Shown: positions 1-64,000, counted from the first letter of the stretch. The stretch: 64,000 bases of DNA from a virus (IMGVR_UViG_3300020204_000066:1-64000); one strand, 5' to 3'. Program-made: numbers and translations. The notes: generated from the letters alone by a model not told the origin.

Positions 1-608
1 GGGGTAGAATCACCCCCACTTTGAGTAGAGTTGGCAGTATCCATTTCCACCTCAATCTTCTGCTGCTCCTGCGTATACTGCAGAATCTTACGAGCAACTT
101 CTACAACTTCATCGAAGGTTTCAGCGACTTCCAGTTCATCAACCAGAACTTTCTCTTCAGGTTTCCAAGTGAATACCTCGCCAGCATGAACACCAATCTT
201 AAAGTAAAGATTGATACGGTCAATCAGTTGGTAGGAATCCATGCTGCGCTCACCAACGTCAAAAAAGTCAGCATCATGCAGCTCTTTGTATCCAGTGTAG
301 AAGTTGCGAGCGAGACCAGGAAACTTACGCTTCATCATTTTCTCAATGCGAGCATCTTCACAGACATTGAGATAGGATTGGGGGATACCATAATCTTGCC
401 CCCACTTATCAGGCGTATATAGAGCGTGACCCACCTCATGCCCTACGAGCAGATCATAGACATTGGGAGATGCCACATCCCACATAGGCAGCGTGAGCAC
501 ACGGTCTTTCACGTTGAACATAGCGGTTTCAACCTTGCGATGCTCAACGATGAGGTTTTCGGTGGCGAGGAGACGGGCAAGATTGCCCTTGACTTCCATG
601 TTCAGCAT
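1..608 (-). CDS. HExxH metallopeptidase, 3' end cut by window edge
   Basis: The visible N-terminal 202 residues carry a zinc-metallopeptidase motif, HEVGH at residues 57-61. It is followed about 25 residues later by CEDARIEK, whose acidic residues (E84 or E89) could supply the third zinc ligand, as in gluzincins. Proteins like this, with a conserved N-terminal stretch reading EVKGNLARLLATENL, are common in T4-like cyanophages; their substrate is unknown to me. I chose the ATG at 608, which gives MLNMEV, because it lies 23 nt after a good -10 box; the internal ATG at 599 is the alternative. The gene is more GC-rich than its virion neighbours and has its own promoter, so it is transcribed separately from the gp46 operon. 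The C-terminal part, which often holds an acidic or VWA-like region, lies outside the window. Confidence 0.8.
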   Translation of the reverse strand, partial: MLNMEVKGNLARLLATENLIVEHRKVETAMFNVKDRVLTLPMWDVASPNVYDLLVGHEVGHALYTPDKWGQDYGIPQSYLNVCEDARIEKMMKRKFPGLARNFYTGYKELHDADFFDVGERSMDSYQLIDRINLYFKIGVHAGEVFTWKPEEKVLVDELEVAETFDEVVEVARKILQYTQEQQKIEVEMDTANSTQSGGDST

Positions 609-631
609 TGGTCTCTTGCGTTGTTGAACCT

Positions 632-660
632 ACTATACGACAAAAGGGGTGCCAAAGCAA
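632..660 (-). promoter_or_regulatory. Sigma70-type promoter of the metallopeptidase gene
   Basis: On the minus strand a -35 box TTGCTT (655-660) is separated by 17 nt from a -10 box TATAGT (632-637). The start codon at 608 follows 23 nt later, giving a leader of roughly 16 nt. The -35 box lies inside the hairpin of the upstream terminator. Confidence 0.65.
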
Positions 661-664
661 CCCC
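642..664 (-). terminator. Intrinsic terminator after the gp46 operon
   Basis: On the minus strand GGGGT pairs with ACCCC and a bulged GC pair extends the stem, with a small TTTG loop and a TTTTG tail. It lies 28 nt after the stop codon of the 60-residue gene and so would end the uvsW-gp46 transcription unit. Confidence 0.6.
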
Positions 665-691
665 TGTTTTCATTTCCTTATCAATAAAGTT

Positions 692-874
692 TTATTGATT
701 AGTATTGCTTATACGATTGATTTCATATAAATTTGACGACATATATTTTTTAAGTTTTTTCAAACTTTTTCTGGCGCTAGCAGCACGAGAAAGAATAGTA
801 TCTCTCATCTTAGCATTTGCTTCGTCAATTTGCTGCTGAGTAAACTCAAGCGCCTCATCTCTTTCAGGTTCCAC
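692..874 (-). CDS. Small hypothetical protein downstream of gp46
   Basis: This is a 60-residue, charged, probably all-helical protein. It is acidic at the N-terminus (MEPERDEALEFTQQQ) and strongly basic in the middle (RKSLKKLKKY). Its start overlaps the last 11 nt of gp46, so it is translationally coupled to the recombination operon. I do not recognise a family. Position alone suggests an accessory role in recombination or DNA processing, but that is inference. It is the last gene before a terminator. Confidence 0.65.
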   Translation of the reverse strand: MEPERDEALEFTQQQIDEANAKMRDTILSRAASARKSLKKLKKYMSSNLYEINRISNTNQ

Positions 875-2591
875 TATCTAGTTCCTCCATGTAACTAAAG
901 TTTTTATGTTTTTCATATTTAAGAACACGTTTAAATTTTTCTACCATATTTTCTCGGTGAGAAATTACAAACACATTTACATTATCATCAAAGGTTCTGA
1001 GAATAAAACTCAACTCATCAGATCCAACTGTGTCCAAAGATCCATCAAAAATTTCATCCAGAATTAGCAAATTAGTATTAGTAGAATTTTTTAGTTTTGC
1101 AATTGCTCTCCAGGTAAGTAATAAAGAAATATCAATTCTTGCTTTCTCACCCTCAGAGAAACTTTCGTAACTAAACTCATCTCTATATCGAGATTTAATC
1201 ACTTCCTCAAAATTTTCATTGAGTGTAAAACTTGCATAAAAATCTAAGGTTTGCAAATACTCATTTACCAACTTGTTCATGATTGGTAAATACTGCTTGA
1301 TGATTTGTGTTTTAATTCCACTGTCCTTAAGAAGAGCAGACGCAACTGTACATAAATCTTTGGTCTTCTTATTTGCGATTAAATCTTGTTCTGCAGATTT
1401 CAAAGAATTAACATCAAACATTAATTTTTTAGCTTCTTGCTGAACAGAAACTTTATTGCTTTCAATAGTGCTGATTTCTTTTTTCAGATATGCAATTTGA
1501 TCGTTATGATGTTTTATGCTTAATGTTGTCTCTGATATTACCTTAGAGTAATCCAGTAGTTTGGAAGAAAATTTTTGAAGGATTTTTTTCTGTTCGGTCA
1601 ATTCATTTGAATACGTTTGCACTTCTTCAATCTTTACGTTGAACTCATCAATCTTTTCGTTGATAGAATTGATCTTATCTTTTTTGAATTCTTCCGTAAT
1701 AGTTTGAGTGCAAGTAGGGCAAGTAGAATTTCCAGAAAAGAAATTTTTCTCGGAAGAAACTAGTTCTAATTTTGCAGATAACTTAGAATGAATAGTATTC
1801 AGTTCTTTTAGTTTTGCATCAGGATTTTCCGTTTGACTGATCTTCTCATTTACCTCTTCCAGTAATTTTGTATTGGAAGATATTACCTTTTCATATTCCT
1901 GAATTTCACCATTCAAGTCAGAAATTTTTTCTAGTTTACTATTGATATCTGCAGTCTTTCTTTGTTCAATATCCAGAATATATTTTTTCTGCATTTCAAT
2001 CTTTTCCTTTAGCAGAGAGACAGTGCTTTCAGAAAGATTGATAGTCTCTTTAACTTCTTTCATTCTATCTTTCAATAGGACATTCATAGTAGAAAAAATT
2101 TGAATGTCTAATAGATCTTCGATAATCTCTCTGCGAGAAGCAAGAGGAAGTCTCATAAACGGGACGAAAGTAGAAGATCCCAGTACTACAATTTGAGTGA
2201 AAGACTTATAGTTTAATTTTAAAATATTTTGCTCTAGATTTTTCTGCTGATCTACCGCACTAGCACTCTGATTTAACAGGGATCCATTCTGATATATCTC
2301 AAATATTGCTGGTTTAATTCCTCTGCGTACTAAGAATTCTTTCTTTCCAATGGAAAATTCAATTTCGGCAAGACATTCTTTTTCGTTAACACTATTTACT
2401 AATTGAGGTTTATTAATCTTACGAAATGGTTTCCCAAACAGACTAAAGGTGAGAGCATCTAGAACAGTGCTCTTACCAGATCCATTAGTACCAATAATTA
2501 ACGTAGATGAAGATGCAGTTAAATTTACTTCAGTAAATTGTGCTCCCGTGGATAAGAAATTTTTCCAGCGAATTGTTTTAAAAATAATCAT
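864..2591 (-). CDS. gp46: gp46 recombination endonuclease, Rad50/SbcC-like ATPase subunit
   Basis: gp46 with gp47 forms the phage Mre11-Rad50 complex, which resects double-strand ends for recombination-dependent replication and host DNA degradation. The 575-residue length matches T4 gp46 (560). In order it has a Walker A motif GTNGSGKST (34-42), a long coiled coil (about 150-430) interrupted by a zinc hook CPTC near 290, an ABC signature FSEGEKAR near 475-483, a Walker B LLILDEIF near 510-517 and the switch histidine in VFVISHR near 545. The gene follows the DUF3110 gene by 1 nt and gp47 lies just upstream, so the complex is made from one operon. All key residues are present. Confidence 0.96.
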   Translation of the reverse strand: MIIFKTIRWKNFLSTGAQFTEVNLTASSSTLIIGTNGSGKSTVLDALTFSLFGKPFRKINKPQLVNSVNEKECLAEIEFSIGKKEFLVRRGIKPAIFEIYQNGSLLNQSASAVDQQKNLEQNILKLNYKSFTQIVVLGSSTFVPFMRLPLASRREIIEDLLDIQIFSTMNVLLKDRMKEVKETINLSESTVSLLKEKIEMQKKYILDIEQRKTADINSKLEKISDLNGEIQEYEKVISSNTKLLEEVNEKISQTENPDAKLKELNTIHSKLSAKLELVSSEKNFFSGNSTCPTCTQTITEEFKKDKINSINEKIDEFNVKIEEVQTYSNELTEQKKILQKFSSKLLDYSKVISETTLSIKHHNDQIAYLKKEISTIESNKVSVQQEAKKLMFDVNSLKSAEQDLIANKKTKDLCTVASALLKDSGIKTQIIKQYLPIMNKLVNEYLQTLDFYASFTLNENFEEVIKSRYRDEFSYESFSEGEKARIDISLLLTWRAIAKLKNSTNTNLLILDEIFDGSLDTVGSDELSFILRTFDDNVNVFVISHRENMVEKFKRVLKYEKHKNFSYMEELDSGT

Positions 2592-2592
2592 A

Positions 2593-2850
2593 TTAAAGTT
2601 TTGGAGGAATTACAATATCATCGTTAGTAACTAAAAAATATTTTAGTTCTGACATCTCACAGAAATCTACTATCTCATCTTCAACTTCTACAACAGAAAG
2701 GGGAGGATACTGGTCTTCTGCTTCAAGCAGTCCCACATATCTTTCTACATCATCTTTTTCTTCAAAAAGATATAGAAGTTTATCTCCGCTATCAGATAAA
2801 ACTGAATAGGCACCTTCTTCTTCTTTCCCCTTTACTGCTATAACATACAT
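2593..2850 (-). CDS. DUF3110-like protein between gp47 and gp46
   Basis: This 85-residue acidic protein begins MYVIAVKG. It contains the pattern LYLFEEKDDVERYVGLLEAE followed by an acidic stretch ending DFC. That pattern matches my memory of DUF3110, a small family of cyanobacterial proteins with the core LFEDEDDAxRxAxLLEAQD. Function is unknown in the host as well. It is tightly packed between gp47 (1 nt gap) and gp46 (1 nt gap), so it is co-translated with the nuclease complex. A role as a modulator of gp46/47 is inferred only from position. The family match is by eye and needs a profile search. Confidence 0.75.
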   Translation of the reverse strand: MYVIAVKGKEEEGAYSVLSDSGDKLLYLFEEKDDVERYVGLLEAEDQYPPLSVVEVEDEIVDFCEMSELKYFLVTNDDIVIPPKL

Positions 2851-2851
2851 A

Positions 2852-3907
2852 TCAATTCACAATGTTACAACTCTCTATATATAAAGATCTCATAAGGTTT
2901 TTTAGTTCGGTTTTGTCCACCGAAACACTGAGATCTTCGACATACTTATCGAGAAGAGTTAGAGTATCTTCGATTTCGATGTTGTCTGAAGATGATTCTG
3001 ATAGTTCAGAATTAATAAAAGTTTCTACAACTTTTACATCATGCACACCTGTATTATACAGGGTTTCGATCAGATTGTCAAACTGCGAATAATTTGTTTT
3101 CTCATCCACCACAACCTTAACAAAAGTTTTTTCATAAGATGAGCAATCAAACTCATCATAATTTGTTTTGATATCGTTGTAGAATATTTTTTTGTATATT
3201 GTATATGGATTTGGAATAAATTTTAATTTCTTACTGGTCAGATCTAGTTCATGAAATCCTCTAGTATCAGAGTAATCATTCCAATACATCTGATATGGAT
3301 TACCCAAGTATTTAATATTTCCTTTCTCCGATTTAAAGTGAAAGTGTCCCGAATAGACTTGTCCAAAATCTCGGAATAAAGATGCATCCATTCCATGATC
3401 CATAATTACTCCAGGTCTAGAAATAAATCCCTGAAGTTCTAAATGCCCAATGGCATATTCTTTATGTGAATTATCGATCGCTTCAAATGTCTCTGAATAG
3501 TTTTCAGCACAAATCCATGGAAGCATCATGAAATAAGAATTACCAAGTTTAATTTCCTTAGGTCGTGAATAAACATTTACATTAGGAAACTCATTTAAAA
3601 GTAGTTCTGGAGTATTTACATCAATGGTGTTTTTATAGAACGTAGTATGATTTCCCACGATCATGTGAACAGTAACACCAAGATCCTCAAGTTTTTTGTA
3701 ATAGTTTTCTTTTGCCCACTTCAGTGATACAAAGTCAATAGACTTTCTGTTATCAAAGGTATCACCAAGATCAATAAGTGTTTTAATTTTATTCTCTTTC
3801 AGATACGGAAAGAAAACTTCATCATAAAACTTTTTATAATAATCTTGGAAAATTTGACTGCCTTTATGAGAACCAAAATGCTGGTCTGTAATTAAACAAA
3901 TTTTCAT
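2852..3907 (-). CDS. gp47: gp47 recombination endonuclease, Mre11/SbcD-like nuclease subunit
   Basis: This is the manganese-dependent phosphoesterase partner of gp46. The 351 residues (T4 gp47 is 339) show the calcineurin-like phosphoesterase motifs in order: DQHFGSH (8-14), GDTFDN (48-53), GNH (85-87), a GHLEL segment in the middle and GHFHF near 187-191. The C-terminal third would hold the gp46-binding helices. The start codon overlaps the stop of gp55 by 4 nt (ATGA), so translation is coupled to the late sigma factor. No catalytic residue appears to be missing. Confidence 0.95.
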   Translation of the reverse strand: MKICLITDQHFGSHKGSQIFQDYYKKFYDEVFFPYLKENKIKTLIDLGDTFDNRKSIDFVSLKWAKENYYKKLEDLGVTVHMIVGNHTTFYKNTIDVNTPELLLNEFPNVNVYSRPKEIKLGNSYFMMLPWICAENYSETFEAIDNSHKEYAIGHLELQGFISRPGVIMDHGMDASLFRDFGQVYSGHFHFKSEKGNIKYLGNPYQMYWNDYSDTRGFHELDLTSKKLKFIPNPYTIYKKIFYNDIKTNYDEFDCSSYEKTFVKVVVDEKTNYSQFDNLIETLYNTGVHDVKVVETFINSELSESSSDNIEIEDTLTLLDKYVEDLSVSVDKTELKNLMRSLYIESCNIVN

Positions 3908-4395
3908 TTTTTCATTCGTGCTTCGATGTTTTCTTTAATACTATTCAAAGAGGATGGAGTTGTATTATATCCCGTCATTGTACCATCGTAACGATCTGAA
4001 TACAAAACTTCATCGTACCCAGACTTTTCTAATATTTTTTGCTTAATTTCTAACTGCTTCTTTTCTTTCTGAATTCTTCTCAGGAAAGCAAAGTAAATGA
4101 TTTGAGTAAAGTATGCAAAAGGATTGGTTGATTTTTCAGTGTTAAAGTTATCAACGTATTGTAAACAATTTTCTACACCATCACAAATCATATCTTCCCT
4201 AAACATGTAGTTAACAAAGTTAGGTTTGTATGATAAGTGTGTGGCAATTTTAAGAAAGCACTCTCCAATGTAAGGAGGAACTCTTGGTTTTGGTAAGTCT
4301 TCTTCTCTTGCTTTTTTTAGTTCTTTTTTATATTCAATAAGAACTTCAAGAAATTCTCTGTTATTTACATAATTTTCTTTCTTTGGATTAGGCAT
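3904..4395 (-). CDS. gp55: gp55 late-transcription sigma factor
   Basis: gp55 is the short sigma70-family factor that directs host RNA polymerase to phage late promoters with the sliding clamp. The product is 163 residues with the sigma region 2-like segment: SYKPNFVNYMFREDMICDG, then ENCLQYVDNFNTEKSTNPFAYFTQIIYFAFLRRI, split here over two clauses (the second reads NTEKSTNPFAYFTQI and IYFAFLRRI). I chose the ATG at 4395, giving MPNPKK; a GTG at 4407 is possible. It is the first gene of the gp55-gp47-DUF3110-gp46 operon and has its own sigma70-type promoter at 4426-4454. The ATAAATA boxes seen before many virion genes in this window are its expected targets. Confidence 0.9.
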   Translation of the reverse strand: MPNPKKENYVNNREFLEVLIEYKKELKKAREEDLPKPRVPPYIGECFLKIATHLSYKPNFVNYMFREDMICDGVENCLQYVDNFNTEKSTNPFAYFTQIIYFAFLRRIQKEKKQLEIKQKILEKSGYDEVLYSDRYDGTMTGYNTTPSSLNSIKENIEARMKK

Positions 4396-4425
4396 ACGTT
4401 GATACACTTACTTTCTATTGTAATC

Positions 4426-4454
4426 ATTGTAGCACTGTACACCTAAAATGTCAA
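4426..4454 (-). promoter_or_regulatory. Sigma70-type promoter of the gp55 operon
   Basis: On the minus strand a perfect -35 box TTGACA (4449-4454), a 17-nt spacer and a -10 box TACAAT (4426-4431) lie about 30 nt before the gp55 start codon. This would allow the late sigma to be made by unmodified host RNA polymerase. Confidence 0.75.
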
Positions 4455-4481
4455 CAGATTGTAACAGAATTTCAGAGGGGC

Positions 4482-4510
4482 TTGACAAGGTATCCAAATC
4501 TCTGTATAAT
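4482..4510 (+). promoter_or_regulatory. Consensus sigma70 promoter on the plus strand with no gene ahead
   Basis: TTGACA (4482-4487), a 17-nt spacer and TATAAT (4505-4510) make an exact consensus promoter pointing right. No open reading frame longer than a few codons follows on the plus strand. The transcript would run antisense into the gene at 4562-4957 and then uvsW. It lies back to back with the gp55 promoter. Confidence 0.7.
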
Positions 4511-4561
4511 CACAGTGTAGCGCGGTAAAATACATTTAGCTTCTTTAAATCTTTTAGATAC

Positions 4562-4957
4562 TTAATGATTATTATAAATCTTTTCTAGTAACATTCTAGC
4601 TTCATTTACTTTGGTTACGTAACCATTATGTTTTTTACCAGTACTAGATCTAGATACTTTATTTAAATTATTAGAAGAAATAATTTTTAAATAGAATACT
4701 GCTACATCAGCACTTGCTTCTGCTATTGTAATTATTTTATCTCTTGATACAGCAACCATATCATCAGTACAAGATCTTAACCAAGGTTCTAATTGAAATC
4801 CTTTCATTTTAATTTGAGAATTACCACTCTCTACGGGTACAACTACCATGGGATTCTCAATCATAATAATATCAGTTTGATCATCGTAAATAATATTACC
4901 AATTAATTCTTCTTTAGTAACTAATTTAATAATTCCTACAAAGTGAGTACTTTCCAT
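4562..4957 (-). CDS. Conserved cyanophage protein, LSm-like fold suspected
   Basis: This 131-residue protein starts ESTHFVGIIKLVTKEELIG, followed by a stretch with D/N turns and hydrophobic strands (IIMIENPMVVVPV). The pattern of a short beta barrel opening with a K-L-x-(S/T)-x-E-E-L-I-G strand resembles Sm-like and related beta-barrel proteins. That is a fold guess, not a recognised family. The C-terminal third is lysine-rich and helical. It sits between uvsW (7 nt upstream) and gp55. An RNA-binding role would be inference from the fold guess alone. Confidence 0.7.
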   Translation of the reverse strand: MESTHFVGIIKLVTKEELIGNIIYDDQTDIIMIENPMVVVPVESGNSQIKMKGFQLEPWLRSCTDDMVAVSRDKIITIAEASADVAVFYLKIISSNNLNKVSRSSTGKKHNGYVTKVNEARMLLEKIYNNH

Positions 4958-4964
4958 TTTATCT

Positions 4965-6428
4965 TTAAAACTTAGTTTGCAAATTAATTATTTCATAATT
5001 AAAGTTTTCTTCGTTGTAGATTTTAATTCTTTCTTCTAAGTGCTTAAGGGTAAAGTTCCTTAATTTGTTATGAGAAATATCGTCTGCTATATCGTAAAGA
5101 GTAGCGATATCCTTACTATCACTTTTACGAAGAACTCTTCCTATTGATTGTAAATTTCTAATTCTTGATTTTGAAGGAGAAGCAAATACAACGTTGTGTA
5201 AATTTTTAATATTGATACCAGTACTGAATGTTCCGTAAGAAGCAATAATTACACAGTTATCTTCTCGTTCAGTTAATAATCTGATGTCTTCTCTGTCTTC
5301 AGTGTCAACACCACCGTAGATAAAAAATACTTTTCTATTTTTATCCTCACCATTATTTATCAAATTGAATAGTGGTCTCCCATGTTTTTCAACGTAGTTA
5401 AATAGAACCAAAGTATTACCTGACAAATCTTTAACTAAATTTTTGATTAAGTTATTTCTTTTTTGATGTTGAACCAGATAATCAATCTCTTCTTGGTAAG
5501 ATGCAAAGGGTTGATATTCATGCTTACACACTAGGATCTTAATTCTAAAGTTTGCTAGGTGTCCTTTCTGAATAAGATGATCAGTTTTTGTAACTTGATC
5601 ACAAGGACCAAACAATCCTTCCAGAACCCACTTATGAGTTTTAGTTCCATCTAAGGTTCCAGTAAATCCAATTCTGTACTTTGCATTGTGCAACTTACTC
5701 ATCAATCCAGTTAATGATTTGGATTTGAATAGGTGTGCCTCATCACCAATAACACATTTAAATCTTTCAAAATAACGACTAGGTAGTTTATATACAGACT
5801 GCCAAGTAGTAATGATTACTTGTTTATCTGTAAATCTTTCTTTTCCTGAATATACACGATGGCAATGTTCATCAACATTCCATCCGTAATCTTTAAAGTC
5901 AGCATACATTTGCTCAACCAATGATGTAGTTGGTACAACAATTAAAACATCATTGTCTTGCTCTATATGATACCTGACAATAGAATAAATCATCAACGAT
6001 TTTCCTGATGCTGTTGGAGACAGCAAAAGTTTTCTATTATACTTCAGTGCCTGATATACTGCTTTGTATTGATAGTCACGAACCTTCAGTGAAGTTATTG
6101 AATTCATAAATTCAAATACTCCTTCTGGAGTGATCATTTTGTTTTCATCCTCAATGTTTCCGAAGAAATTATTCTCTTCAAATTTGTAAGAATACGAATG
6201 CATCTCACACCAACTTTTGAAGTGTTCGGTTAATCCTCCGTACAACTCTCCTGTTCCTGGCGAATACAATCTAATTTTTCCATCCCATATTTTTTGTTTA
6301 TACAAAGGCATAAACTTTGCTTCTGGGACATCAAATGTAAAATAATCAGATAATTCTTGATGAATGTGTGGTGGTGCTTGGATAATGTTGAATACTTCGT
6401 TTTTCTTTTTGAGGGTGATATCCGCCAT
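4965..6428 (-). CDS. uvsW: UvsW DNA/RNA helicase
   Basis: UvsW is the superfamily 2 helicase that unwinds R-loops and branched DNA and switches T4 from origin- to recombination-dependent replication. The 487-residue product (T4 UvsW is 503) has an N-terminal substrate-binding domain. It then shows Walker A SPTASGKS (near 134-141), the DEAH box in GDEAHLFKS (near 225-233), motif III GFTGTLDG and motif VI QSIGRVLRKSD (near 424-434). The start is 4 nt from the uvsY stop, so the recombination genes uvsY and uvsW are coupled. All helicase motifs look intact. Confidence 0.95.
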   Translation of the reverse strand: MADITLKKKNEVFNIIQAPPHIHQELSDYFTFDVPEAKFMPLYKQKIWDGKIRLYSPGTGELYGGLTEHFKSWCEMHSYSYKFEENNFFGNIEDENKMITPEGVFEFMNSITSLKVRDYQYKAVYQALKYNRKLLLSPTASGKSLMIYSIVRYHIEQDNDVLIVVPTTSLVEQMYADFKDYGWNVDEHCHRVYSGKERFTDKQVIITTWQSVYKLPSRYFERFKCVIGDEAHLFKSKSLTGLMSKLHNAKYRIGFTGTLDGTKTHKWVLEGLFGPCDQVTKTDHLIQKGHLANFRIKILVCKHEYQPFASYQEEIDYLVQHQKRNNLIKNLVKDLSGNTLVLFNYVEKHGRPLFNLINNGEDKNRKVFFIYGGVDTEDREDIRLLTEREDNCVIIASYGTFSTGINIKNLHNVVFASPSKSRIRNLQSIGRVLRKSDSKDIATLYDIADDISHNKLRNFTLKHLEERIKIYNEENFNYEIINLQTKF

Positions 6429-6432
6429 TTAT

Positions 6433-6882
6433 TTACTTCCCGTTAATGAATTTTTCCCAATCAATAGCATTTTTAATTTGATTATGTCTGTATGTAATCA
6501 TCTTGATCACATTATCCAGATAACTTAAAGTTGTTTTTACATAATCAATTTTTCCTTGTAATGTTCTTACGTCATCATCTGCATCTACATATTTTTCAAT
6601 CTCCGCTCTAGTGAGATCTAATCCAAATTTTTTTTCCTTATATATTTCTTTAGGTGCATTACCTGAATAGAATTCCCATTTGTCTCGTACAAGAACTTTC
6701 ATTTGGGAATCGTATTGACACTTGATCTCGTTGTAGTGAGTATAAAGGTCTAAGTATTTGCAATGTAAATAAGGTGTTTCTACTGAAAGTTTTGCAATAT
6801 CTACTGAGTATTTGTCTCCTTTCATTCCAAAATCACATGCAGAATCTTCTGCCCACATCTTCTTAATATCATTTAATTTCAT
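6433..6882 (-). CDS. uvsY: UvsY recombination mediator
   Basis: UvsY loads the UvsX recombinase on single-stranded DNA by displacing gp32. The 149-residue length (T4 UvsY is 137) and position immediately before uvsW match. The N-terminus (MKLNDIKKMWAEDSACD) and the helical, charged remainder with DVRTLQGKIDYVKTTLSYLD agree with the UvsY family of cyanophages. The start overlaps the stop of the preceding tube-fold gene by 4 nt (ATGA). UvsX and gp32 are not in the window. Confidence 0.9.
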   Translation of the reverse strand: MKLNDIKKMWAEDSACDFGMKGDKYSVDIAKLSVETPYLHCKYLDLYTHYNEIKCQYDSQMKVLVRDKWEFYSGNAPKEIYKEKKFGLDLTRAEIEKYVDADDDVRTLQGKIDYVKTTLSYLDNVIKMITYRHNQIKNAIDWEKFINGK

Positions 6883-7406
6883 AATGGTCTTGCGTCAACT
6901 CCTTGCATTTCGTAGTACAAATATTTAAAAGTTACTGATGCTGACATGTATTCAATGTCATTGCTGCCAGAATCAAAATCAACACCGCTTAAACTTACTG
7001 GGTATACATTGTTGAAATTGATCACTACATTTGCATTCATTGCATTAGTTAAAATTACAAGTTGTGCATTTGCATATTCAACTTCATCATTAGTAGATCC
7101 TTCTAATGCCACTCCGTTTTTATTGATCCATTTAAAAAGACTAACATAATTAGATAAATCTTCGTCAATTAAAAAACGAATATTAAGATCATCATAATCT
7201 ACGCCACCAGATGTAGGTACTGTAATTCCTTTGTATCTAGTAGCTACGTTAGTAGACCTTAATGACAGTCCTGGTAGATTTGAGGACTGACAGAAAAATT
7301 CTGCTTCTGGAAATAAATCTACATTAAATTTAAACGCAACAGGAGAAAGATAGTTTCTATTTGCTGGTTGCGCCTTTTTCCATCTGGGTGATGTGATATT
7401 AGTCAT
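6879..7406 (-). CDS. Tail-tube-fold protein after gp23 (gp3-like position)
   Basis: The 175-residue product resembles the T4 gp19 tail-tube fold. It begins with an FKFNVDLFPEAEFFCQSSNL segment and has the typical SLRSTNVATRYKGITVPTSG strand pair, close in pattern to the true gp19 at 12624-13208. Cyanophages often carry such a paralogue directly after gp23, sometimes labelled gp3 (tail tube terminator). I cannot tell terminator from a tube or baseplate paralogue by eye. It starts after the gp23 terminator and has a late-type box at 7429-7436, so it opens the uvsY-uvsW unit. Confidence 0.75.
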   Translation of the reverse strand: MTNITSPRWKKAQPANRNYLSPVAFKFNVDLFPEAEFFCQSSNLPGLSLRSTNVATRYKGITVPTSGGVDYDDLNIRFLIDEDLSNYVSLFKWINKNGVALEGSTNDEVEYANAQLVILTNAMNANVVINFNNVYPVSLSGVDFDSGSNDIEYMSASVTFKYLYYEMQGVDARPL

Positions 7407-7428
7407 AGCAAAAAATTTCTTTTATTTT

Positions 7429-7436
7429 TATTTATC
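7429..7436 (-). promoter_or_regulatory. T4-type late promoter box
   Basis: GATAAATA on the minus strand lies 22 nt before the start of the tube-fold gene. It differs from the T4 late consensus TATAAATA only at the first base. Confidence 0.55.
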
Positions 7437-7442
7437 CCTAAT

Positions 7443-7466
7443 AAAAAACCCCCTCCGAAGAGGGGG
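7443..7466 (-). terminator. Intrinsic terminator after gp23
   Basis: On the minus strand CCCCCTC pairs perfectly with GAGGGGG around a TTCG tetraloop, followed by six T. It lies about 20 nt after the gp23 stop and isolates the capsid gene from the recombination genes. Confidence 0.95.
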
Positions 7467-7487
7467 TGGAACTATGTGAACTAAGGA

Positions 7488-8855
7488 TCACATTAGGTTG
7501 GTAACCTGTACTCTTCTGTAGTACTGGTTGACGTTAGCGGTGAGGGTTTCAGCGTCTGGAGTTGAACCACCGATAGTTGTGGCAACGAATGGGTTGCTGA
7601 CCATGCCGTAACGGGTTTTGAAACCAATCTTAGGCTGGAATGAACCCTGATCGATAGCACGTACCATTTGGAGAGGTACATATGGGCAATAGAAGAGACC
7701 TGCATCATAAGGTGAGGTTCCCTTATAACCCATTACATAGAACTGCTTAGCGTCTACGTTTGCTGAATATGGATCGATGAAAACACGGATCTTACCGTTT
7801 AGTACACCAGCAAATACGTTACCAGTGTCATCAACATTAAGATTGGTGTTTAAAGCAGGAGCGTAATCAAGTACGCCTGCCATTGATAGAGCACTTGCAA
7901 CGTCCGCAGAGCAGATCATGAAGTTGCCCTTTCCTCTACGAGTTTGCTGAGCAATTGCGTTAGCATCGCGCTCGATTTGGAATAGAAGACCTTTGAACTT
8001 CTCAACTGACCAACGACCGTTTGAATCAACGTCTAGGTCAAAGATACCAGCGTTAGCGGTATTGAGTTGAGCACCAGGACGTGCAACACGATAGATGGTA
8101 CGAACAACCTCACGGTTGATTTCTGCAAGAACTTCGCTAGAAAGAATATTAGCGAGTTCAGTCTCAGCATCAAGACCGTGAATTGCCTTAAGGTCTTGTG
8201 CTAGTTCTAGAGTGTACTCAGCCTTGAGTGCTCTGGACTTTGCAGTAACAGAGGTTTTCTCGATGCTGAATGACATCTCACGGAAAGCAGGTGATCCTGA
8301 AGTTCCTAGAGCTTCAGCATCAGCACGGCTCATGCCAGTTGCTTTTTCGTAGGTGCCAGGTGTGCTGTCGTTAAGAACTGCAGGGTTGTTACCCTCACTG
8401 TCTCCACCAACACCAGAAGCGTTGCGAACGGTGTATGCACCGCCACCACCAGTGAAACCAGTATCTGCTTCGTTGAATAGTGCTTCTTCGCCACCCTGGG
8501 TCTGATACTTAGCCTTCATTGCGAAGATAAGACCAGTAGGACCGCTCATTGGTTGAACACCACAAACATCGTATGCCATTAGGTTAGGCATTGCACGACG
8601 AATGAGGCTAATTAGAACAGGATCGAAACCAGCGAGACCGCCAGTTGACGATGCTGCAGATGAAAGACCATTAGCGCCAGCTGCGTTAACAGGTGCTGCT
8701 TCATGGAGCATACCGCGATCTTCGCGCATTGCTCTCTCTTGGTTTTCTAGCAGGACTGAGGTTACTGCTCTCTTGTAATTATCCGAAATCTGTGAAAGGT
8801 CTGGATGATTTAGAACAGGTGACCACTTTTCCTGCAGATGCTCTGAATTGAACAT
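7488..8855 (-). CDS. gp23: gp23 major capsid protein
   Basis: This is the main shell protein with the HK97 fold, cleaved by gp21 during head maturation. The 455 residues are shorter than T4 gp23 (521) and typical of cyanophage gp23. It starts MFNSEHLQEKWSPVLNHPDL and has the conserved PNLMAYDVCGVQPMSGPTG segment near residue 95 used in gp23 diversity surveys. A glycine-rich loop near 130-170 is a likely insertion domain edge. A GGAG ribosome-binding site, a TATAAATA late promoter upstream and a strong terminator downstream make it an independently expressed late gene. Confidence 0.97.
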   Translation of the reverse strand: MFNSEHLQEKWSPVLNHPDLSQISDNYKRAVTSVLLENQERAMREDRGMLHEAAPVNAAGANGLSSAASSTGGLAGFDPVLISLIRRAMPNLMAYDVCGVQPMSGPTGLIFAMKAKYQTQGGEEALFNEADTGFTGGGGAYTVRNASGVGGDSEGNNPAVLNDSTPGTYEKATGMSRADAEALGTSGSPAFREMSFSIEKTSVTAKSRALKAEYTLELAQDLKAIHGLDAETELANILSSEVLAEINREVVRTIYRVARPGAQLNTANAGIFDLDVDSNGRWSVEKFKGLLFQIERDANAIAQQTRRGKGNFMICSADVASALSMAGVLDYAPALNTNLNVDDTGNVFAGVLNGKIRVFIDPYSANVDAKQFYVMGYKGTSPYDAGLFYCPYVPLQMVRAIDQGSFQPKIGFKTRYGMVSNPFVATTIGGSTPDAETLTANVNQYYRRVQVTNLM

Positions 8856-8892
8856 TTGCTAAACTCCTTTAAATGGGTATTGTGGATAAAAA

Positions 8893-8900
8893 TATTTATA
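8893..8900 (-). promoter_or_regulatory. T4-type late promoter of gp23
   Basis: A perfect TATAAATA on the minus strand lies 37 nt before the gp23 start codon. Confidence 0.8.
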
Positions 8901-8903
8901 CTA

Positions 8904-10043
8904 TTAGAAACCTTTATTACGTGAAATAGCCTTTAGATATGCATTCATTACAGGACTAAAGGTATCTTCGTTTAGGGGCTCCTCTGTCACTTCTGGGGTA
9001 CTTTGTACCTTGTGGAAGTAACTTTCCTTAATCGTAAGTAGTTTCTCACGATAAGAACTCTCATCGGTAAATTCAATTCCTTCGGATAAAGTTTTGAACT
9101 TTTCTTTTTGAGTGTCTGCTAGACCCTCAGCAATTTCTGTTTGCAACTTATCTTTTACGAATTGATTTAGGGTATTATTAAGTTCAATATTACGCTCAAT
9201 TTGCTCATTGAGGCGCTGTTCCATCTCACCAAACTCTTCGGTCATAGTTTCGACCACATCAACTTTATCTTCTGGGATGTCAATGTAGTGCTCTTCAAAT
9301 ACATTCTTGAGAGCAAGAATGAATGATTCAGTAATGTCGCTCTTGATTCCCATATCAATGCTGAGTTGATTTTCTTCAACCCACTTCTCAATCACATAGT
9401 TGAGTGTTCCATCAACTTCTTCTGATAGAGAAGATTTAATTTGCTCAACTTCTTCTTGAAGTCTTGCTTGATATTGCTCCTCTAGGTGAGCAGCTTGCTC
9501 ATTTAGTTTTGCTAGTAGAGCAGCTTCAAAAATAGTTTTTGCTCTATCTTTGAAACCTTCGGAAAGATCTTCGCCATATAGTAGAGCATTTACATCATCA
9601 GAAACATCAATGTCTTCTTTCTTGATCATTTTCTTGAAAGATTTCTTATCTTCTTTTTCCTCATCTTCATCCTCTTCTTCCTTCTCTTCCTTAACTGCCT
9701 TGCCAGGGACTACTGAAGGAGGTACGGTTGGCATTGGATCGCCACCCTTTGAAGAAACTGACCCGCCTGCTTTTGAATTCTTAGCGGATGCTTTTGCTCC
9801 TAGGTTTTCAGTTCCTCCAGGATTTTCGTTTGTAGAACCACCGATCTCATCTTCCGATTGATCGTCTACTACAGAGGTTGGAACTGAAGGCATAGGATCT
9901 TTTCCGCCAGCCTTAGCATTAACTTGCGTTTTTGATTGTGTGGGTTCTTTGCCCTGACCTGGGATTACAGATGCAGGAACCGTTGGCATTGGATCCCCTT
10001 CTGAAATCATGGTTTCAAATTTTGTGTTTAACATATCTGACAT
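8904..10043 (-). CDS. gp22: gp22 prohead core scaffold protein
   Basis: gp22 forms the internal scaffold on which gp23 assembles and is later degraded by gp21. The 379 residues exceed T4 gp22 (269). The C-terminal 230 residues are a long acidic coiled coil (from about residue 150), as expected. The extra length is an N-terminal region of about 145 residues with three copies of a DPMPxVPxSVV motif at 17-28, 49-60 and 102-113. The copies are separated by glycine/serine/lysine linkers and followed by a run of acidic residues (119-133). It lies between gp21 and gp23 as in T4 and has a late promoter box at 10087-10094. Confidence 0.9.
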   Translation of the reverse strand: MSDMLNTKFETMISEGDPMPTVPASVIPGQGKEPTQSKTQVNAKAGGKDPMPSVPTSVVDDQSEDEIGGSTNENPGGTENLGAKASAKNSKAGGSVSSKGGDPMPTVPPSVVPGKAVKEEKEEEDEDEEKEDKKSFKKMIKKEDIDVSDDVNALLYGEDLSEGFKDRAKTIFEAALLAKLNEQAAHLEEQYQARLQEEVEQIKSSLSEEVDGTLNYVIEKWVEENQLSIDMGIKSDITESFILALKNVFEEHYIDIPEDKVDVVETMTEEFGEMEQRLNEQIERNIELNNTLNQFVKDKLQTEIAEGLADTQKEKFKTLSEGIEFTDESSYREKLLTIKESYFHKVQSTPEVTEEPLNEDTFSPVMNAYLKAISRNKGF

Positions 10044-10086
10044 TGAGTTTACCTCAGCTCTTTGTAAAAACCTTTGTTTCTATGAT

Positions 10087-10094
10087 TATTTATA
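10087..10094 (-). promoter_or_regulatory. T4-type late promoter of gp22
   Basis: A perfect TATAAATA on the minus strand lies 43 nt before the gp22 start, in the short gap after gp21. Confidence 0.75.
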
Positions 10095-10096
10095 AA

Positions 10097-10744
10097 TTAT
10101 AATTTGTATAGAAAATCCTCAAAGACTTTTAAAGTCCTTTCTTCGAGATCTTTCCTATTAGTAGACTCAGAAATATACCTTTTGTATTTATCTACTTTGA
10201 CTTCTCTGAGAATACCACTTTCCCAAATCCATTCTTTTCCTTCCATAATTCCATTAACAAATGCATCAGGAGCTGAAGGATCTGCTACAATATCTGCAGC
10301 AGTCGCAAGCATGAAATCATCACGAACATAGTTGGCACCGTTTCTCTGTTCTAGAGAACCCATACCTCTAGAAGAAACTCCTAAACGAACTCCCTCATCT
10401 AGGAGTTGTTTGGCAATATTGCCCATTGGAGTTTCTAGTAGTTTTGCCTTCCCAATAAAATTATTTCCCTCTCTTCTCAAGTTAGTAATTTTATGAGAAA
10501 CACGATCCAAATTAATAGTTGGACCATCTGGATGACCTAATTCACCAAGAGCACGATTGCTAACAATATAACTTTCGCTATACTTGTTAACTTCACGTTC
10601 TAGAATATCAATAGGGTAAACCCTACCATTTCTGTTTTTTAGTTCAGCCTGCAGAAAAATTCCTTCGATAAAATAATTTTTTCTACCGTTAGATTCTTCT
10701 ATCAGAAGATTGATATCTTCTACTGTTTCTGTGATTAGTTTCAT
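10097..10744 (-). CDS. gp21: gp21 prohead core protease
   Basis: This serine protease (T4 gp21 family, Peptidase_S77) cleaves the scaffold and capsid proteins before DNA packaging. The 215 residues match the family length (T4 gp21 is 212). The likely catalytic histidine is in ELGHPDG (H71), and the serine is in LGVSSRGMGS (S124 or S125). The EGIFLQAELKNRNGRVYP start of the catalytic domain is also visible. Its start overlaps the stop of the 63-residue upstream gene by 4 nt. Confidence 0.94.
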   Translation of the reverse strand: MKLITETVEDINLLIEESNGRKNYFIEGIFLQAELKNRNGRVYPIDILEREVNKYSESYIVSNRALGELGHPDGPTINLDRVSHKITNLRREGNNFIGKAKLLETPMGNIAKQLLDEGVRLGVSSRGMGSLEQRNGANYVRDDFMLATAADIVADPSAPDAFVNGIMEGKEWIWESGILREVKVDKYKRYISESTNRKDLEERTLKVFEDFLYKL

Positions 10745-10932
10745 TGTTCTTCGTTTTCTGTGGATGAATTTTCATCATCATTATCTGAAGTGACAAAGTA
10801 AGAGTTAGCCACAACTTCTTTGTAGTTTTCTAACGCAGAATGTGCTTTTGCATATAGAACATCATTGATAGCATCTAGTGCATCAGACCTGTTTTTGTTG
10901 TAAATTAAATCAACAATTTGAGAAGAATCCAT
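10741..10932 (-). CDS. Small protein between portal and protease (prohead core position)
   Basis: This 63-residue acidic protein has a helical N-terminal half (SSQIVDLIYNKNRSDALDAI) and a D/E/N-rich C-terminal tail (DNDDENSSTENEEQ). In T4 the small prohead core genes 67 and 68 occupy the gap between genes 20 and 21. The position and composition suggest a counterpart, but I see no clear sequence match. It overlaps gp21 by 4 nt, so the two are translated together. Confidence 0.75.
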   Translation of the reverse strand: MDSSQIVDLIYNKNRSDALDAINDVLYAKAHSALENYKEVVANSYFVTSDNDDENSSTENEEQ

Positions 10933-10945
10933 AGTAATAACTCCG

Positions 10946-12580
10946 TTATTTTACCGTGTCAGCATCACCTTTAGGTGGTTTTGGCGTTGTTCCCATAGTG
11001 CTACTTCCGTTTGAAGTAGGTGGGACAAGCGAATCAGCTTGTAATTTATTTAGCAATTTGGGATCAGGAACAATTCCAGAAGATATATCTTTTGCCATAT
11101 CCTTATCAATTTCTTTAATTTCTTCATCAGATTGCATAAGAATTTGCTTTCTTACCCAATTGACTGAATAGTATTTTCCAAGATAAGGATCTAACATTTG
11201 AGCAACATTCAATCTACTCGTCATCAATTCTGCATTTTTAAGTTCTGTGAAATGATTGTCAAAGTTAAAATCAAACTGGATATGCTCTTCCATTTCATCC
11301 CAGTCTTCAACTGTGATGACGCCCTTCAAAATTAATTGGGTCTTTAGTAAATCTGTAAATAAGTAACTGAATTGTTTTCTTAGTCGATTTACAAATTTAG
11401 TAAATTTCAATTCATCACGAAGGATTTCGGATGAACGACCTAAACTAAATGATTTGTTATCATCTCCTAAACGAGAAGATGGAAGGTTTAATGACTTATA
11501 TAACTTAGATCTGAAGTACTCAACGTCCTTGAGTTCACCAAGGTTTTGACCGCCTGGGAGTGTAGAGATTTCGGTTCCTCTACCACCTTCACGACGAGGT
11601 AGCCAGAAATCTTCAAGCATACTCATATGCTTTTTGTCATCACGAATTTCTCCAGTGCTTGCATCATATACAAGTTTATTTCTATAACGAGCCATAACCT
11701 CACGAAGGTATTGCTCTGCTTTTACCTTAGGAAGATTACCTACGTCAATATAGAAAATTCTTCTTTCTGGTGCTCTAGAAATTCTATAGATTACCAAACT
11801 ATCCTCAATCATTCTGATTTGATTGAGTGCTTTAATTGCTTTGTTTAAATAACTTAACGTAGTCTTTTTATTAAGATCTAAAATTCCTGATGGTACAAAG
11901 GTAATTGCATCGTTGGCAATTCTAATACCAGTATTAGTAGTGCCAGGACTGTATCCTGGATATGAACCCGCAAATCCAGAAGCGTTGTATAAAAAGTATT
12001 CAATATAATCATTATAACTAAATGCTAATGCACTATCTTTTGCAGATTTTGTTGCTGCATTAGTATCCTTCGGTCTCACCTCACGAATTTTTTTAATCTT
12101 AAATGGATCGATATATCTTATCTCTGTTAATCCGTTTTTAGGTGATTTTAAATCGATGACTTTGTGGTAATAAAGTCTTCCATCGATGTACCACCTTCTA
12201 AAAATATCTTGTGCTTTCTTGTCAAAAGAAAGTAATTTTTTGATATTTTTAAACTCTTCTCTTATTTTCTCTTTGATACCATCACTTACATTTAAGTTTG
12301 ATAGTTCAACTTCTACGGGACTATCATCCATGTCCCATACAATAGCTTCATTTACAATTTCATCAATAGCACTATCCACTTCTGGATGTAGTGCCATATC
12401 ACGATATTTTCTAATCAGGTCATATTCATTGCGAATATTTCCTTCCATATCAATATACTGACCATAATATCCGCCAGAGGATACTACGGTATTGACATCT
12501 TCCGAAGCTGGAGAAACAGGCGATTGCCCTGAGACAACCGCCTTATTTTTTCTTATTGAAAATCCAAACAAATCAGCCAT
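10946..12580 (-). CDS. gp20: gp20 portal vertex protein
   Basis: gp20 forms the dodecameric portal through which DNA enters the head and to which the neck attaches. The 544 residues match T4 gp20 (524). Recognisable portal features are the DMEGNIRNEYDLIRKYRDMA start region, the INDEIVNEAIVWD-like stretch around 75-85, and the SRAPERRIFYIDVGNLPKVK motif near 285 that is diagnostic of T4-like portals. The C-terminus is proline/serine/glycine rich and probably disordered. It is preceded by a CATAAATA late box. Confidence 0.96.
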   Translation of the reverse strand: MADLFGFSIRKNKAVVSGQSPVSPASEDVNTVVSSGGYYGQYIDMEGNIRNEYDLIRKYRDMALHPEVDSAIDEIVNEAIVWDMDDSPVEVELSNLNVSDGIKEKIREEFKNIKKLLSFDKKAQDIFRRWYIDGRLYYHKVIDLKSPKNGLTEIRYIDPFKIKKIREVRPKDTNAATKSAKDSALAFSYNDYIEYFLYNASGFAGSYPGYSPGTTNTGIRIANDAITFVPSGILDLNKKTTLSYLNKAIKALNQIRMIEDSLVIYRISRAPERRIFYIDVGNLPKVKAEQYLREVMARYRNKLVYDASTGEIRDDKKHMSMLEDFWLPRREGGRGTEISTLPGGQNLGELKDVEYFRSKLYKSLNLPSSRLGDDNKSFSLGRSSEILRDELKFTKFVNRLRKQFSYLFTDLLKTQLILKGVITVEDWDEMEEHIQFDFNFDNHFTELKNAELMTSRLNVAQMLDPYLGKYYSVNWVRKQILMQSDEEIKEIDKDMAKDISSGIVPDPKLLNKLQADSLVPPTSNGSSTMGTTPKPPKGDADTVK

Positions 12581-12604
12581 ATTAAATTGTTTTTACTGTA
12601 GTAG

Positions 12605-12612
12605 TATTTATG
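12605..12612 (-). promoter_or_regulatory. T4-type late promoter of gp20
   Basis: CATAAATA on the minus strand lies 24 nt before the gp20 start codon. Confidence 0.6.
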
Positions 12613-12623
12613 CTACTATCAGA

Positions 12624-13208
12624 TCAGGTTACATCAGTAAATGTATTGTTGTTTCCTGACTGCCAGTATTGAACCTGGAATTCTACAGTATACTCTTCAA
12701 TCTGATCATTGCTGTCATAAGCAAGATCAATTTGAGAAATATTTGTTGGGAAACAACCGAAGAGTTTGATAGATCTTACATAGTTAGATGATTGATCTAC
12801 ACCACTTCTTCCTAGTTGATGTACTACTAAATCTCTGTGGTAACCTTGGTTTGTGCTGTCTGGTGCGAATAACTCAGCAGTATTGTCTACGTGAGCATTC
12901 ATACCTCTCATCCATTTTTCCATGAGACTTCTAATTTTGAAGTCAACATCGTTGATGATGGTAACAGTCCAAGTGTCAAAAGTTCTGTCTCCAGAAACTT
13001 TTAGAACTCTTCCTCTGAAAGGGACTTCGATAACACCCATGTTGGATGCAGGAAGAGCTGCTGATTTGCATAGAAATGTAGTCAACTCAAGATCTTGATT
13101 TGATGCAGAGAGACTTGCAGGATATTCAAGATCAACTCTAAACAGATTGGGTTTTACACCACTCTTTACTTTTTCTAAGAACTGCGTTACGTTTGATGAT
13201 ACTGGCAT
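12624..13208 (-). CDS. gp19: gp19 tail tube protein
   Basis: gp19 hexamers stack to form the inner tail tube. The 194 residues are somewhat longer than T4 gp19 (163). The family pattern is visible: FRVDLEYPASLSAS near residue 23, CKSAALPASNMGVIEVPFRG near 47, and VEFQVQYWQS near the C-terminus. The gene follows the sheath gene by 36 nt and precedes the portal, as in T4. It shares its fold with the protein at 6879-7406. Confidence 0.93.
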   Translation of the reverse strand: MPVSSNVTQFLEKVKSGVKPNLFRVDLEYPASLSASNQDLELTTFLCKSAALPASNMGVIEVPFRGRVLKVSGDRTFDTWTVTIINDVDFKIRSLMEKWMRGMNAHVDNTAELFAPDSTNQGYHRDLVVHQLGRSGVDQSSNYVRSIKLFGCFPTNISQIDLAYDSNDQIEEYTVEFQVQYWQSGNNNTFTDVT

Positions 13209-13244
13209 TTGTCTATACCTCTAATTGTGGAAATTTTTTAAAAA

Positions 13245-15455
13245 TTAACGAGCAACTAATTCATCAAAAGAAATTCCCGTTCTAGTCGCAACAAATGTGA
13301 TCGTGATGAAGTTGATAGAACGCGCAGGCTTGATGTAGAGTTCAGCAAAGAACTCATTTCTATCGATTACATCTGGAGTGTTATTTGTTTCGTCACATAC
13401 CACTAGGAAATCATCAATACCTCTTCTTGCTCTTACTTCTCTTAGGTAAGAAGAAACAGCGTTTGCAAATGAATTTCTAGTAATCTCATCATTTAGTTCA
13501 AACAGAACAGTCTTAGCAAGATTTTCAATTCTCTTCTCAAGAGTTAGGAATAGAAGTCTTACGTTAATTCTATCGAATGCGCTAGCAGTAGCAAGTGCAG
13601 TCTTATCACCAAAGAGAACAATACCTTGACCAGGGAATGATGTGATAGGATTAATTCTCTTTTGATATAGCTTATCTCTGTCACCCTTATTTGGAACATA
13701 TGCTAATTTAATAGCATTCTTTAGATTTCCTCTTGTAAATCCTGCTGGTGAGAACCAAGGATCGAGAATATCTGAAGTTTCTACACAGAGACCAGCAACG
13801 TCTGAGTTGCATGGAATATAACGATAGGTATCGTTAAATCTATCGTAGATGTACTTGTATCCACTATCAAATACTGCATACGAAGTGCTGCTTCCTACAC
13901 CATCAAAGAATGAGATGATGTTATCTCTTTGTGATGTTACTGAAGTAGCGCCAGCGCCAACAACAGCAGCTCTGTATGGAGAAACGAAAGCTACGCAATC
14001 TTTTCTAGTTGAAGCGATATTGATTACATTCTGAGCTTTGGTGATGCTGTCAGTTCTAGTAGAAAGACCAGGACCATTTAGAATGAAATCAATACGAATG
14101 TTCTCTACATCTGAAAACTGATTGTAACCAGAGGTAATTTCTGCAACAGTTGGATCATAGTCATCAACACCGCCCGCAAGCGAGTATGACTTAACTTCTA
14201 GCATACCGAAAGTATTTGGAGTTCCATTGTTTGCAACTACTGATGAAGCAAGTGCTGCTCCTGTTGCACCTCCTGGATTTTCTACTGAAGTTTCCTTTGA
14301 TGCACCGTAAACATATGAAGATGCTTGCTTAATTACAGTTTTGTAGTATGCAGTATCTCCCTCTGTGCTCTTAGCATCAGTTGCTTTAGATACAAAGAGA
14401 ATTCTTTCTAGAACAGTGTTTGGAGTTCCAGTTAGTTTTCCTGATACATCAACCACAGCGATATGCATTTCATCATATTTTGCTTTTCTATCTTGAGCAA
14501 ATTGACTGGTCTTTGGTCTTGCTGCAATTCCAGACCATCTAATTCCAGTTGATCCAATAGTAGCATTTTCATACCAATCGTAAACGTCGTTGCAGTTTAC
14601 GCTTGCTAGTTTGACCACTGAAGCACCATTTGCGTGTGCAACTGCACTTGTGCCAAACTTTGCTCTAGTTACAGTTAAACTATTTGAAGCAACTGCGCTT
14701 ACCTTTGCAACTTCTACGCCGCCAATTAGAATGTAATCGTTGGCAACAATACCTGTTCCAGATGCAACGTCAACGCTAGTAGCACCTACTGCAATAGCAG
14801 CAGATAGAGTTGTTGATGTTGATGATGAATAGTATGTTGCTTTTGCTGCAGTTGAAGTGCCGATGAAAATTCCGTTGCTTTCAAATACTTTTACTGTATT
14901 AGCAGCAGTTGCTGCAGCATATACAACAGCACTGATTGCAGCGTTGTCACTAGTTCCTTCTAGTTGCCATACTCTGCTTCCTGCAGCAATAGTTACGTTA
15001 GATGCTAGAGTTAGTTTGTAATCATATCCATGATCAACTACTCCAACTACTAAACTATTGCCCCATGTACCAGCAGTTTTTGCTGCCCACTTGTATGGTT
15101 TTGAGTTTGAAGTTTCGATATTTGCTTCGTAATCAAGAACGTTCTCGATCAGCTCTGCAGTAGCACTGTCGCTAACAGCATTTTTAAGGTTTGCTGTCTT
15201 GATACGAGTTAGTTCTAACTGACCCCCATAAAGGAGAAAGTTCGATGCTGTATACCAATATTCGTAGTTATTGTCGTTTGGTTTGCCAAAGGCGTCTAGT
15301 AACTCTCTCTCGGAAATAATATTAACAATTTGATTTACTGGACCCTTTTCAAAGGGTGCAGCAAACGCAGATACATTATTTGTTAAATTGTCAACTCTTG
15401 AGTTAGTTAAATCGCGCTCTCTAATGACAACACCAGGCGATACTTGTCCTGCCAT
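13245..15455 (-). CDS. gp18: gp18 contractile tail sheath protein with an inserted module
   Basis: gp18 forms the contractile sheath around the tube. The 736 residues exceed T4 gp18 (659). The start AGQVSPGVVIRERDLTN is typical, and the C-terminal handshake region (LFLTLEKRIENLAKTVLFE near 650, PARSINFITITFVATRTGIS near 708) is intact. Residues of about 150-285 are Ala/Ser/Thr rich. They include a compact module at about 218-282 with the pattern SVDVASGTGIVANDYILIGG, EVAKVSAV, then LTVTRAKFGTSAVAHANGAS. Similar modules occur in the gp7-like giant of this window. The insert would lie on the sheath's outer variable domain. A CTAAATA late box lies upstream. Confidence 0.96.
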   Translation of the reverse strand: MAGQVSPGVVIRERDLTNSRVDNLTNNVSAFAAPFEKGPVNQIVNIISERELLDAFGKPNDNNYEYWYTASNFLLYGGQLELTRIKTANLKNAVSDSATAELIENVLDYEANIETSNSKPYKWAAKTAGTWGNSLVVGVVDHGYDYKLTLASNVTIAAGSRVWQLEGTSDNAAISAVVYAAATAANTVKVFESNGIFIGTSTAAKATYYSSSTSTTLSAAIAVGATSVDVASGTGIVANDYILIGGVEVAKVSAVASNSLTVTRAKFGTSAVAHANGASVVKLASVNCNDVYDWYENATIGSTGIRWSGIAARPKTSQFAQDRKAKYDEMHIAVVDVSGKLTGTPNTVLERILFVSKATDAKSTEGDTAYYKTVIKQASSYVYGASKETSVENPGGATGAALASSVVANNGTPNTFGMLEVKSYSLAGGVDDYDPTVAEITSGYNQFSDVENIRIDFILNGPGLSTRTDSITKAQNVINIASTRKDCVAFVSPYRAAVVGAGATSVTSQRDNIISFFDGVGSSTSYAVFDSGYKYIYDRFNDTYRYIPCNSDVAGLCVETSDILDPWFSPAGFTRGNLKNAIKLAYVPNKGDRDKLYQKRINPITSFPGQGIVLFGDKTALATASAFDRINVRLLFLTLEKRIENLAKTVLFELNDEITRNSFANAVSSYLREVRARRGIDDFLVVCDETNNTPDVIDRNEFFAELYIKPARSINFITITFVATRTGISFDELVAR

Positions 15456-15495
15456 GTGATTCTCCTGAAGTAAAATCCAGATTTGTGTCTACATT

Positions 15496-15502
15496 TATTT
15501 AG
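15496..15502 (-). promoter_or_regulatory. T4-type late promoter of gp18
   Basis: CTAAATA on the minus strand lies 40 nt before the gp18 start, in the only sizable gap between gp17 and gp18. Confidence 0.55.
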
Positions 15503-15520
15503 TATTTTTAGTTTTTGTGA

Positions 15521-17191
15521 TCAAAGGTAAGAGAAATATGAAACTTCTGGTTGAGAAACTCCATACTCATCCATCATTGTTGCACTTCTCCAAACATTAC
15601 CATCCTCATCAATATACATTTCTTCTTCAGTGCCATCTACAATAAATCCAAAGGGAGACATGTCCTGTTCAATCTGTTCCTTTTGTTCCTCATATATTCT
15701 CTTACGAACATCGTTATCAGTCATTTCCCTAAAATAGGGTTGGACTGCCAACCAAGCAAAAATAACTAAGCACATAACTAAGTCATCATTGTATCCTTCA
15801 TCCGCTTCAAAGGATTGATTTTTTTGAATAAATGTGGTAAGCTCACTTATAATTTCATAATCAGGAATAATCAACTTATCATCTTCAATTAATGTCTTTA
15901 AGTTTGAACAACCAACTTTTTTGGTCACCTTAGACATTTTCAATCCCAATTGAGATTTAGTACCTGAGAAACCTTGACCGACTATCTGACCAGCCCTACC
16001 TCTCATAGCACACATTAAAATATTTGGATACTCCAAGTCATAATGTAAAATATTTCCTACTTGTTCTCCAATATCATTCACTTCAATAAGTATATAACAT
16101 TTATTATAGTTCTTTGCTACTTGATCTATTATGTTTGGAAATAGAATAGGTTTAATTTCATTGTTACGATATTTTGCGACTATTTTCCATGGCAATGTAG
16201 TAACATCAACAACTACAAACGCTGAATAATCATTATTAGTTCCCCGAGAAACGTCCACAGTCATGATATAATCATGATTTGCTTTTACTTCTTCATATAC
16301 CTTCAGTCCTTTACCATTATCTTGAATAGGATCTTCAAACACCATAGAACGAAGTTTAGATGCAGAGATCAAAGTATCAACAGACCCTAAGAACTCGCAT
16401 TCAAACTCTTGCGTGAACTGCCTCTCTGAGGTGTTTCTAATCGTCTCCTCTTTCCATGCTTGATCTCTGCCAGGAACTTGAGACCAATGAACTTCAAGTG
16501 GCACATAACCGTTCCTACCGCGCTCTGCGTCATGCCAGAGCTTATAGAACATGTTCATACCCTGTGGGGTAGAGATAATAATAACTTTCGTCGTCTTACC
16601 AGATGAGATAGTAGGATACACAGAGCTGAAGAACTGCTCTGCCATGTGATTAGGAACGAACGCAAACTCGTCAAGGAAGATGATGTTGAAAGAGTTTCCT
16701 CGGACTGCAGATGATGAAGTGGATGCTGCTACAATTTTGGATCCATTATCTAGTTCCATGGAACCTTTGTTCCATGCTATAATACCTTGCTGCATCCACT
16801 TCGGTAGATTTTCATATGCCAACTGCAAACGTGACAGAAGTTCTCTTGACGTTTCTGCTTTGTTTGCAAGAATAGCAATCTTAATGTTGTCGTTGAAGAC
16901 AGCATAATGCAACAGATAGGAAATAACCGTTGTAGATTTTCCTGTCTGTCTTGGAAGTTTTGCAATATTAAATCTGTTCTCGTGGAAGTTAGAGATGAGT
17001 TGCTCTTGGAAATCATACATTTCAAAAGGAATAAGACCCTCATCAAGCGAAATAATTTTTACATAGTTTCTCGCAAAGTATACAGGATCATCCTGACACC
17101 TTACAAATTCTTCAATTTGTTCCTTTGTGAAACTAATAGCGGTATTCGCTTTTTTTAAATTAGGATTACCAAGATATACTGCATCACTCAT
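15521..17191 (-). CDS. gp17: gp17 terminase large subunit
   Basis: gp17 is the packaging motor ATPase and headful nuclease. The 556 residues (T4 gp17 is 610) show Walker A RQTGKST (81-87), Walker B IIFLDEFAF (near 169-177) and the coupling region STPQGMNMFYKLWHDAERG. The RNase H-like nuclease domain has a first aspartate in MTVDVSRG (near 309) and a last aspartate pair in YNDDLVMC (near 465). The start overlaps the zinc-ribbon gene by 8 nt. The small subunit at 18349 is separated from it by three small genes, unlike in T4 where 16 and 17 are adjacent. Confidence 0.97.
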   Translation of the reverse strand: MSDAVYLGNPNLKKANTAISFTKEQIEEFVRCQDDPVYFARNYVKIISLDEGLIPFEMYDFQEQLISNFHENRFNIAKLPRQTGKSTTVISYLLHYAVFNDNIKIAILANKAETSRELLSRLQLAYENLPKWMQQGIIAWNKGSMELDNGSKIVAASTSSSAVRGNSFNIIFLDEFAFVPNHMAEQFFSSVYPTISSGKTTKVIIISTPQGMNMFYKLWHDAERGRNGYVPLEVHWSQVPGRDQAWKEETIRNTSERQFTQEFECEFLGSVDTLISASKLRSMVFEDPIQDNGKGLKVYEEVKANHDYIMTVDVSRGTNNDYSAFVVVDVTTLPWKIVAKYRNNEIKPILFPNIIDQVAKNYNKCYILIEVNDIGEQVGNILHYDLEYPNILMCAMRGRAGQIVGQGFSGTKSQLGLKMSKVTKKVGCSNLKTLIEDDKLIIPDYEIISELTTFIQKNQSFEADEGYNDDLVMCLVIFAWLAVQPYFREMTDNDVRKRIYEEQKEQIEQDMSPFGFIVDGTEEEMYIDEDGNVWRSATMMDEYGVSQPEVSYFSYL

Positions 17192-17423
17192 TTAATTTTC
17201 CTAAATCTCTTTCTAAACTCTTAAATGTATTTAACCTTTTTTTCCACCCGTCACCTTTTGTTGTTCCTTTTGCTGGGTTGATGCATCTATCATCATTCAT
17301 TCTTTCGTTATCACAAACTAAACTAGCAAGTTCTGTTTCGTTGCCTTTCTTGGTAGTGCCAGACCAAAAATGCTGCCCACCAATCCAGCACGCCCCGCAT
17401 TTGGGGCAGGTTTTAGTATCCAT
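17184..17423 (-). CDS. Small zinc-ribbon-like protein upstream of gp17
   Basis: This 79-residue protein has CPKCGACWIGGQHFW near the N-terminus and a further cysteine pair in the middle (VCDNERMNDDRC). The four or five cysteines and histidine could form a zinc knuckle. The C-terminal part is basic and helical (GWKKRLNTFKSLERDLGK). I do not recognise a family. It overlaps gp17 by 8 nt and has its own sigma70-type promoter, which suggests that gp17 or this protein is also made before the late phase. Confidence 0.75.
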   Translation of the reverse strand: MDTKTCPKCGACWIGGQHFWSGTTKKGNETELASLVCDNERMNDDRCINPAKGTTKGDGWKKRLNTFKSLERDLGKLNE

Positions 17424-17449
17424 GTGTCTTAGCTTGATATTGTAATGAT

Positions 17450-17477
17450 ATTATATATGAAAAAGAATGTTTGTCAA
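17450..17477 (-). promoter_or_regulatory. Sigma70-type promoter before the zinc-ribbon gene and gp17
   Basis: On the minus strand TTGACA (17472-17477), a 16-nt spacer and TATAAT (17450-17455) lie 26 nt before the start codon at 17423. Both hexamers are exact consensus. Confidence 0.75.
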
Positions 17478-17500
17478 GTAACAAATGATATGGTTTTATG

Positions 17501-18007
17501 TCAGCAATTCCACGCACGAAGCGATTTCGATAGACGGTCTTCGCCAGTGTTATTGCTATCTTTTTGTCTCTTACGCATTCCTTTCATTCTGGCACAGAAT
17601 GACGCCCTACGGGGATTTCCAACCTTTTTTGAAGGTGCCTTAAGGTCGCTTCCAGGATTTTCGCGCTCGTAAGATTTGCGTCCTTTTTCGTTAAGTCCAC
17701 CATTCTTGTTCTTCCCCTCCTTACGGGTCCAAGCGGATTCCATCACTACAGGACACCTCTTTTTTCCGTGACATGGACAATTAACACCTTCTTTAGTGTG
17801 ATTGCAATTATTTTTTTCAATCAAACTTACTAAATCTATTTCTTCTGCCTCCTCATGAAGGTGTGGATGTGGAGCATATAATGGACCTTGATAATTACCA
17901 GCAAATGATTCTTTCTTAATAGCAACAGCGATACGATTTTCACAAATCTCACGCATCTCCTTAAAGGTTCTTTTCTTCTTATGTTGTGCTTTTAATTCTT
18001 TTTCCAT
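17501..18007 (-). CDS. DUF6321-like basic protein, start uncertain
   Basis: The 168-residue product ends in a highly basic domain reading GGLNEKGRKSYERENPG followed by GNPRRASFCARMKGMRK. I associate this with DUF6321, a short domain found in many T4-like cyanophages, with function unknown. A middle segment has CNHTKEGVNCPCHGKKRC, a possible zinc site, after a histidine-rich PHPHLHEE. The first ATG is at 18007. However, the same frame is open for 25 further codons to the stop of the upstream gene and reads like protein (HSEAYGIALQHLDEFPDYYK). No usual start codon occurs there, so the true start may be non-canonical or a frameshift may exist. Confidence 0.8.
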   Translation of the reverse strand: MEKELKAQHKKKRTFKEMREICENRIAVAIKKESFAGNYQGPLYAPHPHLHEEAEEIDLVSLIEKNNCNHTKEGVNCPCHGKKRCPVVMESAWTRKEGKNKNGGLNEKGRKSYERENPGSDLKAPSKKVGNPRRASFCARMKGMRKRQKDSNNTGEDRLSKSLRAWNC

Positions 18008-18082
18008 TTTAAGTAAGTGCTTGTAGTAATCTGGGAACTCATCTAAATGTTGAAGAGCAATACCATATGCTTCACTGTGCCA

Positions 18083-18328
18083 TTAGTTTGCATATGCGAT
18101 TTTGACAACTTTAAATGCAACGCCACCTTCAAGAGTATCTGTTGGATCTTTTTCTAGATAAGCAATTTCATTAGCATCAATAGTTACAGATCCGATAGTA
18201 GTTCCTCCAGAATCTTTTCTAGTTACTAAAGCAGCAGTGCTAGTGTTCAAAATTCTGACTACAGTTGCGAGACCAACACTAGTAGCATTAGTTAAATCTG
18301 TTTGAGTTCCTAATAGTTTAATAAGCAT
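18083..18328 (-). CDS. Small beta-rich protein, probable virion component
   Basis: This 81-residue protein has alternating hydrophobic strands (ATSVGLATVVRILNTST, LVTRKDSGGTTIGSVTI) and looks like a single small beta barrel. Similar short proteins occur beside the neck genes in cyanophages, and I infer a structural role. It has a GATAAATA late box 21 nt upstream, overlapping the end of the gp16 gene. Its stop TAA touches an ATG (TAATG), but that ATG opens only a four-codon frame. Confidence 0.75.
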   Translation of the reverse strand: MLIKLLGTQTDLTNATSVGLATVVRILNTSTAALVTRKDSGGTTIGSVTIDANEIAYLEKDPTDTLEGGVAFKVVKIAYAN

Positions 18329-18348
18329 TGTGTTATTCCATTTATTTT

Positions 18349-18759
18349 CTATTTATCTTTGGCGGCATCTTTAATCATCTTCTGTAGGTCTGCTGTTGTT
18401 CCAATAAACATAGTATTATTGACAGTAGTTGGAAATGATTTTTTACCCTCAGATTTAATATCCTTCATTTTCTTTTGAAGGTCTGCTAATTTATCCGTTA
18501 CATCAGCAACATGTTTAATTAATTGACCAGCAACTTCATATGCTCTCGGATGATCCGAAGATGTTGCAACATCCAAAATACCACTAACAGCCTCTTGTCC
18601 TTTTTCAATTAGACTATACAAGTGAGCTCTTGCATGTTCATAATCTTTTTGAATGTCAGCTTCTGATATGGGTTGCTCAACAGCTGATTGCACGACTTCT
18701 ACTTTTTCTGCAGGAGCAAGATCAAATATGTTGTTCATGTTATCTTCAAATTTTGTCAT
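18349..18759 (-). CDS. gp16: gp16 terminase small subunit
   Basis: gp16 recognises DNA for packaging and regulates gp17. The 136-residue product is slightly shorter than T4 gp16 (164). It has the helical pattern of the family, with AHLYSLIEKGQEAVSGILDV and SSDHPRAYEVAGQLIKHVAD followed by a coiled-coil stretch. I chose the ATG at 18759 (MTKFEDNMNN), since upstream in-frame ATGs fall inside gp15. The start is 4 nt from the gp15 stop. The identification rests on position and helical pattern, so it is slightly less certain than gp17. Confidence 0.85.
   Translation of the reverse strand: MTKFEDNMNNIFDLAPAEKVEVVQSAVEQPISEADIQKDYEHARAHLYSLIEKGQEAVSGILDVATSSDHPRAYEVAGQLIKHVADVTDKLADLQKKMKDIKSEGKKSFPTTVNNTMFIGTTADLQKMIKDAAKDK
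18350..18357 (-). promoter_or_regulatory. T4-type late promoter before the 81-residue gene
   Basis: GATAAATA on the minus strand lies 21 nt before the start at 18328 and overlaps the stop codon region of gp16. Confidence 0.5.
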
Positions 18760-18763
18760 ATGT

Positions 18764-19567
18764 TTATGGGAGTAAAGTAATACCTTCATTAAAACCAAAA
18801 TCATCTCCAGGCATTAACAGTGCATGGTCTGCAGCATTAATAACACCATCGGCATTTCTATCTGTTAGAGATTCTGGAGTATACTCAAGTTGAACTGCTC
18901 TCTTATTTGTAGTAGGATCGCCAAGAGTTTCGTAAACAATTGCCTTGCGAATAACATCGGATGTAGTAACAGGACCATAGATATATGATTTTGCTACAAA
19001 CTTCAATGCATATGTTATACTACGTCTAGTTAACATATCTCCCTCATAATCATCATCATATGATATATTGTTTAGAACAATAGCTACATCTCTCACTTCT
19101 TCCATCTCTGGAATAAACTTAATTGAAATAGTAAATGCTGGTTGAAAATATGCTAAAATTTGCTCTAAAATTTGAAGAGCATCATCTTGAGTTTTTGAAA
19201 TAATGTTAAGTTCAAACTCCATATTATATGGAACTGGTGTATACTGAATTCTTAATTTGTCCGTGGAAGTATCATCAGATCTATATCTTTGAATTACTGA
19301 TGTCTTTCTTGCAGTATCGTAACTTAATCCAGTAAGTTCAAACGAAAGTCTTGGAAATACAATGTTTACTTTCCTTGATGTGCTGGGATCTTCATCAAGT
19401 CTTGCTAAAAATTTAGATTTGGGTCCGTATGCAATAGGTACTTTTTCTTCTTTTAGAATGGTTCCAGTAGCAGGATCTTTCTTTACTAATTCAATGTTAT
19501 TGAATAAAGTTCCAAATGAAATTACAGTTTTTCTAATTGCTTCGTTATAAAATTGCTTGTTTAACAT
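18764..19567 (-). CDS. gp15: gp15 tail sheath stabilizer / tail completion protein
   Basis: gp15 caps the tail and joins it to the head neck. The 267 residues match T4 gp15 (272). The start LNKQFYNEAIRKTVISFGTL and the VPIAYGPKSKFLARLDEDP segment near 45-63 are family hallmarks. The MEFELNIISKTQDDALQILE segment in the middle is also typical. The start codon overlaps the gp14 stop by one base. The order gp13-gp14-gp15-gp16 is as in T4. Confidence 0.94.
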   Translation of the reverse strand: MLNKQFYNEAIRKTVISFGTLFNNIELVKKDPATGTILKEEKVPIAYGPKSKFLARLDEDPSTSRKVNIVFPRLSFELTGLSYDTARKTSVIQRYRSDDTSTDKLRIQYTPVPYNMEFELNIISKTQDDALQILEQILAYFQPAFTISIKFIPEMEEVRDVAIVLNNISYDDDYEGDMLTRRSITYALKFVAKSYIYGPVTTSDVIRKAIVYETLGDPTTNKRAVQLEYTPESLTDRNADGVINAADHALLMPGDDFGFNEGITLLP

Positions 19568-20469
19568 CAGAATGATCCTCCTATGTCTCCATATTCTCCG
19601 AACGGATTGCTCTCAGTGAAGTCAATAATAACATCACCTTTATTTTCATAATATCTATTTTCATCGTATGCATTATTATCAATTAAAATATCAATAGTAT
19701 CAAAATTATTTACTACCCAATTTGCTGCGCTAGTTTGACCAACAAAGGCGACATTAGTTTTCACATTTCCTACTAAGTAAGTTAAACGTAACTTTCTTGT
19801 GGAAGCATCCCATTTAACAACTTTTGCCGTAGTAGTTTTTTGAGTAGAACCTTCAGTATAAGTTTGAGTAACAGTTTCTCCGACAGAGAACGTTCCTGTT
19901 CCTCCAGTATTCATAGTAACTGGGAAGATATAAGATTCTCCTTCCAGATTATCCAGAGTAGAATTTCCAGTATTGAAAATACTATTTCCAGGATTATATA
20001 GTTCACAATTTAAAGTATATGTATAATTTTTTCCTAACTGATAAAATGGTGCTTCTCTTTCGACATACTTAATTTCATAAGTATTTTGCGTCATTGGCAC
20101 ATAAATTAAATCACCTTCATTAGGAATTCCATTTACATGAGTAGTTATTTCTGTCGTTACATAATTAGTCCACCTTCTTTTAGATACAGTGAATACTACC
20201 TCATCTTTAATCTGCAAACCAAATTTTGCTAGATTTAAAGAGGATGCTCCACCAAATCCATCAACGCTTGTCAAGAGCATTTCTATCATTACATTATCTT
20301 CAAACTTAGACAAAACAACATCATTCAATGCTCTATCAATTAGCATTGTTTTTGGAATGTAATAAACATCCATTCCAAAAATTTTAATTTGTTCATCAAC
20401 AAGATCTTGATACAAATCTTGCTCTGAACCAATTCCACCGTATTGAGGAAAATAGGAATTCTTAGTCAT
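19567..20469 (-). CDS. gp14: gp14 neck protein
   Basis: gp14 with gp13 forms the neck that seals the head after packaging. The 300 residues (T4 gp14 is 256) show the typical start with SYFPQYGGIGSEQDLYQDLV and then IKIFGMDVYYIPKTM. Its end carries NPFGEYGDIGGSF. An extra beta-rich stretch of about 60 residues near 195-260 (VGETVTQTYTEGSTQKTTTA) resembles modules of the giant tail proteins here and explains the additional length. It follows gp13 by 3 nt. Confidence 0.93.
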   Translation of the reverse strand: MTKNSYFPQYGGIGSEQDLYQDLVDEQIKIFGMDVYYIPKTMLIDRALNDVVLSKFEDNVMIEMLLTSVDGFGGASSLNLAKFGLQIKDEVVFTVSKRRWTNYVTTEITTHVNGIPNEGDLIYVPMTQNTYEIKYVEREAPFYQLGKNYTYTLNCELYNPGNSIFNTGNSTLDNLEGESYIFPVTMNTGGTGTFSVGETVTQTYTEGSTQKTTTAKVVKWDASTRKLRLTYLVGNVKTNVAFVGQTSAANWVVNNFDTIDILIDNNAYDENRYYENKGDVIIDFTESNPFGEYGDIGGSF

Positions 20470-20472
20470 GTT

Positions 20473-21288
20473 TTATCCTATCATGTCTAGTGGTGGTAAC
20501 TCATATTCATTATACAACTGCTGCTTCAGTTCTTCTATTTCAGCAATTGCATCTTCGTATATTTGTCTTCCATTAAGAGTAATGCCTCCAGGAAGTTGTA
20601 CGTTATTGAACTTAATTAAATTTTGACCCCATTGCTTTTTAATCAATGCAGTCAGATATTTTTTTATCCAAATATCATTATATACTTGAGTGTATGTTGT
20701 TGGATCTAATGCACGATAACAATCAATAATTAAATATTCATTTTCGTTAAAATCATCGACATTGATATCAAGATATAAACGATCGTTCTTTCTATTGAAA
20801 CGAATATCAATTAAAGATCCAGTATTTAAAACCATATCTAAAGTTTCTAGATATGATTTAGTCATATAATAATTAAGTATATCTACAGATCCAAATTGAT
20901 ATAAATCGTTTAGAAAAATTTGATATTGAATACCAAATAAATTTCCTCTGATACTACTTGACTTTAACCCAAATACTTTTTGTATTCCAACAATATGATC
21001 TGGTACAGCAATATAATTATTTCTTTCGGTGAATGATGATGTTACTGAACCACTAGTTCCAGTTGTCGTGGTATCAGATGTTTTAAATCTAGTCATATCT
21101 GCAGCAGTAACTTGATGCTTCAGATACATTCTTTCGATACCATCGAAATGTCTTTCTTGATATAATTGCAAAGCATCATCCACTAGATCATCAATCTGAG
21201 CATTGTCAATATTAATTTGCAACACAGGGTGACCTAATTTTCTTAGGCAATAATCAATTAATTGTTGTCTAGTAGATGGTTGCGCCAT
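20473..21288 (-). CDS. gp13: gp13 neck protein
   Basis: gp13 is the head-completion neck protein partnered with gp14. The 271 residues are shorter than T4 gp13 (309). The N-terminus, STRQQLIDYCLRKLGHPVL, then NIDNAQIDDLVDDALQLYQE, is the characteristic helical start of the family in cyanophages. A short T/S-rich linker (TTTTGTSGSVTSSF) follows near residue 78. It is 9 nt from the preceding small gene and 3 nt from gp14. Confidence 0.92.
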   Translation of the reverse strand: MAQPSTRQQLIDYCLRKLGHPVLQINIDNAQIDDLVDDALQLYQERHFDGIERMYLKHQVTAADMTRFKTSDTTTTGTSGSVTSSFTERNNYIAVPDHIVGIQKVFGLKSSSIRGNLFGIQYQIFLNDLYQFGSVDILNYYMTKSYLETLDMVLNTGSLIDIRFNRKNDRLYLDINVDDFNENEYLIIDCYRALDPTTYTQVYNDIWIKKYLTALIKKQWGQNLIKFNNVQLPGGITLNGRQIYEDAIAEIEELKQQLYNEYELPPLDMIG

Positions 21289-21297
21289 GTTTTTTGT

Positions 21298-21525
21298 TTA
21301 TGATAGTGCTGCTTCCATTAACTCAGCATCGTCTTTCTTTCTTTTAGTTTGTTTAACAACCTGAGCTTCTTGTGTCTTTTCCACTAACTCCATCGCTTCG
21401 ATGGCACCTTGAAGTTTGTGGTATAATTCTTTTTTGAGTTCTAATGCTTTCTCTAGTTCCGCGATTTCTCCAGCTGCTTGCTTGAGTTGTGACTTAAAAC
21501 TAGTAGTCAATTCATCAAATACCAT
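21298..21525 (-). CDS. Small coiled-coil protein before gp13
   Basis: This 75-residue protein is almost entirely predicted helix with heptad-like spacing (LKQAAGEIAELEKALELKKE) and a lysine-rich C-terminal end (VVKQTKRKKDD). No family recognised. It has a TATAAATA late promoter 33 nt upstream and comes first in the neck/terminase operon, so a virion or assembly role is likely but inferred. Confidence 0.75.
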   Translation of the reverse strand: MVFDELTTSFKSQLKQAAGEIAELEKALELKKELYHKLQGAIEAMELVEKTQEAQVVKQTKRKKDDAELMEAALS

Positions 21526-21558
21526 AATAGATTCCTATAAAAATCAACAGTCATTATC

Positions 21559-21566
21559 TATTTATA
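21559..21566 (-). promoter_or_regulatory. T4-type late promoter of the neck-terminase operon
   Basis: A perfect TATAAATA on the minus strand lies 33 nt before the start at 21525 and directly after the terminator of the giant gene. Confidence 0.75.
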
Positions 21567-21568
21567 AT

Positions 21569-21592
21569 AAAAAAGACCCCCTTTCGGAGGTC
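21569..21592 (-). terminator. Intrinsic terminator after the 2498-residue gene
   Basis: On the minus strand GACCTCC pairs with GGGGGTC (one G-T pair) around a GAAA loop, followed by six T. It lies about 20 nt after the stop at 21614. Confidence 0.93.
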
Positions 21593-21613
21593 CGTTGAAG
21601 AGTATCGCAAGGA

Positions 21614-24600
21614 TCATGCTTGCGATTCTGACCATGTTAGACGTGCAGTAACTTCTGTGTTTTGACCCGATGTTGGGTTATCAGTTGGAGTAACAGCAAC
21701 AGTTAGAACATCTGGACCGTTGGGGAATACGAAATCTCCACCCAGAATTGAGTTACCAAGTTGAATCAGTTCATCTAGTTCTTGCGAAACGGATGCACCA
21801 GATGCAGCACGGAATTCGTAAACAATGATACCACCAGTGACACTATCAGCAGCAGTTCCTGTATGCTTAATGATCTGAGTTAGTGAAGGAGCACCAACGT
21901 TGGAGAAGTATGGTTGTGCCAAGTTTCCATTCAGAATTAGCTTAACTGAAACTGGTTTGTTATTGACTGGGTTTGTAGCAACAATTCCAACCTGCTTCAG
22001 GGTAATCGCCATTCGGTTGATAAGATCTCTATCCCCTAGAGCACCGACAAGTGAACTATCTACAGATGGTGCGAGACGTAGTGAAAGAATAGGAATATTC
22101 TGACCCTGTAGTTCTCTCTTAATCGTCAATGTATCATTACCCGAAGATCCTGTAACTGCAGTGAATAGATACGCACGGTCATCTTCAAATTGACCATCCA
22201 TAATAACTGATGCACCCCAGTGGAATAGATTTGGTGGATATGATGGGTTAGCACCATTTTCTACCTCATATCTTGCTGGTAGGTTACCAGAGCGTAGGTA
22301 TGCTTCTGTTTTTTTGTTGTTGTGTAGGAATTCGTGTACATAAATCACGCGACCATTTTGATCCTTAAATCCAAAGCGAACCTTACCCGCGCCATACCAT
22401 GAGTAATCCATGTATGCCATCTGGATCTTATTGATGTCAAGTACGTAACCAAATTTACCAGTTCCGTTGCACTTATCAACAGACCAATTGCTTTGTACTA
22501 CTCTTTCGTCCTCAGTTACAGTACCGATAACACCAGTATAAGTCTTACCAGAATAAGGTCTGCTGACAGAAAGTTGAGTATCGCTAGCAATGTATGTAAT
22601 CTTATAACTTTGTCCGCGAATTACAATTCTTTGACCGACAGATAGTTGCTTAGTAAATCTAGTACCAACACCCGATACAGTGTTTGATTGATATGTGACC
22701 GAAAGTGTTCCACCAATTTGCTTGACTGAACTTCTCTTCACACAGTATAGATGTTGACCATCATATTCAAAGAACATACCATTCTGATCATCATACATAC
22801 CAGCACGAACCTTAGCATCAGTCCAACCAGTTAGATTGACTAGTGGGAAACCAAATGGTGTTACATCAACTGGAACTGCAGCAGTAGGATACTTGAAGGT
22901 GAAATCATCAACAACTGCCATTACTGAAACAGTTGCATTATATCCAGCAGCAGATCCTGATTGTACCTGAACATCTTGAACTTTAACTTGATTACCAACT
23001 TTTAGTTTATGTGGTTTTCTGGTTACAACAATTGCTTTTCCATTTGGAGCAGAAATGCTATTTTCAGTTGTAGTATCAGAACTATAGCTAATACCAGAAA
23101 CTTCGATTGGTGGATTAAAGTTGATTGCTGATGAATATTGCAGACCCTTACCAGACTGATAACGGAAGTATCTTCTGGTTTGTCTTACAATAGAGCAATT
23201 AGGAGATTCAGATGCACTGATTTCAACACCACCGTCAAATGGTCTGTGTAGATTGATAGCATCAGGTCTTGTGTATAGTTGGGTTTCAACTAGATATTGA
23301 CACCACTGGAATACACCTGGATACAATCCGCCATCTCTTTGATCAGTGTAGATAATATTGTTAGCATCATAGTTTGTATTACCGACAGAAAGGTTGCCAC
23401 TTGTTCTTGTTACATAGCTACCAGCACCAACAGCAACACCGATAAAGTAATGCTTAAATCCTTGTCCACTGTTAGTTAGGTTAACTTGAGTTACACCACC
23501 AGAAACAGCACTTAGAGAATCACGGAAGAAGTTAACGTTAGCAGTACCATCACCCATTAGTTTGAATGAGTTATCATCAATCTTATAGACGTAGTATGTA
23601 CCACCATCAACCATCGTACCAATACGGAATCCATCGTTTAGAGGTCCAGCAGAATAGTAAACCTTGGTTCCAGTAACAAATCCGTGGTTTGGAATTGTGA
23701 ATACATCCTGATCAAAGTTTAGTACTGGGTTGCTTCTGTCGGTTGGAGTACCGAGTAGAACCGTTCCCTGTGGGTTGAATTCAACAACTCTGTTTGGATA
23801 TGGATCATCAACAATACACTGGTTGTCAGATACAATCGAGAAGATTGATGTTGGATATACTTCGGTATAAACTTTTTCCAATCTATGGAAAGAACCTAGT
23901 CCGATGGTAACCAAGTTAATTGCAAGAGTATAACTAGTACCAGTATCTGCTTGTCCACCAGTCCAAGATCCAGGAGGATTTTCAAATAAAGTAATAGTGT
24001 TTGCAGTGACACGGTTTACATAATACAGTTTATTTTGTGTTAAACCTTCGATAGGTCTTTGTTCAGCCGAACCAGCACGATCATAATCAATTCTATAGAA
24101 TACAGCATCTCCTGTGTGTAATTGGTGATTATTAATTGTAAGAATATTCTCTGTAGTATTAACAGCTGAAGCAGCATCAAAGTACTGAGTTGACCAAGGA
24201 ACTTCATTAACAATATTAAGAGTATCTCCTTGCTTAAACTGAGCGTTAAACTTAGTAGCAACACCGAGGTTTGAAGGAATTGGAGCCCATCTGTTATCTA
24301 ATACACCAGCATCAGATACTGGTTTTACGTTTGCTGCAATAGGACTTCCTGCTGCAGTATCGGTAATGTTTCTTGATGTAGTTGGAATACCAACTCTAGC
24401 AACGTAGAAGTTATTTTGATATAAAACAACATCATGTGCAATATAAGTATCTGTTGCGTTCCATTCACCTTTGTATGATGTACCATATACAGTTGGGTTT
24501 GTTAACTTCAGTACGTGTAGAGTGCCAGTACCAACAGCAGAAATATTTGCTCTTTCTGTGTTTGTGTATGCACCCAACCATGTATTGTGCAAAGTAATTA

Positions 24601-27600
24601 CAGTATTACTAATTCTATTGACGAAATAGTTTTGACCATTATTCAAACCAAGAACTGCAGTGCCCTGGGCGTATACGTTATACTTAACACGGTCGCCAGT
24701 TGAGAACGGATGGTTTCCTGGGAAAGTAATTCTGTCGGTAGCAGGAGCAATAACAGAAGAACTTGAACCGTTGAAAGTAATGTCCTTAGAAATAAGAGTT
24801 ACTAGACCAGTACCTACAGATTCACCATAAACACTCAGAGTTTGAAGTCTGTGTGCAGCACCAGAACCATAGTTTGAATATCCACGAATTGATAGACCAG
24901 CAAAAGCATCTGCTTTACTTCTTGAAAGAGCAAAGTAGTTTTGTGATTTTCTGATAACATAGTATGTTCCAGGTGCTAAAGAAGAGTAACCAGACTCAGG
25001 ACCGTTTGATGCAAGACCAATACCAGTACCAGTACCAGCGGTATAATTTACTTTAGTTCCAGTGATAAATCCGTGATTGTTTACATAGAATTCACCGTTA
25101 GATAAGTTGACTGTAAATTCTGGGTTGAATGCAATATTCTTACCTAAAACTTGACCAGTTGCCCTCAGAGGAATGAGAAAGTTATTAGTGACATTACCAG
25201 CGACATATCCACCATCAACACTTCCAGTTGGAGAAACATCAGTAAACGTATGAGTTCCTGATCCTTTTCCTAGTGGAATTGATGAATAAACTTGAGTGAA
25301 AGATGGACTTGTTCCAGAGGTAATATCAATCGGATATCCTTGTAGTGCCTGCACTCTAGAAATAGCAACTTGGAATGTACCAGGGTCAACAATAATTACG
25401 AAAAGAACTGAACCAGTAGAAACTCCAGCACCTGATGGACCTCTGGTTACCATTGATGGACCGCCATTATAGATTAGACGATCTCCAGCTCTTAGACCAT
25501 GATAAAGAATACCAGTTGCAGTTACGGTTGGAGCAGCGGTATATAAAGTTCCTCCGTTAGTAACTGTAATACCAGTGATATTACCGCTTGAGTTTACAGT
25601 TGCAGTTGCTGTAGCACCAGATCCTCCACCACCAGAGAATGAGATGATAACTTCACCACGGTTTGTTCCTGGAACAGGATATCCAGATCCTTGGGCGTTT
25701 ACGTTAACTTGAGTTACAGCACCTGAAGCAACAACGGCAGTAAATGTAGCACTTCCGCCAGATGTAAATCTGAAATAATCATTACCAGCATCAGTACTTG
25801 CAGGCGGCATTGTTCTAGGAACAAGCTTGTTTGCCATAATTCTTAGCGAATTAGTCGTAACATCTTTAGCAATATAAACATTATTATTTTCAAGACCTAA
25901 TTCACCAGATCTTGTGCCTGGAACATCCGCATTACCATTGTTATTATAACGAATTTGATTTCCTTCACCAATACCATGGTTATTAATATAAATTCTATTA
26001 GATTCTGGGTTTTGAATTGCAATACCCATGTTTGCAATACCAGATACAAATAAATGAGTATTTACTGTACTGGAACCACCAAATCCTCTGAAGTTTACAG
26101 TAGGAACGCTAGTTGGAAGAATGTTATTGTCAAATTTTTGTAGTTTAATAACATCCGTTGTTACAGGAACTGCATAAAAATCGGCTGAACCATCACTTCT
26201 GTTTGATGCAAATGTGGTATTGATTGAACCACCGAAGATATAAGTTCCTCTTAGTCTTTCTATGTTATCTGCTGCTCCAGGCTCACCTTGGCAGAAGTAA
26301 CGTAGTCTGTACTGAGGCCATTCATATTGCTCCAATCCAGAGATTTGAGAAATTTTCTTGAATGGATGATTTTGTAAGTAGATGCTATTGCTATATTGGT
26401 TCTCAATGACACTAAATGCAATAAATTCGTTTGATCCAGGAGTTGCAGCACTTGTCCACTCAACCACAGATCCATAAAGTGCAGTAGTTAAAGAGTATTC
26501 TGGGAATCCAGCAACCTGATCAACTGAACGAATGTAATAATATGATTGTCCCATAACTCGGGTGCCTACTCCACTACCAGTAGATGTAAACATATCTTCA
26601 TGGTTTGATGTATCAGTATCAAGGCCACCAGATGAATTAAATCTCAAACCAATTAGACCAGCAGGAATAAAACTACCGCTTTGATTCTTGAGAACAACTT
26701 TTTGAGTTTCGTCAACCCAAATAGGTGCTTTTGCGTACTTAAGAAGAACACGGTCTCTTTGACCACCCTCTGCAGCATTAAACGCAAAGTTTTTTACTTG
26801 ATACCCTGGGTGGAATTGCATCCATCCAAAGTGCTTTGTTGGAATTGAAGAAAGATCGAGAGTTGTTCCAGGAGTTCCGTATAGAGCGTTTGCAGCAAAG
26901 CTTACGCTAGTTGACATCTGGAATGTATCTTCTGTAGCATTCTTTACGTAATAGATACCACCATCAGTCAAACCTCCAGGAGGTGAGTTGTCTGGACCAC
27001 AAACAAACATAAGTGGTTGACCATTCTTAAATCCATGTTTTCTGATAAAGATTGAAGATGATCCAGCACCAGTTGTGATTGCATCCTTATTGAAGTAACG
27101 TGATAGTTGAACATCAGTTGGTGTTGTTGCTAATGCAGCCGTTGCAGTAGCTTGTGATCCGCCTACTACTGGAGGAGCAATATATACAGTGGGAGTAGTA
27201 ACATATCCAGCACCTCTGAAAGTAATTTCTACTGAAGTGATGACACCAGAAGAATTTACCTTTGCAATACCTTGAGCAGGAAGACCATTATATTCAGTAG
27301 AACCAGATCCACTACTAATTTTAGTTGGATATGAGAAATAAACTACAGGAGGAGTTGCTGGATCATACCCAGATCCTCCATTGGTTACTGTTACAGATGC
27401 AACAGTTTCTGTGGTTGTATATCCAGATTCCCAATCAAAAATGCTAACCCTAGTTGAATTTAATTCAGCAAATCTTAGATATCTTCTGAAAGTATGAGTT
27501 GCTCCAGTTCCACCATTACTGGTTAGGTTAAGAAGAGTTGGACCGTAAATTGCATTTGCCTGTCCAGCAATAGTAGTTGAACTATTTGCAAAAGTTCCAT

Positions 27601-29110
27601 TTGTAGGAGTAACTGCTGCAATAGATTTGACGTTTACTGCTGAACCTGGAGTTGGATCAAACGTTGTTTGTAGAGCAGCAACAGTTAATAGTAAATCATC
27701 AGTGTTGTTTAGACCACCGATAAAGTTTCCAGGAATTTTTAAAGTATTGCCTACTGCATAGTTGCTACCACCGTTCACAACTTGAACACCAACAATAGCA
27801 CCACTTGAATTTCTATCAATACGGAATGTGGCACTAGTTCCTCCTGATGGAGAAACTAAAGTTACTGATGTAACTCCAGTGTGTGCACTAGATGCTCTTG
27901 TGGTAATTCTAAATCTATTGTTGTCTAATTTTACGACATATAATTGATGGAATGTACCAGAGTTGCTATATGTTGGCAGAGCACCAGCACTGATAGGAGA
28001 TAGTGACTGTACTTGTAGTTGGCCATTAGTCCAACCAGTATATACAAGACAATCGCCAGTTTCCATACCGTGATTATTCACAGTAAAAATACCAGTTGTT
28101 TGATCAATATTTGTTGAGGGAATAGTTAATGCAGTTGTTCCTACATGCTCTGGGAACGCAGGATCAAAAGTACCAGTTGTTGATAGTGAAGATGGCAGAA
28201 CCTGACGGTCATCAATAGCACCACCGTTTTGGAAACTATCTGCATCGAAGGTTACCTGTCTGTTTCCTACTGAGTTTGATAGATAGAACGCAGATCCAGT
28301 GCTGAAACCATGCTCGTAACTAGTTCTAACAGTCAACGTTGATTGAACTGCTTCGTCAGTCACAACTGGATCTTCAGTTGCAAAAGATTTATCAACTTTA
28401 AGAAGAGAACCTACATAATATCTACCAATAGTGATGACAGTATATGCAGTTTGAATTTGTCTGGTGGCAGTCTGGAGTGAACGCGCTTGATATGTAAATA
28501 TTGACGTACCAGGAATTGATCTGATGATGAAAGCACCTTCCGCAGTAATGCTTTCTACACCTCTTACGTCAATAGCAACACCAGTGGCAAGGTCGTGAGG
28601 AACAGTTGTATTTACAGTTACAATATTACTACCAGCAACTGTTGTGATTGTTGCAACCGTTGTTAGCGGAGTATCGCCAAGTGCAGAATAGAATGAGGGA
28701 ACATCATTAACTCTCTCTAAACTTTCCCACTTGGTTGCTTGGAGACCATATTCAAAGTCAGTATCAATGAGAGTATTTGGTTGAGAAACACGTAGTTTGT
28801 GTACGGGATCTAGTAAAGCCTCATCGGGCTCAAAACGAACTGCTTCTTCTTCAGTATAAACTTGAAGAACGTCATTATTTGAATGACCGTTTACTGCAGT
28901 GTCATAAATTAGAGTTACTGTAGTTTCATCAGTAGTAGGACTGTATGAAACGTTAGATGCACCTAGAGTGGAGTCACCAACGATGAAAATAATGGTGTTT
29001 CTGGTGACATTATTAATAAGAAGTAGTTTATTAAAGGAAACATTTCCTTTGATTTTTACTTGTTTTGCCGCAGCATTAAAAGAATAATCAAATTGTAAAG
29101 TCCTTGCCAT
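21614..29110 (-). CDS. Giant modular tail/adhesin protein, 2498 residues
   Basis: This is a virion protein judged by position and make-up; no enzyme motif is visible. It is built from beta-rich modules. At least ten contain an H-x-(F/L/M)-x-x-G core, such as NNHGFITGTKVNYTAG, GNHPFSTGDRVKYN, NNHQLHTGDAVFYR and PNHGFVTGTKVYYSAG, each followed by a YYV strand and a F/I-x-L strand. A second module type ends in GGSGYDPATPPVVYF-like strands. A third, SPSGGxxxTFxIxRNSSGAI near residue 425, is shared with the 2930-residue protein. Two CBM-like SYKGEWNATDTYIAHDVV segments also appear. It likely forms a long fibre or host-binding whisker. The last 300 residues read like a distinct globular tip domain. 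It has a TATAAATA late promoter and its own terminator. Confidence 0.85.
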   Translation of the reverse strand: MARTLQFDYSFNAAAKQVKIKGNVSFNKLLLINNVTRNTIIFIVGDSTLGASNVSYSPTTDETTVTLIYDTAVNGHSNNDVLQVYTEEEAVRFEPDEALLDPVHKLRVSQPNTLIDTDFEYGLQATKWESLERVNDVPSFYSALGDTPLTTVATITTVAGSNIVTVNTTVPHDLATGVAIDVRGVESITAEGAFIIRSIPGTSIFTYQARSLQTATRQIQTAYTVITIGRYYVGSLLKVDKSFATEDPVVTDEAVQSTLTVRTSYEHGFSTGSAFYLSNSVGNRQVTFDADSFQNGGAIDDRQVLPSSLSTTGTFDPAFPEHVGTTALTIPSTNIDQTTGIFTVNNHGMETGDCLVYTGWTNGQLQVQSLSPISAGALPTYSNSGTFHQLYVVKLDNNRFRITTRASSAHTGVTSVTLVSPSGGTSATFRIDRNSSGAIVGVQVVNGGSNYAVGNTLKIPGNFIGGLNNTDDLLLTVAALQTTFDPTPGSAVNVKSIAAVTPTNGTFANSSTTIAGQANAIYGPTLLNLTSNGGTGATHTFRRYLRFAELNSTRVSIFDWESGYTTTETVASVTVTNGGSGYDPATPPVVYFSYPTKISSGSGSTEYNGLPAQGIAKVNSSGVITSVEITFRGAGYVTTPTVYIAPPVVGGSQATATAALATTPTDVQLSRYFNKDAITTGAGSSSIFIRKHGFKNGQPLMFVCGPDNSPPGGLTDGGIYYVKNATEDTFQMSTSVSFAANALYGTPGTTLDLSSIPTKHFGWMQFHPGYQVKNFAFNAAEGGQRDRVLLKYAKAPIWVDETQKVVLKNQSGSFIPAGLIGLRFNSSGGLDTDTSNHEDMFTSTGSGVGTRVMGQSYYYIRSVDQVAGFPEYSLTTALYGSVVEWTSAATPGSNEFIAFSVIENQYSNSIYLQNHPFKKISQISGLEQYEWPQYRLRYFCQGEPGAADNIERLRGTYIFGGSINTTFASNRSDGSADFYAVPVTTDVIKLQKFDNNILPTSVPTVNFRGFGGSSTVNTHLFVSGIANMGIAIQNPESNRIYINNHGIGEGNQIRYNNNGNADVPGTRSGELGLENNNVYIAKDVTTNSLRIMANKLVPRTMPPASTDAGNDYFRFTSGGSATFTAVVASGAVTQVNVNAQGSGYPVPGTNRGEVIISFSGGGGSGATATATVNSSGNITGITVTNGGTLYTAAPTVTATGILYHGLRAGDRLIYNGGPSMVTRGPSGAGVSTGSVLFVIIVDPGTFQVAISRVQALQGYPIDITSGTSPSFTQVYSSIPLGKGSGTHTFTDVSPTGSVDGGYVAGNVTNNFLIPLRATGQVLGKNIAFNPEFTVNLSNGEFYVNNHGFITGTKVNYTAGTGTGIGLASNGPESGYSSLAPGTYYVIRKSQNYFALSRSKADAFAGLSIRGYSNYGSGAAHRLQTLSVYGESVGTGLVTLISKDITFNGSSSSVIAPATDRITFPGNHPFSTGDRVKYNVYAQGTAVLGLNNGQNYFVNRISNTVITLHNTWLGAYTNTERANISAVGTGTLHVLKLTNPTVYGTSYKGEWNATDTYIAHDVVLYQNNFYVARVGIPTTSRNITDTAAGSPIAANVKPVSDAGVLDNRWAPIPSNLGVATKFNAQFKQGDTLNIVNEVPWSTQYFDAASAVNTTENILTINNHQLHTGDAVFYRIDYDRAGSAEQRPIEGLTQNKLYYVNRVTANTITLFENPPGSWTGGQADTGTSYTLAINLVTIGLGSFHRLEKVYTEVYPTSIFSIVSDNQCIVDDPYPNRVVEFNPQGTVLLGTPTDRSNPVLNFDQDVFTIPNHGFVTGTKVYYSAGPLNDGFRIGTMVDGGTYYVYKIDDNSFKLMGDGTANVNFFRDSLSAVSGGVTQVNLTNSGQGFKHYFIGVAVGAGSYVTRTSGNLSVGNTNYDANNIIYTDQRDGGLYPGVFQWCQYLVETQLYTRPDAINLHRPFDGGVEISASESPNCSIVRQTRRYFRYQSGKGLQYSSAINFNPPIEVSGISYSSDTTTENSISAPNGKAIVVTRKPHKLKVGNQVKVQDVQVQSGSAAGYNATVSVMAVVDDFTFKYPTAAVPVDVTPFGFPLVNLTGWTDAKVRAGMYDDQNGMFFEYDGQHLYCVKRSSVKQIGGTLSVTYQSNTVSGVGTRFTKQLSVGQRIVIRGQSYKITYIASDTQLSVSRPYSGKTYTGVIGTVTEDERVVQSNWSVDKCNGTGKFGYVLDINKIQMAYMDYSWYGAGKVRFGFKDQNGRVIYVHEFLHNNKKTEAYLRSGNLPARYEVENGANPSYPPNLFHWGASVIMDGQFEDDRAYLFTAVTGSSGNDTLTIKRELQGQNIPILSLRLAPSVDSSLVGALGDRDLINRMAITLKQVGIVATNPVNNKPVSVKLILNGNLAQPYFSNVGAPSLTQIIKHTGTAADSVTGGIIVYEFRAASGASVSQELDELIQLGNSILGGDFVFPNGPDVLTVAVTPTDNPTSGQNTEVTARLTWSESQA

Positions 29111-29147
29111 TTTTTTTGGTCTCCGTTGTTTTTTTAATCCTAGTGTT

Positions 29148-29155
29148 TATTTATA
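29148..29155 (-). promoter_or_regulatory. T4-type late promoter of the 2498-residue gene
   Basis: A perfect TATAAATA on the minus strand lies 37 nt before the start at 29110. Confidence 0.78.
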
Positions 29156-29170
29156 AGTCGAAAATAAAGA

Positions 29171-30079
29171 TTACATTCCGAACACAATAGTGGTAGCAAA
29201 TGCTTGTGCTTTTGCAGTTGCTAATTGAGCATTAATATTAACTGTTGTCGTATCTCCCTGTGCAAGTAGTTCCCAAACAGTAGAGTTTGTTCCTGGAACA
29301 ACAGAATTGGTTTCAGTTAGGTTGATGTATGATGATGCGCTAGCAACAACAAATACAACTTCTCCTGGTAGGTATGAGTTTGCTGGGTTCCATACTCCAG
29401 CATATTTCATTCCTTGTACTACCAATCTCCAATAAGTATATCCATTGCTAGCATTTGGTTTTATGCCAGTTGAATTTGCAATATTCACATATGTATAACC
29501 ACCATACTGAATTAAATCTCCAGGAATATATGCAGTTGCATTATTATAAGTTCCTCTTTCATTAAACCCAGTGGTTATAATATCCCAGTCAGCATTGATT
29601 GAAGTACTTGGAGCAACTCCAGTGTTTACTGTAAGAGCAACATATGTATAACCTCCATATGTTACTAAATCTCCTGGTTGATATTGAGTACCAACTTGCC
29701 AACTATCTTCAAATTTTAGTCCTTCTAGGAAAATTGAAAATTTGGTATTATCTAATGCTGCTCCTGCGGACAAATGAGGAACTGTACAAAGATGTAGATT
29801 GTTTCCAAATTTTACAATATCATTTAGATTGTAATAGGTTGCTGCAGCCCAAGTTCCTGCATTTTTAACTCCCTCTAAATGCACTGCCCATTTTGGGGTG
29901 CCTGCTCCTAGACCATCAGTTGCATACCAGTTGTTTAGTGATGCTACAGATGTGTGATTGGATACTGCAACATATGAGTTTCCTCCCAATGTTACAATAT
30001 CATCAATTTCATAAGCAGTGCTTGCAGTCCAAGCACCTCTCCAATTAAATTTTAAGCGTCCAATTCTGAAGTCTGCCAT
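29171..30079 (-). CDS. Five-fold repeat protein, carbohydrate-binding-module-like
   Basis: The 302 residues hold five copies of a unit of about 50-55 residues starting near 13, 74, 124, 174 and 226. Each has the form W-x(4-6)-Y-x(3)-D-I/L-V-x(2)-G-G-x-x-Y-V, for example GAWTASTAYEIDDIVTLGG and GTYNNATAYIPGDLIQYGG. This pattern resembles type 5/12 carbohydrate-binding modules (chitin-binding type 3 fold). A role in binding host surface glycans as part of a tail fibre is inferred. The C-terminal 35 residues are Ala/Gln rich and may trimerise. It lies in a run of fibre genes 12 nt from its neighbour. Confidence 0.82.
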   Translation of the reverse strand: MADFRIGRLKFNWRGAWTASTAYEIDDIVTLGGNSYVAVSNHTSVASLNNWYATDGLGAGTPKWAVHLEGVKNAGTWAAATYYNLNDIVKFGNNLHLCTVPHLSAGAALDNTKFSIFLEGLKFEDSWQVGTQYQPGDLVTYGGYTYVALTVNTGVAPSTSINADWDIITTGFNERGTYNNATAYIPGDLIQYGGYTYVNIANSTGIKPNASNGYTYWRLVVQGMKYAGVWNPANSYLPGEVVFVVASASSYINLTETNSVVPGTNSTVWELLAQGDTTTVNINAQLATAKAQAFATTIVFGM

Positions 30080-30091
30080 TGTTCTCTCCTA

Positions 30092-30487
30092 TTATTGAGG
30101 TCCGAGTGAATAGTTGTAATTTTGTCCAACCCTTGCTACAAGATAACCGTCGCTATCAATGTAATAATTTAATTTTCTCTCATCCCAGCGATACTGTGCG
30201 TAGGTATCTAATGGACTATTTTTATCTCCATTGGGATTTTTTAATCTGTTAGAAGGAACTGCCAGAACATCATCTTCATTAATTCCATATCCAGTATCCC
30301 ATTTTGGGTGAGATGGGTCCATGGGAGCATTAGTAAAATTAATGACATCTATATCAGTGCTTTTAATTTGACTGTACACCAACATTCCATCTGGAGTTCT
30401 TGAAAGCGCATGAAATCCAGCATCCTGGAATGCAGTTTCTTGCGTCTGTGTACCAATAGTTATTAAACTTGATAATTGAATTGCCAT
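30092..30487 (-). CDS. Hypothetical virion-associated protein in the fibre cluster
   Basis: This 131-residue protein has no repeat structure. It has a hydrophobic N-terminus (MAIQLSSLITIGTQTQE, not a signal peptide) and a C-terminal half rich in Y, D, W and N (YAQYRWDERKLNYYIDSDGY). I do not recognise a family. It starts directly at the end of the upstream fibre gene with no gap, and the CBM-like gene follows, so it is probably co-translated. A fibre connector or chaperone is possible. Confidence 0.7.
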   Translation of the reverse strand: MAIQLSSLITIGTQTQETAFQDAGFHALSRTPDGMLVYSQIKSTDIDVINFTNAPMDPSHPKWDTGYGINEDDVLAVPSNRLKNPNGDKNSPLDTYAQYRWDERKLNYYIDSDGYLVARVGQNYNYSLGPQ

Positions 30488-31819
30488 TTAGAAAATTCTC
30501 CAATGAGTTCCCGACCAAATGATGTTGACAATAACTCCATCGGTGTCAAAAATTAAAGTACTGTCAGTTCTATTTAAAGAATCTTTAAATAAATTTGACC
30601 CAGCATTGAGAGTAACATTATTTGTATTCCAAGTATTATTTGCATCCGCAAATAAAATAATATCGCCATTCAAAGGAGATGCTGGCAGGTTAACAGTAAT
30701 TGGACCACTTGTTGAGTTGATCAAATAGTATTTATTAGAATCAACACTGTAAGGAGTAGAATTTACAATAATCCAACCAATGAAAACGTCTCTACGATCA
30801 CCAGTAACCAACGATTCCCAACGATTTGTATAAATCTTTAAAAGATTTGAACTATCATCATATAACAGTTTTCCTTCTACTGCTGGAGCTGCTGCTTCAT
30901 TTGGATATTTAATATTTAATTTTTCCGACGTTACAGCGTTATCAGGTAATTTTTCTGTTGTAACTGCACCGTTTCTGATATGGTTTGTTGTTACTGCTCT
31001 ATCAGAATCAACGGTTGTGCTATCTTTTAATTTAGTAGCATCTACAGCATCATTTGCCAGTTTTCCTGCAGTGATATTAAAGTCACGAATATGATCTGAT
31101 GTTACCGCTCTATCGCCATCAGTTGTTGTACTACTTTTCAGTTTTACACTATCTACAGCATTGTTTGCTAACTTTCCTGTAGTTACATTTAAATCTGCAA
31201 GTTTTCCTGTAGTTACTCCAAGGTCAGCAATTTTGCCTGTAGTTACTCCAAGGTCAGCAATTTTACCTGTGGTTATATTTAAATCACGAATGTGATTTGT
31301 TGTTACTGCTCTATCTGCGTCAGTAGAAACACTGCTTCTTAATTTTGTCGCATCTACTGCATCCGCAGCAATTTTTGTTGTAATTACCGCAGAGTTTGCA
31401 ATGTCTCCAGACTGAATTGTTCCATCTGCAATCTTGTCAGATGTGACAGCACTTGGAGCAATCTTTACAGTGGTTACTGCAGAATTTTTTAATTCATTAC
31501 TTCCTACAGTATCCGATCCTGGCACACCAACAGAAAATGGATCTGTAAAGACCGCATAGAATGATGAGTTTGAAGATGGTGCTACTGAAAACGTAATAAT
31601 ATCGTTAGCAACCGTATACTGAACTCCTGGTTCTAAAATACCGCCATTTAAATTTACGGTTAATAAAATTTCAGTCTCTGGATAAATCGGTTGCCCACCA
31701 ACTCGCAAATTAAACTGTGTAGCAGTTCCATTGAACCCGCTTCCCCCACCAACTCTAGGTAGAGGAACGTCTACTTTTTTCGCATTACTGCGAACTGGTT
31801 GTATACCTAAATATGGCAT
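30488..31819 (-). CDS. Tail fibre protein with tandem short repeats
   Basis: The 443-residue protein has three parts. An N-terminal beta domain (1-110) contains VGGQPIYPETEILLTVN. A central shaft (about 110-300) consists of repeats of the type VTTGKIADLG and AVDATKLKDS with the spacer SDRAVTTNHIRD; three of the 10-residue units are almost identical. The C-terminal domain (300-443) contains YLINSTSGPITVNLPASPLN and NVTLNAGSNLF, the beta-helical end seen in many phage fibre proteins. This is the classic layout of a trimeric side-fibre protein. The tandem unit is repeated in the DNA at 31206-31264. Confidence 0.85.
   Translation of the reverse strand: MPYLGIQPVRSNAKKVDVPLPRVGGGSGFNGTATQFNLRVGGQPIYPETEILLTVNLNGGILEPGVQYTVANDIITFSVAPSSNSSFYAVFTDPFSVGVPGSDTVGSNELKNSAVTTVKIAPSAVTSDKIADGTIQSGDIANSAVITTKIAADAVDATKLRSSVSTDADRAVTTNHIRDLNITTGKIADLGVTTGKIADLGVTTGKLADLNVTTGKLANNAVDSVKLKSSTTTDGDRAVTSDHIRDFNITAGKLANDAVDATKLKDSTTVDSDRAVTTNHIRNGAVTTEKLPDNAVTSEKLNIKYPNEAAAPAVEGKLLYDDSSNLLKIYTNRWESLVTGDRRDVFIGWIIVNSTPYSVDSNKYYLINSTSGPITVNLPASPLNGDIILFADANNTWNTNNVTLNAGSNLFKDSLNRTDSTLIFDTDGVIVNIIWSGTHWRIF
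31206..31264 (-). repeat. Two tandem copies of a 30-bp unit in the fibre gene
   Basis: Positions 31206-31234 and 31236-31264 are identical over 29 bases (beginning cctgtagttactcc), giving two perfect copies at a 30-bp period. They keep the reading frame and encode consecutive VTTGKIADLG-type units. Two further diverged units flank them. Confidence 0.9.
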
Positions 31820-31839
31820 TTTTTTATGTTACTTTACTC

Positions 31840-31847
31840 TATTTATT
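31840..31847 (-). promoter_or_regulatory. T4-type late promoter before the fibre gene
   Basis: AATAAATA on the minus strand lies 20 nt before the start at 31819. Confidence 0.4.
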
Positions 31848-32199
31848 AAGTTGATTCCAAATAACTTACTATCACATCCACAGACGTAGCATTTGAAGAA
31901 CTTACAACGATAGAATCTCCATTTGCTTGAGTAACATCTTTTACTAAAACAATCTTTTGTCCAGACATAACTTCAAAAGAAGTACCAGAGGGAATGGGAA
32001 TATCTTTTAAAAGATAGATATCATCCAACGCTGGATCTCCTTTTTGAATTTGAACTGAAGCTGTTGTCGATGTCAATGAAGTGTTAGTCAAAGTTAGACC
32101 AAGTAACACCGCGTGAGAAACGCCAGATGGAACTGCGTAAATTGTAGAAGGAGTTAATCCTATACTCGCTTTTGTAGTGGATTTGAAAAAATTTGCCAT
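31846..32199 (-). CDS. Small beta-sandwich structural protein
   Basis: This 117-residue protein has a strand-rich pattern with threonine/serine-rich turns (SHAVLLGLTLTNTSLTSTTA, PSGTSFEVMSGQKIVLVKD). It resembles small phage decoration or fibre-associated beta-sandwich proteins, but no named family is recognised. It sits between two fibre genes, 4 nt after the large LamG protein, and is likely a virion part. Confidence 0.72.
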   Translation of the reverse strand: MANFFKSTTKASIGLTPSTIYAVPSGVSHAVLLGLTLTNTSLTSTTASVQIQKGDPALDDIYLLKDIPIPSGTSFEVMSGQKIVLVKDVTQANGDSIVVSSSNATSVDVIVSYLEST

Positions 32200-32203
32200 T
32201 TAT

Positions 32204-35200
32204 TTATCCTAGGGCTAGAACGAATGGGATGATGTCATCAAACGTAACGTTTGTAGTTTGAATAGCTGCATAAACATTATTTATTGCTTCTACAACACTA
32301 TTTCTTTGTGTGATACCCGCAGCAAGTGTTGCGATATTTCCAATATCACCCTGCAATTCATTAATAGCAGTTACAAGACTGGTATCATTTGTGATTAAGT
32401 TGCTGAGAGTTGAGATATCACCAATATTAGGAGCTGTGATGTTTCCAGTTAAAACAACGGCTCCTGTAACTTCGAGATTTTTATAGAAATAAATTTTCTC
32501 AGAACCATTAGTAGTAGTAATCTTGAAGTAAGTATTTGCTCCTTCATCGATACTAAATGCAGTTGCGAGGTTGTCAGTAATACTTAACTTTGAAGTTTTT
32601 AATGTGTTAATATTGGCATCTCTTGCAACATATAAATCTCTCCACTGCTGAGACGAACTACCAACATCATAAGTATTATTTGTATTAGGAATAATGTTAG
32701 AATTTAGATCAGCGTTGAATACAATATTGTCAGTATTAAGATCACCAAATGTAATCGTACCACCAGTGCCATTTCCAGCTCTAAATGTAATATCACCATC
32801 GACGGTCAGATTGCCACCAACTCCAAGATTTCCTGTGATATTTGTATCTCCACCAGAAGGAACAATACTAATATCTCCAGATAAAGTACTAATGGTATTG
32901 CCACTAAATTCAAAATTGCCAACATTAATTGAGGTGGAATTGATTACAGTAGATGATGACCCATCAGTTACTGAAATCGAAGACGCACTACTAATGCTGA
33001 AATTTTGATTTCCGAAATTAATGTTTCCATTTTCTTGATCTACGTAGAAAATATCTCCAACTCTAAAATCTCCCTTTTGATCAATAGAAACATATGAAAC
33101 ATTACCGCCATTTACTTCGACTACTTCATTTGCCTGAATTACGAGAGTATCATCTTGAGTAAAATCTCCACCACTTCCAACATAATTAAACGTATAAGAA
33201 ATCAATTGAATATCAGTTCCAATTCCATCAGCAACAATTCCCTTATCTCCAAACTCTGATGCACAACCAACTGATCTCATCTCAGCGCCAAATTGCTGAT
33301 AATCTGCTAATGTTATAGCAGTGGCAGTACCAATTTGAGTTGCCCCATTAAAGAAGCGAATATCTTGTGTTCCTACTGCATCATCAGTGAATGTAGTACT
33401 ACCATTCGTACCATTTAAGTGAAGTAGTAATGATGTATTGATATCACTGCCAAACTCTGCTGTTGGCACAGTATATGTTCCAGTATATCTCGCAAATCCT
33501 TTCGTAATTCTTACTTCATCAATGTAACCACTAAAGGGAATTACTCCAGATACGTTTGCACCTATTCTTAGAGGCTTTGAACCACCATAATCATTACTAT
33601 CAGTATAGGTGCTTCCAATTTGAACACCATCTAACCATAACTTAGTTGAAGTTCCCTGTCTAGAGACTGCAACATGATACCAAGTATTAGTAAGTAGTGT
33701 TCCTCCAGATATTCTATCTGCACCATTAGTGTAATACTTGAGTGTGCTTCCATCAAGATATAATGTAGGAGAAAACTCAGTTTCAGTTACGCGATGATCT
33801 AGGATTACTTTAGCTCCAGTTGTGTTGTTTAAGTAAATAAATGCTTCAATAGTAAAATCGCTGGTTCCAAAACCAAAATCTGTACTATTAGAATATGACA
33901 GATAATTATCTGTACCATCAAAAATTGCAGATGATGTGCCAAATTTTTTCTGTGTAGTTGATAAAGTAATGCCGCCATTTGCAGTTGCAATTTTTCCTGG
34001 TCTGGATTCTGCAGTAACAAAAGTTCCAGTCCCTTTATTTGTTAGCAGTAGAACTCCATTGTTATAACTTGATACCGTTCCTTCTGCTAAAACCGTTGTC
34101 CCATTAACATCATAATATTTTACGGTATTTCCTGCTGCTGGAGTGAAACTTCCAAGACCAGTAAATCTAAGTTTAGTTTTTCCTGCTCCAGCAAATCCAG
34201 TGCTTCCACTTACAGCAAGAACTCCAATTTCTGCAAAGTAAGTAAAGCAGTTTAAGTATTCTGCTCTAGCGCCATTTGTCATCTTAACGCCAATTGCATT
34301 AGGAACAATGAAAGTGGTTTCATTGAACAAAATGGCAGCTTGAATAGTGTTTGGATTTACAACGCTACCATCAATCAGTGCCCCTCTACCAGCATCGTTT
34401 GCTGCATATCCATATGGATCAGTGGAAGTAGTAACTGATCCTCTATTGAGCACTGTAACTCTTTGAATATAAGGACTTCTTAATGGAGAATTTGCTCCAA
34501 TTGCAAGTCTGAATGCATATCCAGTATCATTAGTATCATTATAAAACATATCTGCAATCGTAAGATCTTCTATGGTTGTTTCTCCATTTAAAAGGAAACA
34601 ATCAAGATCTTTGGTTGATGTAGTAGGAACAATTTTAGTAGATCTAAGTCCAGTCCCTTTAATTGTTACGCCCTGGGGAACTGTCATTGGAAATTCTTCT
34701 ACAAACACCCCAGGACCAACGGTAATAGTATCTCCAGATACTGCTTGAGACAATGCGTATTTTAATGTTGCAAAAGCAGTCTGGGGAGTTCTTCCTGGAA
34801 ATTCTCTTGCTCCTATTCCACTTGTCGCAATACTATCAGTTCCTCTGGAAGAAACATAATAATGATGTCCTAGATGTTCAAAAACATTTACGCCCTTAAC
34901 GCTAAGAGATTGAGATACATTAATATCAGTATCAACTGTAATTTCGGCAGCGCCAGCTGATCTGATAGTATTTGCCTCTAGCGAAGTATTTACAACTACC
35001 TTTCCAGTACTAAAACTAGTTGCTTCTGATCCATTCGTAGTTATAACCTTAATATATTCATTCGACCCTTCAAAAACAGAAATTGCCGAAGCAAGATTAT
35101 CAGAAAGACTTACCTTAGTAGTTTTTAAAGTATCTATATTTGCATCTCTTCCTACATGAATATCTCTCCATTTTTGTGAGGAAGAACCAACATCAAAAGT

Positions 35201-36046
35201 GTTATGAGTATTGGGAATAATATTTGAATTTAAATCTGCATTGAATACAATGTTATCAGTGTTGAGGTCACCGAATGTAATTGTGCCGCTGGTTGTATTC
35301 CCAGCTCTAAATGTAATATCACCATTAACGGTTAAATTACCTTCTACAAGAGTATTCTTGTGTAAAGTAATCGATTCTGAACCATTAGTTGTATTTAAAG
35401 TAAAATAAGGATTTGCACCTTCAGATACAACATACGCAGATGATGTATTGTCTTGAATTGCTACCTTTGCATTAGTGATGGTATCAATAGTAGCATTTCC
35501 TGATAGATATAGATCTCTCCATCTCTGAGAAGATGATCCTAGATCGTAGGCATTATTTGTATTTGGAATAATATTAGAATTTACATCTGCTCCAAATACA
35601 ACATTATCTGTATTTCCATCACCTAAAGTAATTGATCCAGAAGATCCTTGTCCCGCTCGGAATGTAATATCACCATCAACAGTTAAGTCACCACCAATGA
35701 AAGTATCTTTATGAATAGTTACCGCTTCTGATCCGTTGGTAGTATTAATACTTAAATATGAATTCGCTCCTTCTTTAATCAATAAAGCATTTACAATATT
35801 GTCTTTTATGTTTATATTCGTAGCATTACTATCAAGATTAATATCACCACCTTGAATAGTTACATCTCCACTAGTTGTTAAATTAGTAAATACCTGAACT
35901 CCACCGATTAAATTATTTAAAGTAGTTACTACATTAGTTGCCAACCCAGTTAGAGTTGAAATGTCACCAAGATCAGCTGAGATCAAGTTAATTTCTTGAC
36001 GCTGTTCTTCAAAGGTATAAGTTTTAGCTACGTTTCTTAGTGCCAT
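32204..36046 (-). CDS. Large fibre protein with internal duplications, pectate-lyase-like and LamG domains
   Basis: The 1280-residue protein is a mosaic. Residues of about 78-195 and 195-312 are two copies of a 117-residue unit containing LTVDGDITFRAG, NTDNIVF, NSNIIPNT and DVGSSSQKWRDI. A partial third copy follows, and another full copy lies near 1070-1180. Residues of about 394-560 (YYVSSRGTDS, ITVGPGVFVEEFPM, GVTIKGTG) look like the start of a right-handed beta-helix, as in pectate-lyase-like fibre domains. Residues of about 690-870 (FTIEAFIYLNNTTG, TWYHVAVSRQG, TKLWLDGVQIGS, PLRIGANVSG, SGYIDEVRITKG) are a LamG/concanavalin-A-like lectin domain. The lectin points to glycan binding at the host surface. 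It follows the 62-residue gene by 1 nt. Confidence 0.88.
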   Translation of the reverse strand: MALRNVAKTYTFEEQRQEINLISADLGDISTLTGLATNVVTTLNNLIGGVQVFTNLTTSGDVTIQGGDINLDSNATNINIKDNIVNALLIKEGANSYLSINTTNGSEAVTIHKDTFIGGDLTVDGDITFRAGQGSSGSITLGDGNTDNVVFGADVNSNIIPNTNNAYDLGSSSQRWRDLYLSGNATIDTITNAKVAIQDNTSSAYVVSEGANPYFTLNTTNGSESITLHKNTLVEGNLTVNGDITFRAGNTTSGTITFGDLNTDNIVFNADLNSNIIPNTHNTFDVGSSSQKWRDIHVGRDANIDTLKTTKVSLSDNLASAISVFEGSNEYIKVITTNGSEATSFSTGKVVVNTSLEANTIRSAGAAEITVDTDINVSQSLSVKGVNVFEHLGHHYYVSSRGTDSIATSGIGAREFPGRTPQTAFATLKYALSQAVSGDTITVGPGVFVEEFPMTVPQGVTIKGTGLRSTKIVPTTSTKDLDCFLLNGETTIEDLTIADMFYNDTNDTGYAFRLAIGANSPLRSPYIQRVTVLNRGSVTTSTDPYGYAANDAGRGALIDGSVVNPNTIQAAILFNETTFIVPNAIGVKMTNGARAEYLNCFTYFAEIGVLAVSGSTGFAGAGKTKLRFTGLGSFTPAAGNTVKYYDVNGTTVLAEGTVSSYNNGVLLLTNKGTGTFVTAESRPGKIATANGGITLSTTQKKFGTSSAIFDGTDNYLSYSNSTDFGFGTSDFTIEAFIYLNNTTGAKVILDHRVTETEFSPTLYLDGSTLKYYTNGADRISGGTLLTNTWYHVAVSRQGTSTKLWLDGVQIGSTYTDSNDYGGSKPLRIGANVSGVIPFSGYIDEVRITKGFARYTGTYTVPTAEFGSDINTSLLLHLNGTNGSTTFTDDAVGTQDIRFFNGATQIGTATAITLADYQQFGAEMRSVGCASEFGDKGIVADGIGTDIQLISYTFNYVGSGGDFTQDDTLVIQANEVVEVNGGNVSYVSIDQKGDFRVGDIFYVDQENGNINFGNQNFSISSASSISVTDGSSSTVINSTSINVGNFEFSGNTISTLSGDISIVPSGGDTNITGNLGVGGNLTVDGDITFRAGNGTGGTITFGDLNTDNIVFNADLNSNIIPNTNNTYDVGSSSQQWRDLYVARDANINTLKTSKLSITDNLATAFSIDEGANTYFKITTTNGSEKIYFYKNLEVTGAVVLTGNITAPNIGDISTLSNLITNDTSLVTAINELQGDIGNIATLAAGITQRNSVVEAINNVYAAIQTTNVTFDDIIPFVLALG
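32500..32830 (-). repeat. C-terminal copy of the 117-residue fibre unit
   Basis: This approximate span encodes a unit with the same signature (GDITFRAG, TDNIVFNADLNSNIIPNT, DVGSSSQQWRDLYV) as the two tandem units at about 35110-35815, but it lies some 750 residues away across the lectin domain. Boundaries are approximate. Confidence 0.75.
35110..35815 (-). repeat. Two tandem 117-residue units in the fibre gene
   Basis: Two adjacent units of about 351 bp encode near-identical protein blocks that share GDITFRAG, NSNIIPNT and GSSSQ(R/K)WRD. A truncated third copy follows. Boundaries are approximate because they were set from the protein alignment by eye. Confidence 0.8.
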
Positions 36047-36047
36047 G

Positions 36048-36236
36048 TTACTCTACTAATTTCCTTAGAAGGGTTTTGATTTCATGAAGTTCTTCCTTCA
36101 ATGTATTTAGTTCATTATCAACGAATTTTAATTTTTTATTCAGCAAATATTCTCTGTAGGCAGAATCATCTGTGTTGATTACTGCCCCAGTATCTTCATC
36201 TTTTTTTAAATTTGGGTGTGTAGTAATGTTGATCAT
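36048..36236 (-). CDS. Small conserved cyanophage protein after the DUF4815 gene
   Basis: This 62-residue protein starts MINITTHPNLKKDEDTGAVI and ends in a coiled coil with LKEELHEIKTLLRKLVE. I chose the ATG at 36236, which overlaps the stop of the upstream giant gene (ATGA). Short proteins beginning with this N-terminal pattern are frequent in T4-like phages next to structural genes. Function unknown; a small structural or assembly factor is likely. Confidence 0.78.
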   Translation of the reverse strand: MINITTHPNLKKDEDTGAVINTDDSAYREYLLNKKLKFVDNELNTLKEELHEIKTLLRKLVE

Positions 36237-39200
36237 ATCGTAGCAATACACTTGATGTCTTTTAATTTGGGTATAAAGACTGGATTATCACTAGTCAGCA
36301 CAACCTTAATTGCAAATGAACTAAATTCAGATAAGTTTTGAACAGAGTATTTCAGTTCTTTATATGAATTTGGATTTTCAGTTAATGGAGATAAAATTGT
36401 TGATGGTGTGACAATGATATTATTATCGGAACTTCCATCTCCGTTGAATGGTATCCAATCAATTTCAGCAAAAACTTTATCGGAACTGTACTTGTGCTTA
36501 TAGTACACTTTGATATTATCTACAGAATTCAATAAAGCATTGATGGTAACATTAATACCTGTTGATCCATTTGCTAATGCAATTTCTTTAGTTACATACT
36601 TACATGCAGAAGAAGAATTGTTTTTATCTTCTGGAACAAATAGAACACCATTTTCAAACACTGTAGATTTAATTTCTAGATCCACCGTTGGTCCTGAAGA
36701 AGGAATATATGTGATCACATCTCCTACACGGAAAATATCACTTGTAGATCTTGAATTTGGATTTGATGCAGCCTCTTGTAGTAGAGTTGCCGTTTTATTT
36801 GAACCATCCCACTTAGTTACTTTTCCTTTTGCTTTGATAGCAGAGGTTGAAGCATTAAAGTTTTTATGCTGAATTGTTGAATTGATTGGGAAATTAATTT
36901 GGTATTCAGTGTTTTCTGCAGAAACAACTAAAGGAGTAGTATATGTTACGGGTTGACCCCCAACAGTAACTGTTTTTGTTCCCGATGAACTTCCGCTAGT
37001 AGGATTCCAATCTAAGTTGTTGCCAACAAATTCAAGACCTTCTCCCTTAATGAAGATGTCTCCTTCAGTAACTCTTGCATAAATTGTGCTAGATGTAAAT
37101 GCTACAATTTTACCCACTGTATTTGAACTCTTTCCAACAACAAATGCAGGAGTTGAATCTGTAGAAATACTAATTAAGCCAGCACCTAAAGTAATTCCAC
37201 TTGGCAATGTTCCATCTGTAATTGGAATTAATACAGTTCTATAGAAAGTAATCTGCTGATCTCTTCTTCCAAATCTATCACTATCACCGATTGGATTGTC
37301 AATTCTATTTGTGGAAATAACTGCACTAGTAGTTTCTACGTCATAGACTGGCGACAAGTTTTCTAATGAAGTGCTGAATGACATGTTATAGCGTAGTGAA
37401 TCTTCTTCTGGAAGATCATTTTTGTAGAAAATTTGGTTCAGTGGAGATAAGATTGCTTTTTGTGTGGTGAAATATGTAATTTGATTTGGAATAATATCTA
37501 CAGTTTTTACATTGCCAGTTTGACTTAAGTTTTGACGATAGTTATATGTAATTGAATCATTATCAACTGGTTTGGCATCAGTAGTTACTAATGAATATGT
37601 TGCAGTAGTTTGATCAAATGTCAATGAATTTTGCTGTAAAAATAGTCTTTCAAATTTTCTATTATGAGAAGACTTGATAGAAAGACCTCCACTAAATCCA
37701 GTTGTAGTTGCTGTAGAATTTACAGAACAAATATAATAATCTAGTCCTACTTCTTTTACTTCCAAAATAACATTATTAAGAGTGTTGAATGTTACACCAT
37801 TAATTCCAGACGCAGGAACATTTTTAAGAACAACTCTAGCACCAGGAACAAATCCATGGTTTTTATGGGAAATCTTAATGTAAGTTGGATTACCACCAAA
37901 TAGTGTTGAAGAAGTGGTAGGACTTAAAACGTCAGTTCCATAGGTTTCTACAGGATTTTGTTCCAGAACCTCATAACCAAGTGATTCATTTTTAAATGTT
38001 ACGTTTGCAGTTGTCGCAACCGAGAAAGATGCTCTATTTAATTTAAATGTAATATCTTCCGAAGAACTTTCTGTCCAAACATCAGAGTTTTGAGATCTGA
38101 ATAAAGATCCAACTAGAGGTTGAGTAGTAATTGAACTTGAACTGTTTACAATAGTACTTCCTAAAGTTGATAACCAAATATTATAATTTTTGCTGCTAGT
38201 CTCAATCAAGAAGGCATATTCTTTGTCATTCTCTAGGTAGACAGGACTTTCAAAAATAAATTTCGTAGAAATAGTTGCATCTGTAGAAGTGGCAACTCCC
38301 ATTCTAACTGCTTTTTTATTGTATTCAATTACAGCTTCTGCTTTTGCTCCAGATCCAGGACCGCCAGTAATAAGAACCGATGGAGGATCCATATATTCTG
38401 ATCCAGAAGATCCAATTTCAATTTCAAATACTTTACCGTCACTAACAATAGGAGTAGCAGTTGCAGTTACTCCGCCAGGAAGAGCAGGACTATTTAAGGA
38501 TACCGTAGTTGGTGAAGAATAACTTGTACCAAAATCTGTCATTACAATTTTCTTCACGTATCCACTATCACGTACAATAGAAACTGTAACAGTATCGTTG
38601 TTTGTAATATTGTAAGTTGTTACACTAGGAATAAGGAGATTTTCTCCTTGCTCAAAAGATTTTCCATTGTGATTTGATAAAACCATAGTGTAAACTTGGT
38701 TTGGATCGATTGAAACAGTTCCACTAGTAGAAGCGGCTACTTCCACGCCAGTAGATGAGAGAATTTTTTTGATAGGACCAGATGCACTAGTTTTGTTTCC
38801 TTGTACTTGCTCATTGAGAACTAAGGAAATAGTTTTATTGGTTCTAATTCTCAAGAATGTATCTGTATCTAAAGTTGTTTCACTGTATGGAATGACATTC
38901 TTTGTAGGTTTACCATTTTCAGTAGTAACCAACTTAACTCTTACTGGCAAGTTTGCATCTTTACTTTGGAAGAATAGATCCAAGCTAGTAGCAAAAATAC
39001 CTGAAGTAAAGTTTTCAATTTTAAATGTTTGTGCAATAGGATCAATAGTTCGATCTTTATTATACTGCTTTGAAATAATAGTATCAGTTCTCTTTGTTCC
39101 AGATTCGTTATAAGTAAAAATACTAGATGGACTGATAATTTGCTTATTTTCTTGTGAGAATGGCAAAGCAATAAATTTAGTTAAAGCATATGTTGCTGGT

Positions 39201-42200
39201 AGATTTTGATCCAGAGGATCTGTTGGACTTGAACTTAACTTAAACAGTTTTTCTCCCACAGAAAATACTTCTCTACTTGCTGAAGTATCATATGCAATTA
39301 AAGTAATGTCTTCATTATGAGAAGTTCCTGAAATTGGAGGATACCCGTTAGGAATTAAGAAAATACCACTAAGATTGCCAGTATCATCAGTAATGATTGG
39401 AGCTCCATATCCAGTTAAAGAACTTGCTGGAATTCCATTAAATGTAGCATCAGGATTTACCCACCTACTTACATCACGACCATCGAAGAATGCATAGACC
39501 TTAGTATTTGGTTTTAACCCACGTACAACAAATTTGATTGCTTTACTTCTAATGTAGAAAGTTAGCAGAGAAGAAATTTGCTTGTCTGTTGAAGTTGAAG
39601 TAGAAGATCCAGATGGAACAAATCCATTGAAGTTTCCTAATGAAGAAGTGCTTGAATTGCTAGCAAGTGATACGGTGGATAGAGAAGTTGTCTGTGATAA
39701 TGCAGAGTTGTTGCTTAAAATTTCTTTCTTGTCAACTCCAATCCAGTAATTTGTAAATACATCAAAAATCTTATCTAAAGCATTGATAGTATTCAATTCT
39801 GAAACGATAGGAGTTACTGTTAAACTCAAATCATTAGTTACAAATGGTTTTGTTGTATCATCAAACCATTCATCTAAGAATGGATATAGTGAAATGTGAC
39901 CGTCATATTGGGCAAGTAAAAATTCATTGATATTAATAAAGTTACTAGAAAAATTATTTTGAATTGCTACTACGTTACTATATGGAAGAGTGATCAGGTT
40001 TCCTGTTTTCACATAATTATTACTGGATCTATCTGCGTCAGTTAAAGCAGTCTCCTCAAGATTTAAATAGTACTCACTATTTTCTGTACGACAATTTCCT
40101 CTGGTGAGATCTAAACTGCACTTATAGTCTAAAGATTGAACATCGCTCGTTTGATATGATGTAAATGTATCTACAACAAATCCTGTCTTAAATCTTTCAG
40201 AATTAGTGATACTATCTTTAATTTGTACATTAAGAGCATCCTGTTCTAAAACGCTAAGTAAAGTATATTGCTCTAATCTTTCGATACGCTTCTCAAGATT
40301 TGCAATATCTTTCATTGTATAACGTTTGTTTTCAATAGGAAGAACCTTTACACTCTTTGCATTTTTAGTGAAAGCAGAGATATACAAGTAATATAGAGGA
40401 AGACCATCTTGAATTTGATCAGGTCTTTGAGGATTTGTAGAAGGAGATCCTTTTCTTACAATAAATTTTCCTGTTCTGTCTAAGTATACACAATCAATTC
40501 TATCAACATAGTGAGAATAATTGCATCCGAAACTATATGGTAATCCAGTATCACTAGCAATTAAATGTGATACAATAGCACCTTGACTAGTATTCAAATC
40601 ATATACTGTGGAATTTAGTGCAGTAGCATTTGAAAAACTTGGAAGTGTGCTATCGTTACTGACTTTAACTCTAAAGTCTATACAATCTCTTAAACTAATT
40701 TTTCCATTAACACTAGATTCAAAATCTGGAACTAAATCATGCGAAATTCCATCTTCATGAACATAAGAATCGACAACAAAGAAATCGCCATCAGAATGTT
40801 CAAAATAATCAAATCCAATGATTAGTGGAGATTTTGGAGCGGGATATCCTGGTTTGAGAATAATTCTTGCAACGTCATAAATGGTATCACGTTGACCATT
40901 ATCAAAGATGTAATTATTAGTTACATCTTTTCCATTGCTTGAGATTAAATTTCCTTCGGCATCAATTTGTGCCACAGAAGAACCACCAGTTCCTTCATAG
41001 ATGTATCTAATTTTAGATGCATCTGGGTATGATACAATTGCTCCAGGAACATCATGGTCCGTTCCTCTTAGTGGAATTACATTGTTTGCAAAATCACTCA
41101 GAACTCTAATTCTTTTGTTTTCTACAAACTTTTTCAGTTTTGGTTTTGCATCTGTGTATTCTACAGTAGCAGTTAATTTCAACTTAACGCCAGACAGAGA
41201 TCCTTGGAAAAATGTCTGAGTGAATACAATATCAATACTACCAGATGATAGACCTTGATTGTTGGTAGTTGTGTTAATAGTTACTTGGTTTTCAAATAAT
41301 TCAATAATATCTCCATTTTGGAAGTTAGTTAAATTTCCTTTGTTTAAAACTGTTAGTAAGTAACTATCTTTTGTGAACGAAGCAAATCTTTGTACACCAA
41401 AAGGAAGTTGTGCTTTAAACAATACACTTTGATTTGAAGATGATTGAATAGTTTCTACAAAATCCTTTCTAAAGAAGTAAGATATTTCTGAATTTACGTC
41501 ATTTTCTACAACAGATTTAATTTCTTTGTCCCCAAGTGGGAACACTAATGTAGAAGTTTCTGCACCATTAACTTTTGCCTTGATATTAGTTACAGTTTTA
41601 CTAGTGATATTTTCTAAAACAATACTATCGAGTAAAATGCGAGCTCTTTGTGTTGACGTAGGATTTGTAGTTCCTGATACAATGTACTTTCTTGTTACAC
41701 CGTTATCTGCACTTACCTGAATTAAATCACCTACTTTAACTTCAGTTTTTGTCAATACACCAGTACTGTCGCACTCTAAGTATGTTGCGCCAGATGGAGC
41801 AGAATATGGAATACCATTATTCAATGGAGTAAATGTATTTAAATCATTTTCTACGATATTAATATCGGCAGTAAATTTATAATTGGAGGGAGAATGAATT
41901 AATCCAAACGATTTAATATCTTCTGGAGCATATACTTTTATTGTTTCCTGGAATAGTACAACTCTAATTTTTGCATCTGTGGTTGGAGCAGAAGCACCCA
42001 CAGGGAGGTCAAATATAACCTCTGGTGGGATATCATAGTTTTCTCTTAACAACTCTCTTCCAAGGGCAACTTCCGTGCCAGCACCAATACTTACAGAACT
42101 AATGCCAGGATCTGTAGTTCCTTGCATCGAAACGTTAATGATACTATTTGGCCAAATTCTTCCATTCAACTTTGCTCTAGTACCTGCTGTTGGATATCCA

Positions 42201-45025
42201 GCACCTGTTTCCATCACAACAAAGTGAGAGATCTGTCCACTGGTTGCTATGATTGCAGTTCTTACATCTCCACCTTCAATTTGAGTAATCGTTTCTCCCT
42301 CGATGAATTCTCCTTTTACAGATGATAAGAATAATTCTTGACCGTATGATAGAGTTGCAGTTGTTGGATCAGTGCTTCCAATACTTAAACCACCTTCTAC
42401 AACACCAGTAGCTCCACTAGATCCTCCTAGAATTACTGCTCCAGATGTAAAATTGTGGTCAAATTCAGTTATAAGTCTTGTGTAAAGAAGAGGATCGCTA
42501 TAATGTAATTTGAAGGTGGTATTTTTATTGGTATCTGATGATAACTTATAACTTTGAGTTGCAGAAGAATAATTTGTTGAGGTTTTTACAAATTTAAAAT
42601 CTTTTGGAATTGCAAATCCCATCAAAGGAGTTCTATATTCGTTGTAATCAAAAATCTTTCCTAAGGATACTGAAAGAGTTCCGCTATTATTGATTTTAAA
42701 GACTTCAATTCCTTCTTTTAAGAAATCTACATGCCACTTGTAACCATAAACAGTATATTCAGTTACTGATAACTGACCGACTGTTGTTTTATTGGCATCA
42801 GTTCTATTAATGCTTGATGACATTGAGAGAACTTCAACTGAAGCATTTGTTATAGTAGAACCACTAGTATACTGGAAATGTAGTAATCCATTATTTGATG
42901 TAATAGATCCCTTCAAATTGATAGGAGAAAAACTGGAAGTAGAATATACATATAATGTTTTTACACATTTGTTATCTTCAAAAATAGGTACTTCAGTTCC
43001 ACTTACTCTTCTTCTAGTTAAAGTATCTTTCTTAGAAATACTAGAAATGCCAGTTACAGTAAACGTAATATCATTTGCTGGAGTAGTGCCACCAACAGCA
43101 GTTCCTAAAATCTTTACAGTTTCCCCAGATACAAAACCAGAACCACCATTATACAAAGATACAGATTCAATATTTCCAGTGTTTGCCGATACTGTAGCAA
43201 CCGAAAATGTTAAATTATCTGCAGATCCAGTTCCTCCAATTGCACTACCCGCAATTGTAATAGTATTTGTTGCTGAATATCCTTGTCCACCGTCAACAAT
43301 GCTAATCTGACCGATTGCACCTGAAGAATTTCTTGTGATAGTGAATGTTACTCCAGAACCACCACTGGGTGATACTGCACCTAGTACATTAGCATAAGTT
43401 TGATTTGCTTGACTTATGATAGCAGTAGCAGTAGCAGTTCCAATTCCAGTTACACTTCCTGCTCTCAAACGCTTTACGGTAAATGATGCTCCAGAACCAG
43501 CACTTACACTACTAGTAGGTGAACCCGCAACTGCAGTATATGTAACTCCAGCACCAGAAGAAACGCCAGTTCCACTAGGAGATGAAATCGTTGTGATTAC
43601 ACCACTACTTGATACAAGATCATCGCCGTTAGAACCAATAGTTCCATCGTTGAAAATCGAGAATAATTTTACCTTTTTATCTGCAGAAAGATCTGATCCA
43701 GCAAATGAAACTGGAGGACTTCCATATGCATTAAAAACATTAATATTAGTTAGTTCTTTTGATTTTACTCTGATATTCTCTTTCTTTTGAAAATCTCTTG
43801 CTTTATCAATGGTTATATATTTTGTAGAATCATTGATTACTTCATAACCTTTGATATATGCTTTTCCAGAACCAACAGAAGCAATCATTTTTCCTGCTGC
43901 TTCTTCTGGACTTAAATTATCAGGTCCAACTAATCCAGTTGAAGGATCTTTGGAATAAAACCCAAAATATTCATCACCTAGTTCGCCATCTTGATCAAAA
44001 TATTCTCTAAGATCAATGTTAAAATTATTTACTACATAATCACCAGATTCATCGTAAGTTCTTCTGGCAATAGTTTCTTCAATTAGCGAATATGCTTTAG
44101 ATACAATTTCTCTTTGAATTTCTCCATTCTTGATAGTTAAAAGATGAATGAAATTAGAAGGTAATGTTTCATTGTACTCATAGACTGATAGGCTTAACCC
44201 AATAGAAAATCTATGAGATCCAGGAGCAGAAAAATTACTATATCCCTTAGAATTATCATACAGGGAAGAATCATCTTCAGGGAATACTTTTTCTTCAGTA
44301 ATTAGGAAACCAATCTTTTTGGATGGTTTATTATAATATGGGTCGATAATTTTTAATTCAGATTCATTTCTGACAAAAAATCCATTAATAAAATAGATAC
44401 CTTCTTGAATACTGATAGCAGAAGCTTTCCCTAGTGGGAGACTTTTTTCAGAAGTTGTAGTTTGTGTATCAGGATTTGTAACAGCAATTGCAGTGGGTTT
44501 TACACCTTCTTTACCTACAATAAATGAAGGATCATCATCAATAGTTGCATTTTGAATTTTTAATGTTTCACCTTCTCTGAAAATATTTTCAGTTGATTGT
44601 GAACCACTAGTAATGTACTTTACATATAGGGTGTCAGATTCGGTATCAGTTTCATCTCTAGTAGAAATTACAGTTGCTAGAATTCCTGAAGTTTGACCAA
44701 CTAAAACTCTGCCAATTAGATTGGATATATCATATTTTTTGTAAATAATTTCGTTATTTACAGTTTGTGCTACCTGAGATACAGAAGATAGTTTTACATA
44801 ATCAACATCTGTATTAAGTAATACCTCTCCAGGTATTACCATTTGTCCCTGCTTGAAAAAGTGTTTTCCAATACTCTCAATTTGATTTTGTAAAATTGAT
44901 TGGATTGTGGTTAATTCTCTTGCTTGAATTGAATAACCTGGACGGAATAAAACTCTATAGAAGTTTTTTGCAGCATCAAAATCGTCAAAATAAGGAGATG
45001 TGTTTAAATTAGTATTCTGTGGCAT
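36233..45025 (-). CDS. DUF4815-containing giant baseplate/structural protein (gp10-like position)
   Basis: This is a 2930-residue virion protein. The N-terminus (NTSPYFDDFDAAKNFYRVLF, then FRPGYSIQARELTTIQ) is the DUF4815 domain of T4-like cyanophage structural proteins, which runs to about residue 430 with YIKGYEVIND. An inserted block at about 480-690 is glycine/serine rich. It includes a module SPSGGSGVTFTITRNSSGAI shared with the 2498-residue protein and repeated GGxGY strands. The DUF4815-type chain seems to resume later (YLYISAFTKNAKSV, DIANLEKRIERLEQYTLLSV near 1575). Its place after gp8 corresponds to T4 genes 9-10, which connect baseplate and long fibres. T4 gp10 is only 602 residues, so most of the length is accreted modules. 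Confidence 0.88.
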   Translation of the reverse strand: MPQNTNLNTSPYFDDFDAAKNFYRVLFRPGYSIQARELTTIQSILQNQIESIGKHFFKQGQMVIPGEVLLNTDVDYVKLSSVSQVAQTVNNEIIYKKYDISNLIGRVLVGQTSGILATVISTRDETDTESDTLYVKYITSGSQSTENIFREGETLKIQNATIDDDPSFIVGKEGVKPTAIAVTNPDTQTTTSEKSLPLGKASAISIQEGIYFINGFFVRNESELKIIDPYYNKPSKKIGFLITEEKVFPEDDSSLYDNSKGYSNFSAPGSHRFSIGLSLSVYEYNETLPSNFIHLLTIKNGEIQREIVSKAYSLIEETIARRTYDESGDYVVNNFNIDLREYFDQDGELGDEYFGFYSKDPSTGLVGPDNLSPEEAAGKMIASVGSGKAYIKGYEVINDSTKYITIDKARDFQKKENIRVKSKELTNINVFNAYGSPPVSFAGSDLSADKKVKLFSIFNDGTIGSNGDDLVSSSGVITTISSPSGTGVSSGAGVTYTAVAGSPTSSVSAGSGASFTVKRLRAGSVTGIGTATATAIISQANQTYANVLGAVSPSGGSGVTFTITRNSSGAIGQISIVDGGQGYSATNTITIAGSAIGGTGSADNLTFSVATVSANTGNIESVSLYNGGSGFVSGETVKILGTAVGGTTPANDITFTVTGISSISKKDTLTRRRVSGTEVPIFEDNKCVKTLYVYSTSSFSPINLKGSITSNNGLLHFQYTSGSTITNASVEVLSMSSSINRTDANKTTVGQLSVTEYTVYGYKWHVDFLKEGIEVFKINNSGTLSVSLGKIFDYNEYRTPLMGFAIPKDFKFVKTSTNYSSATQSYKLSSDTNKNTTFKLHYSDPLLYTRLITEFDHNFTSGAVILGGSSGATGVVEGGLSIGSTDPTTATLSYGQELFLSSVKGEFIEGETITQIEGGDVRTAIIATSGQISHFVVMETGAGYPTAGTRAKLNGRIWPNSIINVSMQGTTDPGISSVSIGAGTEVALGRELLRENYDIPPEVIFDLPVGASAPTTDAKIRVVLFQETIKVYAPEDIKSFGLIHSPSNYKFTADINIVENDLNTFTPLNNGIPYSAPSGATYLECDSTGVLTKTEVKVGDLIQVSADNGVTRKYIVSGTTNPTSTQRARILLDSIVLENITSKTVTNIKAKVNGAETSTLVFPLGDKEIKSVVENDVNSEISYFFRKDFVETIQSSSNQSVLFKAQLPFGVQRFASFTKDSYLLTVLNKGNLTNFQNGDIIELFENQVTINTTTNNQGLSSGSIDIVFTQTFFQGSLSGVKLKLTATVEYTDAKPKLKKFVENKRIRVLSDFANNVIPLRGTDHDVPGAIVSYPDASKIRYIYEGTGGSSVAQIDAEGNLISSNGKDVTNNYIFDNGQRDTIYDVARIILKPGYPAPKSPLIIGFDYFEHSDGDFFVVDSYVHEDGISHDLVPDFESSVNGKISLRDCIDFRVKVSNDSTLPSFSNATALNSTVYDLNTSQGAIVSHLIASDTGLPYSFGCNYSHYVDRIDCVYLDRTGKFIVRKGSPSTNPQRPDQIQDGLPLYYLYISAFTKNAKSVKVLPIENKRYTMKDIANLEKRIERLEQYTLLSVLEQDALNVQIKDSITNSERFKTGFVVDTFTSYQTSDVQSLDYKCSLDLTRGNCRTENSEYYLNLEETALTDADRSSNNYVKTGNLITLPYSNVVAIQNNFSSNFININEFLLAQYDGHISLYPFLDEWFDDTTKPFVTNDLSLTVTPIVSELNTINALDKIFDVFTNYWIGVDKKEILSNNSALSQTTSLSTVSLASNSSTSSLGNFNGFVPSGSSTSTSTDKQISSLLTFYIRSKAIKFVVRGLKPNTKVYAFFDGRDVSRWVNPDATFNGIPASSLTGYGAPIITDDTGNLSGIFLIPNGYPPISGTSHNEDITLIAYDTSASREVFSVGEKLFKLSSSPTDPLDQNLPATYALTKFIALPFSQENKQIISPSSIFTYNESGTKRTDTIISKQYNKDRTIDPIAQTFKIENFTSGIFATSLDLFFQSKDANLPVRVKLVTTENGKPTKNVIPYSETTLDTDTFLRIRTNKTISLVLNEQVQGNKTSASGPIKKILSSTGVEVAASTSGTVSIDPNQVYTMVLSNHNGKSFEQGENLLIPSVTTYNITNNDTVTVSIVRDSGYVKKIVMTDFGTSYSSPTTVSLNSPALPGGVTATATPIVSDGKVFEIEIGSSGSEYMDPPSVLITGGPGSGAKAEAVIEYNKKAVRMGVATSTDATISTKFIFESPVYLENDKEYAFLIETSSKNYNIWLSTLGSTIVNSSSSITTQPLVGSLFRSQNSDVWTESSSEDITFKLNRASFSVATTANVTFKNESLGYEVLEQNPVETYGTDVLSPTTSSTLFGGNPTYIKISHKNHGFVPGARVVLKNVPASGINGVTFNTLNNVILEVKEVGLDYYICSVNSTATTTGFSGGLSIKSSHNRKFERLFLQQNSLTFDQTTATYSLVTTDAKPVDNDSITYNYRQNLSQTGNVKTVDIIPNQITYFTTQKAILSPLNQIFYKNDLPEEDSLRYNMSFSTSLENLSPVYDVETTSAVISTNRIDNPIGDSDRFGRRDQQITFYRTVLIPITDGTLPSGITLGAGLISISTDSTPAFVVGKSSNTVGKIVAFTSSTIYARVTEGDIFIKGEGLEFVGNNLDWNPTSGSSSGTKTVTVGGQPVTYTTPLVVSAENTEYQINFPINSTIQHKNFNASTSAIKAKGKVTKWDGSNKTATLLQEAASNPNSRSTSDIFRVGDVITYIPSSGPTVDLEIKSTVFENGVLFVPEDKNNSSSACKYVTKEIALANGSTGINVTINALLNSVDNIKVYYKHKYSSDKVFAEIDWIPFNGDGSSDNNIIVTPSTILSPLTENPNSYKELKYSVQNLSEFSSFAIKVVLTSDNPVFIPKLKDIKCIATI

Positions 45026-45066
45026 TTTTTCCTCTTATTTTCAAGCATGGACAAACAATTAATTAA

Positions 45067-46887
45067 TTAGAATTCAACTACAAGTTTGATATCTTCAATC
45101 TGGTCTTGAGCTCTGGTAATAGGTCTTCTATTTTCTACGTAAATAACATCGCCAGAATATTTCTCAATTTCTGCTAAAGCAATACCATCTGTGAAAGTCA
45201 TACCGTAGTAAGTTGTAACACCAGCAGTATTATCTGGAAGTGCTGCAATCAGAGATGACGCTCCCACAACATTTTGCTGATTATTTACAAATGCTCTTAC
45301 CTTTCCACTAGCATCAGTGTGCTTTTGTGGAGACTGAATGTACTTTAGAATTCCGTAGTCAATAACACCAGTTGAACTATTGACATATGGCGTCCATGAA
45401 ACTACAGTTCCCTTTGCAATATAAGTTACACCACTTACAGTGTAAGTTTGAGTGATTTCTTCATCAACTTGATAATTTCCACCAGGAGTTTTGATCTTAA
45501 TGCCATTCAGAGAACTTAGAGTACTAGATGTTGCAAAAGTGCTAGTTCCTCTTAGTTTAGGATCTACTAGAAGACCAATTCTTCTGAAATCATTATCTGT
45601 AACAAAATCGCCACTTCCTTCTGCATACTCTAAACGAGTATTGATCATCACTCTCTTTCCACCTAGTTCTAGGATAGGATCTGATCCATGTCCTCCTTGT
45701 GGCGAAATAACTACATCAATAGCACCATTAGTAGCATTATTGTTAGCATCAATGCTGACCTGACCACTTAGGTTTGAACCAGTTAAAGTACTATACCAAA
45801 CAGAGCTTGATGTAATATCAACTTTACCATATTTGTATCCACTACCTCCAGATACCACGTCAATACGTGATAGTTGGTTATTTTCTACAACTAATTTTAC
45901 AATCGCTCCTGTTCCATCACCCTTTACTTCTTGATAGTACGTTCCGTTATCATATCCTGTTCCAGCAGATGTGATCAGAGCAACATTAACCTCTCCATTC
46001 ACTGAAGTTGTACCTCCAGCAATGATGGGAATAAAGTCGGTAGAAACAAATTTCAATACCGAAGAAGTTGGGATGGTGTACATATATCTCCAGATATATG
46101 GTCTCTTACTATCCGATGGTCTTCTTCCAGTGTTTGCATCAGTAGTTTCGATGAAAATATCTGGACCGCCAGCAGTTTTAATTGGTTCTTCAATTGAAAC
46201 TACACCATTTACATCAGTTGGAGTTTGTCCATTATAGAGACACTTGAACACTTGATACTGACTATTCATTATATAAAACTTAGACTCATATAATGATGAT
46301 TTTTGTGTTGCGCCACTAAGTTTTGCGGAAGAATAGTCAGGCTTATACATATCATAAACCTGAGATGACCAGTTATATCTAGTAACTACGTGAATGATGT
46401 CATCATTAGTAACTCTCTTTAGAGCAGTCATGTCATCATATACTTCAAATTTTTCCTCAAGATTGTCGAAAGGAACAATAGGATTGCTGTCAGTTCCAGA
46501 TCTGAAAATACCAGCTTTTGCTTGACCACCGCTAGTATTTCCCTTGATAGTGAGACCTGAAGAGAAAGTTCCTGTTACGTTTGTTAGCAATAGACTTTGT
46601 GGGAAGATTTTCACCACAGTTCCCTTCGCAGTAGCGGAAGCTAGAGAAGATCCTTGATAAACTTGCTCATTAATTTGAAATGATGACAAACTTACATCTG
46701 GAGCATAGTATTCTAGGTAGCTGTTCCACTCATTAGGTCTTCCAATGAAGAAGTACAATCTAGTTCTTTCTGTGCCAGCTTCTGCTGCAGCAGCTGCAGA
46801 AGGAGTGCTAGTAGCAGGTTCTGAAAGAGATTCTACAAATTGTTTTGCGTTAAAAACTCTGAATAAATCAGTAATGATTGCTGACAT
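45067..46887 (-). CDS. gp8: gp8 baseplate wedge protein
   Basis: gp8 is part of the baseplate wedge and binds gp7 and gp10 in T4. The 606-residue product starts SAIITDLFRVFNAKQFVESL and continues TRLYFFIGRPNEWNSYLEYY, and both stretches are family signatures. It also has RRPSDSKRPYIWRYMYTIPT near 245. T4 gp8 is 334 residues; the extra length includes GYDNGTYYQEVKGDGTGAIV-type glycine-tyrosine modules near 305-350 like those in the giants. I chose the ATG at 46887 rather than an upstream one inside gp7, because a double late box lies 29 nt before it. Confidence 0.92.
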   Translation of the reverse strand: MSAIITDLFRVFNAKQFVESLSEPATSTPSAAAAAEAGTERTRLYFFIGRPNEWNSYLEYYAPDVSLSSFQINEQVYQGSSLASATAKGTVVKIFPQSLLLTNVTGTFSSGLTIKGNTSGGQAKAGIFRSGTDSNPIVPFDNLEEKFEVYDDMTALKRVTNDDIIHVVTRYNWSSQVYDMYKPDYSSAKLSGATQKSSLYESKFYIMNSQYQVFKCLYNGQTPTDVNGVVSIEEPIKTAGGPDIFIETTDANTGRRPSDSKRPYIWRYMYTIPTSSVLKFVSTDFIPIIAGGTTSVNGEVNVALITSAGTGYDNGTYYQEVKGDGTGAIVKLVVENNQLSRIDVVSGGSGYKYGKVDITSSSVWYSTLTGSNLSGQVSIDANNNATNGAIDVVISPQGGHGSDPILELGGKRVMINTRLEYAEGSGDFVTDNDFRRIGLLVDPKLRGTSTFATSSTLSSLNGIKIKTPGGNYQVDEEITQTYTVSGVTYIAKGTVVSWTPYVNSSTGVIDYGILKYIQSPQKHTDASGKVRAFVNNQQNVVGASSLIAALPDNTAGVTTYYGMTFTDGIALAEIEKYSGDVIYVENRRPITRAQDQIEDIKLVVEF

Positions 46888-46916
46888 TAGTAATTTCCTT
46901 ATCTCTAAAAGTGATT

Positions 46917-46930
46917 TATTTATATTTATA
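46917..46930 (-). promoter_or_regulatory. Double late promoter box before gp8
   Basis: Two overlapping TATAAATA boxes on the minus strand (46917-46924 and 46923-46930) lie 29 nt before the gp8 start, in the small gap after gp7. Both are exact. Confidence 0.78.
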
Positions 46931-46946
46931 CTGTATAGCAACAGTA

Positions 46947-49900
46947 TTAAACTAATAAACGAATTGTCGTTGTAGCAAAGTTGAATGCCCTGGCAGTACT
47001 TGCAGAACGAGTGCAACCAAATAAAGTGTTATTCAACGCACTAGTGTATGTAATCTCTTCAATACTATTATTTTGAGTATCTGCAAGTAGTAATTTTCCA
47101 CCACCAGCAGGTAATCCTTTATCACTACTTACTAAAATAGTAGATGATATAGTAAATGATGGATTTGATCCATCTACCAAATTCTGCCCAAGTTTAGTCA
47201 TTATAGTAATATCTGATGCATAATTAGATCTAAATCTAGAGGTTTCATTTGTTCCATATACAGATCCAGATCTAATATCAAAATCTTCAATCTTTAAATT
47301 TGGATATAGATTGGAGAAGTAACCAATAGTTTGAGGTACTCCTAAATTAATAACTCTTCCATAACTATCGGTATGTGATGGTTTTTCAGATTGAGTAAAT
47401 TTAATATTTTCAAAAGTCTTTAGAGTATATCCAAGACTTCCTTCAGTGTAAACAACATTAAATCTTTCTGCAGAAGGATAGAAAGCATAATATTTATCAA
47501 TGATACCAGTTGCATAAATTTTATCTACGCTTATAGTTTCTGCATTAATCAACTTAACAAGTTTAATTTCAGCACCAGAAGTCCAAACCATTGTCTGCAT
47601 ATCAAAGTCAACTTCCATTAACTTAGAATTTGCTACTTTTGGTGTTAGAATATCAACTAGTTTTGTTGGTAATTTTTCAATTCTAACCTCAGAAGGAACT
47701 TGAATATTTTTGATATATTTAACAATAGGACTTTGAGGACCAACTTTAGATTTTACATCACGAACAGTAACAATACTTCCAATTTGATTTAATCCAGCAA
47801 GAATTGCAGTAATATTGACACTTATTGGATTTGGAATATTAGGGTCAAAACTACTATACTGTTTACTGTAAGAGATTGAATTTTGATTAGAAATTGTAAA
47901 CTGTCTTCTGTATAGAGGAGATTGTTTTAGAATGTCAAATCCTCTAACAAATAGTACTTCTGGTGGCACCAGATATCCAGCTCCAGTCTTAACAACTTCA
48001 ACATCAATTAATTCTCCTCCCGAAATGACAGCATTTGCTACTGCACCACCCCCAGTTGGAGGTAGTAAAATAACTGATGGATTGATAGAATCACGCTTCT
48101 CTTTATTACGGAAAACTATCAATGGAGTTGTTTCATAATTATATGATTGTGGTTGAGGAACATTTTGTAAATCATTGTAGTAAGTTGATCCTGGAGGATA
48201 TTTCTCAGAATTGATAGTATCTAATAAAATTTCATCACTATTATTGTTGAAGAAATTTTGCAGATCTCTCTTATTAGGAATGATTAAATTAACACCCGCT
48301 TCTTTCAATGATTTTTGAGAAACAAAATATCTGTTGGTGCTTGAAATGTAAGTACGATAATTTTGCTTGAATGGGGTTGTTTCTGTCACAGAATACGAGG
48401 CACCATCTATCGCTGTGGTGTACACTGAAACTGCTCTTTTCGATAGATAATCATTTTTAATAACTGCTTGGAAAATTATTGGACTAGTAGTGTTATTTTC
48501 TACACTATATTGTCTGATGATTGTTCCATTTACAAAATCAGTTTGAAGTGCAGTTGCAATATTATCCAAGAAAATTACTCGATCAATCACCACCTGAGCA
48601 GATGCACCAAAACCTTTGCTAGAGGATGATGTTTGAGATAGATTAATAACTTCTTGATATTCTCTTAAATTAAATGATGTTGTTGGATCTGCAGTTGAAT
48701 TACTTAACAGAGAAGCTTCTGATGGAGCATACAAAACTGTTCTAGGCTCACTTTCTCCATCAATCAGAATTCGATCCCCAGCAGCAATATTGTTATTAAG
48801 AGTGCCCCATTTCTTAGGATATACAATTTCTCTTAAATCTGCATTTTTAGCAGAAGTTGCAGAAGTTGTAGTCGCGGTAAATGCATAACCAAATGAATAA
48901 GGATCAATAACAAAAGCAATTTCTGCGTTGGTAAACAGATATTCATTTCCAATAACTCTATTCAAGAAAATAGAACTTATTTCAATATTTCCATTTGTGG
49001 AATTAACATTGCGTACTTCAGTTGCTACAAAACCTTTTGCAAATGATTCTTGATAACTATTTGCAGTATAAGTTTGACCATTGTATGTGTAAGATTTTAC
49101 GTAGCAATAGAAAATATTTTCAATGCTAGTATTAACGAGAGGAGCAGATAAAGAAATTTGAACTTCTTTGTCATAAAGTTCAGTTTCGGTATTGAATGCA
49201 GAAAATGCTCTTCCAGCGTCTAATCCATAATAATTTAAGATAAAGCATTTTGAACCTTGTCTAGGAGGAACTGAAAATACAATTGTATCTGCTGAAATGA
49301 TGTATGAAAGATTTGGTTTTTGAATTACTCCATCTAATACTACCAATAAAGATTCTGGACCTGGAGCATTAACTGCAACACCAGATCTAGTCAATTTGAA
49401 AATATTTCTACCTGTAGTTTCGTCAAATAGAACTGAAATATCATCTAATTTAAAGTAATTTCCATGAGTAAAAATGTGAACATCTGTGGTCAGATTATTC
49501 TGGGAACTTCTAAATTTCTTAGGCGGTTCTGCAAACTTTATCTTTGCACTACTTACTCCAATTTTAGGAGTATCGTCAATTTCAAAATTAGGGGTAATAG
49601 TAAATGCTGTATCAGGTTCTTGGATAACTCCATCAACATAAACTAATAGAGTAGTATTTTTATTGATATCAATATCAATATCAAATTCTGTAGTTGAGTT
49701 ATCAATATTAAGTGGGAATATTTTATTTGCAATAAATGCAGTTGGTGATGATTTTATACCAAAATTAAGTGGATTATTTAAGTAATTTACAAAAGTACTG
49801 ACAATACTAGTTACTTGAGTTTGATTGCCTGTAAGAACTGGAGTTTGAGTTTTATCAAACAACCAAGTTACTGGTTTGAATGCAATCGTACTTTGATACG

Positions 49901-52900
49901 TAGTTGATGGAGCAGTATTTGTAGAAATTACTGAATTAATAATATCTCTACATTTGTTAATAATACTGATAGTTTGCGCCTTTTCATTAGCAATGAACAG
50001 TATACTACCAAGAGGAACTCCAGTGACATCATCGAATTGAATATACGACTTTAAAACCTCCATGGTTTTTTCAGTTCCTTCGCCAAGAATATCATCCGCA
50101 AATGCAGTTAATATAAAAGAAAGGTCACGCTTGCATTTGTTCCTATCTGGATATACAAATGATGGATTGTTTTGATCAAACCAAGATATTGATTCTTCAA
50201 TCAACCATGATATATTTTCTCTAATAATAGTTGCAGTGAAATTTCTTTCTTCTCTATAGTTTCTTACTTTTTGCAACTTAGTTGCATTTAAAGTAATATC
50301 AACAAATCTTCTAGAAATAGCACCAAATGACTGGCGAATAATTTCACCACTCACGGGATCTGTATACATCTTCGGAGCAGAAGTGAATACTATGGTGCTA
50401 GAATTTGGAAAAACTCTATATGACTTTAATGGAATTTGAGGAACATTGTCAACAGTGACAATTAATTCGTTTTCATTCTGTATAATGAATGGAGCATTTG
50501 TAGAACCATCAATTAATGTAAATGTTGTTCTAGTTCCATCTATTTGTTGTTGTAATGACAGATTTGTAATTTCTAAATCAGGAGTTTTTGCGGATACCGA
50601 TCCAATAGCTCCCTGACCTCTACGTTTCTTTACTTGATTTGTAGATACACTTGAAATCGTAGTTTTTATTGATTTATGTTGTACGATTACTTTATTTTTC
50701 TCGGGATCCCAGAGGTTGATAACCGACACCAAAGTTGCAGAACCATTGTCTATAGTTCTTGTTGGAGTGGTTATTGTTTTAGGTAATAAAGCACTGCCAA
50801 AAGCATCTAATAAAAGTTCTCCAAAATATACAAATCCAGCAGGGTGTATATTTTTCTTGATATATTCTCTCCAGTCATTAATACTAATATTAGAACGAAT
50901 AATATATGAGTAGTCTTGGTAGACTTGACCATCTTGTAGTTTTGTTGATCCTACATTCAGTTTTCCTTTATCACTGAAAAATGTTCCTACGCTATCAGAT
51001 TTTGTATCAACATCAGCAATGAAATCAGAAACCAAAACTTCTTTTACTAGTGCTGTGTTATATTTTGTTTTACCTGAAATATTAAATCCAGATTGAAATT
51101 CTCCAGAAAGAATTTCTACCCTAACAATATTTGAACCATTTCTCCATGATGTAATAATACCAGTAGCAATTTGTACTCCCTGAGCATTGAGTTGACTGAT
51201 CTCTTCTCCACTTACAAAACTGTCATAATTAACATTCTGTAGAATTAGAATTGCTGGGGTTGTAATTTGAGGTTTTAATGTGTAGTCAGTGGTAAATCCT
51301 ACTCCACCTGATAGTAAATTAAATGTTTTTAAAGATCCAATACTTGATCCATAAGCATATACTTTATTATCAGTCTCCAATACTATGATATTTGGAGTTG
51401 ATGAATATTCTTGACCTCCATTAATAATTTGAACTTGTCCTATTCCATTTGTAGGAGTTTTTAGAATATTAAATTCAGCACCAGACCCACTTTGATCAAT
51501 TACAATAATTCTAGGGTTTGAGTATCCAAACCCAGGAGAAATGATATTAATAGATGAAATCTTTTTAGTAGTAGGATTGACCGTGCAAGTAAGACTTGCT
51601 GCATTGATGCCACTCAGGACAATTCCTTCAATGATAGGAACTTTAGTATAATTAAACCCACCATCAACAATATCAATTTTATCAATCAGTCCGATTGCAT
51701 TTACCGATGTTGTAGTATATGAAATTGAAGTAAATCCTTCCTTTGGTGGATTTGAAGGTAATGAATAAAAGATACTATTATTTTCTGCATAAATTACTGT
51801 TTTTTCTCCATCATAAGCATTTGATACTACATCAAATAAGTTTTCAGCATTATTAGCACCAATTAAATAATTCTTTTCTGAATAGAATACACTTTCAGGA
51901 ATTTCTGGAATATTTGATGTGATTAGAGTGTTTGCATCTTTTAATAATCCCAATCCTAGTTTAATCACTACATAAGCACCATTAATTCCTGGTGCAATAT
52001 TGTTTTGATATACCGTTAGTAACTTTGAAGTTCTTTCTGAGTTATTGAAGAACTCTAAGGTGGTATTAGTTAATGAATTATCGCTAAGATCAAATACATA
52101 TTTGTATTTTGGAATTAAAGTAATTTTATTTGTATAATTCCAGTTTGCTTCAATATTTGATACTGTGATATTCTTAAATTCATACTCTAAACGTTCTGCC
52201 TCTGCTATTCTAATCTTTACATTTCTATTGTTATTATCTTGGAAAATTTTCTGGGCAGTTAAGAACGCAGCAGAATAGTTTATACCATATACAACTTCTA
52301 ATTTATTTCCAGTTTTTGATTTGATAAAGAAGTTTTCATTTGTTGTTGTTTGAATTTGAGTATTGAATGATAATGTATAATCAGGTTCAAATAGAGTTAC
52401 TACAGTTTCGTTAAAATGATCCGTTGCAGTAGTATTTGCAGATCCTCTAGAAACAGTTAATGTTCTAGCATTTCTATCAATACCTGTTACAGTAACAGTT
52501 TCAGTTCCTATTTGAATTTTATCATTCAAAACAAAATTATCGGTTGGAAATACTCCAACTTTTGAATTATTTTTTAACTTAATTAATGTATTAGTATTTG
52601 AAAATCCTACATGTAAAATTTTAAATACTGCTCTTGGGAAACTTGGATTATTTTGCTGAGGAGCATTTTGACTGGATGGATCTATAGTTAGTAAAGTGCC
52701 AATTGAATATCCATATCCTTTACTAGTTTCAATAATTTGAATAGATGAAATATTTCCATTTGCATCTACTACAATATTTGCTTTAGCATTGCCAGGAAGT
52801 CCTACCGCACCAGTAGTGGGAGTTGTTAAGTTTTGATTGGAAAATACAAGTTCAACATTATTATAAGTTCCTGGAACATAGGATTCGCCAGAATTAAGAA

Positions 52901-55900
52901 CTTGCAATTTACCTATTCCAGTATCTTCAAGATATGCAATTTTTTTCAATTCAAGAGTGTGAGTATCTAAGTCCGAACCAAATGAAAGAAATTCTATCTT
53001 ATCATAATTTTGAATAGCACCATCTCTTTCTGTGTGAAGAACAAATTTATTCTCATTAATTGCTCTTACGTAATAAACACCGTTATCTTCTAAGGAATAT
53101 GCAGTATTTACTGCAGCAGTTGCAAAGGTGTAATTTATAATTTGAGAATTGTTTCTCTTGTATACAACTGCATCACCATTTTGGAATGGGTGATTTGTGT
53201 AATTAATTTCGCTATTTAAAATATTAAAACTTTCTTTTCCGAAAGAAATTACTTCATATAAAGGATATAGTTCTACCGTTTGATATCTTCTTGCTCTAGT
53301 CAAGTAAGTGGTAGTAGTCAAGGTATCATTAGGTATAGTAGATACGTTGATAGTATCAGTTTCGATTAATCTATGATTTGACGAAGTTGTTAATTTTGCT
53401 ACATTAGCATTAATGGAAGTTAATTTAAATCCATCCGAGAGATTAACGATATTTTCAACCTGTCTGTCTTGAGTATTTTGACCACCAACAATACCACTTA
53501 CAGTTCCACTTGTAGTGAAAACTCCAGTGTTTACTCTAATTTTAATATTTTTCTGTCCAAAAACTGATTCTAGTAAAGTTCCCTCAGCATAGTTTGGATC
53601 ACCGATAGTTCCTTGAACAATACTAATTCCTGCTGAGAAAGTTACAATATTTGATAATTGAATGTCCAGAACATTGTCATTAGTATTAATTACATCAGTA
53701 AGATTAAACGAACCAGATACATTGGTTAAAATTAGTCTATTTGCAAATGCAACATCATTAAACAATACACCAGTAGCATTTGTACTATTCTGAGTTAAAA
53801 TCTTTCCCTTTCCGATAAACACATTTTTATCAGTGATGACTTCAATTATCTTATTTGGATATGCATATTCTAAACTAGTTACTGAAACTCCCTTTACTCT
53901 AGAAACACTAGCGGATGCACCAAATCCATTAGTTCCGCCATTGTCGAAGTAAATTTCATCTCCAACAGAATGATTACTTACAGACTGCTGAACCTCTAAC
54001 TCTGTAACAGAACCAGTGTTGATTTCACCAATTTCAATATCAAGAGATGTACCTGTTTGAGTAATTAGTGAGGTTTTTAATCTATCGACCTGAGAAGGCA
54101 GATATTCATATGTTGCCTTTGAACCAAAGTTAACTTCTGCAGGAACATTTTCATAATACTTTCCAATAACATAAGGATATGCTGGAGTTCCGTTACTTTC
54201 TATAGTAATGAAATAGCAATATCTTCCATTGGGAAAATCTGGAGTAATACAAAATCTTCCATTGTTTTCATCTAAGTCTCCAGATCTAGGCACATAATTA
54301 AAATCTTCTACAAATGATCCCAGAGGATATGTACCAGTAGAAGGTCCGCTAGGTCTTGTTCCATTTCTACTATAACTAGATCTAATCCTAGTGACAGTAG
54401 ACGCTGGATCTAGGGGATTTGAATAAGCATATGGACCGTAAATTGGGTTGCCATCATATGCCCATCCAAGAATAGGAGAGTGAATGCCAGCGAATAATTC
54501 ACTACCTTGACTATCCACGTTATCACTTAATTGCTCTCTTAGAGCAAATGGATTGCTTAGATGACCATACGTAACGGTTCCCATTGCTGTAGTGAATGTA
54601 TAACCTCCAGATACATCTAGACCACTAGAAATTTCAAAATAAAGGTTATTGTTCCACTTAACTGGGTGTGCCAGAGCAGATGCACCATTGCCAGGAGAAA
54701 TAATTTCAATTTTTACAGTCGATGATGAATACCCAGATCCCTCAGAAATTTTCACAAAACCTGTTATAGTTTTGCTTACGGAATTTACTTGTGCTAAGTA
54801 TGATGCACCATTTCCGTTTCCATTTGTATCAGTAATTTTTACAATAGGTGCCTGAGTGTAATATTCACCTGGATTATTAACAACAATATTTGTAATTCTT
54901 CCATTATTCACAACAGCAGTAGCAGTGGCATTTCTTCCACTAGTAATAGTTACATCAGTAACTTGAGTGTATCCAAAACCAGCATTAGTTATTAAAATTT
55001 CATTAACTCTTCCTCCAACCAATACTGCTTTTGCAGTTGCATTACCACTTATGAGCACTACGGGTGGTGTTGTGTATCCAGATCCTTCGTTTGTGACTTG
55101 TATAGAACTAATACCACCATTATATACATAATTTGTGCTAACGTTAGAATATAAAGGAACCCCATTTACCAGTAATCCAATTTCCCCTTGTTTTACGGGA
55201 TATTTTACACCATCAGTTTTCGGAACAAATGGGAATTTTTTTAAGTGCTTATTATCTTCAGGAAATTTTAAAATAAATGGACCGATTTCATAACTAGGAA
55301 ATCCAGAAGAATACACGTAGTAATTTTCATCATCTCTGAATACTGAGGTTACATCAGAAATTGCTTTTGATGTAATATTAACAAGTGTAGCATTGTTTGG
55401 GTCAAATGCTGCAGACTTTGCAACTCCAGTAGGATTTAATTTCCACTTATTAGCAATAACATCATTAGTTTCAAATCCTGGACTTTTAAGAGGTAGAGAA
55501 ATCTGATTGTCGAGATAAGGAATTGAATTGGTTGCACGAATATTCGACACAACACCAAAAATTCTTGCCACTACAGTTTGAGTTTGACCCGTAGTTTCAT
55601 CTACATAAGTTCCCTGTAAAATATTTGTAGAATATACATTATTTCCAGCATCATGCTTAATAGGAATAGTTCCTCTTTCACGAATGATGAATTGATTTAA
55701 TGTTTTGCTAGAATATATGATCTCTTCGCCATTAATGGTAACTTTGCCATTATTAAGAGGAAATCCAATAGTGGAGAATACATTAATAGGATCTCCAGAA
55801 CCAGCTGATGCTGGAAGATCTTCCATTAAAGTTGTTCTAGGAGTTACTTTTAGAACACCAGTTAAACTGTTTACTGCTGCTACTACACTATAGTTATTTC

Positions 55901-56753
55901 CACCTTCAAATTTAATAGGAATTACATTATCAACAATAAATGATGCTCTTTCTACACTAGTGTCAAATGCATTTGGTAACTGCTCTAGAGGAAGACCAAT
56001 TAATTTGTAAATGTCGCCAGATACAACTTGAATTGCATAAGTTTGTTCATTTTGCCATCCAGATTCGGATGATTTGAAGATATTTTCCTTGGGATAATAT
56101 ACATCAATCTTTTCGCCAAAAATAGCATTAAAGATAAAGTCATAAGACTGAATATTTCCTTTTGTCTGATAAAAATCTTTAATTCTCTTGACAAAAGTTT
56201 TTGATGATGTAATTTTTACCGCTTTTCCTTTAAACCCTTGGGTATATTCAATCTCAAAATTTTTAAGAAGTGAATATAGAAAAAGATTATTTAAATTTAC
56301 TACCTTGCTATCAATTAAGTGTGCAGCGGGTTCACTTGTATAAGTCTTTTCTGCAACATATAAAGTTCCTAAGGTACTAGTACCAGTTGCACCACGAAGA
56401 CAGTTTTTAAATTGAGTATTGGTTTTGCTTTCATACAAGAAAATTTCATTATCAATCTTAATCAATCCATACTTCTCGGGAAATCCTTGCGTGCTATCAA
56501 CCGTAATGTCAATATTTGCTGAATCTTCAATAATATTTTGTCTCAATACACAAGTAGATACTAATCTAGCATATTCTTCATTATCAATATCTTTATACCC
56601 TAAGAAATTCTTAGTAAGGTCATATACCTCTCCCTGCCTTTCTAGAGAGCGGTAATATGCACTGATTAACTTTGAAAATGCTGGATAGTCTTCAGTGATG
56701 AACTGAGGAAGTTGACTATCGATTAGATTTGAGATGTTTACGGTAGGAAGCAT
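46947..56753 (-). CDS. gp7: gp7-like giant baseplate wedge protein with YHYH domain
   Basis: At 3268 residues this is about three times T4 gp7 (1032). It begins with the family start LPTVNISNLIDSQLPQFITE, then DYPAFSKLISAYYRSLERQG. Residues of about 755-852 are a YHYH domain (PILGWAYDGNPIYGPYAYSN ... GRYCYFIT). Modules of the type TVDSTQGFPEKYGLIKIDNE with a following RGATGTS occur near 78-130, near 310-375 and again near the C-terminus. Glycine-tyrosine modules (EGSGYTTPPVVLISG, NAGFGYTQ) recur. It lies between gp6 (2 nt) and gp8, exactly as T4 gene 7 does, so the wedge is encoded in order. The YHYH domain's function is unknown; metal binding or adhesion is a guess. Confidence 0.9.
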   Translation of the reverse strand: MLPTVNISNLIDSQLPQFITEDYPAFSKLISAYYRSLERQGEVYDLTKNFLGYKDIDNEEYARLVSTCVLRQNIIEDSANIDITVDSTQGFPEKYGLIKIDNEIFLYESKTNTQFKNCLRGATGTSTLGTLYVAEKTYTSEPAAHLIDSKVVNLNNLFLYSLLKNFEIEYTQGFKGKAVKITSSKTFVKRIKDFYQTKGNIQSYDFIFNAIFGEKIDVYYPKENIFKSSESGWQNEQTYAIQVVSGDIYKLIGLPLEQLPNAFDTSVERASFIVDNVIPIKFEGGNNYSVVAAVNSLTGVLKVTPRTTLMEDLPASAGSGDPINVFSTIGFPLNNGKVTINGEEIIYSSKTLNQFIIRERGTIPIKHDAGNNVYSTNILQGTYVDETTGQTQTVVARIFGVVSNIRATNSIPYLDNQISLPLKSPGFETNDVIANKWKLNPTGVAKSAAFDPNNATLVNITSKAISDVTSVFRDDENYYVYSSGFPSYEIGPFILKFPEDNKHLKKFPFVPKTDGVKYPVKQGEIGLLVNGVPLYSNVSTNYVYNGGISSIQVTNEGSGYTTPPVVLISGNATAKAVLVGGRVNEILITNAGFGYTQVTDVTITSGRNATATAVVNNGRITNIVVNNPGEYYTQAPIVKITDTNGNGNGASYLAQVNSVSKTITGFVKISEGSGYSSSTVKIEIISPGNGASALAHPVKWNNNLYFEISSGLDVSGGYTFTTAMGTVTYGHLSNPFALREQLSDNVDSQGSELFAGIHSPILGWAYDGNPIYGPYAYSNPLDPASTVTRIRSSYSRNGTRPSGPSTGTYPLGSFVEDFNYVPRSGDLDENNGRFCITPDFPNGRYCYFITIESNGTPAYPYVIGKYYENVPAEVNFGSKATYEYLPSQVDRLKTSLITQTGTSLDIEIGEINTGSVTELEVQQSVSNHSVGDEIYFDNGGTNGFGASASVSRVKGVSVTSLEYAYPNKIIEVITDKNVFIGKGKILTQNSTNATGVLFNDVAFANRLILTNVSGSFNLTDVINTNDNVLDIQLSNIVTFSAGISIVQGTIGDPNYAEGTLLESVFGQKNIKIRVNTGVFTTSGTVSGIVGGQNTQDRQVENIVNLSDGFKLTSINANVAKLTTSSNHRLIETDTINVSTIPNDTLTTTTYLTRARRYQTVELYPLYEVISFGKESFNILNSEINYTNHPFQNGDAVVYKRNNSQIINYTFATAAVNTAYSLEDNGVYYVRAINENKFVLHTERDGAIQNYDKIEFLSFGSDLDTHTLELKKIAYLEDTGIGKLQVLNSGESYVPGTYNNVELVFSNQNLTTPTTGAVGLPGNAKANIVVDANGNISSIQIIETSKGYGYSIGTLLTIDPSSQNAPQQNNPSFPRAVFKILHVGFSNTNTLIKLKNNSKVGVFPTDNFVLNDKIQIGTETVTVTGIDRNARTLTVSRGSANTTATDHFNETVVTLFEPDYTLSFNTQIQTTTNENFFIKSKTGNKLEVVYGINYSAAFLTAQKIFQDNNNRNVKIRIAEAERLEYEFKNITVSNIEANWNYTNKITLIPKYKYVFDLSDNSLTNTTLEFFNNSERTSKLLTVYQNNIAPGINGAYVVIKLGLGLLKDANTLITSNIPEIPESVFYSEKNYLIGANNAENLFDVVSNAYDGEKTVIYAENNSIFYSLPSNPPKEGFTSISYTTTSVNAIGLIDKIDIVDGGFNYTKVPIIEGIVLSGINAASLTCTVNPTTKKISSINIISPGFGYSNPRIIVIDQSGSGAEFNILKTPTNGIGQVQIINGGQEYSSTPNIIVLETDNKVYAYGSSIGSLKTFNLLSGGVGFTTDYTLKPQITTPAILILQNVNYDSFVSGEEISQLNAQGVQIATGIITSWRNGSNIVRVEILSGEFQSGFNISGKTKYNTALVKEVLVSDFIADVDTKSDSVGTFFSDKGKLNVGSTKLQDGQVYQDYSYIIRSNISINDWREYIKKNIHPAGFVYFGELLLDAFGSALLPKTITTPTRTIDNGSATLVSVINLWDPEKNKVIVQHKSIKTTISSVSTNQVKKRRGQGAIGSVSAKTPDLEITNLSLQQQIDGTRTTFTLIDGSTNAPFIIQNENELIVTVDNVPQIPLKSYRVFPNSSTIVFTSAPKMYTDPVSGEIIRQSFGAISRRFVDITLNATKLQKVRNYREERNFTATIIRENISWLIEESISWFDQNNPSFVYPDRNKCKRDLSFILTAFADDILGEGTEKTMEVLKSYIQFDDVTGVPLGSILFIANEKAQTISIINKCRDIINSVISTNTAPSTTYQSTIAFKPVTWLFDKTQTPVLTGNQTQVTSIVSTFVNYLNNPLNFGIKSSPTAFIANKIFPLNIDNSTTEFDIDIDINKNTTLLVYVDGVIQEPDTAFTITPNFEIDDTPKIGVSSAKIKFAEPPKKFRSSQNNLTTDVHIFTHGNYFKLDDISVLFDETTGRNIFKLTRSGVAVNAPGPESLLVVLDGVIQKPNLSYIISADTIVFSVPPRQGSKCFILNYYGLDAGRAFSAFNTETELYDKEVQISLSAPLVNTSIENIFYCYVKSYTYNGQTYTANSYQESFAKGFVATEVRNVNSTNGNIEISSIFLNRVIGNEYLFTNAEIAFVIDPYSFGYAFTATTTSATSAKNADLREIVYPKKWGTLNNNIAAGDRILIDGESEPRTVLYAPSEASLLSNSTADPTTSFNLREYQEVINLSQTSSSSKGFGASAQVVIDRVIFLDNIATALQTDFVNGTIIRQYSVENNTTSPIIFQAVIKNDYLSKRAVSVYTTAIDGASYSVTETTPFKQNYRTYISSTNRYFVSQKSLKEAGVNLIIPNKRDLQNFFNNNSDEILLDTINSEKYPPGSTYYNDLQNVPQPQSYNYETTPLIVFRNKEKRDSINPSVILLPPTGGGAVANAVISGGELIDVEVVKTGAGYLVPPEVLFVRGFDILKQSPLYRRQFTISNQNSISYSKQYSSFDPNIPNPISVNITAILAGLNQIGSIVTVRDVKSKVGPQSPIVKYIKNIQVPSEVRIEKLPTKLVDILTPKVANSKLMEVDFDMQTMVWTSGAEIKLVKLINAETISVDKIYATGIIDKYYAFYPSAERFNVVYTEGSLGYTLKTFENIKFTQSEKPSHTDSYGRVINLGVPQTIGYFSNLYPNLKIEDFDIRSGSVYGTNETSRFRSNYASDITIMTKLGQNLVDGSNPSFTISSTILVSSDKGLPAGGGKLLLADTQNNSIEEITYTSALNNTLFGCTRSASTARAFNFATTTIRLLV

Positions 56754-56755
56754 TT

Positions 56756-58561
56756 TTACGCGCTCTGTTGAATTATGTTAAATACGCTATTTGATAAATC
56801 TAAAGTCAAGAATGCATTTCTGAAAGAGTTAATGTCGTTATTTTTTGGAATAGTTCTTACTTGAACTAATCCATCATCACGCTCACTCTTTAATATGATT
56901 AAATTATCAACCATAATTTCTCCAGTGGCATAATTTACAGTTCCGATGTTAGATCTTTTAACTTCACGAATTCCGCTGCTAGTATTTGTGTAGAGTTGAA
57001 TTACTCCAGAATTATCACCAAAATAAACTGTCTCATCAGGGAATTCTGCAACTCTGAACGTAGTGCTAATTACAGTTTGTCCACTTTCGCAAGATGCATT
57101 GAATGCATTCTGATAGCAAAGTTCATATGAAGTTTTAGTGTTTACTACAGGATAAAAATCCTTTCGCATTTTTAAATTTGTCAAGTTTGATAAAATTGAA
57201 GGTTCTGAATTATCAATCAATGACATCAATTTACTATATTTTAATCTACCTTCAAATTTTTCGACATCGGTGTTGGTTTTGTAGTCAACTAATGCCTCGT
57301 ATACTGCATTATATATCTCACTATCATTTAGAGTTGTTGAAATTGGATTGTAGAAAATATCAGAATATAATTCTACATAAATGATTGCTGGATCTACAAT
57401 TTCAGGAGTTACTGAGAGAACAGAATACTTCTTTAATTTTGTCTTAATTTCATTTTTGGTGAATGAACTCAGAGTAGTCGAATACTTTGGTTTGATCGTA
57501 ATTAATACTTTACCATATTGAGGTGGATCGTCGTCTTCGCCTCCGTAGCAAATAATATCTGCAATACTAGGATAAATGTTTCTTACAATAGTTTTATAAT
57601 CATCTGCTGTAACGGCTCTATTCTGCGAACTGTAATTTCTTGGAGCATTTAACTTGATAGATTTAATAGCTTCAATATCTTCGCCAGAATCAGACTTAGT
57701 AGCACTTAAAATTGTGATCTGAGGAGTTGTTACGTTATTATTGAGATCAGTTAAGGTTGCATTGAAATTATACGCAGTTGCATTATTTGCTGCCGACCCT
57801 TCTGAAACCAAATATCTAACTTCGACAACTTCATTGTGCGCTAATTTTCTTCCAATTACATTATCGCCAAAAATTAACTCATAACGCTCATCTTCTACTT
57901 CCTGAACAAAGTAAATCAATGAATTTGCATCTAAGTTCATGATGCTGTTAGCAGCACCGTATAATGTTTTTGCTGTACTTGAAGCAGATGGTCTCACATA
58001 GACCTGAATAGTGCTGACATCAATACTAGGGTTATTTAAAATAAAGCGTTGAGTAGTATCCGATGGTACTACAGTAAATTCTTCCTTTACCAGAACTCCT
58101 TCTAGAAGCACCAAGTTGTTAAATGTAGCGGTAGTACCAACTGGTGTTACTTGAATATCTGTAGGAGATACAAATGTATAAGTTACATTATCAATCGTTG
58201 AAATCAATCCAGTACCCGCTTTCCAAACGACCTGAGAGGGCGCTGTAATGCCCGCTGGCCACGTTGCACGAATGGATGCGATAGTTCTTGCCGATTGGGT
58301 TGATTTAGGTGTATACCCAAGGTGCTTCGCTAATGAGACAACGTTATCTCTTATGGTGGCAGAATCGAGAAAACTCTCGTTTACTGCCATATTCGTATTG
58401 AAGGCAGTATAATAAGTGTTATATGCTAACAGATCAAGAAGAACCGATAATGTGGATCCATCAAAATCGTATCCAGCAAAATCGCTGTTATTTCTTAAGT
58501 AATCTTTGAGACTTGCTTTGATTGCTGCAAAGTCTAACTTTGTTAACTGTGTATAAGACAT
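56756..58561 (-). CDS. gp6: gp6 baseplate wedge protein
   Basis: gp6 forms the ring that ties the baseplate wedges together. The 601 residues match T4 gp6 (660). The N-terminal YTQLTKLDFAAIKASLKDYL and GYDFDGSTLSVLLDLLAYNT segments are family signatures, as is YTAFNTNMAVNESFLDSATI near 52-71. The middle holds the baseplate J-like core (YKTIVRNIYPSIADIICYGG near 325-345). It starts 1 nt after gp25 and is followed 2 nt later by gp7, so all three are translated as a unit. Confidence 0.95.
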   Translation of the reverse strand: MSYTQLTKLDFAAIKASLKDYLRNNSDFAGYDFDGSTLSVLLDLLAYNTYYTAFNTNMAVNESFLDSATIRDNVVSLAKHLGYTPKSTQSARTIASIRATWPAGITAPSQVVWKAGTGLISTIDNVTYTFVSPTDIQVTPVGTTATFNNLVLLEGVLVKEEFTVVPSDTTQRFILNNPSIDVSTIQVYVRPSASSTAKTLYGAANSIMNLDANSLIYFVQEVEDERYELIFGDNVIGRKLAHNEVVEVRYLVSEGSAANNATAYNFNATLTDLNNNVTTPQITILSATKSDSGEDIEAIKSIKLNAPRNYSSQNRAVTADDYKTIVRNIYPSIADIICYGGEDDDPPQYGKVLITIKPKYSTTLSSFTKNEIKTKLKKYSVLSVTPEIVDPAIIYVELYSDIFYNPISTTLNDSEIYNAVYEALVDYKTNTDVEKFEGRLKYSKLMSLIDNSEPSILSNLTNLKMRKDFYPVVNTKTSYELCYQNAFNASCESGQTVISTTFRVAEFPDETVYFGDNSGVIQLYTNTSSGIREVKRSNIGTVNYATGEIMVDNLIILKSERDDGLVQVRTIPKNNDINSFRNAFLTLDLSNSVFNIIQQSA

Positions 58562-58562
58562 C

Positions 58563-58979
58563 TTACTTGGTTCTCTCCAGGAAGAACTTTAACTGCCCAT
58601 TAGGATCACCAGTTTTGTTAACGGTGTCTAATGATGAAATTTCATATAAAATCTCAATTTCATACCCATTACCATCAAAATCAGGATAGATCGTTATTTT
58701 ATGCACGCTCACCCTAGGTTCATAGAGATTAATCGTATCTTCAATTTCACGCTCCATCAAAGATGCAGTAATATAATCAACAGGTTCAAAAAGTAATGAA
58801 CGAATACTGCATCCAAATTTTGAATTAAAGAAACGTTCTCCACGTTGAGTTAATATAAGATTATATAGTGCCCTTTGAACTGCAGTCTCATTCGTAACTG
58901 TAAGAAGATCCTCAGTTACTGGATGAGGTTCAAAGGACACCCCTAGATCTTTAACTAACGTTTTAGTTTTCTTGGGCAT
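58563..58979 (-). CDS. gp25: gp25 baseplate wedge protein
   Basis: gp25 is the small wedge protein that nucleates the sheath (gp25/anti-adaptor lysozyme-like fold). The 138 residues match T4 gp25 (132). The signature stretch ALYNLILTQRGERFFNSKFG with CSIRSLLFEP is present near 34-68, followed by the IEDTINLYEPRVSV stretch. It is the first gene of the gp25-gp6-gp7 unit and has a CATAAATA late box 17 nt upstream. Confidence 0.95.
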   Translation of the reverse strand: MPKKTKTLVKDLGVSFEPHPVTEDLLTVTNETAVQRALYNLILTQRGERFFNSKFGCSIRSLLFEPVDYITASLMEREIEDTINLYEPRVSVHKITIYPDFDGNGYEIEILYEISSLDTVNKTGDPNGQLKFFLERTK

Positions 58980-58996
58980 TTACATAGGTTTTTAAT

Positions 58997-59004
58997 TATT
59001 TATG
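58997..59004 (-). promoter_or_regulatory. T4-type late promoter of the gp25-gp6-gp7 unit
   Basis: CATAAATA on the minus strand lies 17 nt before the gp25 start. Confidence 0.6.
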
Positions 59005-59029
59005 CCCATTTTCTAAACCAGAGGATTCG

Positions 59030-59218
59030 CTAGTGCCATCTCTCGACATAATCATCAAATCCTCCTTTGCCCCCACATGGACGGGAATACCTATCTTCTG
59101 GTGGTTGGTTTAAGGATTTAGTTTGAGCAGGAATCGCGTTGTAGTCGGTAATGAGGCGATTTGTACCCCAATTTTCCTGCATAAATTTCGTGTCACGATC
59201 TACTTGATACTTTGCCAT
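59030..59218 (-). CDS. Small conserved cyanophage protein
   Basis: This 62-residue protein starts AKYQVDRDTKFMQENWGTNR and ends with a glycine/aromatic tail (CGGKGGFDDYVERWH). The composition is polar and probably extended. I recall similar small proteins upstream of gp25 in other T4-like cyanophages, but no function is known. It has a GGAG-type ribosome-binding site and 46 nt separate it from the gene upstream. Confidence 0.68.
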   Translation of the reverse strand: MAKYQVDRDTKFMQENWGTNRLITDYNAIPAQTKSLNQPPEDRYSRPCGGKGGFDDYVERWH

Positions 59219-59264
59219 CTGTTTTCTCCTAAAATAAGGTTGAACAGAACTTTTTACGGGGTTA

Positions 59265-59723
59265 CTATCCCGAATTTTCCACTAAATCGTAGTCATCTCC
59301 GAGGATTTCGCGTAAATACTCATCACTCCAATGAGTATAATACGGAGTTCTGGCAAGTTTTTCTCTAAAATTGCGTAACTTCTCACGCGGTTGCGCTAAA
59401 ATTAGATTATACTTACCGTTATTTGACTGAATTCCGCCTATGTACGTGTCATATGACGCGCAATCTTCAAAAAATAGGTAATCTGAGCACAAATCATTGT
59501 GATATTCTACCCACTTTTGCACAGATGCGAGATCTAGGTCATCTTCGACGACATAAAAAATGACATCATACCCAGAAATAGGCATGATGTCTTTCGCTTT
59601 ACACTCAATTATTGTATATTTTGCATTAGAAGCGTATGGACAGAGCGAAAAACCTCCCAATTCTGGTCGAACTTGGGAAACTTTTGCAATCCAGTCTTTA
59701 ATGTGCGCTTCTATTTCGTTCAT
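59265..59723 (-). CDS. Conserved hypothetical, DUF1415-like N-terminus
   Basis: The 152-residue protein has the N-terminal pattern W-I-x-K-V-x(5)-E-L-G-G-F-S-L-C-P-Y-A (11-31). This resembles DUF1415 proteins, where W-x(10-13)-GLNLCPFA is conserved. The middle has YDVIFYVVEDDLDLASVQKW, also compatible with that family, whose function is unknown. The C-terminus is cyanophage-like (PREKLRNFREKLARTPYYTH). The start shares one base with the stop of the preceding basic gene (TAATG), so the two are coupled. Confidence 0.75.
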   Translation of the reverse strand: MNEIEAHIKDWIAKVSQVRPELGGFSLCPYASNAKYTIIECKAKDIMPISGYDVIFYVVEDDLDLASVQKWVEYHNDLCSDYLFFEDCASYDTYIGGIQSNNGKYNLILAQPREKLRNFREKLARTPYYTHWSDEYLREILGDDYDLVENSG

Positions 59724-59866
59724 TAAGTGCCTTGTCCACGATAACGCTTCTTTTTGCCGTTACGGGAACTGGCAGAAAGGTTAGTATTTTTACTACGACC
59801 CTGACGAGTACACTTTGGTTTGCCAGGAACGTAACTAGACTTGTTAAAACTCGGTGATTTTGCCAT
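59723..59866 (-). CDS. Short very basic protein (47 residues)
   Basis: The product starts MAKSPSFNKSSYVPGKPKC and ends GKKKRYRGQGT. About a quarter of the residues are K or R, with almost no acidic residues. Such composition suggests nucleic-acid binding or a virion-internal peptide, but no family is recognised. It is too short for common ORF cut-offs. Support comes from a late-type box 19 nt upstream and a TAATG coupling to the next gene. Confidence 0.65.
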   Translation of the reverse strand: MAKSPSFNKSSYVPGKPKCTRQGRSKNTNLSASSRNGKKKRYRGQGT

Positions 59867-59885
59867 ATACTACCAATGACGTACT

Positions 59886-59893
59886 TATTTATT
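59886..59893 (-). promoter_or_regulatory. T4-type late promoter before the basic peptide gene
   Basis: AATAAATA on the minus strand lies 19 nt before the start at 59866. Confidence 0.4.
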
Positions 59894-59896
59894 GTA

Positions 59897-60142
59897 TCAC
59901 TTGTCCTTCAGACTGTCAAGTGCTTCTTCGATTTTCTCCAATCTCTCAAAAATCTCATCAAAAATTAACCCAACGCTTACGGGCATCTCCTCATCTTTCT
60001 TTTGATAAGTAAACGTGGTATGCTTAGTCATAACGTTATCACGTAATGCCTCAAAGCATTTTTGAGTATCTTTTGCAACTAATTCAAGTTGAGAAATTCT
60101 TTGCTCGTTAGAAGGTGGTAAATTAAAAAATACGTTACTCAT
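59897..60142 (-). CDS. Small coiled-coil hypothetical protein
   Basis: This 81-residue protein has an NVFFNLPPSNEQRISQLEL start and two helical stretches rich in E, K and L (IFERLEKIEEALDSLKDK at the C-terminus), suggesting a short coiled coil. I chose the ATG at 60142, which overlaps the stop of the upstream small gene by 8 nt; ATGs at 60148 and 60151 are alternatives. No family recognised. Confidence 0.65.
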   Translation of the reverse strand: MSNVFFNLPPSNEQRISQLELVAKDTQKCFEALRDNVMTKHTTFTYQKKDEEMPVSVGLIFDEIFERLEKIEEALDSLKDK

Positions 60143-60305
60143 TGACATCATCCTCTACATATGAAATTTGCAATCCTCCTTGTGGAACTGGTACTCCTTT
60201 CTCGGCATACCCTAAGTAAATCTCATGAATATGATCAACTGCTTCATCATAATCATTGAAATACATTGTTCTTCCTTCATGAAGTACTTTCACTGTTTTG
60301 CTCAT
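60135..60305 (-). CDS. Small hypothetical protein (56 residues)
   Basis: The product starts MSKTVKVLHEGRTMYFNDYD and contains EAVDHIHEIYLGYAEKG, a beta-beta-alpha pattern. It is encoded between the oxygenase-like gene and the coiled-coil gene and overlaps both, by 29 nt and 8 nt. Translational overlaps on both sides support it as a real gene. Function unknown. Confidence 0.6.
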   Translation of the reverse strand: MSKTVKVLHEGRTMYFNDYDEAVDHIHEIYLGYAEKGVPVPQGGLQISYVEDDVNE

Positions 60306-60984
60306 CGCTTCTCTCCAAATTAAAATTAAATCTTAGCACAACTCCTGGTCTATCGTCACGCTGAACGTGCATCATACGTTCATAGTGTCCTGGTAATATT
60401 AATACACCACTCTCAAAAGGATCGATTGATAAAAATGGAGTAACTGTCAGTGTATTATATAACGTATTTAGATAACGCTTGCCGACTGAAGGATCCTTTA
60501 AAATAATTGCGGGTTGCTCTTCAGTACATGCAATCCAATAATATCCAGTAAAATCACATGGATCATATGAAAATGGTTCATACGCTCCTGGTAGAATAAT
60601 ATCAAACCAAGATTCTACAATATTGAAGTAATATCCAGAGAAGTCTTTGTATCCCTTAGCAAATTTTTCGGGGTCGTCGTTGTCGTCTTCACTCTTTGTG
60701 CATCCAATCTTACTTTGCTCTAAGATATGAGGAAATACTTCGTTCTCTAGTTTCTCTCTGAGCTCGCTGAGGCTTTCAAATTGCTTTAATACATTAATAG
60801 TCCTAGGAGTTTGTGCTCCATCACGTAATGACCAATTTGCCTTGTGCTCTGGTACAAATAGGTTTCGATCCTCGCAGTATTTTAGAAAATGTTCGATTTC
60901 TTGAAACATGTCTAACGTTGGTGCATGAGTGAACTCGTATGCCCACTGAGTATCATGCTTCACTTCAAATTTTTTAATTTCCAT
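60277..60984 (-). CDS. 2OG-Fe(II) oxygenase-like protein, metal ligands apparently lost
   Basis: The 235-residue protein ends with ESGVLILPGHYERMMHVQRD and then LRFNFNLE. That matches the last part of phage 2-oxoglutarate/iron oxygenases, where a histidine (here H206) and an arginine before SFNF-type strands bind iron and 2OG. The upstream strand that normally carries HxH or HxD aligns with LPGAYEPFSYDPCDFTGYYW (131-150), where the histidines are absent. I therefore suspect a non-enzymatic relative. The alignment is by eye. A CTAAATA late box lies 20 nt upstream, and the gene is divergent from the plus-strand pair. Confidence 0.6.
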   Translation of the reverse strand: MEIKKFEVKHDTQWAYEFTHAPTLDMFQEIEHFLKYCEDRNLFVPEHKANWSLRDGAQTPRTINVLKQFESLSELREKLENEVFPHILEQSKIGCTKSEDDNDDPEKFAKGYKDFSGYYFNIVESWFDIILPGAYEPFSYDPCDFTGYYWIACTEEQPAIILKDPSVGKRYLNTLYNTLTVTPFLSIDPFESGVLILPGHYERMMHVQRDDRPGVVLRFNFNLERSDEQNSESTS

Positions 60985-61004
60985 ACATTATTTTTGTTTA
61001 TTTT

Positions 61005-61011
61005 TATTTAG
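61005..61011 (-). promoter_or_regulatory. T4-type late promoter of the oxygenase-like gene
   Basis: CTAAATA on the minus strand lies 20 nt before the start at 60984. It sits next to the plus-strand -35 box at 61016. Confidence 0.55.
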
Positions 61012-61015
61012 ACCC

Positions 61016-61044
61016 TTGACAGCACCTCAGATTCCTGCTATACT
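61016..61044 (+). promoter_or_regulatory. Sigma70-type promoter of the plus-strand pair
   Basis: TTGACA (61016-61021), a 17-nt spacer and TATACT (61039-61044) precede the gene at 61069 by 24 nt. It should be active with unmodified host polymerase. Confidence 0.85.
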
Positions 61045-61068
61045 GATCACAGAAATACTCAATACATT

Positions 61069-61308
61069 ATGCGACGCTATCTTGCAATCCTGACTGCAGC
61101 CACTATCCCGCTTGCTGCAAACGCTTATCAACCTCAATACAATCCCCCCACCATCGTAGCCCCTCCTAATCAGGCACCTGTTGTGGTTCCCCCGACTGTT
61201 ATTATGCCCGCTGCTGCTCCGATGTCCTCTAAGACCTCCTGTAAGCGTAACGTAATTAACTTGTTTCTCGTGTCCTGGGAAACTCATAGTGGAGACTGCC
61301 ATCCATGA
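61069..61308 (+). CDS. Small exported proline-rich protein
   Basis: The 79-residue product has a classic signal peptide, MRRYLAILTAATIPLAANA, with a likely cleavage after ANA (residue 19). A proline-rich stretch (YNPPTIVAPPNQAPVVVPPT) follows, and then a C-terminal part with two cysteines. It would act in the periplasm or membrane of the host. It is one of only two plus-strand genes and has a strong early-type promoter. Its stop overlaps the start of the next gene (ATGA). Lysis timing, superinfection exclusion or envelope modification are guesses. A frame on the opposite strand overlaps it but lacks promoter support. Confidence 0.75.
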   Translation: MRRYLAILTAATIPLAANAYQPQYNPPTIVAPPNQAPVVVPPTVIMPAAAPMSSKTSCKRNVINLFLVSWETHSGDCHP

Positions 61309-61457
61309 AGACGTACTCTACGAGAGACTGGGTATCTACTGCAGTTACGACTACCCTTTTATGTGTCTCCTCTATTTGCATTGTGGAACTTTTCCAAGTG
61401 CCTTCATATAGAACAGATAAACTTCTGAATGTCTATAAGATCTCAGCGACCCTTTGA
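61305..61457 (+). CDS. Small membrane protein (50 residues)
   Basis: The product starts MKTYSTRDWVSTAVTTTLLC and continues as one hydrophobic segment (about residues 9-28), followed by a basic tail (YRTDKLLNVYKIS). It is coupled to the exported proline-rich protein by a 4-nt overlap, and its stop codon lies in the loop of the terminator. No family recognised. The pair looks like a small envelope-directed operon. Confidence 0.7.
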   Translation: MKTYSTRDWVSTAVTTTLLCVSSICIVELFQVPSYRTDKLLNVYKISATL

Positions 61458-61467
61458 GGGTCTTTTT
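61448..61467 (+). terminator. Intrinsic terminator of the plus-strand pair
   Basis: GACCCT pairs with AGGGTC around a TTG loop and is followed by five T. The stop codon of the membrane-protein gene lies inside the hairpin. Confidence 0.88.
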
Positions 61468-61633
61468 CTGGCGAAAAATTTTTTTATTTGAAGTGTTATC
61501 GCACTCGCGTTTTCAAAGTTTTGTAGGTTAATAGTATCTATCAATTTTCCTTTCGCTCGGCCGCCCCCGTCGCACGGCGGTCGCATCGTTGGACTGCCCC
61601 CCGAGGGCTACTGCCCCCGAGGGTGTGCTAGGA
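61468..61633. other. Gene-free junction with sharp base-composition change
   Basis: No gene is seen here. Up to about 61555 the sequence is AT-rich like the virion genes; from about 61556 it is GC-rich and stays so to the right end. Two near-identical copies of a tgcccccgaggg-type unit (61595-61610 and 61612-61629) lie in the GC-rich half. Confidence 0.7.
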
Positions 61634-61651
61634 TGGGGGGTCAGTCCCCCA
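61634..61651 (-). terminator. GC-rich hairpin at the end of the acidic protein gene
   Basis: A stem of six Watson-Crick pairs and one G-T pair (GGGGG against CCCCC) overlaps the stop codon at 61641. There is no T tract, so its role as a terminator is tentative. Confidence 0.45.
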
Positions 61652-61835
61652 GAACCCAGGTCGCCAGTTCGCCTGCGTCGAGGCGCTCATTCATCAGTGC
61701 CCACCACGGGGAGTCGATGAAGGCGTCGAGCAAACCCTGGTGGTGGATGAAGCGGAGACCCTCCAACCAGGAGACGGTGCCATCCCACTCAGCAGAGGCG
61801 AGGAAGTCATCCCACAGGGTCACGTCGTTGGTCAT
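61641..61835 (-). CDS. Small acidic tryptophan-rich protein
   Basis: This 64-residue protein has about twelve acidic and only two arginine residues and five tryptophans (TLWDDFLASAEWDGTVSW near the N-terminus, SPWWAL in the middle). The predicted charge is strongly negative. I do not recognise it. It is preceded by a TAGACT promoter element 26 nt upstream and followed by a hairpin, so it forms a complete one-gene cassette. Confidence 0.65.
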   Translation of the reverse strand: MTNDVTLWDDFLASAEWDGTVSWLEGLRFIHHQGLLDAFIDSPWWALMNERLDAGELATWVLGD

Positions 61836-61855
61836 CGGTCGGTGTCGGTTGAACT

Positions 61856-61871
61856 GTGGTTAGTCTAGAGG
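61856..61871 (-). promoter_or_regulatory. Cassette promoter element 1
   Basis: The minus strand reads CCTCTAGACTAACCAC, with a -10-like TAGACT at 61862-61867, 26 nt before the start codon at 61835. It matches the elements before the other genes of this region. Confidence 0.6.
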
Positions 61872-61880
61872 CGATCCGCC

Positions 61881-62045
61881 TCAGTGGCGGTCGCTGATGT
61901 GCCAGTTGGTGATGGGGGCAGGCACAGGGCGGATGCCTTGGCGGATCTCCTGGCGGATCTGCTCCTCGCGGATCACCTTGGCGGTGTAGTCTGCCATCAC
62001 GGTGGCGAGCAGTTGTTCGTGGGTCATCTTGGTTTGGTTGTTCAT
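61881..62045 (-). CDS. Small helical protein with apparently leaderless mRNA
   Basis: This 54-residue protein starts MNNQTKMTHEQLLATVMADY and continues with a charged helix (VIREEQIRQEIRQ) before a proline-rich end (PVPAPITNWHIS). No family recognised. The TAGACT box is only 6 nt before the ATG, which places the predicted transcription start at or next to the start codon. The in-frame ATG at codon 7 is an alternative start that would restore a short leader. Confidence 0.65.
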   Translation of the reverse strand: MNNQTKMTHEQLLATVMADYTAKVIREEQIRQEIRQGIRPVPAPITNWHISDRH

Positions 62046-62050
62046 GCTGT

Positions 62051-62065
62051 CAGTCTACAGGGTCA
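62051..62065 (-). promoter_or_regulatory. Cassette promoter element 2 (overlaps upstream stop codon)
   Basis: The minus strand reads TGACCCTGTAGACTG. TAGACT is at 62052-62057, and the TGA at its left end is the stop codon of the upstream signal-peptide gene. Confidence 0.6.
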
Positions 62066-62239
62066 GGGCATCTCGCAGGCGCCAGGGAGGACACTGTTGT
62101 AGGTGGCACAGCGGCGCTCGGTGGCGGCGTTCACGCTCTGCACGGTGTCAGCGGCGAAGGTCACAGCGGCGCTGCCTGCTGCCATGATCGGACCGTAGAA
62201 GGCGGCACCGAGGACGAGGAGGGCGATGGTCTTGAACAT
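62063..62239 (-). CDS. Small exported protein
   Basis: The 58-residue product has a signal peptide-like N-terminus (MFKTIALLVLGAAFYGPIMA, hydrophobic to about residue 30). Its mature part has two cysteines (RRCATYNSVLPGACEMP) that could form a disulphide. It would be exported across the inner membrane. No family recognised. A cassette promoter lies 27 nt upstream. Confidence 0.65.
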   Translation of the reverse strand: MFKTIALLVLGAAFYGPIMAAGSAAVTFAADTVQSVNAATERRCATYNSVLPGACEMP

Positions 62240-62260
62240 TGGTCGGGTCGTTTGGTTGAT

Positions 62261-62279
62261 GTGGTTAGTCTACAGGGTC
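62261..62279 (-). promoter_or_regulatory. Cassette promoter element 3
   Basis: The minus strand reads GACCCTGTAGACTAACCAC with TAGACT at 62267-62272, 27 nt before the start at 62239. Confidence 0.65.
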
Positions 62280-62302
62280 GATCGGTCGATCTGGGGTCAG
62301 AG

Positions 62303-62316
62303 GGGGACAGTTCCCC
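62303..62316 (-). terminator. GC-rich hairpin after the nuclease gene
   Basis: GGGGA pairs with TCCCC around a four-base loop shortly after the nuclease stop codon. It has no T tract. Confidence 0.4.
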
Positions 62317-62325
62317 AGGTGTCCC

Positions 62326-62889
62326 TCACAGTCCTTTCTCTTCAAGAATAGGGGCGACAACCTCACGAAGGAAGGTAAAGTATTCGTCAGATGTGAAGGG
62401 GGTCTCGATGATAGTGAGCAGGTCATTCACGCCCCACACGTTCATGCCTTTGTTGGCGTACTTTGTCTGTTCTTTGTTGCTTACTGTAGCGACGACAGGC
62501 ACAAAGTAGGCGGCGGTGATGTTGCCTCCGATAGTCTCAGCGATGGCGTTGATCTTATCATTACTGGCACGGATCTTCTCGCTGTCGAAGTTCAGATTGC
62601 ACTTGCTCTCCAGGTAATAGTTCTGGGCGTTAATCTCAAACAAGTGATCGATTTGGCGCTGACGATCGTTAACGTCGAGCATGTTGGATTCTTCGATCAG
62701 GTTGGTGGCGTTGCTGTCGCTGATCACTTGATTCCAGAACCGCTCGATACGCTCACCGAAGGCAATGAGAATAGATTGAGGCGAGACACGATCAGCAAGA
62801 CCGAGCGCCTCTAGGATGTGAGATTCAGTCTGCTTCGGTTCGATCGAGAGGATCAGGGGCAGCAGGTTGGTTTCCAGGTAAGCAGTCAT
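62326..62889 (-). CDS. Probable PD-(D/E)XK nuclease (restriction-endonuclease-like)
   Basis: The 187-residue protein has a helical N-terminal half. It then has QIDHLFEINAQNYYLESKCN, which fits the D-x(12)-E-x-K active site of PD-(D/E)XK nucleases (D81, E94, K96), with hydrophobic strands around each residue. The length and layout resemble type II restriction endonucleases. No methyltransferase is visible in the window. Possible roles are host DNA breakdown, attack on competing phages or recombination; none is shown. Its base composition is closer to average than the surrounding cassettes. It has its own promoter element 22 nt upstream. Confidence 0.72.
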   Translation of the reverse strand: MTAYLETNLLPLILSIEPKQTESHILEALGLADRVSPQSILIAFGERIERFWNQVISDSNATNLIEESNMLDVNDRQRQIDHLFEINAQNYYLESKCNLNFDSEKIRASNDKINAIAETIGGNITAAYFVPVVATVSNKEQTKYANKGMNVWGVNDLLTIIETPFTSDEYFTFLREVVAPILEEKGL

Positions 62890-62905
62890 TGGGTTGTTTG
62901 TTGAT

Positions 62906-62925
62906 GTGGTTAGTCTACAGGGTCA
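62906..62925 (-). promoter_or_regulatory. Cassette promoter element 4 (overlaps upstream stop codon)
   Basis: The minus strand reads TGACCCTGTAGACTAACCAC, with TAGACT at 62912-62917. The TGA is the stop codon of the upstream gene. Confidence 0.68.
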
Positions 62926-63156
62926 GCGAGGCAGAAGCGGGCGATCAGGGGACACTTGCTTAGGTGTCACATCCTGCACCCGAACCTGCTCTACGAAATG
63001 GTAGGACGGTTGGCGGCGTCGTCTTGCCATCTTGGCGATAGTACGGACAGCGCGAACGGTGCCGATCGGATTTGATGCCAGGGCACCTGCTGCCGACATG
63101 GCAGCGGTCATGGTGCCACAGACGGCGATGATGACCAGCGAACCTAGAATGACCAT
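62923..63156 (-). CDS. Small membrane-anchored protein
   Basis: This 77-residue protein starts MVILGSLVIIAVCGTMTAAM, one hydrophobic stretch of about 28 residues. A basic segment (KMARRRRQP) and a proline-ending tail (VSPDRPLLPR) follow. It looks like a single-pass membrane protein with a cytoplasmic basic tail. The start shares one base with the stop of the 52-residue gene (TGATG), so the two form the only pair in this array. No family recognised. Confidence 0.65.
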   Translation of the reverse strand: MVILGSLVIIAVCGTMTAAMSAAGALASNPIGTVRAVRTIAKMARRRRQPSYHFVEQVRVQDVTPKQVSPDRPLLPR

Positions 63157-63314
63157 CAGGCGAACTGGGCGAGGGAGGAGGGGGCGATGTGAGCGGGCGA
63201 TCCACAGGAGCGGTAGAAGTCCACCATCCGCTCTGCCTCAGCGAGCGTGGGGAACCACTGCGAGCGCCACTCCTGGTGGTTGTAGGGGGTCTGGTAACGG
63301 ACTTCGATTCGCAT
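63156..63314 (-). CDS. Small hypothetical protein (52 residues)
   Basis: The product starts MRIEVRYQTPYNHQEWRSQW with FPTLAEAERMVDFYRSCG next, a beta-beta-alpha pattern. No family recognised. It is coupled to the following membrane-protein gene and has its own promoter element 22 nt upstream. Its AEAERMVD segment is loosely like the AEAQRLLA of the 58-residue protein at 63685, so the two may be distant paralogues. Confidence 0.62.
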   Translation of the reverse strand: MRIEVRYQTPYNHQEWRSQWFPTLAEAERMVDFYRSCGSPAHIAPSSLAQFA

Positions 63315-63330
63315 CGGGTTGTTTGCTGAT

Positions 63331-63349
63331 GTGGTTAGTCTAGAGGGTC
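63331..63349 (-). promoter_or_regulatory. Cassette promoter element 5
   Basis: The minus strand reads GACCCTCTAGACTAACCAC with TAGACT at 63337-63342, 22 nt before the start at 63314. Confidence 0.65.
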
Positions 63350-63352
63350 TGG

Positions 63353-63370
63353 GGGGGCAACGCTGCCCCC
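63353..63370 (-). terminator. GC-rich hairpin before element 5
   Basis: GGGGGCA pairs with TGCCCCC around a four-base loop, shortly after the stop codon of the DUF7249-like gene. There is no T tract. Confidence 0.55.
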
Positions 63371-63381
63371 GCTGTGCCAGT

Positions 63382-63603
63382 TCAGAAATCGGTCAGCATG
63401 TCATCCAGTTCGTCGGTGTCGATCTTAGCGTCCATCCAACGGGCGCCGTCTGGGGTCATCTGCCCCCACAGCATCTCCAGGTGGGGAATCAGTGCGTTGT
63501 AGCGGTTGAACCGCTGAGCGAGGTTGTAGGTCGTCTCGTCATTCTGAATCCAGAGGGCGACGTTCCAGGTCTCCCAGTTTGCCCATCCGTTGAAGGTGGT
63601 CAT
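63382..63603 (-). CDS. DUF7249-like small protein
   Basis: The 73-residue product starts MTTFNGWANWETWNVALWIQ followed by NDE. I associate this motif with DUF7249, a small family spread across phages and some bacteria, function unknown. The acidic C-terminus (DTDELDDMLTDF) is helical. I chose the ATG at 63603 because the family begins just before WANWETWNV and a CATACT box lies 27 nt upstream; a longer frame upstream has no support. Confidence 0.78.
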   Translation of the reverse strand: MTTFNGWANWETWNVALWIQNDETTYNLAQRFNRYNALIPHLEMLWGQMTPDGARWMDAKIDTDELDDMLTDF

Positions 63604-63624
63604 GGTTCGGTTCGTTTGGTTGAT

Positions 63625-63640
63625 GGGTTTAGTATGGCAC
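63625..63640 (-). promoter_or_regulatory. Cassette promoter element 6 (diverged)
   Basis: The minus strand reads GTGCCATACTAAACCC, with CATACT at 63631-63636 in place of TAGACT. The following leader (CATCAACCAAACGA) matches that of element 3. Confidence 0.5.
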
Positions 63641-63659
63641 CCCTTGGCGGGGTTTGGGG

Positions 63660-63684
63660 CAGTTGGTGGACAGTGCCTCAACTG
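63660..63684 (-). terminator. Inverted repeat after the 58-residue gene
   Basis: CAGTTG and CAACTG face each other with a 13-base loop directly after the stop codon. The stem is short and lacks a T tract, so termination is uncertain. Confidence 0.35.
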
Positions 63685-63861
63685 TCACAGGATCTGCAGG
63701 TCGTCCAGGATCTTGCCATCGCGGCGGATCTGAGCGTAGACGAACTCGTCTGCCTTGATGGCGAGCAGGCGCTGCGCCTCTGCCCAGGTATCAGCAGACA
63801 TGGACTCCCAGGGGTCAGAGGGGACGAAGACGGTGAAGCGGCGTTGGTTGAGGTTGTTCAT
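63685..63861 (-). CDS. Small hypothetical protein with apparently leaderless mRNA
   Basis: The 58-residue product starts MNNLNQRRFTVFVPSDPWES and continues TWAEAQRLLAIKADEFVYAQ, a strand-helix-strand pattern. No family recognised. The TAGAAT box lies only 6 nt before the ATG, exactly as for the gene at 61881-62045, so its mRNA may begin at the start codon. Confidence 0.62.
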   Translation of the reverse strand: MNNLNQRRFTVFVPSDPWESMSADTWAEAQRLLAIKADEFVYAQIRRDGKILDDLQIL

Positions 63862-63865
63862 GCTG

Positions 63866-63881
63866 TAATTCTACAGGGTCA
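63866..63881 (-). promoter_or_regulatory. Cassette promoter element 7
   Basis: The minus strand reads TGACCCTGTAGAATTA with TAGAAT at 63868-63873, 6 nt before the start codon at 63861. Confidence 0.62.
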
Positions 63882-63885
63882 GGAT

Positions 63886-63902
63886 GGGGTCTGTGTGACC
63901 CC
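63886..63902 (-). terminator. GC-rich hairpin before element 7
   Basis: GGGGTC pairs with GACCCC around a five-base loop, between the stop of the partial gene at 63916 and element 7. There is no T tract. Confidence 0.5.
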
Positions 63903-63915
63903 TTGTGCCAGTGCC

Positions 63916-64000
63916 TCAGGTGGTCTCGTGGTAGGCGTCGCTGACTTTTTCCTGTACACTGTCGAAGACCTTTTGATCCATCCAATCGGGGCAGTCCTCA
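63916..64000 (-). CDS. C-terminal end of a gene cut by the right edge
   Basis: The last 27 codons read EDCPDWMDQKVFDSVQEKVS and end DAYHETT before TGA. Only the tail is visible and it is not recognised. Its position before hairpin and element 7 suggests it is one more cassette. Confidence 0.5.
   Translation of the reverse strand, partial: EDCPDWMDQKVFDSVQEKVSDAYHETT

Follow-up and report, generated by a model that had tools for sequence, protein, structure and literature searches.

A palindromic upstream site probably marks self-contained promoter cassettes of exchangeable small genes upstream of gp25 in T4-type cyanophages

T4-type phages have been reported to carry promoter early stem-loop (PeSL) cassettes (Arbiol et al. 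2010; Comeau et al. 2014; both as described in a citing paper, PMC4503421). In S-PM2, PeSLs were considered too sparse to account for the deleted ORFanage (Puxty et al. 2015). Excerpts of PMC2984593 report that early promoters of the sigma-70 type had been predicted for S-PM2 and Syn9, and describe T4-type cyanophages as lacking T4's Alt, ModA/B, MotA and AsiA, with motA and asi homologues absent from cyanophages. Cyanophage promoters have been searched for with sigma-70, T4 late, Pho and NtcA models, without a search for new motifs (Sullivan et al. 2010). Here we describe an array of small genes, upstream of gp25, whose repeated promoter units share features with these systems and differ from them in others.

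Layout of the array

The window analysed here (64,000 nt) covers most of a 64,228-bp IMG/VR virus record. On sequence grounds this record is part of the genome of a T4-type cyanophage (Kyanoviridae). The minus-strand gene order agrees with S-PM2, and gp6 (47%), gp25 (42%) and a gene just before these (42%) were identified by identity to the S-PM2 proteins. The gp25 baseplate wedge homologue (58563–58979, minus strand) is the landmark downstream of the array, which occupies 61640–64228. Runs of small hypothetical genes upstream of gp25 are also present in S-PM2, S-CAM3, Syn1, S-SKS1 and S-RSM4.

Eight −10 elements lie within 2.5 kb of the minus strand, each heading a small gene. Seven had been named in the original prediction and all seven are real, at 61862, 62052, 62267, 62912, 63337, 63631 and 63868 (last base of each minus-strand −10 hexamer); of these, 61862 and 63631 have diverged more than the rest. 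The eighth lies just beyond the window end in the same record (−10 at 64107–64102, palindrome at 64160–64137). No element lies outside the array in this fragment: GACCCTGTAGACTAACC with up to 3 mismatches gave 5 matches in 64 kb, all inside the array (0.09 expected). The same clustering was seen in 13 longer related contigs, where one 1–3 kb stretch on one strand held the element (49 matches; the reversed control gave 1). With the eighth element included, the array has eight promoters for nine genes. An element precedes each small gene but one, in agreement with the original prediction; this single exception, a 77-aa gene at 62923–63156, begins in a TGATG overlap with the preceding gene.

All features of the array are on the minus strand. 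Element 1 (−10 TAGACT, 61862–61867; predicted +1 61855, leader 20 nt, ATG 61835) heads a 64-aa gene (phrog_25802, 61641–61835). Its palindrome is the weakest copy (score 8.3; 61898–61921, 54 bp upstream of the −10), and a GC-rich hairpin read from the sequence, GAGGCGGATCGCCTC (61868–61882), stands directly before the −10. Element 2 (TAGACT, 62052–62057) has its predicted +1 at 62045, the A of the ATG, and would be leaderless; an in-frame ATG is found at 62027. It carries the palindrome TGTGCCACCTACAACAGTGTCCTC (62087–62110, 53 bp upstream, within the upstream coding sequence) and heads a 54-aa gene (61881–62045, phrog_14769) of the largest cassette family, F0 (leaderless 32/78). Element 3 (TAGACT, 62267–62272; predicted +1 62260, leader 21 nt, ATG 62239) with palindrome AGGGACACCTGGGGAACTGTCCCC (62303–62326, 54 bp upstream) precedes a 58-aa gene (62063–62239) of family F4, which is followed by 8 different families elsewhere. 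Element 4 (TAGACT, 62912–62917; predicted +1 62905, leader 16 nt, ATG 62889) has its palindrome, TGTGACACCTAAGCAAGTGTCCCC, 54 bp upstream within the upstream coding sequence (62948–62971), and heads a 187-aa gene (phrog_26553, 62326–62889) with a predicted PD-(D/E)XK nuclease fold. The overlap of an upstream stop codon with elements 2 and 4 had also been predicted. It is present but was placed one base off, as the element begins with the GA of the TGA.

Element 5 (TAGACT, 63337–63342; predicted +1 63330, leader 16 nt, ATG 63314) heads a 52-aa gene of family F8 (63156–63314). Its palindrome CTGACCGATTTCTGAACTGGCACA (63373–63396) starts 54 bp upstream, and the gap between the two holds the GC-rich hairpin GGGGGCAGCGTTGCCCCC (63353–63370). 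Element 6 has a −10-like CATACT (63631–63636; predicted +1 63624, leader 21 nt, ATG 63603) and precedes a 73-aa gene (DUF7249, PF23907, phrog_871; 63382–63603). Its palindrome TGTGACAGTTGAGGCACTGTCCAC (63666–63689, 53 bp upstream) scored 22 and is among the three strong copies of the window; CCCCGCCAAGGGG (63640–63652) is the GC-rich hairpin of the gap. Element 7 (TAGAAT, 63868–63873) has its predicted +1 at 63861, again the A of the ATG and here with no alternative ATG nearby. With palindrome GAGACCACCTGAGGCACTGGCACA (63904–63927, 54 bp upstream) and gap hairpin GGGGTCACACAGACCCC (63886–63902), it heads a 58-aa gene of family F13 (63685–63861; leaderless 7/8). The three gap hairpins were likewise read from the sequence. 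The gene headed by element 8 (63879–64000, start 64077) is cut by the window end.

The −10 box, the upstream palindrome and the leaders

Judged by comparison with related units, TAGACT is the −10 box of the array, because these units carry TATAAT, TAGGAT or TATTGT at the same place. In S-PM2, paralogous units, whose leader is similar, show TATAAT or TAGGAT, and the S-CAM3 and Syn1 units have TATTGT and TACAAT. The exact 17-mer was found in thirty viral contigs and a looser form at 78 loci. The start is likely a conserved CA, whose A is the seventh base past the −10 box. Among 76 promoters of eight Kyanoviridae, which were chosen by an upstream palindrome with a −10 at the expected offset and not by their start, the base 7 nt after the −10 was a purine in 94% (A 64%, G 30%). 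The array thus has the canonical sigma-70 arrangement of a −10 near TATAAT with a start about 7 nt downstream.

The original prediction had seen no −35 box, which is correct for the array units. A match of at least 5/6 to TTGACA at 16–18 bp was present in 1/104 array-type units (0.6 expected), and a hidden −35 was rejected, as there was no enrichment. In the 76 promoters of other Kyanoviridae a −35-like hexamer (at least 4/6) occurred 28 times compared with 6.8 expected, so the palindrome is not always a −35 replacement.

Alignment of the units revealed two conserved boxes far upstream, which are the halves of a 24-bp palindrome, about TGTGACAGTT-N4-AACTGTCACA. For each of the eight elements, the seven of the window and the one beyond it, this palindrome starts 53–54 bp upstream of the −10, and the refined motif is present in 92/104 non-redundant units. 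The half-site spacing was 16 in 27/29 clear cases, and the pair moves jointly by 1–3 bp relative to the −10. The conservation of GACCCTG is partly a product of searching with that string; the palindrome is independent evidence because it was absent from the search string. The columns paired across the dyad showed no covariation. An RNA hairpin was therefore rejected, and the palindrome behaves as a putative DNA site for a dimeric protein. A CRP site has the half-site TGTGA and a half-site spacing of 6; the half-site fits the palindrome, but the spacing (14) does not. A literature search by motif letters returned unrelated papers only, and the literature searched yielded no earlier account of the palindrome; closed literature could contain one.

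The leader that the units had been predicted to share is present. Counted from the predicted start, the leaders of the 104 non-redundant units are either 0 nt (15 units) or 14–23 nt (85 units), with hardly any between. Their composition is 48% A and 34% C, and a Shine-Dalgarno-like string occurred in 2/85. The leaderless state follows the gene family (F10 10/11, F13 7/8, F16 7/7, F1 0/44, F3 0/22), and this clustering was matched by 0/2000 permutations, with the qualification that copies shared among related contigs are not independent observations. We infer that the zero-leader units are translated from leaderless mRNA with AUG at +1, with the reservation that in some of them (62045, for example) a second in-frame ATG follows within a few codons.

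Distribution of the site and its proposed activator

In nine other Kyanoviridae, 97 palindromes were accompanied by 72 strong −10 boxes at an offset of 52–55 bp, and other offsets gave 0–5. Phages outside the training set had a −10 at 30/41 sites (P-SSM2 15/16, S-CRM01 12/18, Syn9 3/7). The counts for the pattern and its reversed control were 38 and 5 in Syn9, 26 and 2 in P-SSM2, 24 and 4 in P-SSM4, 43 and 2 in S-CRM01, and 31 and 2 in S-PM2. S-PM2 had 24 sites scoring above 14 and its shuffled sequence none. The S-PM2 sites with a −10 precede array genes, cobS and other non-structural genes; the structural-gene block (about 27 to 88 kb) held no palindrome with a −10. The palindrome was not enriched over the reversed control in T4 (5 and 2), P-SSP7 (2 and 2), Syn5 (1 and 3) and Ma-LMM01 (2 and 6), and S-B43 (17 and 14) was not distinct from its control.

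We consider it likely that these units are self-contained promoter cassettes in which a dimeric protein, bound to the palindrome, stands in for the −35. In each unit the palindrome is followed, often after a GC-rich hairpin, by a sigma-70-type −10 (here TAGACT, often with TG directly before it and without a −35), a predicted CA start 7 nt on, and either an A/C-rich leader of 14–23 nt without Shine-Dalgarno or none. A dimeric protein would bind the 24-bp palindrome, probably substitute for the missing −35 contact and recruit the host RNA polymerase. The geometry of palindrome and −10 is common to Kyanoviridae and also stands before some single genes, for example cobS. Among the mechanisms offered by the original prediction, a phage factor is the better option because the palindrome, which had been overlooked, lies at a fixed distance upstream. 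An extended −10 alone is insufficient: TG directly precedes the −10 in 85/104 units, but the palindrome is equally regular.

Activation by a palindrome-binding protein is what the geometry suggests, and we infer that this protein is phage-encoded. If so, the earliest promoters would need a virion-delivered protein or must work without the binder. No obvious DNA-binding regulator emerged when ten conserved S-PM2 proteins were scanned against Pfam, and the palindrome could not be assigned to any protein of phage or host. More tentatively, Kyanoviridae could encode or deliver a dedicated dimeric factor, with the 24-bp site defining a family-wide class of non-structural promoters that replaces Alt/Mod and MotA/AsiA, and with some of the mRNAs leaderless.

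Alternatively, the palindrome could be the site of a host transcription factor exploited by the phages, comparable with PhoB or NtcA, and the remainder of the unit a host-type promoter. PhoB binds some S-PM2 promoters (PMC10976474), NtcA sites are predicted in T4-type cyanophages (PMC3037559), and the palindromes occur in phages of Prochlorococcus and Synechococcus alike. We nevertheless regard this reading as unlikely. The palindrome does not fit the NtcA consensus GTA-N8-TAC (PMC3037559) and did not match the Pho box consensus from the cited PhoB and NtcA papers (PMC10976474, PMC3037559). It is also missing from T7-like cyanophages that infect these host genera. For WH7803, the one host scanned in detail, half of the genome (1.2 Mb) was covered: palindromes above score 12 amounted to 16.7/Mb compared with 27.5/Mb in shuffled sequence, and no −10 box was found at the expected offset. 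A looser pattern applied to eight host genomes was too unspecific, with host counts about 1.7 times the control. A host factor with many native sites was thus not seen in this half of WH7803, and a host regulator with few native sites may be the binder.

The palindrome and the hairpins could also be RNA terminators of the upstream gene followed by an ordinary sigma-70 promoter, that is, a plain PeSL, which we hold to be improbable. The GC-rich hairpins predicted for several gaps are present, and stems of at least 5 bp between palindrome and −10 occur in 35/104 units compared with 9 expected. Some S-PM2 hairpins have a T-run resembling intrinsic terminators, and the annotation of S-CRM01 lists one palindrome as a Rho-independent terminator. 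T-runs are rare in the array units, however, with TTT in only 8/104. The palindrome keeps a fixed distance to the −10 and, as noted above, does not covary; it lies twice within coding sequence in the window, and the final gene of the array has no palindrome after it. The second, GC-rich hairpin of a unit may well act as a terminator.

Cassette genes and comparison with known systems

Grouping the 450 genes that follow such units gave 83 families, which are found in many orders and with many neighbours; one family was succeeded by 12 different families across contigs. As these orders indicate, the cassettes are shuffled between phages at a hotspot upstream of gp25. The repeated units would make the small genes independent and interchangeable, and so allow this shuffling. 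A unit that is mainly a recombination site (for a site-specific recombinase or homologous recombination), with secondary promoter activity, would suit the many gene orders and the fact that units are much more alike than the genes between them, but it is very improbable because the same geometry stands before single S-PM2 genes such as cobS, the −10 boxes and the start purine are conserved as promoters are, and homologous exchange via the units can be a by-product. Promoter identity and exchangeability, both claimed originally, are well supported by the consensus −10 in paralogues, the start purine and the variable order of the families. The early timing also proposed for the array genes would follow from their position and promoter type.

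Cassette genes had a mean GC3 of 0.67; the long genes on their contigs averaged 0.34, and the cassette value was higher in 64/64 contigs. In the window, genes directly behind elements had GC3 of 0.65–0.85 and neighbouring genes 0.27–0.36. The cassette GC3 is high and host-like. The Prochlorococcus phage P-SSM2 had no such GC island in the stretch examined, so the host, or a gene pool linked to it, may set the composition of the cassettes.

Host takeover or anti-defence, as originally suggested, would be a putative role of the cassettes, most of which could not be assigned to a known family. Assignments were obtained for DUF7249, the predicted PD-(D/E)XK nuclease and a HicA-like protein encoded by a cassette of one relative. 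In the 187-aa protein D81, E94 and K96 are invariant. Its structural model was confident (pLDDT 91), and the best PDB matches were Can2/Card1, Bax1 and EcoO109I-type nucleases, with low TM-scores. The product is likely a PD-(D/E)XK nuclease.

T4-type cyanophages are among the commonest viruses of the sea, and a palindrome with strict geometry gives a concrete handle on the control of their first genes. It precedes dozens of genes in phages of both Prochlorococcus and Synechococcus, and could serve as bait for the missing regulator, yield a genome-wide promoter list and help to find unannotated genes. Small orphan genes could be exchanged freely because each brings its own promoter.

The PeSL cassette is the closest known kind, as compared through the description in the citing paper (PMC4503421). 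PeSLs combine an early-type promoter with a stem-loop, are repeated between small genes and are tied to gene-content shuffling. The array has the repeated promoter and the association with shuffling, and about a third of the array-type units have stems, with few T-runs. It differs from that description in its fixed-distance 24-bp palindrome, a −10 without a −35, and A/C-rich or absent leaders. The early promoters predicted in S-PM2 and Syn9 share the host-type −10 and start spacing; the array units show no −35 enrichment, and a palindromic upstream site is unmentioned in the excerpts of PMC2984593.

The S-PM2 ORFanage, or variable region upstream of gp25, has the same position, small orphans on one strand, homologous units and a GC island, and the S-PM2 stretch adjoining gp25 is dense in such units. 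The window array holds another gene set, and the deleted part of the ORFanage is further upstream in S-PM2. T4 middle promoters combine a MotA box with a −10, the −35 being poor or missing. They resemble the array units in having a phage-linked upstream box together with such a −10, but the sequence of the box, its palindromic form and its distance differ. Integron-type cassettes are promoterless and carry attC sites, whereas every unit of the array has its own −10 element.

Composition island and its edge

The cassettes lie in a sharp composition island (window 61540-64000), in which they had 55-59% GC compared with ~35% GC in the adjoining genes. GC at third codon positions (GC3) was mostly 0.8 in the window cassettes versus 0.3 in the adjoining genes, and cassette GC3 was raised in 64/64 related contigs. 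Past the last cassette, a GC-rich stretch (window 61560-61640) carries the repeated CCCCGAGGG and lacks the palindrome. This stretch marks the boundary of the composition island.

Nuclease-like and HicA-like cargo

The minus-strand cassette gene at window 62326-62889 encodes a 187-aa protein with a predicted PD-(D/E)XK nuclease fold. Related loci numbered 54 in viral contigs, and homologues were present in both S-CAM8 and S-WAM2. Cassette family F18, one of the shuffled families (L067 and other loci), is HicA-like (PF07927) and was leaderless in 5/6 cases; its HicA-like character hints at toxin-antitoxin-related cargo within the cassette pool.

Palindrome copies in reference phages

In S-CRM01, the palindrome copy upstream of cobS (125862-125891; locus L272, 5862-5891) is annotated in GenBank as a Rho-independent terminator. 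In S-PM2, the stretch at 135161-135326 (locus L097, 5161-5326) holds a palindrome upstream of psbA and a canonical TTGACG-17-TATAAT promoter, the palindrome being at a greater distance than usual.
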